37,822 nt of DNA from positions 1-37,822 of the IMG/VR virus record IMGVR_UViG_3300034111_000310; one strand, 5' to 3'. A program made the position numbers and the translations under genes. The stretch is from a virus. This document shows, piece after piece, positions 1-37,822 of the stretch. The notes under the pieces were generated by a model. The model did not search any database and had not been told where the DNA came from. It was given only the letters and a program-made list of their open reading frames with translations. Positions within the stretch are counted from its first letter, which is position 1, and each line of letters starts with the position of its first letter.

Positions 1-127
1 TCCGGCCTGATATCGTTCTTGTTAGATCTCTTGTCGTACTTGCCTTGCATCGCGCAAAAGAAGTCGCCGATGTCGATCACCGGCGCGTTGCGCTTGAGCG
101 CGAGATCGAGATGCCGCTTGAGCATCG
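1..127. repeat. Terminal direct repeat, left copy
   Basis: The first 127 bases are identical to the last 127 (37696-37822). The join falls inside one continuous reading frame, the metallophosphoesterase, so the ends overlap and the molecule closes into a 37,695-bp circle. A length of exactly 127 equals a common maximum assembly k-mer. It is therefore more likely an assembly overlap of a circular or terminally redundant genome than a biological short terminal repeat (inference). Confidence 0.95.
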
Positions 128-272
128 TGCGGTCGCAGTGCGGGTTGTCCCAGTGGACGTCGGACTGAAGGAGAAAGTACTGCTCGTCACCGACCCGAGG
201 CAGATCGACCCGAAAGCGGTGGACGTTGCGCGCGACTTCCGAGAAGCTCCACCGCTCTTTTGTTGGTGTCAT
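1..272 (-). CDS. Metallophosphoesterase, N-terminal part (continues at 37695-37092 across the join)
   Basis: This is the 5' part of a calcineurin-like phosphoesterase that crosses the circle junction. The ATG at 272-270 begins MTPTKERW, and the frame runs through position 1 into 37695 and ends at 37092, giving 291 residues. Seen here are the first metal-binding motif D38-V-H40 (in SDVHWDN) and the G69-D70 motif in DIGDFF. Later motifs lie in the part at 37092-37822. The start is chosen because ATG overlaps the stop of the small upstream gene as ATGA, implying translational coupling. There is no Shine-Dalgarno sequence. The family hydrolyses phosphoesters using two metal ions; the substrate is unknown. 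In phages such enzymes often sit near DNA-metabolism genes, but a DNA-processing role here is only inference. Confidence 0.85.
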   Translation of the reverse strand, partial: MTPTKERWSFSEVARNVHRFRVDLPRVGDEQYFLLQSDVHWDNPHCDRTMLKRHLDLALKRNAPVIDIGDFFCAMQGKYDKRSNKNDIRP

Positions 273-367
273 AAAATAAGCTCTAGGAAGTCAGGCGCGT
301 CTGGATCTTCGTCCAGAACCATATCGGTCTCGATCTGAATAAACCGAAACGATTTAATCGGCCTCAC
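269..367 (-). CDS. Very small conserved-looking protein, 32 aa
   Basis: A GTG-started frame of 32 codons fills the gap between the distal tail gene and the metallophosphoesterase. Its GTG overlaps the upstream stop as GTGA, and its TGA overlaps the downstream ATG as ATGA. This double coupling is the main evidence that it is real. The product begins MRPIKSFRFIQIETD and continues with an acidic segment LDEDPDAPDFLELIL. No domain is recognised and no membrane segment is visible. It could be a small virion-associated or regulatory protein; its function is unknown. The alternative is that it is only a translational relay that carries ribosomes to the phosphoesterase start. Confidence 0.55.
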   Translation of the reverse strand: MRPIKSFRFIQIETDMVLDEDPDAPDFLELIL

Positions 368-714
368 ACATTTAGAGCATCGGTCAAATCCAGCTCCGTC
401 AGACCAGCGCCCGGCGTGATTAGCGCGCCCTCGGCCTTCGCGACCTCGTAAATCTGATGGCGAATCGCATCGGTCATCGGCTCCAGCGCCGCGAGCACCG
501 CGCTGCCAAAGTACTGGTCGAACTTCTCGTCGTAGATTCGCAGCCGGGCCAGCGTGGAAGCGATTGGCTGGCCTGCGACCGCGACCTCATGCGAGACGTA
601 AAGCGCAAGCCGCGCCGTGCATTGCCGCGAGGCTCGGTCCCACGAGTACACGTCACACCGGATGTAGTTGCCCTCGATGCCGCTCGGCAGGGTGATGCTT
701 TTTTGAAGTGCCAT
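364..714 (-). CDS. Small distal-tail-region protein, 116 aa
   Basis: The product begins MALQKSITLPSGIEGNY and is 116 residues long. Proteins of this size and pattern (a short beta-rich N-terminus, an alpha-helical middle, a segment with EKFDQYF) often follow the host-specificity or fibre gene in siphophages. I therefore read it as virion-associated or tail-tip accessory, by position rather than by domain. The ATG at 714 is preferred over an upstream in-frame codon because the extension overlaps the gpJ-like coding region and is Arg/His-rich, like an out-of-frame shadow. It lies 14 nt after the gpJ-like stop and its own stop overlaps the start of the 32-aa gene. There is no SD; the leader is A/C-rich (AAACGAATACACATC). 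Confidence 0.7.
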   Translation of the reverse strand: MALQKSITLPSGIEGNYIRCDVYSWDRASRQCTARLALYVSHEVAVAGQPIASTLARLRIYDEKFDQYFGSAVLAALEPMTDAIRHQIYEVAKAEGALITPGAGLTELDLTDALNV

Positions 715-728
715 GATGTGTATTCGTT

Positions 729-3700
729 TTAATCGTACTCGATGAACTCGAAGGAAACGCGACGCAAACCTGCGCCGATGTTCGTGCCGTCGTAAGTGTA
801 GACCTCGATCACGGCGTTGGTCGCAGAGTTGTTCACGTCGTCCCAATCGTACCGCCAGCCGAGCGACGTGTCTGAGGTGATGCACCCGCTTGCGACATCC
901 GGCTTCGTCGTGAAGCCTCGGTTCGTCAGGTCGATGTTAAATTTCTCCGCCGCTGCACCGCCCGCAAGCGACACGGTCGAATTGATGGGGAAGCGCGCGA
1001 TGACCGCTCGCACCGACGCCGCCCCGAGCGTTCCGGTCTTGATGAAGTCGCTCGATACCGTGTCCGAAGTGACGTCGCCACCGGTGATGTTGATGGTCGC
1101 CCTGTTCTGCGCGCCGACGTTTCCAGCGTAACCGATCGTCCACGCAGCCGGGCCCGAGGTCACCCAGTCCGACTTGTTGCCGGTAAAGTCTATGAATCGC
1201 ATCCACGCTCCGAAGCTCAAGAATGACGGAACCGTGTAGATCGGCCATTCCGCGCTGTCAGCCGGAACAGATTCGCCGACGTCGGTGGAAAGAGGCTTAC
1301 TGCCACCACCGGTGAGCTTGATGATGTACTCGGCAAACCGAATGTCTTTGTCGGTCGGTCTATTCCATCTGAGCCACGATCCAAAGGAGAGAGTACTTAC
1401 CCCTCCGCTCGACTCGTACACCGGCGGGAAGTCATCGCCAAAGGTCGGCGCGGCGGTCGTGACTCCGGTCGGGTCCGCAGGCGCGGTGCTCTTGTTCGGC
1501 GCAGTCCGAGAAAGCGTCGAGCTTATCGCTGACGCAGCGCCGGAGAACGAAAACGCTTCGACCGCGAACTCATAAGCGACGCCGGGAGAAAGATCGTCGA
1601 TGCTCGAATTGACCGAGCCGACCGCGACCTGATCGCCAACGATGAATCCGCTTGCTCCGCTGCGACGGTAGAGTGAGTTCATGCCGATCGCGCCCGACGG
1701 CAGCGCAGGCAAGGCAATCGTAATGCGAGCGAAGACCGTACCGTCGCCTGAGAGGTAGGTCGCTTCGCTGACGAACGTCGGCGCGCTCGGCGTCGCGGGC
1801 GGCGTCGTATCGACTGAGCCTTCAGGCACGACGACCGGCGTGATCGCAACAATTGCGGAGAACGCGCTCTCCTCCTCGATGCGGTTGATGTCAGTGATCT
1901 TGTAATGATAGGTCGTGCCGATCACGACATTGAGATCCACGAAGCGAGACGCGGCGACTTCGGCGATCTTGTTGTACGTGCCGCCGCTGCCCGTCTCAGA
2001 TCGATAGACTCCATACTCTGAATGATCCGGCTCGGTGCTGTCGTCCCAGTCCAGCGAGACCGCCTTGCCCGTGCCCGCTGTCGCCGTGACTCCGGTAGGC
2101 GTGCCCGGTAGCGTCGTGCGCGCTGCGACTGTGATCGATCCCGAAAGGTAGTTTGTCGTGACCTTGAAGTACGACTCGCCAAAGATTCGGACGTTGTACC
2201 CTGTCCCGATCTTCACGTCGCTTGAGATGTAGTCCTCATCCTGCGTGCCCTCGACGCGGCTCCACGTCAGGTAGGTCGTGCTTGCGATAGGCTTGTATTC
2301 GATGACGACCGCGCCGCCGCTTTGGATGAACTGCTCGGACGGTGGCGTCCACTCGACCTTGATTCGCGGGATCGTCGTGCCGTCCGCTTGAATAAACTGC
2401 GTCGTGCCGTCTGCCGTGAGCACAAGGTTCGTCGGAGCGTCGAGCGTGAACGGATCAGGCAGCGTCGTGTTTGCCGCGTCTGCGACCGCGATCTCGTCGG
2501 CCACCGTCCACGAGTAAACGCTCGATGCCGTCTCGCGCAGCGTCATGTCGATGTAGAGCTGCGGCGGATTGCCGTCGCTCGCGAAGTTCCACTCCATGAC
2601 CTCGAACACCTTCGCGGACCAGCCGAGCTTCGCGTTCGTGATCATCACCGTGTCACCGGCGCGGACCTGCATTGCCTCCAGCCGGAAGCGCGCGGTGAAG
2701 GTGATCTCCTCGCGGGCGCGTCGCAGCTCGATGACTCCGAGGCGTTGCGCGCAGCTCGGCGAAGTCGTGAACGGGAGCACCACGTCGCGGACGAACTTCA
2801 CGCCGTTGTCCGCCGTGACGTAGGTCGCGGACGAGATCGAAGGGAAGTCGGAGACCTGCCATGCGTTCTTCTCGCTGACGTACACGCCCTTGACGGTGTT
2901 GACCCGGTCGCGTGCGCTCGTGCGCGTCTGCACGTTGAGAGGACCGACGAAGTGCTTCTCGTTTAGCGTCACGGTCGGGATGCGATAGCCGCCCGCGTAG
3001 GCGACGATCTTGCCGCCAGAGTACGCGATCAGACCACCCATCGCGGAGAGGAGCTTGCCGATGTTCTCGTCGGGCGACGCGCTTGTCGCGATCACGCCGT
3101 TGCACTCGTAGCGGTTCTCATAAACGACCGGCGAGACCGGGAGAATCTGCACCTGCTCGTCGCAGATGTTTGCTGCCGCGTTGATCGCGGTCACGTCGAT
3201 CTCGGTCGCGCTCATGCCCATGCCTAGCGCGGAGTCCGTGAGATAGTCGCGCAGGCAGAGCGCAGGGTTCGCAGAGTAGGCCGTCGTGCTCGTGCGCGTA
3301 TCGAGCACTTTCTTGCCCTTGATCACGGCGGAGATGTTCGGGATGCCGCTCGGGTACTTCTCGGTATCCCACGTCAGGCGGACGTAAACGTAGGCGATGC
3401 CAGAGAGCTTGTGGTCGGAGGTCCACCGGCCATCGGTCAGGCTCGCCGTGTCGGTCACGAGATCGGAGTCCGCGAGTTGCGTTGACTCGCCGAGGTGCTT
3501 GTTCACGCGAGCCACGCCAGCGTAGAAGCCGGTCGGCGTGTTGCCGGAAAGCGGAACCAGCTCGTCGTTGAAGTAGATTTCCTCGATCTCCTCGATCTCG
3601 TGGCCGGCCAGAGCGACGACAATGTGCAGGTACTGGTTTGTGCTCCCGGTCGTGCTCATGTACACGATCGTTCCAGAAACCCTGCTGCGACCGTAGGCGA

Positions 3701-3905
3701 CGGTCCTCGCCGAGATCGGAGAGCGCACCATCTGCGACCGGCTCGCCATTGAGCTGTCCGCAAAACTCGGAGGCTTCGGCGCGAGGAGCTTCGACGCCGC
3801 CATCGACGCAGCCGTGACTGCGATGAATTTTACAACCGCCGTGAGTGTTATCGTTTTTGCTGCGGCAACAGTAGCAGCGATCAGAGCTGGAATTGCTTGC
3901 GGCAT
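729..3905 (-). CDS. Tail tip / host-specificity protein J-like
   Basis: This 1058-residue central tail-tip protein resembles lambda gpJ. The N-terminus has a hydrophobic Ala/Val-rich segment (PALIAATVAAAK, about residues 5-40) typical of this family. The next approximately 450 residues look like the phage-tail_3/TipJ body, for example EIEEIYFNDELVPL and NRYECNGVI. Fibronectin-type-III-like modules then follow, recognisable by TPTGVTATAGTGKAVSLDWD, GVYRSETGS and a later copy around PTFVSEATYLS. The C-terminus is beta-rich. Lambda gpJ is about 1130 residues, so the size fits. The start at 3905 (MPQAIP) lies 1 nt after the gpK-like stop; a longer frame would run into that gene. The protein should complete the tail tip and bind the host receptor, but the receptor cannot be inferred. 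It is the last gene of the tail cassette before small accessory genes. Confidence 0.85.
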   Translation of the reverse strand: MPQAIPALIAATVAAAKTITLTAVVKFIAVTAASMAASKLLAPKPPSFADSSMASRSQMVRSPISARTVAYGRSRVSGTIVYMSTTGSTNQYLHIVVALAGHEIEEIEEIYFNDELVPLSGNTPTGFYAGVARVNKHLGESTQLADSDLVTDTASLTDGRWTSDHKLSGIAYVYVRLTWDTEKYPSGIPNISAVIKGKKVLDTRTSTTAYSANPALCLRDYLTDSALGMGMSATEIDVTAINAAANICDEQVQILPVSPVVYENRYECNGVIATSASPDENIGKLLSAMGGLIAYSGGKIVAYAGGYRIPTVTLNEKHFVGPLNVQTRTSARDRVNTVKGVYVSEKNAWQVSDFPSISSATYVTADNGVKFVRDVVLPFTTSPSCAQRLGVIELRRAREEITFTARFRLEAMQVRAGDTVMITNAKLGWSAKVFEVMEWNFASDGNPPQLYIDMTLRETASSVYSWTVADEIAVADAANTTLPDPFTLDAPTNLVLTADGTTQFIQADGTTIPRIKVEWTPPSEQFIQSGGAVVIEYKPIASTTYLTWSRVEGTQDEDYISSDVKIGTGYNVRIFGESYFKVTTNYLSGSITVAARTTLPGTPTGVTATAGTGKAVSLDWDDSTEPDHSEYGVYRSETGSGGTYNKIAEVAASRFVDLNVVIGTTYHYKITDINRIEEESAFSAIVAITPVVVPEGSVDTTPPATPSAPTFVSEATYLSGDGTVFARITIALPALPSGAIGMNSLYRRSGASGFIVGDQVAVGSVNSSIDDLSPGVAYEFAVEAFSFSGAASAISSTLSRTAPNKSTAPADPTGVTTAAPTFGDDFPPVYESSGGVSTLSFGSWLRWNRPTDKDIRFAEYIIKLTGGGSKPLSTDVGESVPADSAEWPIYTVPSFLSFGAWMRFIDFTGNKSDWVTSGPAAWTIGYAGNVGAQNRATINITGGDVTSDTVSSDFIKTGTLGAASVRAVIARFPINSTVSLAGGAAAEKFNIDLTNRGFTTKPDVASGCITSDTSLGWRYDWDDVNNSATNAVIEVYTYDGTNIGAGLRRVSFEFIEYD

Positions 3906-3906
3906 T

Positions 3907-4311
3907 TTAAATTCTCCACGCGGTCTCGACGTTAGAAATCGGCATAAAAACAAGACCAGTCTTCGCGACAAAGACTGTCGTCGGACCGATGCAAATTCCG
4001 AGCGTTATGCCGCCCCCAGCTTGCTGTGCAACGATGTCGCCGCGCCTCGCCTGCTGCGGCGCGACGCGGTGCAGACGCAACGCATCGACCAAAGCCTCGA
4101 CGCCGCCAGCTTCGTCGAGAACGCGCATCGCACCGAGCCCCGACGAGTAGCTACCGCGCCACGTTTCGGCGTAATCTTTGCCCGTGCAGAGCTCCACCCA
4201 GTCCGCCGCAAAGAGGCAGCAGTCGTTTGAGCCCCACGCGAAAGGCTCGCTTCGCTTCCTTTCGATGTAGGCCGAGAGCAGGTCCGGCCAGTTGTCACGG
4301 CGAGCGATCAT
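3907..4311 (-). CDS. gpK-like NlpC/P60-fold tail assembly protein (DUF6950 type)
   Basis: This 134-residue protein carries the segment FAWGSNDCCLFAADWVELC (about residues 24-42). That is the Cys-containing helix of the small NlpC/P60-like proteins placed just before gpJ, often annotated DUF6950. The C-terminal half has the usual GDIVAQQ strand and ends FMPISNVETAWRI. The expected catalytic His of true NlpC/P60 peptidases is not evident in the strand ITLGICIGPTT. The protein may therefore be structural rather than an active cell-wall peptidase, which also seems common in this subfamily. It overlaps the upstream tail gene by 4 nt (ATGA) and is followed 1 nt later by the gpJ-like gene. Its role is tail tip assembly, or peptidoglycan passage if active. 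Confidence 0.7.
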   Translation of the reverse strand: MIARRDNWPDLLSAYIERKRSEPFAWGSNDCCLFAADWVELCTGKDYAETWRGSYSSGLGAMRVLDEAGGVEALVDALRLHRVAPQQARRGDIVAQQAGGGITLGICIGPTTVFVAKTGLVFMPISNVETAWRI

Positions 4312-4940
4312 TCGTAGGTCGTGGTCTCGTAGTTGGCGCCGCCGTGATCGTTGACCGGCGAGGTAAACTTTGCGTTGCCCCAGTAAATCTCCTTTTCCTG
4401 AATCGCGTTGACGAACTCCAGCCCCTTGTCGCTCGGAAAAAGCGCCTTCTGCTCCTCGTCAGTGTAACGCACCTCGCGCGGACGACGGAAGTCTACGAGC
4501 TTGTTTTCGGCATTCATTCCGATGATCGCCTGCTCTCCGTCGTCGTTGATCGTCATCACGTCCATGCGCCCGGCGAACACGGTCACGGGCGTCGAGACAA
4601 GCGTTCCGTCGCTCGCCATCGCCGCGAACAAGATCGAGCACTCCCTGCCCTGATAGTTTTCGGTGAGCGCAATCGCGATCTGCGCCGTCGGCACGCCCGA
4701 AAGCTGCATCGTGATCCCGCGAGCCGCGAGGTCAGTCGTCTCCTCAACCGGCGAGATCGTCCCGAGCGTGCCGATCCCGAGATAGCCTGTCCCGTTGTAG
4801 GTGATCGTGCCGTACCCGCTCCAAAGGTTGACCGGCGTCGAGAACGAAAGGCTCGCGAGGATGATCGGCGCAAGCTGCGACGCGCTGACCTGCGTCGTCA
4901 TGTCGTTACTGAGAGAACGTCCTGCGGTCGTGATGCTCAT
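4308..4940 (-). CDS. Minor tail protein, gpL-position (tail tip)
   Basis: This 210-residue protein contains the pattern PVNLWSGYGTITYNGTGYLG followed by ISPVEETTDLAARGI and ALTENYQGRECSILFAA. I recognise these from a family of phage tail proteins lying between the distal tail protein and the NlpC-like protein, near DUF2163 and gpL-like proteins. It probably forms part of the tail tip ring connecting the tube to the J-like tip. Its ATG shares one base with the TAA of the upstream gene (TAATG). It ends with a 4-nt overlap with the gpK-like gene, so the tip genes are translationally coupled. The assignment rests on sequence pattern and gene order; the exact lambda counterpart is uncertain. Confidence 0.65.
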   Translation of the reverse strand: MSITTAGRSLSNDMTTQVSASQLAPIILASLSFSTPVNLWSGYGTITYNGTGYLGIGTLGTISPVEETTDLAARGITMQLSGVPTAQIAIALTENYQGRECSILFAAMASDGTLVSTPVTVFAGRMDVMTINDDGEQAIIGMNAENKLVDFRRPREVRYTDEEQKALFPSDKGLEFVNAIQEKEIYWGNAKFTSPVNDHGGANYETTTYE

Positions 4941-5518
4941 TAGGCGACGTCCTCCACCACGCTAAAGCTGATCGTGTAGAATTTCGCGAGGTCGATGCTC
5001 CACTGCGTGCTTGATTCAGCGAGCCGGAACACGCCCTTTGCGCTGCTGTAGGTGATCGCCGTGCCGCCAGCGTAGGAGGCGCGCAGGACCGGGAAGAGAT
5101 CGACCGATGACGACGAGTTGACCTGCACCACCTTGTAAAGCGAGGTCGAGATTTGAATCCAGTCGCCGACCGCGAAGGTGCCGGTCGCGCCGCTGATCCC
5201 GAGCGTGGTCGTGTTCGCCGTCGCGCTCGACACGGTCAGCGTCCCGGTGACGTTGCCACGAGCGGTGGGGTTCGCGTAGTCGCCGAAATAGAACGTGCCG
5301 CGCTGCGCCGAGAGTAGGAACGAGAGCACCTGCTCAGCCTCCGCGCGTTGCATTGGCGGGCACTCAACGCTCCCGAGCCAGCCCTGCCCCGGCCAATTGT
5401 ACTGCTGGGTCTGAAGCGTGAACGGCGAGACGTTGCGCGAGGTCGCGCTGATGCCCGTGATCGAAAGGCTCGATGCTTCGAGCGCAGCCGGTGGGGTGAG
5501 TGGATAGGTGATAGCCAT
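4940..5518 (-). CDS. Distal/minor tail protein, gpM-position
   Basis: This 192-residue protein begins MAITYPLTPPAALEASSLSI. It has a receptor-less tail-tip look: WPGQGWLGSVECPPMQRAEAE, then a long Ser/Thr/Gly beta-rich middle that could be an inserted immunoglobulin-like or carbohydrate-binding module, and a C-terminus LAKFYTISFSVVEDVA. The position directly after the tape measure matches the distal tail protein (Dit or gpM). It starts 6 nt after the tape-measure stop with no SD (CATAACCCGCC before ATG). Its function is inferred mainly from gene order. Confidence 0.65.
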   Translation of the reverse strand: MAITYPLTPPAALEASSLSITGISATSRNVSPFTLQTQQYNWPGQGWLGSVECPPMQRAEAEQVLSFLLSAQRGTFYFGDYANPTARGNVTGTLTVSSATANTTTLGISGATGTFAVGDWIQISTSLYKVVQVNSSSSVDLFPVLRASYAGGTAITYSSAKGVFRLAESSTQWSIDLAKFYTISFSVVEDVA

Positions 5519-5524
5519 GGCGGG

Positions 5525-6832
5525 TTATGCGAACGCGGCGCGGTACGCTCCGCCGCGCCGGACCATGTCGGGAATCTCGGCCTTGAGGCGTTTGCGTTCG
5601 GATTCGAGGATCGGTCCGAGTTCAGACCTCGTGACTCCTGCCGCGATGTTGTAGGTGATGTTCACCGAAGGACCGCCGCCGCCTCCGCCAGATCGCATCG
5701 CGTCGTTCGGGACGATGGAGCCGCTGGAGCCGGGAACGAATAGCTCGGGACCGCGCTCGCCGACGAGATAGGAGCGTCCGCTGTTTACGGGTCCGCCGTC
5801 GGCGCGAGCGCCCGAGATAAGGTTCCCGATGCCTTTCGCGAGAGGAGCCGTCACGACGTTCTGAAACACAAGGCGCACCAAATCGAGGCCGAGCTGCTTT
5901 AGGACTTCGCTTAATTTTTGACCGGAGAAGATCGCATCCTCGAAGCCCGAGGCGATCATTTCGCCTGCCTGCATCGCTGGTTGATTTAAAAATTCTTGAA
6001 GGTCTGCAATCTCATTGGTTACACCGACCAGTTGCGCCTTTAAAACGATTTGCCTTTCGATCGATTGGTTTTCTTTAGCCATCAGCTCACCCATGATCCT
6101 AACGGAATCCATCTGTTTATTCCGCACCGCTTCTCCTACTGATACTTCTCCGGCAAACAAACGCGATTGAGCTTCACCGAGCTGATCCGTGACGACGGTG
6201 AACTGTTTGCGGAGTTCGAAACTTTCTTCCTCTAGTTTAAGACCTCGCTTTTTGTTTTCGTTTAAAAGTCTTTGAGCTTGTTCACGTTTTTCAGCTGATC
6301 CGACTGGATCAGTAGAAAAAGACAAAGCAGCTTCCCGCGTGAGCTGATTAATTCGCTGTTCTGTTTCAGCGAACAAAATGGATTCCGACTTCCCGATGTC
6401 GTCGAATTGTCGTCTGAGTTCGCTGAGGCGTTTTGCTGACGCATCGATCAACGGAGCGCCTTTTGCGAACCTCATATTTATCTCGTCTGCCTCTGTGCGA
6501 GCTGCCGAAAAAAGATTGATGAGCGATGAAAAAGTCAAAGCGACGGTCGCCTTAAGGCCCATCATAAATCCGTCCAGCTTCGAGGTGGCAGCTGAAATGT
6601 TGTCGATTTCTTTGGCCGAGAGACCAAATTCTTTCCCGTTCGCTTCCACTTCTCGCATCGTGCTCGCGATTTTCCCGAGACCGGCGACAACTACGCCGAT
6701 GCCTAAAAAGCTCTTGATCCCACGAGCCACGCTTTTGGTCGTCTTGTCGATGCTCGATAGGTTATTCTGCACGCTCGCAAAAGCCTGCTTCGTCGCGTCC
6801 ACCGCCCGCAGTGTAAATGTCGCTTCAGCCAT
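5525..6832 (-). CDS. Tail tape measure protein
   Basis: A 435-residue protein directly downstream of the G/GT chaperone genes, which is the defining position of the tape measure. It is helix-rich with heptad-like stretches (about residues 130-290) and a hydrophobic segment GIKSFLGIGVVVAGLGKI near residues 38-55. The C-terminal block GGPVNSGRSYLVGERGPELF is a hallmark shared by many lambda-like tape measures. By the rule of roughly 0.15 nm per residue the tail would be about 65 nm, which is short for a siphovirus (inference). The start overlaps the end of the frameshifted GT frame by 8 nt. The leader CTGCAAAAAGCTC has no SD. Confidence 0.85.
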   Translation of the reverse strand: MAEATFTLRAVDATKQAFASVQNNLSSIDKTTKSVARGIKSFLGIGVVVAGLGKIASTMREVEANGKEFGLSAKEIDNISAATSKLDGFMMGLKATVALTFSSLINLFSAARTEADEINMRFAKGAPLIDASAKRLSELRRQFDDIGKSESILFAETEQRINQLTREAALSFSTDPVGSAEKREQAQRLLNENKKRGLKLEEESFELRKQFTVVTDQLGEAQSRLFAGEVSVGEAVRNKQMDSVRIMGELMAKENQSIERQIVLKAQLVGVTNEIADLQEFLNQPAMQAGEMIASGFEDAIFSGQKLSEVLKQLGLDLVRLVFQNVVTAPLAKGIGNLISGARADGGPVNSGRSYLVGERGPELFVPGSSGSIVPNDAMRSGGGGGGPSVNITYNIAAGVTRSELGPILESERKRLKAEIPDMVRRGGAYRAAFA

Positions 6833-7306
6833 GAGCTTTTTGCAGTCGAGATTTGTGGTTTAGGTAAGCGATCCAGCCGTGCATTTCATCGGCTGGCATC
6901 GCGAGGACTTCGTGAGCAAATTTGCCGAGACGTTCCGCGATTGCGTAAACGGCGACGAGGTCGGCTCCGTCGTCGCCGTCGATCAGTTTTTTAGCTCATC
7001 AGCCTTTGGCGAGTCCGAGCTGATCATCTCATTCGCGACCCGTGCCACCACGTTGCTGTCAGCCTTGTTCAGCAGCGTCGGACGGTGCTCGATGGTAAAC
7101 AGTTTCTTCCCAGCCTCGTCGGTCGCCTTCATGATCAGGATGTCCACGAGCAGGTCCATGTCGCTTGCGACGCTCTTCTTGTAGACTCGGTTCTTTTCGG
7201 CGAGGGTCATCGGCGCGGAGTAGATCACGAGCTTCCACTCGGGCACCTCGATTCGCTTAGTGCCGAGGCTGTTGAAGTGTTCGCGGACGAGGTCGATGGC
7301 TTCCAT
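6825..7306 (-). CDS. Tail assembly chaperone GT, -1 frameshift fusion product
   Basis: This is the predicted frameshift extension of the upstream chaperone (6983-7306). After the codons CTA-AAA-AAC the ribosome can slip back one base on A-AAA-AAC (6992-6986). It then reads LIDGDDGADLVAVYAIAERL and later EVLAMPADEMHGWIAYL before a TGA at 6825. The fusion has about 160 residues, 53 of them specific to the T part. The T segment looks like known gpT-like tails (AMPADEMHGW is typical). It stays open until it overlaps the tape measure start by 8 nt, as expected for lambda G-T. The fusion should act with G as the tape-measure chaperone during tail assembly. Confidence 0.85.
6983..7306 (-). CDS. Tail assembly chaperone G-like
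   Basis: A 107-residue protein (MEAIDLVREHFNSLGTKRIE) between the tail tube gene and the tape measure, the classical position of lambda gpG. The sequence WKLVIYSAPMTLAEKNRVYK resembles the short beta-then-helix pattern of these chaperones. The ratio of this free form to the GT fusion sets tape-measure packaging in lambda; the same is inferred here. The start is preceded by a pronounced A/C-rich leader (7307-7324) rather than an SD. The frame ends ELKN-stop exactly at the slippery site. Confidence 0.85.
   Translation of the reverse strand: MEAIDLVREHFNSLGTKRIEVPEWKLVIYSAPMTLAEKNRVYKKSVASDMDLLVDILIMKATDEAGKKLFTIEHRPTLLNKADSNVVARVANEMISSDSPKADELKN
6986..6992 (-). promoter_or_regulatory. Programmed -1 ribosomal frameshift slippery site
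   Basis: On the minus strand the heptamer is A-AAA-AAC, in the correct register (zero-frame codons CTA AAA AAC followed immediately by TGA). It is one of the most efficient X-XXY-YYZ sequences known. The zero-frame stop lies one codon after the heptamer, and the -1 frame continues for 53 codons with tail-chaperone-like sequence. Confidence 0.88.
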
Positions 7307-7324
7307 GTGTGTGTTGTGTTTTTT
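7307..7324 (-). promoter_or_regulatory. A/C-rich SD-less translation leader of the G-like gene
   Basis: The bases immediately before the ATG read AAAAAACACAACACACAC on the coding strand. They contain no G and no Shine-Dalgarno sequence. The same style of leader occurs before the genes starting at 11275, 28875, 31477, 35063, 35578 and 36946, suggesting a shared initiation signal (inference). Confidence 0.55.
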
Positions 7325-7331
7325 GATTACG

Positions 7332-7718
7332 TTAGACCGTCAGAGTCGAGAGCACGCCGTTGCCCTCGAACGCGACCGACGCTTCGACAAGGCCGTCAAA
7401 GGACGCAGTGGGGTTAAACTGCGTGACGATAGCCGAGCCGCTGTAGTAGGTGTCAGACGCCGCAGCGCCCTCGGGATAGAGGTTTAGGGTCACGGTCGAT
7501 CCAATGGTGATCAGGATCTGACCCGCGTCGCCCTCGTCCCAGAACAGGTCAGCCGTCGCGCTCCACGACTTCATCGACGCCTTGCGCGTGCGGTAGGTGT
7601 CGCCGATCACGCTGTCCTCGACGGTGTCGGAGGTGTGGGTCAAAGCGTAGTTTCTCAACTCGCCGATGGTGGTGGAGGAAATTTTGACGAGCCCCTCCCG
7701 GCCCAGATAAGTTGCCAT
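7332..7718 (-). CDS. Major tail tube protein
   Basis: A 128-residue beta-rich protein just upstream of the tail chaperone genes. It begins MATYLGREGLVKISSTTIGE and has the pattern ALTHTSDTVEDSVIGDTYRT followed by KSWSATADLFWDEGDAGQ. That pattern is typical of TP901-1/lambda-V type tail tube subunits, which polymerise into the tail tube. It starts one base after the tail-terminator stop; the leader CTGACCAACGACTAAC has no SD. Being a major virion protein, it should be one of the most abundant proteins in a virion proteome. Confidence 0.8.
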   Translation of the reverse strand: MATYLGREGLVKISSTTIGELRNYALTHTSDTVEDSVIGDTYRTRKASMKSWSATADLFWDEGDAGQILITIGSTVTLNLYPEGAAASDTYYSGSAIVTQFNPTASFDGLVEASVAFEGNGVLSTLTV

Positions 7719-7719
7719 G

Positions 7720-8151
7720 TTAGTCGTTGGTCAGATAGATGCAGTTGAAAGTGTGACGAGCCGTTCCCCAGCGACGGTCTTCGTCTGGTTCGATCATATA
7801 TTCGACATTCGTCAAATGCAGGTCGCGGCAGACGCCGCCTAGCGTCACGTCCGCGAGCACCGCCGCCTCTACCGCAGCCGATCCGGTGTCGAAAAGGTCG
7901 TCGATCAGGTAGGTGCCGCTCTCGGCGACGAAGTAATCGACCATGAGCTGGAGTTGCCGGTACTGCGTTCGGTTGCTCGGGCCGAGTGTGCGGACCTCGA
8001 TCTGCTCGGTGACAGCGTACACTGCCGCCGACGGGAAGCTGACGCTGGCGATGGTGTTGTTGCGCCCGCGCAGGATGTTCGCCGTCGGGACGACGAGCGC
8101 GGAGGTGAGCGCGGTGGCGGTATTGGTTCTGATTTGTGTGCGTGTGCTCAT
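7720..8151 (-). CDS. Tail terminator, gpU-like
   Basis: A 143-residue protein between the Z-like gene and the tail tube gene, where lambda has gene U. The N-terminus TRTQIRTNTATALTSALVVPT and the central TEQIEVRTLGPSNRTQYRQL fit small alpha/beta tail terminator (minor tail) proteins. Such proteins cap the tail tube and form the interface to the head. Its ATG overlaps the stop of the upstream gene by 4 nt (ATGA), indicating coupling. The assignment rests on length, order and general pattern; I do not see a decisive motif. Confidence 0.65.
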   Translation of the reverse strand: MSTRTQIRTNTATALTSALVVPTANILRGRNNTIASVSFPSAAVYAVTEQIEVRTLGPSNRTQYRQLQLMVDYFVAESGTYLIDDLFDTGSAAVEAAVLADVTLGGVCRDLHLTNVEYMIEPDEDRRWGTARHTFNCIYLTND

Positions 8152-8927
8152 GCTGCGATTGGGAGTGCTCTGCCGCCCACTTTTGTGAAGCCGAGGTTGA
8201 CGGCGCGGTTTGCAAGCACGCGGTTGATTTTGAGTAGAGTCGTCCGCGTGCGAGATGCGACTGCCGCGTCGATGGTGCGCTGGTAATTCGGGATTTTTAC
8301 CTTACGGTTTACCGCGACGATAAACGGATTTGAGCCGACAAAGTTCGACGTGACCGTGCCAGCCTTCCCGCCGAATCGGTCCGAGAACTTCTTGTACTTC
8401 GCGCCGGTCGCTTTCGCCGCAGGAATCCAGCCCGACGCCGTCCAGCCGACCCGGCTCCTAATCTCTTTCGAGAACTCCTTCATGTCGCCCGAATACGCGG
8501 CCATGTTCGTGTCCTTTGGGATACGCCCGCGAGAATTCTGCCGCTTTCGATGAGCGATCCGGATCTCGTCCACGTTCGCGAGCATCTGCCTACCGTGGAA
8601 AAACTTGAAGTTTGGATTTTGAAAAAGGAGCTTGAGCTTTTCCGTCTCGCGATCGCGGACATATTTTGCCATCGACCGGAAGAATCCATTCTTCCCCGCC
8701 TTCGCTTCAAGTTCGGGATAGCTTAAAGGAGTCGCGAGATTTGCCATGTCGCTCTGCACTGCGCCTTCGCCTTGCTTGCGCGACTTCGGCGGCGTGAACT
8801 TAATGAACAGATTGATCAGGTATCGGCCCTCCTCTTTGATCACGGGACCGAGTCCGACCTTTGCCGCGAGCGCAAGGCGGGCGAGTGCGAACTCTAGTTT
8901 GCGGACGTCTGTTTGAACCGAGATCAT
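8148..8927 (-). CDS. Minor tail protein Z-like (tail completion)
   Basis: A 259-residue basic protein located between the head-tail connector and the terminator gene, the place of lambda Z. It begins MISVQTDVRKLEFALARLAL and contains a Lys/Arg-rich centre (KFTPPKSRKQGEG, IRIAHRKRQNSRGR). The end is consistent with the HK97-gp10/lambda-Z group (RTIDAAVASRTRTTLLKINR). These proteins help finish the tail before joining to the head. It starts 4 nt after the connector stop; the leader GGTGATTTGACGCG has no SD. Confidence comes mainly from gene order. Confidence 0.65.
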   Translation of the reverse strand: MISVQTDVRKLEFALARLALAAKVGLGPVIKEEGRYLINLFIKFTPPKSRKQGEGAVQSDMANLATPLSYPELEAKAGKNGFFRSMAKYVRDRETEKLKLLFQNPNFKFFHGRQMLANVDEIRIAHRKRQNSRGRIPKDTNMAAYSGDMKEFSKEIRSRVGWTASGWIPAAKATGAKYKKFSDRFGGKAGTVTSNFVGSNPFIVAVNRKVKIPNYQRTIDAAVASRTRTTLLKINRVLANRAVNLGFTKVGGRALPIAA

Positions 8928-8931
8928 CGCG

Positions 8932-9249
8932 TCAAATCACCTTCGCGACCTCGATCTCGCAGCCGGTTCCCTCGGCGTCAAATGCGACGCTTTCGATGAA
9001 GTAGGTGATTCCCGCCCGTGCGAGCGTCTGCGCGACCTGCGGCGCTGCCGAGATGCTCGACGTCTGAAGGAAGATCGTGAACTTCGACTCGTTGCGCCGC
9101 TGATCCTCGAAGTCCGAGAACACGTTTCGCGATGACGACCAGACGCCCGTCACCGCCGCGCCCTGATAGGTGAACGCGATCCCGGCTTGATCGAGGATCG
9201 CGGAAAAGTCGGAATTGATCTGTGTTGGGTCAAAGTCCCTGACGGCCAT
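8932..9249 (-). CDS. Head-tail connector, gpFII-position
   Basis: A 105-residue protein beginning MAVRDFDPTQINSDFSAIL, with a predicted alpha/beta structure and YFIESVAFDAEGTGCEIEVA at the end. Its size and its place at the head-to-tail gene transition fit small head-tail attachment proteins such as lambda gpFII. The ATG at 9249 is chosen because the in-frame extension upstream overlaps the glycosyltransferase and has a shadow-like composition. It lies 2 nt after that gene. Confidence 0.55.
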   Translation of the reverse strand: MAVRDFDPTQINSDFSAILDQAGIAFTYQGAAVTGVWSSSRNVFSDFEDQRRNESKFTIFLQTSSISAAPQVAQTLARAGITYFIESVAFDAEGTGCEIEVAKVI

Positions 9250-9251
9250 AC

Positions 9252-9896
9252 TTAAGCGCGATTCGTCAAATACCACCGGGCGTGCAGCTCCGGTCGATTC
9301 GCGCGCAGCCACGGCTCCGCATCTTCCATGCACTTCTTCGCGTCCTGCCCGCACGTCTGGCTCCCGACGTGGTGAACGTAGGCGCGAGAGACGAAGTGCT
9401 GCCGCTTCATTTCTAGGCACTGCACGTCGTCCGAAAACCAGTTGATCGGCGGGAAGTCGATCCACGCGTCCCGGTGAATCCACGCGCAGATCGGCGCGAT
9501 GATGTCCGCCCGCAGGATGTGCTGCTCGGACTCGTAGCGCAGGAAGTTGATCTGACCGCGACCGATACGGATGTTCTGCCCTCCGCGAGCGTAGTCCGAC
9601 CGGGTTGCAACCCACCCGAGATCCGCGATGTTTGCCCTCAGATGCGCGACATCGTAGGCGAGCGTCTCCCACGTCGTCGGCGTGAACACGATGTCGTCAT
9701 TGCACACGACCACCGATTCGTGCGCGCGGAAAGCCTCTCGCACGCCGTGATTGTACGCCTCGCCGAAGCTGCTCCCGACGTTGCGAAAGATCAGCACCTC
9801 GACCTCGCGCGGAACGTAGGCCGCGATTGACGCCTTCATGACCGCGAGGCACCGCGCGTTCATCGTGCAGATGACGATGGCCGGGAGCGTGCTCAC
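9252..9896 (-). CDS. Glycosyltransferase, GT2/GT-A-like
   Basis: A 214-residue protein starting at a GTG that overlaps the upstream glycosyltransferase stop as GTGA. The N-terminus LPAIVICTMNARCLAVMKAS gives the first beta strand and nucleotide-binding turn of a GT-A fold. HESVVVCNDDIVFTPTTWE (about residues 78-95) carries a DXD-like metal site, N-D-D. Residues near 150-165 (FPPINWFSDDVQCLEMKR) could form the acceptor and catalytic region. It should transfer a sugar from a nucleotide-sugar donor; donor and acceptor are unknown. It forms a pair with the larger glycosyltransferase directly downstream of the major capsid gene. This suggests modification of a virion protein or of host surface glycans (inference). 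Confidence 0.7.
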   Translation of the reverse strand: MSTLPAIVICTMNARCLAVMKASIAAYVPREVEVLIFRNVGSSFGEAYNHGVREAFRAHESVVVCNDDIVFTPTTWETLAYDVAHLRANIADLGWVATRSDYARGGQNIRIGRGQINFLRYESEQHILRADIIAPICAWIHRDAWIDFPPINWFSDDVQCLEMKRQHFVSRAYVHHVGSQTCGQDAKKCMEDAEPWLRANRPELHARWYLTNRA

Positions 9897-11275
9897 TTCG
9901 CACCTCCGAGGATTCGCTCGATGTTCGAGGCGTCGATCACGATGTCGCCGGACGCCACTACCTTGTCGTCCCAGCTGTGCGGCGGGACCATGCCGTCCTC
10001 GACGTTGATCACGATCATCGCTCGGTCTGGTCTTAGCGCTGCTCCGAGGTCGTGCAGGAACTGCTTCGCCATCGACACGGTCTCGGCGTCGTTTGGATCG
10101 ACCACGAACCGGTGCTCGACGATCTCCGGTCTGCTCGCCGTCGCCAGCCACGCGTCGCGGAACGAGACGGATTTCGTCGAGTTGCCCAGCGTCTTTTGGT
10201 TCAGCAGGATAGCCGGGAGCGCGTGCCTGTGATAGACGAGCTGCATCGCGTCCGCGTCCGCAGTCTGGCCGGCCAGACGAAACGCGCGAGCCGCGAGGTC
10301 GTGCCCCGCCCAGCCGTACCACTTCGCTTCGTGCGTCCACGGACGGTCACCGGGCGCAGGCTCCGGCAGCTTGAGCATATGCGACGCCCACCAGCTCGCC
10401 CGCTTGCCGTCGTTGCGCTCAAAGGCCAGCATGATGATCGAAGCGATTGCCTCCCGGCACCACGGGAACACGCCGTGCGCCGACATCGCGAGCTGAAGCG
10501 ACTCGCGGCGACTAGCCGAGATCCGCGCCAGATTAAGCAAGACCTCGTACCGAAACGAGTCGTCGAGATTTGGGAACGAGATCGCGATCTTCCCAAACTG
10601 CTCCGCCGCCGACTTGTTTCCCGCGCAGTAGTGCTCTTGATGTATGTAAAAATACTGCGTCGCTGCCTCGTTCACGCTCCTCCCGAGGATCGCGAGGTTT
10701 CGCTTGCGGTTGTCCTGCTTGATCGCCTGCGGCAGATGGTGCCACACCGGAGTCGCCCAGTCCTCGTGCCGGTCGTTTGGCAGCAGGAGCAGGTTCTCGT
10801 GGACATCGTGGTGCCAGATTCGCCCCTCCTGAAACGCGCTGCGCCGGATGAAGCGTTCCCGAGGGAGTCGCTTGCCGGTTCCTCGAACGTCGTACGGGCA
10901 GCGGATCATGAGAACGTCCTCAGATAGCGCCGCGAGCCTGTCGCGAAGCCCCTCAAATTCCGCGAGTTGGTCGTCGCAATCCGCCCAGACGAGCCAATCT
11001 CCGGTCGCCTGCGAGAACGACTGATTGCGTGCCCGTGCGAACGAATCGACGTGCTTCCATGCCCGAGCGGTCACGCCGTTAAGATATTCGCTGAAAACGA
11101 ACGCCTTGCCGTTCTCTGCACACCACTGGCGCGCGATCATCTCGGTCTTGTCGGGTTCCTTCGATCCGATTGCGCGGACGAGTGACAGCTCATGGAATGA
11201 GCCTTTCCATGACCCCAGCAGAGAGCGAATGTGGTGCTCCTCGTTCCCGCAAATAACGCAGAGTGAGATTGTCAT
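9893..11275 (-). CDS. Family 2 glycosyltransferase with helical C-terminal region
   Basis: A 460-residue protein starting MTISLCVICGNEEHHIRSLL, the classic GT2 opening strand. TGDWLVWADCDDQLAEFEGL (about residues 91-110) includes the DXD-type metal site ADCDD. An acceptor-loop-like segment follows (RIWHHDVHENLLLLPND). From about residue 190 it is helical and TPR-like (AGNKSAAEQFGKIAISFPNL). This layout resembles GT2 proteins with C-terminal repeat domains. The start at 11275 is preferred over an in-frame codon at 11341, because that extension would run through the terminator and the A/C-rich leader. It is the first gene after the capsid terminator and may have its own promoter, but I found no convincing one. 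It overlaps the next glycosyltransferase by 4 nt. Confidence 0.78.
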   Translation of the reverse strand: MTISLCVICGNEEHHIRSLLGSWKGSFHELSLVRAIGSKEPDKTEMIARQWCAENGKAFVFSEYLNGVTARAWKHVDSFARARNQSFSQATGDWLVWADCDDQLAEFEGLRDRLAALSEDVLMIRCPYDVRGTGKRLPRERFIRRSAFQEGRIWHHDVHENLLLLPNDRHEDWATPVWHHLPQAIKQDNRKRNLAILGRSVNEAATQYFYIHQEHYCAGNKSAAEQFGKIAISFPNLDDSFRYEVLLNLARISASRRESLQLAMSAHGVFPWCREAIASIIMLAFERNDGKRASWWASHMLKLPEPAPGDRPWTHEAKWYGWAGHDLAARAFRLAGQTADADAMQLVYHRHALPAILLNQKTLGNSTKSVSFRDAWLATASRPEIVEHRFVVDPNDAETVSMAKQFLHDLGAALRPDRAMIVINVEDGMVPPHSWDDKVVASGDIVIDASNIERILGGAK

Positions 11276-11292
11276 TGTGTTTGTGTGTTGCG
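11276..11292 (-). promoter_or_regulatory. A/C-rich SD-less leader of the glycosyltransferase gene
   Basis: The coding strand reads CGCAACACACAAACACA directly before ATG. It contains only one G and no Shine-Dalgarno sequence. Confidence 0.5.
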
Positions 11293-11321
11293 TATCCGTG
11301 TCAATAGATCGCCGCCAGAGG

Positions 11322-11361
11322 GTCAAAGCAAAAAGCCCCACGCCGGTAAAGGCGTGAGGCT
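11322..11361 (-). terminator. Intrinsic terminator after the major capsid gene
   Basis: On the minus strand the stem AGCCTCACGCC pairs with GGCGTGGGGCT (11 pairs, one of them G-T) across a TTTACC loop (11361-11334). It is followed by TTTTTGCTTTG. The wobble pair exists only in minus-strand RNA. It lies 24 nt after the capsid stop and should reduce transcription from the capsid genes into the glycosyltransferase and tail genes. Confidence 0.88.
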
Positions 11362-11384
11362 CGTTGAATCAATCGCGGTGAGCG

Positions 11385-12350
11385 TTAGCTGTACTGAGTG
11401 ACGATCAACTGACCAGCGTTCGGGTTCACGACCTTCTCGGCAGTGTAGTGCGAAGCGCGGACGATGTTGCTCTTGATCGCCTCGTCGCGGTAGGAGCTGA
11501 CACCGATCACCGAACCATACTCCTGCCAATTTAAAGTAAAGGCAGCCCCGCCGCCGAAGAAACCAGCGGACGCCTCGGTCACGTTACCGATCCAGATGTA
11601 GGTGTTGACCCACGCCTGAGCCGCGGAGAACGCCACGCCCTCGGGGGCGGCATCGTATGACGTGCGGCCAATTAAAACCTCAGAAACACCGAACACCTCG
11701 GCAGCGGCCTGCGTGGAAGCGTTCAGGATGGTGTCGCTCGAAAGGCCGGTGCCGCGCAGGCGGTTCTGGAACTTCGTGCTGGCGCGCAGTCGGGTCCAGA
11801 CCGGGTAAGGAATCACGACCTTCGTGTTGGTCGTGCTCTCGCCCTTCGAGAGCATCCGGTCAAGAGCGTCCTGAACGTCGAGACCCACATCGAACGTCGC
11901 CAGATTCGCGACCGTGTAGGCCGTGCCGGAGTTGGTCGCGGTGAAGTTGTTCGTATTGAAAATCGCAGCAGCGACGCGCAGTTCGTGAGCGAGGAGCAGC
12001 TTGCGCTTCGCGAGCTTAGCCGAGATGACCTCGGCGTCGAAGAAGCGAGCCACGTCGAGCTGGACCGTGTCATCGACCGCCTCCTCGTAACCGTACTCCA
12101 GCGCGGTGTAGGTGTCCTGATTGAAGGCGCGGGTGCCACGGGCGTAGGCGCTGTATGGCGCGCGGTTCTTGACGTCGCTCTTGAGGAGCTGGCCTTCCTT
12201 CAGAACGAAGGATGGGTACTGGCCGGCGCGGACCGGGACGTTGAGCACGGGCATGACGGCGGTGCCGATCAGACCAGCCTCCCAGTCCTTCGCCTGCTCG
12301 ACGACACCGGCGATGTCGCCACGGAAGATTGCAGCTGAATTCGTATACAT
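11385..12350 (-). CDS. Major capsid protein
   Basis: A 321-residue protein located after a protease-scaffold gene and a small cement gene, and followed by a strong terminator, as expected for the most expressed head gene. The sequence has the HK97-fold look of a coat protein without its own scaffold: DIAGVVEQAKDWEAGLIG near the N-terminus, LKEGQLLKSDVKNRAPYSAY (E-loop-like region), RLRASTKFQNRLRG, and a C-terminal beta segment with WQEYGSVIGVSSYRDEAIKS. The start MYTNSAAIFRG at 12350 follows the leader GAATTTACTTACC, with no SD. It should assemble the icosahedral shell. I am confident of the role by context and composition; the exact coat family is not assigned. Confidence 0.85.
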   Translation of the reverse strand: MYTNSAAIFRGDIAGVVEQAKDWEAGLIGTAVMPVLNVPVRAGQYPSFVLKEGQLLKSDVKNRAPYSAYARGTRAFNQDTYTALEYGYEEAVDDTVQLDVARFFDAEVISAKLAKRKLLLAHELRVAAAIFNTNNFTATNSGTAYTVANLATFDVGLDVQDALDRMLSKGESTTNTKVVIPYPVWTRLRASTKFQNRLRGTGLSSDTILNASTQAAAEVFGVSEVLIGRTSYDAAPEGVAFSAAQAWVNTYIWIGNVTEASAGFFGGGAAFTLNWQEYGSVIGVSSYRDEAIKSNIVRASHYTAEKVVNPNAGQLIVTQYS

Positions 12351-12369
12351 GGTAAGTAAATTCTAAGGG

Positions 12370-12720
12370 TTAGAGATTCTTCGGGAGCATCTCGATGATG
12401 GCCGAGGCGTCCGAAGCGGTGGAGAGGGACTTGCCCACGGTGATCGTGCCGGTGATGGCGACGGTCCCGTTGGCGGTGGAGAACAGCGTATCGCCGACGG
12501 TCACAGGACCGGCGAGCAGAGTGGCCTTGACGGTGTTGCCGCCGAGGAACTGCACGCTGACCTGATCGCCCGAGGCCGCGTCGATGAGCGCAACGCCATC
12601 AGGAAGGGAGGCGGTCGCCGAGAGGCCCACACCACGGTTCGAGGAGATCGAGACGAGACGAAAGGCAGTGATCGCAGCGTTGGCGACGAACGTGCCCGAT
12701 TGATTGAAATAGGTAGACAT
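12370..12720 (-). CDS. Capsid cement / head decoration protein (DUF2190-like)
   Basis: A 116-residue beta-rich protein immediately upstream of the major capsid gene. It begins MSTYFNQSGTFVANAAITAF and has GVALIDAASGDQVSVQFLGG and LAGPVTVGDTLFSTANGTVA. These short hydrophobic-polar strands with VTVGDTLF are typical of DUF2190/gpD-type decoration proteins that trimerise on the capsid surface and stabilise it after DNA packaging. The leader AACCCTGAAACAAC has no SD. It lies 19 nt before the capsid gene. Confidence 0.78.
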   Translation of the reverse strand: MSTYFNQSGTFVANAAITAFRLVSISSNRGVGLSATASLPDGVALIDAASGDQVSVQFLGGNTVKATLLAGPVTVGDTLFSTANGTVAITGTITVGKSLSTASDASAIIEMLPKNL

Positions 12721-12732
12721 GTTGTTTCAGGG

Positions 12733-13680
12733 TTAGAGCTTGATGATTTCGCCAGCCTGCACGCGGGAGCGGTAGGCGACGTAAAGGTCGGAGTGGTTCT
12801 TGATCGAGAACGCGATGGCGGCAGACTTGTCGCCCTTGAGTTCGACGCTCTTCGCGGCGACGACGTCCTCGAACTTCTGCGCGGCGACTGCTGGAGCGGA
12901 CACCTCAGCAGAGGCGACCGGAGCGGAAGGCGCACCGAAAGACTTCGAGAATTCTTTGATCGCGGCGAGCGCAGCGGCATTGGCCGCGAGCTGGACGGCT
13001 TCATTCTGCGCGCTCATGGCGGCAGGCTTGTCCTCTTCCTTTTCGGAAGGGATAGCGGATTCGAGTTTCGCGACGCGGTCGCCCATCGCCATCATGGCGG
13101 ACTGAATCATGCCCTCGATTGCTTTCTTCATTTCGTCGTTCATAGGATATTCCATTTTGATTTTTGCTCCGTCTTGCCCCACTTCGCCCTCCTGAAGTTG
13201 TTTCAGTTTTCGCGCGAAGAATCCGCTCGGGTTCGCAGCTGGTTCGCTGACGAGGTCCACCGAGTAGATTTCGGAGCACCGTTGCAAAGTCTTGAGGCCG
13301 TCCGCGCTCTTCTCGGAAGGACCAGAGAACGCGATGGACAAGCCGAACGTGTCGGGAATCCGCTGCGCGATTTCGAGGATGTAACTGCGATGCGGCGAGG
13401 ACTGCAGCAGATGCAGATCGCCGAGGAGCTTGTCGCCGTCGATCCGGAGCGCGTCAATATAGCCGACGATGTCGCCCGCGCCGCCCGAGTGATCGAGTTT
13501 GACCTTGAGACCGCCCGCGTACTGCTCCGCCGCCTTTTTGACCTGTTCGAGCGTCTTCTCGTCGATCATGACACCGTGCCCGAGAGCCGGTCCCTTCGTG
13601 ATCAGAGAAACGCCACGGATGACACCGGCTTCGGCGTCGATAGCCCCGGCGGAGGCGGAAAATGTAATGACTTGATCCAT
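12733..13680 (-). CDS. Prohead protease fused to scaffold-like C-terminus
   Basis: A 315-residue protein. Residues about 1-170 look like a phage prohead serine protease: VIRGVSLITKGPALGHGV, then KVKLDHSGGAGDIVGYIDAL with candidate catalytic His64, and DTFGLSIAFSG with candidate Ser115. RCSEIYSVDLVSEPAANPSG is a familiar end of the protease domain. From about 185 on the sequence is Ala/Glu/Lys-rich and helical (MKKAIEGMIQSAMMAMGDRV), typical of a scaffold that is cleaved out of the prohead. The ATG at 13680 is preferred; a TTG 21 nt upstream (13701) is a possible alternative. It lies upstream of cement and coat genes as expected. The third catalytic residue cannot be assigned by eye. Confidence 0.8.
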   Translation of the reverse strand: MDQVITFSASAGAIDAEAGVIRGVSLITKGPALGHGVMIDEKTLEQVKKAAEQYAGGLKVKLDHSGGAGDIVGYIDALRIDGDKLLGDLHLLQSSPHRSYILEIAQRIPDTFGLSIAFSGPSEKSADGLKTLQRCSEIYSVDLVSEPAANPSGFFARKLKQLQEGEVGQDGAKIKMEYPMNDEMKKAIEGMIQSAMMAMGDRVAKLESAIPSEKEEDKPAAMSAQNEAVQLAANAAALAAIKEFSKSFGAPSAPVASAEVSAPAVAAQKFEDVVAAKSVELKGDKSAAIAFSIKNHSDLYVAYRSRVQAGEIIKL

Positions 13681-13702
13681 CGCAGGAGCGCGTCTTGTCA
13701 AA

Positions 13703-13987
13703 TCAGCGTTGCGCCGGTGCGTTTCGCATCTCGACCAATCGGTCGATCTTCGTGTTGATTTCGCGAAGCGTCGTCTTCATGTCCGCGAGCTGGTTTGCCG
13801 TCGCGCTTCGATCCGATTGATACTCGGCGCGGCTCACGGTCTGCCCGAGAGCTGCCTCGGTGTAGGTGATCCGCTGCTCGATTGCGCCAGCGCGTGCGCC
13901 GAGCCACATGATATTGCCGACGATTGCCGCGATTGCGACAAGGGTCGGAAGCCACCGCGCCACCGCGTCCTTTTGTTGTTCGCTCAT
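13703..13987 (-). CDS. Single-TM coiled-coil protein, spanin/holin-accessory-like
   Basis: A 94-residue protein with one membrane segment at the N-terminus (WLPTLVAIAAIVGNIMWLGA, about residues 12-31). A polar helical stretch with heptad-like spacing follows (about residues 35-85, ending DMKTTLREINTKIDRLVEM). This architecture matches inner-membrane spanins or small lysis accessory proteins. It follows the holin-like gene by 7 nt, which favours a lysis role. No partner outer-membrane lipoprotein was recognised. A virion or membrane-anchoring role cannot be excluded. Confidence 0.6.
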   Translation of the reverse strand: MSEQQKDAVARWLPTLVAIAAIVGNIMWLGARAGAIEQRITYTEAALGQTVSRAEYQSDRSATANQLADMKTTLREINTKIDRLVEMRNAPAQR

Positions 13988-13994
13988 GTGAATC

Positions 13995-14432
13995 TTATTT
14001 CGACTTTGGTCGTGACCCGAACCACCACGTCAGCGCGGTCGCAGCGGTGAACACGAGATCGGAAACGAGAGCCGCGCGCGTCACCGGGTCGAGATTGCCA
14101 CGGAACGCGAGGAGCGAGATCACGACGGCGAGCGCCCACGTCAAAGCCGGACGCGTAAACCGGCGGAAGGAATCGACCACCACGGCAAGGTTTGCCGCCC
14201 ACGGTGCAGTTTGCTCCGGAATCCCGACCGAGTCCTCGTTTGCGGACTGCTGCGAGGTCGTGAACGCTTTTAACTCCTCCTCCTTGATCTTGAGTTCCTG
14301 CAACGCCTTCGCTCGCAGGATGTCCACCTCCGCGTTCTTGCGGTGCGTGTACGAGTCAAACCACTTGTCCCCAAAGCTCAGCACCTTTCCGAGAATCGTC
14401 CCGCCTATCGCAGATGAAAAGAAGCCGAGCAT
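13995..14432 (-). CDS. Holin, 3-TM (GTA_holin_3TM-like)
   Basis: A 145-residue protein with an N-terminal glycine-rich amphipathic segment (MLGFFSSAIGGTILGKVLSF). A charged coiled-coil-like middle follows (KALQELKIKEEELKAF). Two hydrophobic segments lie at the C-terminus, about residues 95-112 (PALTWALAVVISLLAF) and 120-138 (SDLVFTAATALTWWFG). This closely fits the three-TM holin family first noted in gene transfer agents and widespread in phages. It should form lesions in the inner membrane and release or activate the lysozyme. The cognate exported lysozyme lies far away at 35600-35986, so the lysis functions are split. It starts 1 nt after the upstream gene. Confidence 0.75.
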   Translation of the reverse strand: MLGFFSSAIGGTILGKVLSFGDKWFDSYTHRKNAEVDILRAKALQELKIKEEELKAFTTSQQSANEDSVGIPEQTAPWAANLAVVVDSFRRFTRPALTWALAVVISLLAFRGNLDPVTRAALVSDLVFTAATALTWWFGSRPKSK

Positions 14433-14433
14433 A

Positions 14434-14964
14434 TCAACCTTTGCGGATCGTCAAATACCGCCAGCAAAAGTAGGGAAACCAGATGATCCACGGCACGCGC
14501 CGGATCTTCACTTTGCTCGCGATGACCTTAGGCTTGTCCGCGTTCCAGCAGACAACGCGGATCGGCCCCCCGTCCGTGCTCACGCAGTCGTCGATCAGAC
14601 CGTTGCGCGTAGGCTTGCGGCCCGGCGTCCAATAGTTGTCGAACTGCCCCAGCTCAATCTCGGTCTGCTTCCCGCGTCCAATGGTGCAGCCAATGAATCG
14701 CCAGCCGTCGATAGCCCCCTTGATCGTCGCAGCGGACACGCCTGCGCCTGACGCCAGCGAGCACGCCCGCCACTCGTAATTCGACCCGCGCACCGCATCA
14801 ACGCAGTTCTCTGTGCCCGCTGCGACTTCCTTGCCGGTTACGAGCACGTTCGTGCAGTCGCTAAACTTCAGGATGTCATCGTAATCCTGCGGATTCGGCG
14901 GATTCACGAAGCCCGACGTGTCGGGGTTGTCGCCGTAGTAGGATCGCCAGTTGGTGTCGGACAT
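14434..14964 (-). CDS. Beta-helix-like protein with hydrophobic C-terminus
   Basis: A 176-residue protein that looks like short right-handed beta-helix coils: ILKFSDCTNVLVTGKEV, then NYEWRACSLASGAGV, DGWRFIGCTIGRG, RNGLIDDCVSTDGG. Each coil carries a Cys or aliphatic residue at equivalent positions. The C-terminus (VPWIIWFPYFCWRYLTIRKG) is strongly aromatic and hydrophobic and could be membrane-associated. It sits between the giant fibre gene and the holin, so it might be a fibre-associated protein, for example a tail spike cap, or a membrane-linked accessory. No enzyme motif is visible. Its function is unknown and the beta-helix reading is by pattern only. Confidence 0.6.
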   Translation of the reverse strand: MSDTNWRSYYGDNPDTSGFVNPPNPQDYDDILKFSDCTNVLVTGKEVAAGTENCVDAVRGSNYEWRACSLASGAGVSAATIKGAIDGWRFIGCTIGRGKQTEIELGQFDNYWTPGRKPTRNGLIDDCVSTDGGPIRVVCWNADKPKVIASKVKIRRVPWIIWFPYFCWRYLTIRKG

Positions 14965-14967
14965 GGG

Positions 14968-17900
14968 TTAGAGTTCTGCGTCGGCGGTCCACGTAAAGTA
15001 GATGCTTTCATTAGCCGAAATACTCAGCGAACCACCAGATGTATTTACTAAATTGAATCCGTATACGTTCACCGTGCCAGTCGCCCCGCTGTTTGCTGCT
15101 AGATCTGTTCCACTGGCCGACTCAGAAACCCTGCTGGTGTTGGCTGGTGTTGTATATGGCATCACTGTAACTGTCGGCGTCGTGCGCTTTATGGTTTTAA
15201 ACAAAAGCCTCAAATAATGAACGCCGCTGCTGATTGTGGTACGTCCCATTGGCCAAAGCCCGTTAGCGTCGTTTGCTGTACCGGGCTTATTTGGGGTATT
15301 CTTTTCAAAATATCGTTCGCACAGCAAAAACTCGGCTCCAAACGGCCTGCGCTCAAACTCGGTCGCGGCGTTGCCGACTTCGAGCTGGACGCCGGTGAGA
15401 TCGAAGGTCGCGGAAAGTGTAGAGATAACGCGAACAGCAGAAGTAGCGCCGATAAGGCCGGAAGCTGCCCACGCTCCAGCGGTACCTCGATAAGTTGAGC
15501 CAGAGCCGAGGTCAAAATATACGCGCAAACCGATGCCGCTATCAGTGAGCCACGTCCCGGTTGTATCTCCGGCAATGGCAATAGACTTTTGCTCCCACGT
15601 GTTCGCAACGGATATGGCGTATGTAAATGGATATCCACGGTTAAACGCACTGTTAGAAAATGCACCAGAGAATGTCCCTGTTAGAGATGACCTTACCCAA
15701 AAAGAAATTGTGACGGTCTTCGCTGTTGCTGCCCCAAACTGAAAATCTTGCAAATTGTTCCCCTCTATTTGGTGCCGAAAATTATAAACCGAACCCGCAG
15801 CTGGAGACGCGTCGGCTGTCGTGGTCGTGATTCGAGTAAAGTTAGTGAATCCCTCTGGTGGTGTGCTTGTGCTTCGTTGCAGAGAGAATACGCCTGCCGC
15901 TGCTGTTCCCTGTCCGTTCCACCTATCAACACCATAAGGCTGTGCCCCAGTGGACACCGAAACGCTTGCCCCCTCGTTCCGCTGGTCAATCCGCATGTCG
16001 CCGTTGATGATGCGATTTCGGAAACCGAGACCGCCGATTACGCTCGGCGCAGAGTTCGTGAACGTGGACGCGCCTGAAGCGGAGAGCGTGGTTGCAGCCA
16101 CCGTGCTCGGGGTCGTTGCCCCCACCGTGCCGTTGATGTTGATGCTCGCGGTTCCCGTCAGATTCGTAACAACGCCAGAAGCAGGCGTGCCGAGCGCAGG
16201 CGTCACAAGCGTCGGGCTGTTGGCAAACACAAGCGCACCTGTGCCGGTCTCATCGCTGATTACTCCAGCCAGCTCGGCGGAAGTTGTCGCGGCGAGCGCA
16301 CTTAGTTTGTCTGTCGTGACCACAAGGGTCTTGCTTGCCGGGATCGTCGTCCCGTTGAGCGTCGTTGTGCTGCTGCTGCCGAGCGTGGTAAACGCGCCCG
16401 CCGCTGCCGTGCTGCCACCGATGGCCGTCGCGTCAATCGTCCCGCCGTCGATGTCCGCCGTGTCCGCCACGAGCGAATCAATGTTCGCGGTGCCGTCTAT
16501 CGCCAGATTGCGCCACTCGTGGCCCGTCACGCCGAGGTCGTAGGTGTTGTCAGCCGACGGGTTGAGGTCGGACGCTACCCGAGCGTTGAAATTGACCGTG
16601 TCCGAGTTGCTGCTGCCGAGGGTTGTGTTGTCGTTTACCGTGAGGTCGGTCGTGGTCAGCAGATTTGCATCGCTGATCGTTACGCCGGAGTTTTGCACGA
16701 GCTTGCCCGTCGTGCTGTCGAATCGCACGATTGCGTTGTCGGTCGAGGACGCAGGACCGACGACATCGCCGGTCCCAGTCACGGTATTGGTGACTGTAAA
16801 ATTCGGATACGTTCCGGTCACGCTGATGCCGGTCCCAGCCGTCAGCACTACCGTTTGATCCGGCGCTGTGTTCGTTACCGTGATGCTGCCGGACGACGTA
16901 ATCGGCCCACCTGTGACGCTGATCCCCGTACCTGCCGAGAGATCGACGCTGGTGACGGTGCCGGTTGGCTTCGCGACCCACTCGACGTCGGTTGCTCCAG
17001 CGTTCAGCGCAAGTATCTTCGTGCCGTTCGCCGTGTAGCTCGGGAGCAGGTTTACTCGTGCGTCGCTCGCGGTCGATGCGCCCGTGCCACCGTCAGCCAC
17101 GGCAATGTCGGTGATCCCCGTGATGCTGCCGCCGGTGATCGAGACCGATGACGAGTCCTGCGTCGCGATGGTTCCGAGCGCAAGATTGCTGCGCGACGTG
17201 GTAACGCTCGCGAGATCGGAGAGGTTATTCGCCGCCTGAAGGAAGTAGGTGTCGGCCTGAGTTGCGGCAGAGCCGAGTCCGAGATTGGTCCGAGCGGTTG
17301 AATTCGAGACGAGATCCGAAAGGTTCGACGCTTTCGCGAGCTTGTCCCCGTCCAGCTCGTTAATCGCTGCCTGCACTTCGGTCGCGACGATATCACCAGC
17401 CGGGACGTTCGTGATGTTGCTCGCCGTGTAATCACCGTTCGTCGCGGTGACCGTGCCCGTGCGACCGAACACAGATGCGACGTTGTCGGTGTTGTCCACC
17501 TTTGACCAGCCATCGGCTCCGCCCGAGATGATCCAGTCACCGATTGCGAATGTGATCGTCGCAAACGTGCCGCCCGTGCTGACGATGTAGAAGTCACCGA
17601 GAGTCGAACTCGCCGGAGGATCGGCAAGCGTCGGCGTATTAGTCGCCGCGTTCCACGTCCCCTTGTAGCTGACTTGACCGATGATCGAGTCGGGAAGCTG
17701 GCTTGTCGGAATCTTGCCGCCGCTGTCGAGAGTCGCCACGCCGGAGTTCGCGCCCTTTTCGGTCGCCGGAATCTTTGCCGCGAGATCGGTCGTCAGGTTT
17801 GTGACCTGCGACTGTGCGATCAGGATGTTTGGCGCGGTGATCGACGTGACGCGGCCCTTCGAGTCTACCGTGACCACGACGGAACTCGACGCGCTGCCGT

Positions 17901-19836
17901 AGCCGCCAGAAGAAACGCCGGAGACCGTAAGGCTCGGGTTTGGATAGGTGCCCGTCAGATCGCCGCCAGCCGGTCCGGTAGGCGTCCGCGCGTCGCTGAA
18001 TCGAGAGTCATCGCCAGCTGCGACCGTGCCCGCGGTCGTGCCGACGTTGAGCGTCGCAGAATTCCCGAGCCCGCTGATGTCTGCAGTTGAAAGCGTGATG
18101 ACGCCGGTCCTTCCGGCCACCGAGGAGACCGGGTAAGTGATGCTGACGTTCGATGCTGCGGTCAGTCTGCCCTTCGCGTCCACCGTAAACGTTCCGACAG
18201 CCGTGCCGCTGCCGTAGGAGCCAGCCGTGACCGAGGTATTCGCAAGCGCGACCGTGATCGTGCCTGATGTCGTGATCGGTGATCCGGTGATGCTGATGTT
18301 GGCGTCGCTGTCGATTGCCACGCTCGTCACGCTGCCGACCGCTGCGGTAACCCACTCCGTGTCAGTCGCGCCGCCGTTAAGCGCGAGCACCTTGCCACCG
18401 TTCCCCGTGTAGGTCGGCAAGAGATTGACGCGAGCATCTGCGGAGGTGCTCGCACCTGTCCCGCCGTCCGCGACTGCGAGATCGGTGATGCCGGAAATCG
18501 AGCCTCCGGTGATCGTCACGCTGCTCGCGTTTTGCAGAGCCATCGACCCGAGACCGAGCGAGGATCTCGCAAGCGCAACGCTGGCGACGTCCGAGAGATT
18601 GTTGGCGACCTGAAGGAATGTGGTCGCGCTTTCGACCGCAGCCGATCCGAGACCGAGATTTGTGCGGGAGGTCGTGACGCTCGCGACGTCGGATAGGTTT
18701 GCAGACTTCGCCATCTTCTCTGAGTCGAGTTCGTTGATTGCCGCCTGTGCGTCCGTGGCAGCGATCCCGCCTGCTGGCGTGTTCGTGATCAGAGACGCGC
18801 TGTAGTCGCCTGAAGTGGCTGTTACCACTCCGACCCGACCAAACACGCTTGCGACCTTGTCCGTGTTATCGACCTTCGTCCACGTCGTCGCGCCGAAGAT
18901 CGCCCAGTCACCGACTTCCCAGTCCGTGATGCCGTTGAGGTTCGTCGTCCCGGCGACGCTTACGATGTAAAAGTGCCCGGTAGTCCCGACGCTGCTCGCG
19001 AGTGTCGGCGTGTTCGTCGCTGCGTCCCATGATCCCTGAAACGCGACGCCGCCCGTCGCTGAAACCGTGATCGACCCAGCGCCGTTGCTGATCGCGATGC
19101 CCGTTCCGGCGGTCAAAGTTGCTTCGACGAATCCGCTCCCGTTACCGATCAGCAGTTCTCCTTCGTTCGGAACTGGAACGAGATCGGTAAGCGTTGTCGC
19201 GCCTCCGCCTCCACCGCCGTTGCCGCGCGCCGCGTTGAGAGTCCAGTCCGCCGCGCTGCGGCTCGGGCGCTCGCGATTGCCATCGATGTTCGAGACGAAC
19301 GAATCGCCGTTGATCGTCACGAGATCCAGCCGCTGATACGTCTCGCCGGGCGACCACTTGCCGCGCGGGTTTAGTCCCTTCGGCTCGGCAAATTCTTTCC
19401 GAAGCTGGTCGATCTCGGCAGCGCGAGGGAAGCGAGAGAGTTCGCCGGTCACCAGATCCTTGACCGCTTCAGGTAGAGCGGAAGCAGCGGCCGCAATCTT
19501 CGCCTCGGCCTGCGCGAGCAGGTCGTCATTTTTGGCGCGTTCCGACATAAGCACCGAGTACCGCGCTGCTGTCGTATCTTCGAGCTGGACCGCAAGCTCC
19601 GCGATCTTCTGCTTCAGAACGTTCCCGAGTTTCGCGTGCTCCGCTTGCGAGCTGTACAGCAGGTAGGTCTGCAATTCCTCGCGCAGCAACGGCTCGATCT
19701 CGTTCAGGTTGCGCTCGATCTCAACCGACAAATGCGCGCGAAGTTCCGGCAGCGACTCGACGAGCTTCTTCAGCTCCACGCGCTGAATGATTGCGAGTTC
19801 GATCAGGTTGTCGATTTGGGTCTGCGTGTGAATCAT
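14968..19836 (-). CDS. Long repetitive tail fibre with C-terminal receptor-binding-like module
   Basis: A 1622-residue protein. Residues about 1-165 form a charged coiled coil (ELKKLVESLPELRAHLSVEI). A small aromatic module with NPRGKWSPGETYQRLDLVTI and a glycine hinge (GNGGGGGG) follow. The body consists of Ser/Thr/Gly/Asn-rich fibre repeats including AVADGGTGAS, a motif common in lambda Stf-like fibres. It has two 241-residue copies, at 266-506 and 724-964. The C-terminal about 330 residues (from FRNRIINGDMRIDQRN to FERRPFGAEFLLCERYFEK) resemble the jelly-roll end of other phage fibres and probably bind the receptor. Its place between portal and protease genes is unusual; fibres usually follow gpJ. 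No endosialidase-type chaperone motif was recognised. Confidence 0.85.
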   Translation of the reverse strand: MIHTQTQIDNLIELAIIQRVELKKLVESLPELRAHLSVEIERNLNEIEPLLREELQTYLLYSSQAEHAKLGNVLKQKIAELAVQLEDTTAARYSVLMSERAKNDDLLAQAEAKIAAAASALPEAVKDLVTGELSRFPRAAEIDQLRKEFAEPKGLNPRGKWSPGETYQRLDLVTINGDSFVSNIDGNRERPSRSAADWTLNAARGNGGGGGGATTLTDLVPVPNEGELLIGNGSGFVEATLTAGTGIAISNGAGSITVSATGGVAFQGSWDAATNTPTLASSVGTTGHFYIVSVAGTTNLNGITDWEVGDWAIFGATTWTKVDNTDKVASVFGRVGVVTATSGDYSASLITNTPAGGIAATDAQAAINELDSEKMAKSANLSDVASVTTSRTNLGLGSAAVESATTFLQVANNLSDVASVALARSSLGLGSMALQNASSVTITGGSISGITDLAVADGGTGASTSADARVNLLPTYTGNGGKVLALNGGATDTEWVTAAVGSVTSVAIDSDANISITGSPITTSGTITVALANTSVTAGSYGSGTAVGTFTVDAKGRLTAASNVSITYPVSSVAGRTGVITLSTADISGLGNSATLNVGTTAGTVAAGDDSRFSDARTPTGPAGGDLTGTYPNPSLTVSGVSSGGYGSASSSVVVTVDSKGRVTSITAPNILIAQSQVTNLTTDLAAKIPATEKGANSGVATLDSGGKIPTSQLPDSIIGQVSYKGTWNAATNTPTLADPPASSTLGDFYIVSTGGTFATITFAIGDWIISGGADGWSKVDNTDNVASVFGRTGTVTATNGDYTASNITNVPAGDIVATEVQAAINELDGDKLAKASNLSDLVSNSTARTNLGLGSAATQADTYFLQAANNLSDLASVTTSRSNLALGTIATQDSSSVSITGGSITGITDIAVADGGTGASTASDARVNLLPSYTANGTKILALNAGATDVEWVAKPTGTVTSVDLSAGTGISVTGGPITSSGSITVTNTAPDQTVVLTAGTGISVTGTYPNFTVTNTVTGTGDVVGPASSTDNAIVRFDSTTGKLVQNSGVTISDANLLTTTDLTVNDNTTLGSSNSDTVNFNARVASDLNPSADNTYDLGVTGHEWRNLAIDGTANIDSLVADTADIDGGTIDATAIGGSTAAAGAFTTLGSSSTTTLNGTTIPASKTLVVTTDKLSALAATTSAELAGVISDETGTGALVFANSPTLVTPALGTPASGVVTNLTGTASININGTVGATTPSTVAATTLSASGASTFTNSAPSVIGGLGFRNRIINGDMRIDQRNEGASVSVSTGAQPYGVDRWNGQGTAAAGVFSLQRSTSTPPEGFTNFTRITTTTADASPAAGSVYNFRHQIEGNNLQDFQFGAATAKTVTISFWVRSSLTGTFSGAFSNSAFNRGYPFTYAISVANTWEQKSIAIAGDTTGTWLTDSGIGLRVYFDLGSGSTYRGTAGAWAASGLIGATSAVRVISTLSATFDLTGVQLEVGNAATEFERRPFGAEFLLCERYFEKNTPNKPGTANDANGLWPMGRTTISSGVHYLRLLFKTIKRTTPTVTVMPYTTPANTSRVSESASGTDLAANSGATGTVNVYGFNLVNTSGGSLSISANESIYFTWTADAEL
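16945..17667 (-). repeat. Fibre internal repeat, copy 2
   Basis: This encodes fibre residues 724-964, from YKGTWNAATNTPTLAD to GTVTSV. It matches copy 1 (18319-19041) over an equal length of 241 codons, with about two thirds identical residues by eye. Shared blocks include KVDNTD, VASVFGR, NLGLGSAA and AVADGGTGAS. Confidence 0.75.
18319..19041 (-). repeat. Fibre internal repeat, copy 1
   Basis: This encodes fibre residues 266-506, from FQGSWDAATNTPTLAS to GSVTSV. It is a divergent duplicate of 16945-17667, separated from it by about 217 residues of other fibre sequence. Confidence 0.75.
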
Positions 19837-19842
19837 GGGAGT

Positions 19843-22590
19843 TTATTTGCTGCTCTTCGGATGCTCAGCTGGAAGGAGATCGTTGTCAGTCGTGTACTTC
19901 GGATTCTCGGGTCGTCCGTTTTTCAACAGGTAGAGGAACGCGTTGACGCGAGCGAAGGCCCACTGCGACGCAGAGGTCACTCGCGGCGAACTCGACGTGT
20001 TGAACGCACCGAGACCGCGCTGAAACACCGACTTAAGTGCGCCGAGGGTCGCGCGTCCGTTGCGCGTGTTTGAGTCCTTTTCGTTGAAGTCGTCCGCTTT
20101 CTTTTGAAGCGTCGCCTCTTGTTCTGCCGTGACCTCCGCGCCGCGCGTGGTCGAAGCGTCGCCCCTTGCGGTGCCCTCGCCCTTTGGGTCGGGATTCGGC
20201 GTGTCGGACTTTGGTGCCTTGTCCGATCCGACGATTGCTCCGCGCTCTCCGACCTTCGCGAACATACCCTCGTGCTGCCTCATGCAAACAGCCGTGCGCT
20301 GCTCCGCGTCTGGAAACTCGGCCACCGACACCGGATCAGCCATGCAGCGCGACATAAACTCGTCGTGCGTTTCTTTGGCGGTCGGCGTCGGTAATTCGTA
20401 CTGCTTCTTGCTCAGTTGCACGACCGTGCGATCTCCGAGGATCGACTGCTTGATCTGATCGACGCGCGCGTTCTGTTTTTCGCGGAACTTCTGAACGGCG
20501 TCCAGCCACTCTTCTGGCTCCGGCGGTTGGATTGCGGCGAAGGTTTGCCTGACCTCGGTCGAGGCTGCTCGTAATTCCTTTGAATCCGCCTGCTTGTTAA
20601 TGCGCTCGACGATGGCGGTTGACCACGAGTAGCCCTCATCGCCACCCCACCCGTTCCACGCCTGCCAGCCCTTACCCTGCTCGTCCCACGTCTCGCCCTG
20701 CTTGTCTACCTCATGGCGGTCAAAGAAAGCCTTCATGCGGCGCACGGTGTCCTCGGACATTGGACGCTTGTTGATCAGGTCGCGGGCGCGAGCGATGCCG
20801 ACGCTGGTCATGCCGCGCTGCGATGCTGGCTTCTTCTCGCGCACGTCGAGCGCGCGGCGAGCGTTCTCGGCCATCGCGTTGGTCGGAATGTAGCTGCCGG
20901 TCTCAAGATTGATCGTGATCAGGTTAGAGTCGTCGAACGCGTTGCCGGGCACGATCTCCTCGCCGGGAGCCTGCCCGCCGACTGATTCCGGCCCGCCGGT
21001 CTGCGGCATGACGCTCGCGGCTTGCGCGTCCGCTGCTGCCTTGCCTACGGCATCGCCCGAGGCTGCGGCTGCGGTCGGCGTGCTCGGGAGCGACTGCGTC
21101 GTCAGGCGGATAGCCGTCTCCGGCACGCCGTACTTCTCCGCAAGCTCCTTCACGAATCCGGCCTCGATTGCAATCTGCTCGAGACGAGCGAACGCGTCCG
21201 TGCCCTCCTCAGCGGCGATCTCTTGAAGCGACTTCGCGCCCTGCCGGTTCTCGTTCATGTTCGCGGCGGACTCGCGCCCGACGTCGATTGAGAGCTTCGC
21301 CGGGAATCGCCATTCGCCACGGGTCGCCCGGCGCAGAGCCTGCACCATCGTCTCGCCGGCCAGAAGCGTCGGCGGCGGAATCTCGCTCCGCGCAATCGCG
21401 TCGAGGATCACGGCGTCCTTGATCGGATCGAGCACCTTGTCGGTCAGCACGCCCTGATGCTTCGAGAACACTCGGTCAGCGGCTGCGAACTCTGCGCGGA
21501 CGCTCGGTCCCTTGTAATCTTGCGTGCCGAACAAGACACCCTCGGGCACGCCGACGCCGAGAGCGATCTCGTGCATAAGATGCTGGACGAAGCCGGTGAA
21601 CGCCTGTGACGGGCGCGCTGGCATGACCTCGACGCGATCGCTGTTTGAAAAGTATCGAATCATGCCGACCTCGGTCAGCTCGTTCTTCTGCTGCTGCCCG
21701 CTCGGGAGCGAGAGCGCCGGGTTCGGCTGGAACAGGTTGCGCGGATTCGCCGCTCCGCGCTCGTTGAAGATCAGCGCGGCCTGCTGCGAGGAGAAGCGAA
21801 CGCCCGCCTTCTCTGCCTGCAAGATGTCGTGAAGCATCCGCGCGGTCTGGATCGCGGCGTGCAGGTCTGTGATCCCTCGGTACTGATCGACTCGGAATGG
21901 ATCGAAGTAGTGGCAGAACTGGTTTGCCGGAATGTCCTCCGCGCCAAAGTAAACGCCGTTCCGGTCAACGCGGAAAATCCGGTACGCGACCGGCTGGCCG
22001 AAGTCGTTCGTGATGATGCCCTGATAATAGTTGTCGGACTCAACCGCCGACATGTTCGGATTTCCGATGCGAGTCGCCGGAACGAGCTGGAGCTTGAGCC
22101 CGTCGGTCGTGCGCCGGATGACGAAGCCGCAGTCGCCATCGACCGGGCGCTCCTCGGCGGCGAGCTGCACGAGCTTCTTAAAAGAGTGCCGATTCGTGAC
22201 GTCGCAGTTCTTGCACCACGCGTGAAAGTATTCGCTGATCGTCTGATTGTATCCCCGGTCGCCGGTCGTCGGCGAGTACTCGTGCGGCGTCAGGTAGTTG
22301 CCAAACTTGCGCGAGATTTCGCGCGCCTCGGGAAAGTTCTCAACGAGGTCACGCGCTTCCCACATCATCACCACGCGGTCGCGCTGGTTCTGCGTGGACT
22401 CCGCCGGTTGCCCGTACTGCTTCGGAGCGTAGAGCCGATTCGTGCGCGCCGCGTTGTACTCGAACAGATGCCTCTGCACGCGAGATTCGAGACGCCGGAG
22501 CGCCCACGTCGGCGCAACGTTCTCCAGAGCGCGGTCCACCCACGGCTTGTTTTTGACGATTGCGGCTGCGTCGAAATGCTCGGTGTCCAT
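19843..22590 (-). CDS. Portal protein (lambda gpB family) with long C-terminal extension
   Basis: A 915-residue protein. Residues about 1-530 are a portal of the lambda B type: VMMWEARDLVENFPEAREI, RKFGNYLTPHEYSPTTGDRG, FCHYFDPFRVDQYRGITDLH and VGVPEGVLFGTQDYKGPSVR. Family portals are about 500-550 residues, so roughly 380 extra residues follow. In the extension I see MSEDTVRRMKAFFDRHEVDK (around 605-625) with a nearby Trp/Gly-rich GWQAWNGWGGDEGYSW. A two-Cys helix follows, THDEFMSRCMADP...AVCMRQH (around 745-780). At the end is a block with GAFNTSSSPRVTSASQWAFA (around 860-880, resembling DUF5824). Such modules occur elsewhere as tails of phage head proteins. It lies between gpW-like and fibre genes. 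The leader CACAAAAAAGCAC has no SD. Confidence 0.85.
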   Translation of the reverse strand: MDTEHFDAAAIVKNKPWVDRALENVAPTWALRRLESRVQRHLFEYNAARTNRLYAPKQYGQPAESTQNQRDRVVMMWEARDLVENFPEAREISRKFGNYLTPHEYSPTTGDRGYNQTISEYFHAWCKNCDVTNRHSFKKLVQLAAEERPVDGDCGFVIRRTTDGLKLQLVPATRIGNPNMSAVESDNYYQGIITNDFGQPVAYRIFRVDRNGVYFGAEDIPANQFCHYFDPFRVDQYRGITDLHAAIQTARMLHDILQAEKAGVRFSSQQAALIFNERGAANPRNLFQPNPALSLPSGQQQKNELTEVGMIRYFSNSDRVEVMPARPSQAFTGFVQHLMHEIALGVGVPEGVLFGTQDYKGPSVRAEFAAADRVFSKHQGVLTDKVLDPIKDAVILDAIARSEIPPPTLLAGETMVQALRRATRGEWRFPAKLSIDVGRESAANMNENRQGAKSLQEIAAEEGTDAFARLEQIAIEAGFVKELAEKYGVPETAIRLTTQSLPSTPTAAAASGDAVGKAAADAQAASVMPQTGGPESVGGQAPGEEIVPGNAFDDSNLITINLETGSYIPTNAMAENARRALDVREKKPASQRGMTSVGIARARDLINKRPMSEDTVRRMKAFFDRHEVDKQGETWDEQGKGWQAWNGWGGDEGYSWSTAIVERINKQADSKELRAASTEVRQTFAAIQPPEPEEWLDAVQKFREKQNARVDQIKQSILGDRTVVQLSKKQYELPTPTAKETHDEFMSRCMADPVSVAEFPDAEQRTAVCMRQHEGMFAKVGERGAIVGSDKAPKSDTPNPDPKGEGTARGDASTTRGAEVTAEQEATLQKKADDFNEKDSNTRNGRATLGALKSVFQRGLGAFNTSSSPRVTSASQWAFARVNAFLYLLKNGRPENPKYTTDNDLLPAEHPKSSK

Positions 22591-22604
22591 GTGCTTTTTT
22601 GTGA

Positions 22605-22841
22605 TCAGTTACCCGTAAACGAGATGAAAGTCGTGTCGGTCGTCTCTCCGTTACCATACGCCTGCGCGTCAACAATCTGCCCGAGCATTTGATTGAGCGC
22701 AGAGAGGTCGGCACGCGAGACGCTTTTTCCGTTAAGCGAGTAACTTTGATTGAGCAGCACTGCCTGAATCGCGTCGAGTGCCTTCGTTTTCAGGATCGCG
22801 AGCGTCGCGGCGTCGAGGCCGAGAAATGGGTTGTCGAGCAT
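22605..22841 (-). CDS. gpW-like head-tail joining protein
   Basis: A 78-residue protein between the large terminase and portal genes, exactly where lambda has W. It begins MLDNPFLGLDAATLAILKTK. The segment QSYSLNGKSVSRADLSALNQ corresponds to the beta hairpin and second helix of gpW-like proteins (x-G-k/r-x-v-x-x-a-d-l). gpW binds the portal vertex after DNA packaging and lets the tail be attached. The C-terminal about 15 residues (GETTDTTFISFTGN) are extra and polar. It starts 28 nt after the terminase stop without SD. Confidence 0.75.
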   Translation of the reverse strand: MLDNPFLGLDAATLAILKTKALDAIQAVLLNQSYSLNGKSVSRADLSALNQMLGQIVDAQAYGNGETTDTTFISFTGN

Positions 22842-22869
22842 TTGCCAATGCCCGATTTGTCAAAAGCCG

Positions 22870-24657
22870 CTAGTCTTTAGGCGCTGTGTACCGGATCACG
22901 TTCGCGATGGTCGCCATGCACAAGATCATCGCCGAGGTGTCGAGACCGTGATTCGGCGCGTTGCTTTTAACCTCCTGCCACGCCCAGACGCCGGTGCGGA
23001 TCTCGACCTTCGACTCGCCCTTGAGGTGTTCGAGGTAGAGCGGGTTCACGTCTGCCGGCAGAAGCCATTTGAGGTCGCCTCGATCTTCGAGCGCGTTTGC
23101 CAGCAGGTCTTTGAAGTAGTCGCCCGACCAATCGTAGTAGTATACGTCGCCGCCTCGGTAGTCGCTGATCCGAGGTTCCGAGAACGGGAAGTTGACCAGC
23201 GTGTCGCTGTGGTCGTCGCGCATCGTCCACGTCTTGCGCGCGTGCCCTCGCATACCTCGCCAGCCGAAGTCCGCGCAGTCCCGATCTACGTCGGCGGGTC
23301 GGTAGCCCTTGTCCTGCGCGACGCAGGCGTCCGGCACCTTGTACCGCTGCTGGAGATGCCGGAGCTGGTCGCGGGTCTCCACGCGGCCGAAGTAAAGTTG
23401 CTTATAGGTCGTCCCGGTCGCGGAGGCGAACGCGCCGATCTCGACCCACCAGTGATCCTTCTGCCGGTCGATTGCCATGAGCCGGATCACCTCGTTCTCG
23501 ATCTGCTGCCCAGCGGCGAATGTCGCGACCGAGTAGTCGCTCGTTCGCACGAACAGGTTGACGACCTTTTTCTCGACGATCCACGGGCGCGCCTCCCGCT
23601 TCGTGCGAAACTCGATCAGCATTTTGTCGTCACCCTGCTTGATCCGGTGGTTCTGCGCTTCGCAGAACTCTTCGACCAGCAGGCGCATTGGACGCGAGAC
23701 GAGCGACTCGACGCGGAAGGATGCGAACTCGGCGGGCGCGTCCGGGCGCAGAGGAACGTAACGCCCGGTCTTTTTCCACGCGTTGCGGGTCGCGTCGCTG
23801 TCCGGCGTCTCGTGGCCGCAATGGCAACGAAACCGGCAAGACTCGACCGCGCGCGCGACGTCAATCGTGTCGTCGTCCCGCTTCGCCTCGATGTCCCAGA
23901 CGACGCCGGCGCGGATCTTTGTCTCCTCGTTCCGCCCGAGCGAGAACGCGACCGGATGAACCTTGCGGCACGACGGACACTCGGCGGACCACTCCTGTTG
24001 ATTGCCCTGCCGGAAAGACGTGTCCTCCACGTTGCCGGTCTCGATGTCCATGACCGGAGCCTGCGACGTGTTGTAGATTTTCGAGCGCCCCACCTCCTCG
24101 AAGCGCGAGACGCGAGCGACGGCGTGACCGTACACGTCCTGCCACTTCGGGAGCCAGATCTCGTCGTTGATCTTGTACCGGATCGACTGCGACTGCTGCG
24201 ACGAAAGGTTCGCCGGGTTGAGGATGAAAAAGAATCCGCCGAAGTAGATCTCGGTGGTCGTGCGCTGCGGTCCTGTCCTCGGTAGCATCCGAGCGACCGG
24301 CTTGCACCCCTCGAAGATCGGATTCAGCCGAGACTTCGCGTGCCGGTCGATCATCTCGTCGGTCTGCATCGTCCACGAGATCGGTCCCGCGTCGTTGCAG
24401 ATCAGCCACGGAACCCAAATGTCGGCGACGAGCGTTCCGCCGATTTGCACCGCTTTTCGGAAATGGACTCGCCGGATCAGCGGATTCTGAAGCGCGTCGA
24501 AGATCGGGACGAGCCACGGCGAGATGCGAACATTGAACGGTCCCGGCGTCGCGTACGAGTCGGGCAAGACGATGTTCCGCCGCGCCCACTCGTAAATTGG
24601 CGAGCGGTCGCGCTTCGGAGAACGGAAGTCGGCGAGGCGTCGTTCGGTCTCGGTCAC
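22870..24657 (-). CDS. Terminase large subunit (gpA family)
   Basis: A 595-residue large terminase of the lambda gpA type. The N-terminus YEWARRNIVLPDSYATPGPF and the ATPase region VHFRKAVQIGGT (a deviant Walker A, about residues 64-75) are typical. YKINDEIW (161-168) is the Walker B region. A Cys pair CPSC (227-230) and a second cluster CRFRCHCGH (274-282) form the usual metal-binding insert. The C-terminal half holds the nuclease region (for example AFASATGTTYKQLYFGRVET, DKGYRPADVDRDCADFGWRG). The enzyme cuts concatemers and pumps DNA into proheads. The GTG start overlaps the methyltransferase stop by 4 nt. gpA-type enzymes usually act at cos sites, which fits a lambda-like phage; the site itself is not identified. 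Confidence 0.9.
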   Translation of the reverse strand: MTETERRLADFRSPKRDRSPIYEWARRNIVLPDSYATPGPFNVRISPWLVPIFDALQNPLIRRVHFRKAVQIGGTLVADIWVPWLICNDAGPISWTMQTDEMIDRHAKSRLNPIFEGCKPVARMLPRTGPQRTTTEIYFGGFFFILNPANLSSQQSQSIRYKINDEIWLPKWQDVYGHAVARVSRFEEVGRSKIYNTSQAPVMDIETGNVEDTSFRQGNQQEWSAECPSCRKVHPVAFSLGRNEETKIRAGVVWDIEAKRDDDTIDVARAVESCRFRCHCGHETPDSDATRNAWKKTGRYVPLRPDAPAEFASFRVESLVSRPMRLLVEEFCEAQNHRIKQGDDKMLIEFRTKREARPWIVEKKVVNLFVRTSDYSVATFAAGQQIENEVIRLMAIDRQKDHWWVEIGAFASATGTTYKQLYFGRVETRDQLRHLQQRYKVPDACVAQDKGYRPADVDRDCADFGWRGMRGHARKTWTMRDDHSDTLVNFPFSEPRISDYRGGDVYYYDWSGDYFKDLLANALEDRGDLKWLLPADVNPLYLEHLKGESKVEIRTGVWAWQEVKSNAPNHGLDTSAMILCMATIANVIRYTAPKD

Positions 24658-25283
24658 TTTCGAATCACCCAGAAGTTGTTACGTACGACGCTGAACTCAA
24701 GATTCCGCTCCATCGTGAAGCGGATCACGGCAGGACCGACACCGGGAAAGCCAACGTCGTCGCCGAACATGATTCCGCCGAGAGCGACGAGCGGCCAAAA
24801 AGCGCACAGGTCGTCATGCACGTCCGCGTATTCGTGCGAGCCGTCGATGTACACTAGTTCGGCGCAAATCTTGTGGTGCTGCAAGATCCTCGCCCCGTTA
24901 ATGCTGGTATTCTGGATCGGATAAATGCGCTGCGCGTGCGGCGAGTCCTTGATGTTGCGGATAAACTGATGATAGAGCCTCGGGCATCCGACCGAGTCGA
25001 GGAGCCGGTCGTTCTCCGATCCGCTTGAAAGAACGTGATCAATTCCTCCGAGCCATGTGTCCACGCAAACAATGTCGCTCGCGAAGCGCTCGGTCGCCTT
25101 CGCGAAGTGAATTGCGCTCCGGCCCTTCCACGAACCGACTTCAATGATCGTTTTCGGTGCGAGCAGTTCGACAAGTTCGTCGAAGATCGGGTCGTCGCTG
25201 TTCCAGCCGCGAATGTCCTCGTGTTTGGGAAGCTGGCTTGTGTCGCCTGATGTGAGCTGCGCGATTGATGGGAATGGTTTCAT
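24654..25283 (-). CDS. SAM-dependent methyltransferase (Methyltransf_24-like)
   Basis: A 209-residue class I methyltransferase. Motif I is TIIEVGSWKGRSAIHFA (about residues 45-61), and an acidic strand end follows (DIVCVDTWLGG). ELVYIDGSHEYADVHDDLCA (about 141-160) is the signature of the Methyltransf_24/cephalosporin-hydroxylase-like group, whose members often methylate sugars or small molecules. It lies between a glycosyltransferase and the large terminase, separating the two terminase genes. Methylation of a glycan made by the neighbouring enzymes is a reasonable inference; no direct evidence exists. The leader is AATTAAAAAC with no SD. The stop overlaps the terminase GTG. Confidence 0.78.
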   Translation of the reverse strand: MKPFPSIAQLTSGDTSQLPKHEDIRGWNSDDPIFDELVELLAPKTIIEVGSWKGRSAIHFAKATERFASDIVCVDTWLGGIDHVLSSGSENDRLLDSVGCPRLYHQFIRNIKDSPHAQRIYPIQNTSINGARILQHHKICAELVYIDGSHEYADVHDDLCAFWPLVALGGIMFGDDVGFPGVGPAVIRFTMERNLEFSVVRNNFWVIRK

Positions 25284-25292
25284 GTTTTTAAT

Positions 25293-26045
25293 TCAGAATG
25301 ATATGATCTGCGGACAGTTGCGACGCGATTCGCAGAGCGCGAGAATTTGTTCCTCTGTCACGCGGTGGTGCTGGATGCCGTAGCCCCCGCGCAGGTTCAC
25401 CTTGCTCTGCCGGTCCCGCCGGTCGCGCGTCCGCCGGGTTACCGCAAACGACGGGTCAGCGTTTTGCCAGTGCGTGCCCTCGAACCAGAACGCGTGATCG
25501 AAGGTGCCGCCGCATTGCCGGTGATTCCCGAGGTCGAGACAGATGCCCCGGTCGGCGCGGATCACGATGGGCTTCTGGTAGAGGATGTTCTCTGGCGAGC
25601 GGTAGTCAGGATCGCCGAAGCGACGCTGCGGGACCGGAGGCTGATCGAGGTCGAGGTCGCGCTCCGAGTGATGTCGGAACACGTTCCGCATCCGAGCCTC
25701 GATCACCGTGACGGTCTCGGGAACGCTCGCGAGGTACTCTTGCGGATTCCCGCAGCGGCTCGGCCAAATGAATTCATCCGCGTCCACGACAATCTTCCAC
25801 GCGGACGCAGACGGCTCGGCGAGCAACGCGTTGACCTTGTCCGTCTTCATGCGGTCGTCCATGCCAGCCGGGAACTCAAAGTCGATCACGCGCACATTGC
25901 GCGCAGCTTCGAGGACTTCGCGGGTGCGGTCGCTGGATCGCGAAACGACCGCGAGGATCTCGTCGGCCCACGCGTAGTGCTGGACGAACAGGCGCGCCAG
26001 CGTCTCTTCGTTATAGAAAAAGCAAATGACTTGAACGTGGGTCAT
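25293..26045 (-). CDS. Glycosyltransferase, family 2-like
   Basis: A 250-residue protein that starts MTHVQVICFFYNEETLARLF, typical for GT2-like enzymes acting on glycans. WKIVVDADEFIWP (about residues 81-93) contains the metal-binding DAD/DXD motif. Further on are an HWQN segment and a basic stretch TRRTRDRRDRQSKVNLR. It should use a nucleotide-sugar donor; specificity is unknown. The ATG at 26045 overlaps the small terminase stop by 4 nt. A longer in-frame extension is an Arg-rich shadow of the small terminase and is not used. Its insertion between the two terminase subunit genes, together with the methyltransferase, is unusual. Confidence 0.78.
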   Translation of the reverse strand: MTHVQVICFFYNEETLARLFVQHYAWADEILAVVSRSSDRTREVLEAARNVRVIDFEFPAGMDDRMKTDKVNALLAEPSASAWKIVVDADEFIWPSRCGNPQEYLASVPETVTVIEARMRNVFRHHSERDLDLDQPPVPQRRFGDPDYRSPENILYQKPIVIRADRGICLDLGNHRQCGGTFDHAFWFEGTHWQNADPSFAVTRRTRDRRDRQSKVNLRGGYGIQHHRVTEEQILALCESRRNCPQIISF

Positions 26046-26689
26046 GGCTCGTCGTCCGAGACCCGCGCGCTCGTTGCAACCATCCCGCCCTGATAGAGAG
26101 CGATGTTCGAGTTGATCACCTCGCGGATCTCGTCGAGGATTACCCCGCCCTCGACGTTGACCTCGGCTGCGTTCTTCCCGATCACGCGCTGCCCGAGTTC
26201 GACTTCGAGCTTGAGCCTCAGGAGCAGGTCGAGCTTCTGCGACAAGGTTGCGAGCATGTCGTCCACGACTTCCTTCGCGATGACTTCCCCGGCCTCGCGC
26301 TCGTTCTTCGCGCGGGCGAGCCGGATCTGCTCGCGCATCAACTCGGCTTTGAGTTCGGCGAGGTTCTTCGTCGCCGTGTCCTTGCCGATCACGTTCTCCG
26401 CGCAGAACTGCTGCCACGCGACGAGGTTCTCCCGGCGACCGTCCTCATGCTTCGCGGGCGCGTTTGGGAAGCGGGCGCGCGCGTCGTAAACTGCCTGACG
26501 CGAGAGACCGAGTTCCTTCGCAAGCGTCGTCGTGTCCTTGACCCAGCCGTCCGACTGCTCGGACTGAAACTCGATCATCGCCTTGCGATCCGCAGCCGTC
26601 ATGGTCTTGCCCGCCTTCAGCTTTGAGGCGATGTTCGCGAGGTTTTTCCGCGCGAGGAGTTCGGAAGGTGACTGCGGCGTGTCGGTCAC
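26042..26689 (-). CDS. Terminase small subunit-like DNA-packaging protein
   Basis: A 215-residue protein starting at GTG 26689, which overlaps the stop of the methyltransferase fusion as GTGA. A helix-turn-helix is visible at TTTLAKELGLSRQAVYDARA (around residues 55-74). A long helical region follows (NLAELKAELMREQIRLARAK) and an oligomerisation-like part (SQKLDLLLRLKLEVELG). This arrangement fits small terminases that recognise the packaging site and load the large subunit. A long Arg-rich extension upstream of 26689 is rejected because it overlaps the previous gene out of frame. It is separated from the large subunit by two non-packaging genes. Confidence 0.72.
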   Translation of the reverse strand: MTDTPQSPSELLARKNLANIASKLKAGKTMTAADRKAMIEFQSEQSDGWVKDTTTLAKELGLSRQAVYDARARFPNAPAKHEDGRRENLVAWQQFCAENVIGKDTATKNLAELKAELMREQIRLARAKNEREAGEVIAKEVVDDMLATLSQKLDLLLRLKLEVELGQRVIGKNAAEVNVEGGVILDEIREVINSNIALYQGGMVATSARVSDDEP

Positions 26690-27870
26690 AGCTTGATTGG
26701 CGTCTTGCCGGTTGCATCCGCCCAGCGTTGAAGCGCGACGGCGACGTAGTTTGGACTGATCTCGATGGCGCGCGCTTTGCGCCCGAGCTGCTCGCACGCC
26801 ATGATCGTCGTGCCACTGCCACTAAATGGCTCGTAAACCACGTCGGCGGATTTCGTGTGATTGCCGATTGCGTACACCCACATCTCGACCGGCTTCATGG
26901 TTGGATGCTCGCGGGAAGCCTTTGGCCGGTCGAAGTCCCAAACCGTCGTCTTCGTCCGGTCGCTGTTCTTTAGCCGGTCGCCGGGTTTCCATCCGAACAG
27001 GATCGGCTCGTGTTTGTAGTGGTACTCCGAGTGCCCCATTACCATCGAGTCCTTGTTCCAGACCATGACCTGCCGTAGATATCCACGCCCCTTCCAGTCG
27101 TTGAAAAATACGCCGTGCAGCGGACCCGCCGGGACCGTTGCGACCCAGTAGGCTCCGGCACGCGAAACGGCGTCTGCCGCGTCGAACCACTGCTTGCACA
27201 TCTTCGCCAGAGTCTCCTCGTCCACATCGTCGTTCTCGACCTTGAGCGCGTCCTTCGTCTTGCCGACGTAGGCGACGCCGTAGGGTGGGTCAGTGATGAC
27301 CATGTCAGCGAGCCCCCCCCCAATCACGCGGCGGGCGTCATCGAGCTTCGACGAGTCGCCGCACAGTAGCCGGTGCTCGCCTAGTTGCCAAAGCTGCCCC
27401 GGCTCCACGCCCCACTTCGCCCGAAGCTCGTCGGCCTTGTCGATCTGCGGCTCCGCATCGACCTCGGAGTCCCCGACAAGGTCGGAGGAAATCTTTGCCA
27501 GCTCCTGCTCGGTAAAGCCGAGATCCGCGAGGTCTTGACCGGCGTCGAGGAGCGACTTTAGCACCTCGTCCAGCTTTTCGTCCCACTCCGCCAGCTCCGC
27601 CGTCCGGTTGTCCGCGATGGCGAACGCGGTCGCCTCCACGCCGGTCAGCTCGGTCCTCGTCGCGCTGATCTCGGTCCAGCCGAGTTCCTGTGCTGCCGTG
27701 AGCGTGCCGTTGCCGGCGAGAACGATTCCCTTTGCGTCGATGACGATTGGCTTTTGCTGACCAAACTTCCGGAGCGACGCCTTGATCGCGTCGAGGTTTC
27801 TGCGCGAGTGTTTGCGCACGTTCGACGGGTCGAGGGACAGGTCCGCGACCTTGATGCTTTCGATTTTCAT
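26686..27870 (-). CDS. ParB-like domain fused to DNA adenine/cytosine-N4 methyltransferase
   Basis: A 394-residue fusion. Residues about 1-95 are a ParB/Srx-like domain (KFGQQKPIVIDAKGIVLAGN, AIADNRTAE). From about 160 a DNA methyltransferase begins with GQLWQLGEHRLLCGDS. It has the catalytic DPPYG motif at 194-198 and the SAM-binding FSGSGTT at 349-355, so motif IV precedes motif I (beta-type order). HPTMKPVEMW is also typical. DPPY methyltransferases modify exocyclic amino groups (N6-adenine or N4-cytosine). In phages this usually protects DNA from restriction. A G9 run encoding GGG lies about ten codons before DPPY. The leader has no SD. It heads the packaging module. Confidence 0.9.
   Translation of the reverse strand: MKIESIKVADLSLDPSNVRKHSRRNLDAIKASLRKFGQQKPIVIDAKGIVLAGNGTLTAAQELGWTEISATRTELTGVEATAFAIADNRTAELAEWDEKLDEVLKSLLDAGQDLADLGFTEQELAKISSDLVGDSEVDAEPQIDKADELRAKWGVEPGQLWQLGEHRLLCGDSSKLDDARRVIGGGLADMVITDPPYGVAYVGKTKDALKVENDDVDEETLAKMCKQWFDAADAVSRAGAYWVATVPAGPLHGVFFNDWKGRGYLRQVMVWNKDSMVMGHSEYHYKHEPILFGWKPGDRLKNSDRTKTTVWDFDRPKASREHPTMKPVEMWVYAIGNHTKSADVVYEPFSGSGTTIMACEQLGRKARAIEISPNYVAVALQRWADATGKTPIKL
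27313..27321 (-). repeat. G9 homopolymer inside the methyltransferase gene
   Basis: Nine C on the plus strand are read as GGG GGG GGG (residues G184-G186), eight codons before D194 of the DPPY motif. Slippage by one base would destroy the frame before the catalytic motif. Confidence 0.9.
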
Positions 27871-28064
27871 TTGTAAAGATTTGTAAAAAAGTGAAACGCG
27901 TTTTTTTACGCTAGGTCGCTTAACCCCTATCGCTACCCATTAACAAAAGGTTTCCTACCCCCCCCCACCCCCGGGTACCCCCCTACCTCCACCCTCCCGC
28001 GCCGAGAAAATGCCTCCTACCCCCATAGGACGGCGCCTGACGAGGCTCCGGCGGTCGATCTCGA
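27871..28064 (-). other. G-rich intergenic region before the packaging module
   Basis: This is the longest stretch without a convincing gene (194 nt). On the coding strand positions 27998-27958 contain GGG, GGG, GGGGGG, GGGGG and GGGGGGGGG runs separated by short spacers, enough for a G-quadruplex. Nearer the methyltransferase start are a small palindrome GCGT-AAAAAA-ACGC (around 27900-27913) and an A/T/C-rich leader (ACTTTTTTACAAATCTTTACAA). A weak promoter-like pair TTGTTA-17-TTAAGC occurs around 27919-27947, but I would not rely on it. The region lies upstream of the small terminase and could contain the packaging (cos) site or a regulatory structure; neither is demonstrated. Confidence 0.6.
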
Positions 28065-28241
28065 TCACAGTTCCCTCTTCCCGGTCTGCCAGCCGGTCCC
28101 AGCGATCAGAACCTTTGCCCTTCGCATCGACGCCCAACTGCAAATGGCTGACCCGAGCGTGATCACCCGACATCCGAGTCGGTGGGTGAGCGTGAACGCG
28201 ATGATCGCGAGGTCGGTGCGTACGGTCGATGGTCGCTTCAT
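28065..28241 (-). CDS. Possible small protein, 58 aa
   Basis: A frame of 58 codons begins MKRPSTVRTDLAIIAF, with its ATG overlapping the stop of the HTH gene as ATGA. The coupling is the main support. The sequence is basic with a mildly hydrophobic centre; no domain is recognised. Codon third positions are less GC-biased than in neighbours, and another frame is open over part of the region, so this may be non-coding. Confidence 0.35.
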   Translation of the reverse strand: MKRPSTVRTDLAIIAFTLTHRLGCRVITLGSAICSWASMRRAKVLIAGTGWQTGKREL

Positions 28242-28603
28242 GGCCGGGTATCGTGCTGCTCGATTGCGTAACGCTCGTCGTGCATCAGCGCCGAGAGCCT
28301 CGGGAACACAAGCGCGACCTTGTTCAGTTCGCTTCGCCACTCGTGGTGCAGAGCCTGCCGGGTGCGCCCTGTGGTCGATGCCATGTCCGCGAACGATTGC
28401 GTGACCGCGCTGACGTCACCTGAGCCAAACCGGATCGCGACGAGGAACATCGTGGGCGAAAGGTCCGCGAGCGTCGCCAGCCGACGGCAAAGATCCGCCG
28501 CCCCTCGGACCTCGCACTCCTCCAGCTCGACCAGTCGCTCGAGTATCTCGGCGGTGATCTTCGCCGAGTCGGTTGAGACCGTGATCGAGACGTAGGTGAT
28601 CAC
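28238..28603 (-). CDS. Small putative HTH protein
   Basis: A 121-residue protein. SAVTQSFADMASTTGRTRQA (about residues 65-84) followed by LHHEWRSELN has the spacing of a helix-turn-helix, like sigma-region-4 or resolvase-type domains. That suggests DNA binding or regulation. The N-terminal half (ITAEILERLVELEECEVRGA) is helical. The ATG overlaps the upstream gene by 4 nt and its stop overlaps a possible 58-aa frame. Located at the end of the replication block, just before the packaging region, it could regulate the switch to late genes (inference). Confidence 0.6.
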   Translation of the reverse strand: MITYVSITVSTDSAKITAEILERLVELEECEVRGAADLCRRLATLADLSPTMFLVAIRFGSGDVSAVTQSFADMASTTGRTRQALHHEWRSELNKVALVFPRLSALMHDERYAIEQHDTRP

Positions 28604-28875
28604 GTTAGGTCGCTCACCGGATCATAGACGAGGCGCTTAAGTTCGGGCGCGATGTCGATGCAGTCCATCCCCTCGATCTTAAGCTGCCCCATCTGATCCT
28701 TCTGCTGGATCATCGAGATGATCGCGCGAAGGGATTTGATCCGCTCCGAGTATGTTCGATTAACCGTCTTGCGCCTGACTTCGAGCGTCGTGATTGAACG
28801 CGCTGCTTGCGCGGAGAATCGCAGAGCCTCTAGCTCCCTCAGTTCCAGATCGTGCTGTCGATTGGCTGTTGCCAT
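28600..28875 (-). CDS. Hypothetical helical protein, 91 aa
   Basis: The product MATANRQHDLELRELEALRF is Arg/Leu/Glu-rich and predicted helical for its first 65 residues; it ends with APELKRLVYDPVSDLT. No domain is recognised. The ATG at 28875 is chosen because the bases just upstream form the A/C-rich leader GAAAACACAAAACGAA seen before other genes. A GTG 57 nt further upstream would translate that leader as AETKTQNE. It is coupled to the HTH gene by ATGA. Confidence 0.6.
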   Translation of the reverse strand: MATANRQHDLELRELEALRFSAQAARSITTLEVRRKTVNRTYSERIKSLRAIISMIQQKDQMGQLKIEGMDCIDIAPELKRLVYDPVSDLT

Positions 28876-28997
28876 TTCGTTTTGTGTTTTCGTCTCGGCC
28901 CTTGCGCGGTGAGTCGCTTGTGCTTCGCCCACGCGTGAGCCGAGATCAGTTTTGGTTTTGTGTTTTGTTGCTGTCCCACGTTGATGTTGTTTTGCAT
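28839..28997 (-). CDS. Possible small basic protein, 52 aa
   Basis: An ATG frame (MQNNINVGQQQNTKPKLISA) fills most of the gap between the DnaC-like gene and the 91-aa gene, overlapping the latter by 37 nt. It is rich in Gln, Asn and Lys because much of it coincides with A/C-rich leader sequence. It may be a real small gene or only a leader that happens to be open. No domain is seen. Confidence 0.25.
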   Translation of the reverse strand: MQNNINVGQQQNTKPKLISAHAWAKHKRLTAQGPRRKHKTKWQQPIDSTIWN

Positions 28998-29016
28998 CTC
29001 GTTGAATTTGTCAATG

Positions 29017-29874
29017 CTACTGTCCCGGCAGCTTGAATGAAACTCCGACGCAAAGCTCGTTGAGCCGTCGCAGGATGTCGTCCCCGAGACACTCCTCGCC
29101 GAATCGCGACCGCAGTTCCGAGCCTGCAAACCGCGTCGAGAGAACGACCGGGAGCCCGCGCCCGTACCGTTTGTCGAGCACCTCCCAGAGCAGCGCAGCC
29201 ATCGCAGGCGTGGACTTCTCTTTGCCGAGGTCGTCGATCATGAGCACCGAGCATCCGCAGAGCCAATCGACCTGCTCAATGTCGCGCGCGGCCTTCGACA
29301 AGATCCGCCCGAGTTCGACCGCGTTCAGAGTGACCGGCGCGCGTCCTTCGAGTTCGAGTTCGCGGGCAAGCGCCCAGTACGCCGTCGTCTTGCCGCTGCC
29401 GCTCGGCCCCTTCATCGCGATGCCGCGTCCGCTCGATGGTCGCCACGCCTTGACGCGCTCGAACGCCGCCCGGTCCACGTTCGCCGGAAGCGTGCCAAAG
29501 ATCGCGTCGCGCATCCGCTGCGGGCAAGCCTCGTCCCACTTCGGCGTCGCGCTGCTGCTGTCGTGCTCGTCCTGTTGCTCGTTGTAGTGCAGCCGGACCA
29601 GCTCCATGCAGTCCTCGCAGACCGTCACGGGCAGCTCGATCACGGTCTCGAACATCTCGTGCCGGGAAGGCGTAGGGTCGATTCGATTCGCGCAGCCTCG
29701 GCAGACCGGCTTCCCGATGTCCCACTCCTCGCGCGTGCCGTTGCCCCATGTGTTCGCCAGCAGGTTCTCCCAGCGTGAGCGGTTCGCGGCGTCGAACGAG
29801 CATTTCAGCCCGGTCAGGCGAGTGACGTTGCGTGCCTGCGTTTCGCCGAAAGGTGTTTCAGAGCGTGTAGCCAT
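29017..29874 (-). CDS. DnaC-like helicase loader (AAA+ ATPase)
   Basis: A 285-residue protein. The N-terminal third holds two Cys pairs, C58-x2-C61 and C86-x2-C89, a likely zinc ribbon. The AAA+ core has Walker A GPSGSGKT (156-163) and Walker B LMIDDLGKE (211-219), followed by the sensor-like VVLSTRFAG. DnaC/IstB-type loaders open the replicative helicase ring and place it at the origin. It starts 17 nt inside the end of the replisome-organiser gene, the typical phage O/P-like pairing. No phage helicase gene was found, so it probably recruits the host DnaB (inference). Confidence 0.85.
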   Translation of the reverse strand: MATRSETPFGETQARNVTRLTGLKCSFDAANRSRWENLLANTWGNGTREEWDIGKPVCRGCANRIDPTPSRHEMFETVIELPVTVCEDCMELVRLHYNEQQDEHDSSSATPKWDEACPQRMRDAIFGTLPANVDRAAFERVKAWRPSSGRGIAMKGPSGSGKTTAYWALARELELEGRAPVTLNAVELGRILSKAARDIEQVDWLCGCSVLMIDDLGKEKSTPAMAALLWEVLDKRYGRGLPVVLSTRFAGSELRSRFGEECLGDDILRRLNELCVGVSFKLPGQ

Positions 29875-30640
29875 GAGCTTTTGCCTCCAGTTCGTAGGTT
29901 GATGTGCCGCCGGATTTCATGGTCTGCTGGCCGACTCCGTTCAGGGGTTTGTCGCAGCGGTTCAGCCAGTTCACAAAGCGCCGCCGGGTCGCCTGCCTGC
30001 CGTTGGTCTCGCACCAGCGCGTCATCTTGCCGTGCTCCTGCGCGACGTTTAAGCCCTTGTACGTTGGGTCTGCCCCTAGACCGGCGAGCCATTCGGCGTC
30101 GTCAGGCTTCGGTTTAGGCGCCCGCTTTGGTTTTGAAACTGACGTTGGCGCGGATACCTCCGCGCTATCCGTTGCCCCCAACGTCTTATTCTCTTCTCCT
30201 TCTCCTTCTCCTTCTCCTTCTCCTTCTCCTTCCGCTTTCGCAGAATTAACCAACGTTGGTTTCTTTCGGGTTCCGACGTTGGTTTCGATTGTACCGGGAG
30301 AAGCAACCGACGACGGCCTCCCGCCGCGCTGCCCGTTGGTTCTAGCACGCTCCCGACGTTGCTGAACCTCTGCCTCCTTGTCGCAAGGATAGGACCAAAG
30401 GTGCAGGTCATCGCCTATCCAGCGCCAGAGCGTCGAATCGGCTAGGACTTCGGATTGCGTGACGCGAGCAAGTTGCTGCCACTTGCGATCTGCCCACGGC
30501 TTGCACGCTACGATCACGCCGCCGTTTTCCTGCCCGGCGCAGTACCGAAAGAGGCAAAGCCATGTGGCTCGGTTGATCGGGTCAGAGCCGACGAACTCCT
30601 CGCTGTCTAGCGTCGTGGTTTCAATGTTCAGCCAGTTCAT
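29858..30640 (-). CDS. Replisome organiser-like protein
   Basis: A 260-residue protein with an N-terminal winged-helix-like region (residues 1-90: NRATWLCLFRYCAGQENGGV, KWQQLARVTQSEVL, LHLWSYPCDKEAEVQQRRER). This is typical of phage replication initiators that read host-like or origin DNA. A low-complexity linker (EG)6 lies around residues 137-150. The C-terminal Lys/Pro-rich part and NGRQATRRRFVNWLNRCDKP probably contact the helicase loader encoded directly downstream. Similar N-termini are familiar from phages and prophages of GC-rich, non-proteobacterial hosts (memory-based, not checked). Its ATG lies 10-15 nt after the U-tract of a strong hairpin, so its expression may be attenuated. Confidence 0.7.
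   Translation of the reverse strand: MNWLNIETTTLDSEEFVGSDPINRATWLCLFRYCAGQENGGVIVACKPWADRKWQQLARVTQSEVLADSTLWRWIGDDLHLWSYPCDKEAEVQQRRERARTNGQRGGRPSSVASPGTIETNVGTRKKPTLVNSAKAEGEGEGEGEGEGEENKTLGATDSAEVSAPTSVSKPKRAPKPKPDDAEWLAGLGADPTYKGLNVAQEHGKMTRWCETNGRQATRRRFVNWLNRCDKPLNGVGQQTMKSGGTSTYELEAKAHGYTL
30192..30232 (-). repeat. Hexanucleotide microsatellite (GAAGGA)n
   Basis: Tandem hexamers encode (Glu-Gly)6 in the linker of the replisome organiser. Copy-number change would keep the reading frame and only alter linker length. Confidence 0.85.
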
Positions 30641-30716
30641 GAGATAAAAGAAAAAGTCCGCCAGCCCACGCGGTAGAAATTGGCGATGAAACTCGCCTCG
30701 CGCAGACTGACGGACT
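30641..30716 (-). ncRNA. Structured RNA with intrinsic-terminator-like end (attenuator or small RNA)
   Basis: On the minus strand AGTCCGTCAGTCTGCGCG (30716-30699) pairs with CGCGTGGGCTGGCGGACT (30672-30655) over 18 positions with no mismatch, 14 Watson-Crick and 4 G-U. In plus-strand RNA these four would be mismatches, so the structure is specific to the transcribed strand. The 26-nt loop holds a second hairpin GGCGA-GTTTCA-TCGCC. The stem is followed by TTTTTCTTTT and then, within a few bases, the ATG of the replisome organiser. It looks like a terminator placed as an attenuator, or the 3' end of a small RNA. No family is recognised. Confidence 0.7.
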
Positions 30717-30797
30717 CAAATTGATTGGTTTCATGGATAGGCTTTCTACGGCCTCGGGTAAGCAAGTTACGCGAAGATCAATTGGAGTAAAGAACTT

Positions 30798-31253
30798 TTA
30801 CCCCTCCCAGCTAATCGTAATCGTGCAACCGGCTTCGCGTTCCGATTCGGACCAGAACTTCATCGCCGTCACGATCTCGATTTGCGCGTCGTCTCGCCAG
30901 ATCCGCCCGTTGCGCGTGATCCGGTCAGCAACCAGTTTGATTAGATTATCGATGTCCGGCTTCTGCGTGTGCTTGCGTGGTGCGCTCGGCTTCAGGCCCT
31001 TCGCCCCGGTGTGCGACTTCGGGCGAGCGAAGAAGAAAGCGATCATGATCGAGATCGGCGCATCGGTCGGCGTCGAGATCCGCTCCGACAGAACGAGCTG
31101 CCTGATGCCGTCATCGACCGCGCGCTTCCAGCGGTCAGCCACGTCGGAGTCGTACATCCGCGCGACGTGCTTCGACCCCATCTTGCGAGCGAAGGCTCTC
31201 GGGCGAGGTTGTCCCTTCGGGTCTCCGCCGATGAAGGTGTTGATCGATATCAT
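30798..31253 (-). CDS. RusA-type Holliday junction resolvase
   Basis: A 151-residue protein with the RusA family pattern: GDPKGQPRPRAFARK near the N-terminus, and HTQKPDIDNLIKLVAD (about 95-110) containing the catalytic-type D100 and D102. IWRDDAQIEI (118-127) has the further acidic D121/D122, followed by the KFWSESE region. RusA cuts four-way junctions; phages use it to resolve replication and recombination intermediates before packaging. The ATG overlaps the upstream HTH gene by 4 nt. It ends 158 nt before the replisome-organiser start. Confidence 0.88.
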   Translation of the reverse strand: MISINTFIGGDPKGQPRPRAFARKMGSKHVARMYDSDVADRWKRAVDDGIRQLVLSERISTPTDAPISIMIAFFFARPKSHTGAKGLKPSAPRKHTQKPDIDNLIKLVADRITRNGRIWRDDAQIEIVTAMKFWSESEREAGCTITISWEG

Positions 31254-31477
31254 GCCGTCGTCCTTTCCGTCGCCGTCTTGCGCCGGATCATCAGGAAGTC
31301 GCGCTCCTCGTCGGTGATGCGCTGGTTGATTAGACCCAGCTTTTTTGAGCGAAGGAACGCGCTGGTCATCGAGCCGCGCATCACCGAGGCGATCTCCTTA
31401 GGCGTCTGGAATTCCATGAGCCTCCGGTCGATCTCGTCGTTGATTAATTTCTGTTCTGCTTTGCATCGTCTGTTCAT
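31250..31477 (-). CDS. Small HTH-like protein, 75 aa
   Basis: The product begins MNRRCKAEQKLINDEIDRRL, and TPKEIASVMRGSMTSAFLRS followed by KKLGL gives a helix-turn-helix of the kind seen in phage regulators and transposase-type domains. The ATG at 31477 is chosen because the 28 nt before it are an A/C-rich leader (AACCCAAAAACCAAAACACA) that also encodes the tail of the previous gene. An upstream in-frame start would translate that leader. It is coupled to rusA by ATGA. It could be a DNA-binding regulator; the target is unknown. Confidence 0.6.
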   Translation of the reverse strand: MNRRCKAEQKLINDEIDRRLMEFQTPKEIASVMRGSMTSAFLRSKKLGLINQRITDEERDFLMIRRKTATERTTA

Positions 31478-31677
31478 GGGTTTGTGTTTTGGTTTTTGGG
31501 TTTGAATTGTCCGAGTTTGTTGCGACGGGTCTTGTCCGCCTTTATCTTTTGCAGGAAGTCCTCGACCCATTGCTGGTCGCGACCGAGCTTGATCCCGCGA
31601 CGGCGCGCGATGCGGTACGTTGTGAGGTTCGCGACGCAGAACGCCGCGATGATCAGAACCAGTTCGAGGTTAGTCAT
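31474..31677 (-). CDS. Small single-TM membrane protein, 67 aa
   Basis: The first about 18 residues (NLELVLIIAAFCVANLTTY) form a membrane segment, followed by a strongly basic stretch RIARRRGIKLGRD. The tail ends KPKNQNTNP. The positive-inside rule predicts a cytoplasmic C-terminus. The Asn/Lys/Pro tail is an effect of the A/C-rich leader of the next gene lying inside this frame. It overlaps the exonuclease gene stop by 4 nt. Its function is unknown; small membrane proteins in early regions often affect superinfection or host physiology. Confidence 0.6.
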   Translation of the reverse strand: MTNLELVLIIAAFCVANLTTYRIARRRGIKLGRDQQWVEDFLQKIKADKTRRNKLGQFKPKNQNTNP

Positions 31678-32510
31678 GATTCCCTCCCGTACCACTTCGG
31701 CAGTCCCAGCTCGTGGACGACCGGCTCGATGTTCGGCCAGACTCCGGTCTCGTAGCATCGCTTGAGCCGGATCAGGTCCTCGATGTTCTCGTCCTGTCCG
31801 CGAGCAATGGCGTCGTCGCTGAGTCGATACACCGCGCAGCCGAACGGCTCGACCTTTTCGATGGCGACGTAGTACATCTGCGCGACCGGCTTCGAGTGCA
31901 GCTCGTTGATCAGCGGGAGGTAGAAGCCCGCCTGCCGATGGTAGCCGTAGCTGAACGCCGCGCGCTCGAAGTTCCGGAATGCGTCCGAGTCGAGTGACTC
32001 GACCGTCTTGATGTCCAGAACGTACGGCGCGCCCGCGGTCGTCTCGCAGCCGTCGGCGTTCCACCAGTCTGTCCGGCATTGCAGAGCGCCGAGCGCGTTC
32101 GCCTGCGGTACGCGCCACGTCGTTTCCGGCGTCCCGGTCTTGAGCAGGTCGCAAGCAATAGGGTGAGCTGCGACTGCCTCGCGCATCGCGATGACCTGCA
32201 CGAGTTCCTCGGCGCTGATGAACGTCTTGCCGAGGTGATGTGCGGACCACTCCGCGAACTGCGCCTTGCCTTCTTTGGTCCGCCGGTCGCAGTCCGGCTT
32301 CACGGCGTAGCGGTCGGCAAAGGTAGACTCTTCGAGGATCGCGCAATGGACTGCGCTGCCGAGCCGGAACGCGTTCGACTCCTCGGACTGCGGAAGCGTC
32401 TTCGCGACGTACTTCTTGAAAAAGAGAGCAGGTCGGCGCCGGAAGCATTCGAGCTTCGAGTGCGAGATCGCTGCGTTCGCGTGATACTGTTCGATGGGTT
32501 CAGTTGTCAT
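31674..32510 (-). CDS. RecE-like PD-(D/E)XK exonuclease (DUF3799 type)
   Basis: A 278-residue nuclease. Visible are FRLGSAVHCAILE with H55, CRTDWWN with D148, VLDIKTVES with D166 and K168, and YHRQAGFY with Q193 and Y197. This order matches the RecE C-terminal nuclease family, which degrades the 5' strand to yield 3' single-stranded ends for an annealing protein. A RecT-like protein is encoded nearby (34377-35063), so the pair forms a recombination system. The ATG at 32510 lies 11 nt inside the end of a small membrane protein gene. An upstream in-frame start is rejected because it overlaps that gene. Confidence 0.85.
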   Translation of the reverse strand: MTTEPIEQYHANAAISHSKLECFRRRPALFFKKYVAKTLPQSEESNAFRLGSAVHCAILEESTFADRYAVKPDCDRRTKEGKAQFAEWSAHHLGKTFISAEELVQVIAMREAVAAHPIACDLLKTGTPETTWRVPQANALGALQCRTDWWNADGCETTAGAPYVLDIKTVESLDSDAFRNFERAAFSYGYHRQAGFYLPLINELHSKPVAQMYYVAIEKVEPFGCAVYRLSDDAIARGQDENIEDLIRLKRCYETGVWPNIEPVVHELGLPKWYGRES

Positions 32511-32637
32511 CGGCTTCGTCTTTGAGTTCGAGTTCCGTCCGACGCACAAAAGGCCAGAAGGCGAGCATCGCGATCACGAAGATCGTGACCATGATCGCCC
32601 CACCAATCCAGCCGAGTGTGCGCCGGAGGGTGTTCAC
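32500..32637 (-). CDS. Very small single-TM protein, 45 aa
   Basis: A GTG frame of 45 codons couples its neighbours: GTG overlaps the upstream stop as GTGA, and its own TGA lies 11 nt inside the exonuclease gene. The product begins MNTLRRTLGWIGGAIMVTIF and continues VIAMLAFWPFVRRTELELKD, so one membrane helix spans about residues 9-30 with basic residues on both sides. A holin- or pinholin-like role is possible by shape, but it is far from the holin-like gene and its function is unknown. Confidence 0.6.
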   Translation of the reverse strand: MNTLRRTLGWIGGAIMVTIFVIAMLAFWPFVRRTELELKDEADDN

Positions 32638-33017
32638 GCGTTGTCCTCCGCGTCGAGGCCGAGCTTCGATTGCAGCGGGTCGATGATCGTCTCAGACTCG
32701 TCCTTAAACCTGACGCTGTAACCGATCTTCACGTTGATCTTCGGAGCCATCGCGAGGGAATCCCACTCGATGTTCACGGTCGCCTTCGCCTTCGGCTCCG
32801 TCTCACTCTCGTCGTCGATGAAGCTATCGGTCGCCGCCTTCGTGATCGCCTCAAAGTGCGTTTCCAGCAGGCTGCGGAATTGTTCCGTCGCCGTGTTTAC
32901 TACCGCTGACTTTTTGATTTCGTGTTCGTTGATCTTCGTCTGCATGTTGGTTTCGTGTTCGTGGTTTGGTTTCTGGTTCTTGAGGAACATCTCGGCGAGG
33001 TCGGTGGCGACGCTCAT
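32634..33017 (-). CDS. Conserved-looking phage protein of unknown function
   Basis: The frame from the ATG at 33017 encodes 127 residues (MSVATDLAEMFLKNQ...). This ATG overlaps the upstream stop as ATGA. A second ATG at 32945 (MQTKINEHEIKKSAV) is preceded by an A/C-rich leader that would be translated as QKPNHEHETN, so it may be the true or an alternative start (103 residues). The C-terminal half (TVNIEWDSLAMAPKINVKIG, then DPLQSKLGLDAED) resembles small phage proteins found near recombination genes. No catalytic motif is seen. Confidence 0.6.
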   Translation of the reverse strand: MSVATDLAEMFLKNQKPNHEHETNMQTKINEHEIKKSAVVNTATEQFRSLLETHFEAITKAATDSFIDDESETEPKAKATVNIEWDSLAMAPKINVKIGYSVRFKDESETIIDPLQSKLGLDAEDNA

Positions 33018-33352
33018 CGCTGGCCCCACGTTCCGTTAATCGCAGCGCGAGCGTTGTCCGCCGCAAGTTCGTCGTAGGTTAGCTCTACTATACCCCGCAG
33101 AGCCTCTTCGAGTAGGCCGATGCGCGCTGTTAACTGCTCAATCTGCGCCTGCGCCATCGCCGGGCTGACGGTCCATGCGTGCGCCTCAATCTCCTCCTTG
33201 AGTCGGTCGATCTCGTGAGCGTACCTAAGGGACACCGCGTTCGTGTCGTTGAGCTCTCGTTCGAGATTTGCGGCGAAGTGTTGACCGGCATCGCGATGAC
33301 CCTCGCGCGCGTACCGCTCCCACTCGGCGTTGGTCCGTGGTGTGTCGCTCAT
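33014..33352 (-). CDS. Small phage protein with predicted coiled coil, 112 aa
   Basis: It begins MSDTPRTNAEWERYAREGHR and contains AANLERELND. This DTPRT...LERELN opening is common among small, uncharacterised proteins of many phages and prophages. Residues about 40-90 form a likely coiled coil (EIDRLKEEIEAH, QLTARIGLLEEALR). The gene is coupled by 4-nt overlaps on both sides. Its function is unknown; position within the recombination block suggests a role in DNA metabolism or regulation. Confidence 0.65.
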   Translation of the reverse strand: MSDTPRTNAEWERYAREGHRDAGQHFAANLERELNDTNAVSLRYAHEIDRLKEEIEAHAWTVSPAMAQAQIEQLTARIGLLEEALRGIVELTYDELAADNARAAINGTWGQR

Positions 33353-34380
33353 GCTGCACCTCCGACCGCGTTTGCCATCTTGTCGATCTCGTTCGCGAGC
33401 GACCAGATTCGCGCCTTGATTTCGCCGACCGCTGCCTGTGCCTCTTTCGACGCGACCTCTGGCATTGCCGTCGCCCTGATCATCTCGCCGAGCGCGCGGA
33501 TCTTGTCGCGGTCGGGAGCCATCGCAGCCTTTCGACGTGCGTCAGCTTCGGCGCGCTCGCGATCCTCTTGCGCCTTTTTCGCGGCAGCGGCTTCTTGCTC
33601 GGCCTTCGCCCGCGCTGCGCGTTCCGCCTGCATGTTCCGCTCGATCTCCTCGCGCTCGGCTTTCGCCTTCGCTTCGACCGCCTCGCGCTCCTTTCGGGCT
33701 TTCTCGGCAGCTGCGGCTTGCTCGGCTGCGACGCGTGCGCGTTCCGCCTGCAATGCGGATTCACGCTCGGCGGCTTCCTTTTTCAGCCGTTCGTTTTCGA
33801 GCCGGATGCGCTCACGCTCGGCAGCTTCGGCAGCTTCCTTCGCCGACCGCTCCGCCTCGGCCTTGCGCGCAGCCTCGATCTTCGCAGCGCGAGCAGCCTT
33901 GCTCGCGTCGAGCAGTTGGGCAAACGCCTCGTCGGGCATCGCACCGAGATTGTAAAACGTGCCATCGACGCCGACTGCCGCAAGTTGATCGTTTCGGTCC
34001 CTGCGGATCGATTCGATGCGCGCGGCTTCGGCACGTTCTGCCGCCTTCTCGTGCGCCTCAAGCTGCTCCTCGACTGGCTCAATGACGTACTTGAGGATAT
34101 TCGCCATGCCGTCGATTGCCTTGCCCGTGCGGAGCGAATCTTCCTTGAGCCGCTTGCGCGTGTTCTCGATCTCGATGCGTGTCTCGCGCAGCTTTAGACG
34201 GCAAGCGCGGGCGAGCTTCGGATCAGTGACGCCTTGCGACTGCGCGACAAGTGACCGCGCCTGCTTCGCCATCGGCGCAAACGCGCTGAGCAGTTGCTCG
34301 GAGGCTGGAGCGGTCAGCGCGTTGTCCTTCGCGACTGCCGCAAGCTGCGTCTCGTTGCTGAGTTCGATTTCGGTGGTCAT
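33349..34380 (-). CDS. Long coiled-coil protein of the recombination module
   Basis: A 343-residue protein. Residues about 50-120 are helical with a conserved-looking region (LKLRETRIEIENTRKRLKED, NILKYVIEPVEEQLEAHEKA). From about 120 to 290 lies an Ala/Glu/Arg/Lys-rich coiled coil (KAEAERSAKEAAEAAERERI). A short globular-looking end follows (EIKARIWSLANEIDKM). Proteins of this type often sit next to RecT-like or ERF-like annealing proteins in phages; they may act as accessory or structural factors. The ATG overlaps the RecT-like gene by 4 nt. No ATPase motif is present, so it is not an SMC/SbcC protein. Confidence 0.7.
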   Translation of the reverse strand: MTTEIELSNETQLAAVAKDNALTAPASEQLLSAFAPMAKQARSLVAQSQGVTDPKLARACRLKLRETRIEIENTRKRLKEDSLRTGKAIDGMANILKYVIEPVEEQLEAHEKAAERAEAARIESIRRDRNDQLAAVGVDGTFYNLGAMPDEAFAQLLDASKAARAAKIEAARKAEAERSAKEAAEAAERERIRLENERLKKEAAERESALQAERARVAAEQAAAAEKARKEREAVEAKAKAEREEIERNMQAERAARAKAEQEAAAAKKAQEDRERAEADARRKAAMAPDRDKIRALGEMIRATAMPEVASKEAQAAVGEIKARIWSLANEIDKMANAVGGAA

Positions 34381-35063
34381 GCGATTGTCCCTCCTGCGCT
34401 TGTTCCCCCGACCGCGTCGCTAAGGCCGAACGCGAGTTTCTCCGAGAGCGTGACGTTGATTTCTGGAACGATGTCGCGCGCTTCCTCGACCGTCCGCAAT
34501 CCCTTCAGCACGTCCCCGAATTGATCGCGCAAGATGAATCCGCGCGCGCGGAACTTGAGCATCCGCCGAGGGTAATCCGTCCACGGTCCCGGCTTGCCCC
34601 ACAACTTCGCCTGCTTCGCGTCGGCGACGGTGAACGTTTCCGAGGATGCCGCGCTGCCCTTGCGGGTCACGGTCACGCGATAGCCGTGCGAGTCCTTCCC
34701 CGGCTCGCCGATCTCCTCCTCGACGTAGGCGTCGAGCAGGCCGGAGGCGCGGCAGAGCGCGAGCGCGGCGTCACCATAGATCGCCGGGCGCCCGTTGATC
34801 ACGGCGGTGTTTTGCAATGCAGCCATCGGCGTCAGGCCCAGCTCCATGCCGAGCTGAATGGCGATCATAACCGACTCGGGTTTCTCCATGCCCTTCGGCG
34901 CGAAGCCGCTCGCGACTACCGCACGGGCGAAGCGGAAGGCTTCGTCAATGCTTGCGAGTTGCACGCCCTGCGCGCCGAGTGCGATCTGTGCTTTTGGTTG
35001 CTCGGCGACGGTGGTCGGCGCGAGCGGATTGATTGTCTCTGTTTTGACGGTTTCGTCTTTCAT
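34377..35063 (-). CDS. RecT-like single-strand annealing protein
   Basis: A 228-residue protein with the hallmark MIAIQLGMELGLTPMAALQN followed by TAVINGRPAIYGDAALALCR. That block is shared by a large group of phage RecT-like proteins. Later are DAKQAKLWGKPGPWTDYPRR and a segment with RARGFILRDQFGDVL, also typical. The protein should anneal ssDNA exposed by the RecE-like nuclease, supporting recombination or replication of concatemers. A start at 35063 (MKDETVKTETI) follows the A/C-rich leader AAAACACAAAACACACACAG with no SD. The C-terminal GGTSAGG tail is flexible. Confidence 0.8.
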   Translation of the reverse strand: MKDETVKTETINPLAPTTVAEQPKAQIALGAQGVQLASIDEAFRFARAVVASGFAPKGMEKPESVMIAIQLGMELGLTPMAALQNTAVINGRPAIYGDAALALCRASGLLDAYVEEEIGEPGKDSHGYRVTVTRKGSAASSETFTVADAKQAKLWGKPGPWTDYPRRMLKFRARGFILRDQFGDVLKGLRTVEEARDIVPEINVTLSEKLAFGLSDAVGGTSAGGTIA

Positions 35064-35088
35064 GTTACTGTGTGTGTTTTGTGTTTTG
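35064..35088 (-). promoter_or_regulatory. A/C-rich SD-less leader of the RecT-like gene
   Basis: The coding strand reads CAAAACACAAAACACACACA then GTAAC before ATG. It is one of the clearest examples of the leader type and lies directly after a hairpin at 35090-35115. Confidence 0.55.
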
Positions 35089-35089
35089 C

Positions 35090-35124
35090 CCCCTCGTCGT
35101 TAACCCGGCGAGGGGTTTTTGTTT
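35090..35124 (+). terminator. Intrinsic terminator in plus-strand orientation
   Basis: The plus strand has CCCCTCGTCG-TTAACC-CGGCGAGGGG (35090-35115), ten pairs with one T-G wobble, followed by TTTTTGTTTT. On the minus strand the wobble becomes A-C and no T-tract follows, so the terminator points opposite to all genes. It may stop antisense transcription, or serve only as a leader hairpin of the RecT-like mRNA. Confidence 0.55.
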
Positions 35125-35140
35125 TGGTTTCTCTGACAGA

Positions 35141-35578
35141 TTAGAACGGCACCTCTTCGTCGCCCGCGAGCGCGGGAGCCTGATCGCGGACGGCAATGGC
35201 CGGAGCGGACGACGGGAGGTTGCCCTGTCGCTCGTGCCAGAGCGTCCTGACCGCGTTCTGGAGAAGCACGTCCGCGTCCCTAGGCGGGAAAGGCGTGCCG
35301 TCTTTCTTGAGCTGAGGCTCGCGGTCTGCGCCGTACCAGAGGAGCTGCTTGTCGTTCAGTTGCGAGATTGGCGTGCCCGCGTTCTTCCCGAAGTGAACGG
35401 TGGTCTCGCCCGCTCTCTCGATCACGACGCGAGGCATCGGGAGCGAGTCAGGCGTGCGCGTGGTGGTTGACTTCGGAGCGGGCGTAGAAGCCTGCGGGAG
35501 CGTCTGCCGCGCTTCGAGCGCGTGACGGATGCCGATAAGCTCGGCGAGCAATGCGTGGAACTGTGTGTCGGTGATCAT
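35141..35578 (-). CDS. ExoX-C-like domain protein with SSB-like acidic tip
   Basis: A 145-residue protein. The N-terminus is helical (FHALLAELIGIRHALEARQT), then a Pro/Thr/Ser linker. The central VHFGKNAGTPISQLNDKQLL followed by WYGADRE matches the small FGK-x-x-G-x-P-x-x-x-L domain found at the end of ExoX-type exonucleases and in many phage proteins. The extreme C-terminus GDEEVPF resembles the acidic tip of bacterial SSB (DDDIPF), which docks recombination and replication partners. No OB-fold is apparent, so it is not a classical SSB. It lies just upstream of the RecT-like gene, fitting an ssDNA-recombination role (inference). Confidence 0.65.
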   Translation of the reverse strand: MITDTQFHALLAELIGIRHALEARQTLPQASTPAPKSTTTRTPDSLPMPRVVIERAGETTVHFGKNAGTPISQLNDKQLLWYGADREPQLKKDGTPFPPRDADVLLQNAVRTLWHERQGNLPSSAPAIAVRDQAPALAGDEEVPF

Positions 35579-35599
35579 GTGTTTTGTGTGCTGGCTGAA

Positions 35600-35986
35600 T
35601 TATTTCTTCGCTGCTAAAGCCGCGACCTTTCGCCCGTAGCCGAGCGTGGCCGGTTTGCTAGCCCCTCGCGGCCCGCCATTGTGGACGCGGGCGAGCACCT
35701 CTACGTCGCCCTTAGCCCACGCCTCGGGCGCGTATCTCTGAAGATAGGCAGAGGCGACGCGCTTCGAGTAGGCTAGGTCCGCGACCCGCTCGTAGGCTCC
35801 CGGCACGCGGCTGTCGGAGTGGTACGAGCGATGGATCTGAAGCGGTCCGAGAGCCTTCCCGCCGTCGCCGACGATAGGACCGTGCCTGCCGGACGTCTCG
35901 ACGAGGTGGAGGGCGAGCCAGAACGAGTCGGGCGGAGCGGCGTGCGCGGAGACCGCGAGCGCGAGCAGGAAGATTGCGTGTTTCAT
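35600..35986 (-). CDS. Exported i-type (destabilase-like) lysozyme
   Basis: A 128-residue protein with a short signal peptide (MKHAIFLLALAVSAHA, cleavage probably after AHA at 14-16). The mature part follows the i-type lysozyme pattern of invertebrates: E30 in LHLVETSG, D41 in VGDGGKALGPLQI, then the helix AYLQRYAPEAW and the signature ARVHNGGPRG (99-108). In clam lysozyme the corresponding Glu and Asp are the catalytic pair, spaced as here. The many disulphide cysteines of animal members are absent (no Cys). A goose/SLT-type lysozyme is the alternative, because GPLQI is shared. Its role is peptidoglycan cleavage at lysis, exported through Sec. It lies in the early region, away from the holin. 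Confidence 0.75.
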   Translation of the reverse strand: MKHAIFLLALAVSAHAAPPDSFWLALHLVETSGRHGPIVGDGGKALGPLQIHRSYHSDSRVPGAYERVADLAYSKRVASAYLQRYAPEAWAKGDVEVLARVHNGGPRGASKPATLGYGRKVAALAAKK

Positions 35987-36031
35987 GTGTTAAAAGGGCG
36001 GCTTAGTGACTCTCCCGCCGTTTCGTTTCGA

Positions 36032-36946
36032 TCAGACCGCGATCAGTGTGTTGAGCGCGTTCTGCTTAAGATCCGCCTCGCAGCCAATCGTGACCCGCTC
36101 CATGCGGAGTTCGACCGCGCGCTGGTTTTTCGTCTCGTAGTGATCGAGCCAATCGGTGACGCCGTTGAACAGATCGTACGCCGTCTTGCCCGAGTTGCCC
36201 GCGCCGGTCTGGTACAGCGACAAAACGTGGTCGATGTTCTTCTTCGATTCCTTAGGCATGATCTTCTCGGTCAGGATTCGCTCGGCCTCATCGAGCGTCA
36301 TCGCCTTGCCGATCAGCGTCTCGTAGGAGCGGAACAAAGCCTCGGTGCCCTCACGGGACCAGCGCATGATCTTTATTGCAGCCTCGACGCGGTCCATGAC
36401 CTTCGTCGTGTGCATGACGCTGAACCCCGCCCCGCCCTCGGCGCGTGCCGCGCTGTACGTATTCCAGCAGACTACGCGGGTATCAACGAGCGCAAACGAG
36501 ACGCGGGCCTTGCCAGCGTGACCGTTCGAGGCGAGGACATACTGCTTGTGCTCCTCGCCGTTGCAGAGCGTCCGCTCGCCGATCTTTAGGAGGAACCAAA
36601 CGATCCCGCCGTTGAACAAAGATCCCGCCGTCTCGAAGCAAGCCTCGCCGGTCGAGACGATGCTCTCCGCGATCTCCGCGAGAGCGCGGTTCTGGAATGG
36701 GCCATACTTCGGGCTGACGATGCCGAGGACGCTGCCGTCGTCAGTGCGGGTCAAAGCCTTGTGGCCGGGAATCTCCTGCATGTCCGCCGTGTAGATCGGA
36801 CGGTTTTCGACCTCCCAGTCTAGGCGGGCGAGTTCGAGTGCCTTCTGCGAGTCAGCGCGGCCTTCGATCACCGTGCCGAGCCCGTGCCACGGGACGGTGT
36901 TGGAGCCGCTAAACATTGTGTCTTTTTCTTCGATGTGGTGTGCCAT
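36032..36946 (-). CDS. DUF932 (phage/plasmid TIGR03299-like) protein
   Basis: A 304-residue protein starting MAHHIEEKDTMFSGSNTVPW. It has WHGLGTVIEGRADSQKALEL and LGIVSPKYGPFQNRALAEIA, the landmarks of the DUF932 family. ALVDTRVVCWNTYSAARAEG and HTTKVMDRVEAAIKIM are further family features. The length of about 300 fits. The molecular role is unknown; the family is common in phages and plasmids and often highly expressed early. The start at 36946 is preferred over a longer frame because of the A/C-rich leader CAACACACACACGACA and because the extension would read through promoter-like DNA into the phosphoesterase gene. Confidence 0.85.
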   Translation of the reverse strand: MAHHIEEKDTMFSGSNTVPWHGLGTVIEGRADSQKALELARLDWEVENRPIYTADMQEIPGHKALTRTDDGSVLGIVSPKYGPFQNRALAEIAESIVSTGEACFETAGSLFNGGIVWFLLKIGERTLCNGEEHKQYVLASNGHAGKARVSFALVDTRVVCWNTYSAARAEGGAGFSVMHTTKVMDRVEAAIKIMRWSREGTEALFRSYETLIGKAMTLDEAERILTEKIMPKESKKNIDHVLSLYQTGAGNSGKTAYDLFNGVTDWLDHYETKNQRAVELRMERVTIGCEADLKQNALNTLIAV

Positions 36947-36962
36947 TGTCGTGTGTGTGTTG
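36947..36962 (-). promoter_or_regulatory. A/C-rich SD-less leader of the DUF932 gene
   Basis: The coding strand reads CAACACACACACGACA directly before ATG, without Shine-Dalgarno sequence. Confidence 0.55.
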
Positions 36963-36988
36963 CAGGGGTTAATTCCCCCGATGAAACG

Positions 36989-37016
36989 ACCATAGACCAT
37001 GCCCGACCTATGTCGA
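36989..37016 (-). promoter_or_regulatory. Candidate sigma70-like promoter
   Basis: On the minus strand TCGACA (37016-37011) and TATGGT (36994-36989) are separated by 16 bp, 43 bp upstream of the DUF932 ATG. Each hexamer differs from consensus by one to two bases. The host sigma factor is unknown, so this is only a candidate. Confidence 0.35.
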
Positions 37017-37053
37017 TACCTATCTGAATCTTTTCGCAGTCCCTTCCCGTAGC

Positions 37054-37068
37054 CTTTGATAATCAAAG
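37054..37068. promoter_or_regulatory. Perfect palindrome, possible operator
   Basis: The plus strand reads CTTTGAT-A-ATCAAAG, two 7-bp arms around one central base, about 40 bp upstream of the candidate promoter. No repressor gene of the phage is known to bind it. Confidence 0.4.
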
Positions 37069-37091
37069 ACTTAGGTGCGATTAAATATCCG

Positions 37092-37822
37092 TCACCGTGC
37101 CTCGGTGATCTCGAAATCAACCTTGCCGCCCGTGACATGATAGAGCCGGAGCCACGCAGCGCCGACTGGTTTCGGCGGTCCGCCTCGCTCGATGTGCCAG
37201 CCGCCGTAGCCGTCGCCGTGCTCCTCCTTGTATCCGGCGGTGCGGACGTGCACCTGCCTCGTGTGCTCGACCACGTGCGAAAAGTTTAAACGTATTCGCG
37301 AAATAGATACCTGCCACGCGTCGTGCGTGTGACCGGTGTGCACGATGTCCGCGTCCGCGAGGTACACCGCCATGCGGTTTGTCTGGATCACGCCGCGCGT
37401 AACTGGTCCGCCGCCGCCGTACCCGTGGTGGTAGTGATACGTCAGCATGTCGTTGCGGGTCTGCTCCAGCTTCACGTTGAACCTGATGAAGCCGGAGAAC
37501 CCACCGTGGCGAATGTTCGCCGCGCCCTTCGCGCGCAATCGCTCGACGAGCCGCTCGGTCAGATCGGTCTCATGATTCTTGAGCATTGCGGTCTCGTGAT
37601 TGCCCCACCCTCGCATGGTCAGGATCGAGGCGTAGGGTTCGAGCCAATCCGCAGCGGTGCTCACGAGCTTGTCGAGGTAGTCGCCCTTTTGGTGGTCCGG
37701 CCTGATATCGTTCTTGTTAGATCTCTTGTCGTACTTGCCTTGCATCGCGCAAAAGAAGTCGCCGATGTCGATCACCGGCGCGTTGCGCTTGAGCGCGAGA
37801 TCGAGATGCCGCTTGAGCATCG
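37092..37822 (-). CDS. Metallophosphoesterase, C-terminal part
   Basis: This is the main part of the 291-residue phosphoesterase whose N-terminus lies at 272-1 (37696-37822 repeats 1-127). Numbered from the true start, it shows GNHE at 122-125, the His-rich YHYHHG around 177-182, and GHTH at 212-215. Together with D38-x-H40 and G69-D70 these complete the calcineurin-like metallophosphoesterase motif set. The inner ATG at 37820 (MLKRHLD) is not the real start, because D38/H40 lie upstream of it. It ends 145 nt before the DUF932 start, a gap holding a palindrome and promoter-like elements. The substrate is unknown; nuclease, phosphatase or 2',3'-cyclic phosphodiesterase activity are all possible in the family. 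Confidence 0.88.
   Translation of the reverse strand, partial: MLKRHLDLALKRNAPVIDIGDFFCAMQGKYDKRSNKNDIRPDHQKGDYLDKLVSTAADWLEPYASILTMRGWGNHETAMLKNHETDLTERLVERLRAKGAANIRHGGFSGFIRFNVKLEQTRNDMLTYHYHHGYGGGGPVTRGVIQTNRMAVYLADADIVHTGHTHDAWQVSISRIRLNFSHVVEHTRQVHVRTAGYKEEHGDGYGGWHIERGGPPKPVGAAWLRLYHVTGGKVDFEITEAR
37696..37822. repeat. Terminal direct repeat, right copy
   Basis: Exact copy of 1-127 at the other end of the window, marking the overlap at which the genome closes. Confidence 0.95.

Follow-up and report, generated by a model that had tools for sequence, protein, structure and literature searches.

The i-type lysozymes have been studied as animal enzymes rich in disulphides. In the leech destabilase, Glu34 and Asp46 form the muramidase dyad (PMC10126035). 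The name destabilase is already attached to phage proteins in databases. PhaLP 2.0 includes destabilase domains among its predicted lysins, with the name taken to mean 'destabilize the cell wall' (PMC13237592), a viral structure library holds the entry 'Destabilase [uncultured Caudovirales phage]' and UniProt also has a phage destabilase entry. Among named phages, homologues occur in Cellulophaga phages Calle_1 (QQV89760.1, annotated 'lysozyme (Destabilise-like protein)'), phi38:1 and phi40:1 and, weakly, in Microcystis phage Mel-JY01. The searchable papers yielded no study of a phage i-type or destabilase enzyme. Exported endolysins are known from other phages: Lys44 of fOg44 carries a signal peptide, P1 Lyz and R21 are of the SAR type, and the holin acts as a timer (PMC6116005).

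The window (the whole stretch of DNA analysed, 37,822 nucleotides) is the entire record of a whole virus entry. It carries an i-type-like lysozyme gene, and the features that the comparison requires are as follows.

1-127, no strand: terminal direct repeat, left copy, an exact 127-bp match with the right end
364-714, minus: last tail-module gene in transcription order, about 2 kb before the lysozyme in the circle
13703-13987, minus: spanin-like candidate, Rz-like, with one N-terminal membrane segment (phrog_7686, 1.1e-4, weak)
13995-14432, minus: holin candidate with three hydrophobic stretches (GTA_holin_3TM, 0.026, weak, below the Pfam cut-off)
35141-35578, minus: conserved neighbour of 145 aa, no assigned function, with the lysozyme upstream in 138 of 142 loci (a count that includes some overlapping fetches from one contig)
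35600-35986, minus: i-type-like lysozyme gene, 128 aa, ATG start at 35986 (from homology, the structural model and 543 viral relatives)
35663-35692, minus: ARVHNGGPRG signature, residues 99-108 (translation and alignments)
35834-35848, minus: GPLQI motif, residues 47-51 (translation and alignments)
35864-35866, minus: codon of D41, predicted second catalytic acid, equivalent to Asp46 of destabilase in HMM alignments and invariant in the phage relatives
35897-35899, minus: codon of E30, predicted general acid, equivalent to Glu34 of leech destabilase in HMM alignments and invariant
35939-35986, minus: predicted signal peptide, residues 1-16 (MKHAIFLLALAVSAHA), with a signal peptidase I-like AHA motif
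36032-37138, minus: DUF932 gene directly upstream of the lysozyme (Pfam, 1.2e-33), start codon uncertain
37092-37820, minus: phosphoesterase/exonuclease-like gene whose frame runs on over the circular join
37696-37822, no strand: terminal direct repeat, right copy, an exact 127-bp match with the left end

The reading frame at 35600-35986 is a real gene. It has 543 relatives in IMG/VR, and a set of residues (E30, D41, G47, Q50, D58, R100, N103, G104, G105, G108 and T114) does not vary among 131 sequences, made up of the window protein and 130 unique relatives, which excludes a chance frame. E30, D41, GPLQI and ARVHNGGPRG, on which the first-pass annotation relied, stand at the positions it gave. 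With the animal enzymes (8bbu, 2dqa and 3ab6) the protein shares the fold, as modelled (TM-score 0.78 by target), the Glu/Asp pair and the G-P-x-Q-I and A-R-x-H-N-G-G-P-x-G signatures. It differs from them in a D41-G47 loop one residue shorter, in a bacterial-type signal peptide and in scoring below the Pfam cut-off. Moreover, its translation contains no cysteine in 128 residues, whereas destabilase has 14, all engaged in disulphides (PMC10126035). The missing disulphide cysteines had been noticed at first reading and are the rule in the phage relatives: the mature part has none in 73 of the 131 sequences, one in 57 and two in a single sequence. Disulphides therefore cannot hold the fold together in the phage branch.

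The two ends of the record repeat 127 bases exactly, indicating a complete genome of 37,695 bp that is circular or circularly permuted. The minus strand carries all annotated genes; read over the join, they run from a GpJ-like tail tip and the last tail gene through phosphoesterase, DUF932 and lysozyme to the 145-aa protein, RecT and exonuclease. The lysozyme had been assigned to the early region. A placement deep in that region is ruled out by the terminal repeat together with the conserved order of tail genes and lysozyme: it is an artefact of the point at which the circular record opens, since in the circle the lysozyme comes after the tail module with two genes in between. What remains of the claim is that the gene sits at the boundary between tail and early genes. 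This arrangement is fixed: in each of the 63 relatives whose sequence extends far enough, the lysozyme follows the last tail gene at a distance of 87-1350 bp. Ten relatives lack it on contigs that end within 1 kb. In the lysozyme slot of the relatives no other lysin was found, and those without lysozyme are all truncated except L138, where the tail gene stops 190 bp before the 145-aa neighbour. In the window clade the lysozyme thus belongs to the core genes, placed where the tail module ends. The promoter scan gave nothing above shuffled sequences, hence no promoter support for late expression.

Residues 1-16 are predicted, from their residue pattern, to form a cleavable-type Sec signal peptide conserved across the 130 relatives. 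Residues 4-15 are hydrophobic, and the cleavage-site pattern shows Ala at -1 in 128 of 131 sequences and A, S, C, T or V at -3 in all of them; the signal peptide proposed initially is borne out by this pattern and its conservation. The AlphaFold2 model is uncertain only at the N-terminus (pLDDT 61-74 at residues 1-20 and 97-99 beyond). Lys44, P1 Lyz and R21 likewise possess their own Sec export signal. However, their catalytic domains are different, the holin candidate of the window is encoded far from the lysozyme, and the conserved A-x-A motif, unlike a SAR anchor, argues against an N-terminus that stays uncleaved.

As the first-pass annotation had also remarked, the lysozyme is not beside the holin: the holin and spanin candidates lie at 13703-14432. 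The former recurs in 5 of 11 related records, the majority of them incomplete. Apart from the DUF6950 protein of the tail module, no other peptidoglycan hydrolase was recognised in the 21 window proteins scanned for lysins, about half of those predicted. A core gene, the lack of another recognised lysin and the presence of holin- and spanin-like genes together favour an endolysin. The gene therefore probably encodes a Sec-exported, disulphide-free phage endolysin, a muramidase of i-type fold. The computed support consists of the fold, the alignment of catalytic residues, their conservation, the signal-peptide pattern, the fixed position and the absence of another recognised lysin; from these we infer enzymatic activity, cleavage, export, timing and a role in lysis. 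Speaking against an endolysin are the distance to the holin and spanin candidates, the weakness of both those matches and the absence of a promoter signal for late expression. The lysozyme would be synthesised as a precursor bearing a cleavable Sec signal peptide and exported during infection. In the periplasm it would cut the MurNAc-GlcNAc backbone, E30 serving as the general acid and D41 as second carboxylate. Because the lysozyme carries its own export signal, the holin candidate would then govern when lysis occurs through membrane depolarisation and not through release of the enzyme, in parallel with Lys44, P1 Lyz and R21. The outer membrane may subsequently be left to the spanin-like protein. 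Another small membrane protein, of 68 aa and with a strong N-terminal membrane segment, could also be relevant to lysis; it is encoded at 31474-31680 (minus), and many relatives have it between exonuclease and RusA.

The position right behind the tail module might also suit a virion- or tail-associated lysozyme, packaged in the particle and opening the wall at entry, and the viral structure library places many phage domains of lysozyme fold in virion proteins. This is nevertheless improbable. The conserved signal peptide would route the protein out of the cytoplasm, where tails are assembled, and the protein is a stand-alone one of 128 aa in which a tail domain is absent. A DUF6950 protein encoded within the tail module is, judging from similar tail modules, the likely entry peptidase, and a virion role would leave the phage without a recognised endolysin.

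There is likewise little chance that the gene specifies an accessory secreted lysozyme, serving to kill competitor cells, to exclude superinfection or to clear debris. Such a role would fit the lack of holin linkage here and in L069, L093 and Calle_1, contexts with different neighbours. It would also fit the Calle phages, for which the listed lysis gene is an amidase (PMC8776804), so that their destabilase-like protein may be additional. In the window clade, however, the lysozyme is a constant member of the core gene set, and no further endolysin was recognised among the window proteins scanned. The Cellulophaga phages Calle_1, phi38:1 and phi40:1 resemble the window in having an i-type-like protein with a signal peptide and equivalents of E30 and D41, and in showing no recognised holin adjacent to it. 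They differ in sequence (about 31% identity), in tree branch, in phage group and host and, for the Calle phages, in the amidase.

The probable endolysin is assigned to the i-type (destabilase-like) lysozymes, an assignment supported by sequence profiles and by the structural model. With the single sequence, the PDB search finds leech destabilase (8bbu, E 1.8e-9), then Meretrix 3ab6 and 4pj2 (4e-8) and Tapes 2dqa (3e-5), and no credible match outside the i-type lysozymes. A profile of 12 relatives matches them at 7.5e-13 and one of 56 relatives at 2.6e-24 (8bbu) to 3.6e-17. With the latter only i-type enzymes fall below E 0.06, c-type lysozymes come next at 0.07 and GH23 is absent from the listed matches. 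AlphaFold2 on the 56-row alignment gives a model with pLDDT 93 and pTM 0.84, for which Foldseek ranks i-type chains 1 to 6 (E 1.8e-5 to 4.3e-4, TM-score by target 0.71-0.79). The family proposed by the first-pass annotation is thus recovered by both routes, and the SLT or goose-type match named there as its refutation scores lower, goose-type lysozymes starting at 2e-2 and the transglycosylase MltD/SLT at 0.17. It is very improbable that a GH23 enzyme, whether lytic transglycosylase or goose-type/SLT, has been mistaken for i-type: the two share a lysozyme superfamily, SLT profiles match 3 of 12 members, and goose-type lysozymes and MltD appear among the lower structural matches, but i-type is ahead both by sequence (2.6e-24, GH23 unlisted) and by structure (1.8e-5 against 2e-2), and D41, a second acidic residue, is invariant whereas in GH23 enzymes one glutamate generally does the catalysis.

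The window protein scores 15.9 bits against Pfam Destabilase (PF05497), below the gathering cut-off of 26.2 bits, and the absence of any match in the PF05497 search of the window is consistent with this low score. PHROGs and NCBIfam hold no family for it. A Pfam CsoSCA_C match (E 0.0014, below cut-off) was rejected as due to chance, with partial overlap and no carboxysome context. The first-pass annotation regarded the fold as one not usually given to phage endolysins; the i-type fold stands, but phage relatives already bear the name destabilase in public records, and the cysteine-free enzyme is a variant of a recorded kind.

The HMM alignments pair E30 with Glu34 and D41 with Asp46 of destabilase, a match at the level of alignment, and H102, within ARVHNGGPRG, aligns with His112. 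The candidate isopeptidase nucleophiles Ser49 and Ser51 are replaced by K44 and A45, while the histidine is kept; a serine at position 45 is found in 40 of the 131 sequences. An isopeptidase role was rejected on this ground. Since the Glu/Asp pair is retained and both serines are absent, the protein is predicted from its sequence to be a muramidase and isopeptidase activity is not expected. In the distant Verrucomicrobiota/Kiritimatiellota homologues L122, L124, L125, L126 and L127 the Glu is kept and the second acidic residue is apparently missing (e.g. ESENGKTSDNVYQIS), suggesting that family members may differ in catalytic mechanism.

Homologues are also present at 38 loci in GTDB genomes, mostly of Planctomycetota or Verrucomicrobiota. 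They have the same domain and signatures and are 35-52% identical to the window protein. Unlike it, several pass the Pfam Destabilase cut-off (homologues in six bacterial genomes), their bacterial context lacks the phage genes of the window clade and some distant members lack the Asp. One of the six genomes carries the L093/G021 relative, 62% identical to the window protein, which reaches 35.9 bits with the same profile. In the tree, the window clade forms one group, including two MAG sequences labelled Proteobacteria, nested among Planctomycetota homologues, and the three animal sequences group apart from the rest. With an arbitrary root and partial animal sequences, this topology gives no direction of transfer.

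Relatives of the terminase (about 22-37% identity) were detected in 18 of 388 Verrucomicrobiota genomes sampled and in 1 of 392 Planctomycetota, which points weakly to Verrucomicrobiota as the likeliest host. In the stretches fetched, the Verrucomicrobiota prophages with related terminases have no i-type lysozyme and therefore do not tell which lysin the group had earlier. No relative of the MCP was found in named phages. Window-clade phage contigs (L092, L287 and L307; MCP 75% and terminase 73% identical) occur in a MAG labelled Betaproteobacteria (G020). In its class, terminase relatives are restricted to this MAG, which is either mis-binned or an infected host.

A compact, cysteine-free core phage gene suggests that the i-type fold and its catalytic pair need no disulphides. 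Such a lysozyme would be easy to produce, and the family offers testable lysin candidates against PVC-group bacteria, on which, to our knowledge, few lysins act. It would also explain the 'destabilase' domains left unexplained in PhaLP 2.0 (PMC13237592). A wider reading is conceivable and rather doubtful: an uncultured phage group, possibly of Verrucomicrobiota, would use a disulphide-free i-type muramidase as its only endolysin, Sec-exported and triggered by holin depolarisation, and would belong to a prokaryotic branch ancestral to the disulphide-rich animal i-type lysozymes.

Several other features of the window were observed. Between RecT and the 145-aa gene, a strong hairpin followed by a T run (35090-35115) resembles a terminator in the plus direction, the genes being on the minus strand. 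Judged by eye, few gene starts have a Shine-Dalgarno-like purine run upstream, and several stand in A/C-rich contexts such as AACACATG and CAAAACACATG. Glycosyltransferase- and methyltransferase-like genes, also recognised by eye (9252-11341 and 24654-26050, minus), are inserted among the structural genes and beside the terminase. The lambda-type portal protein (19843-22590, minus; 915 aa) carries a long C-terminal extension that matches DUF5824.
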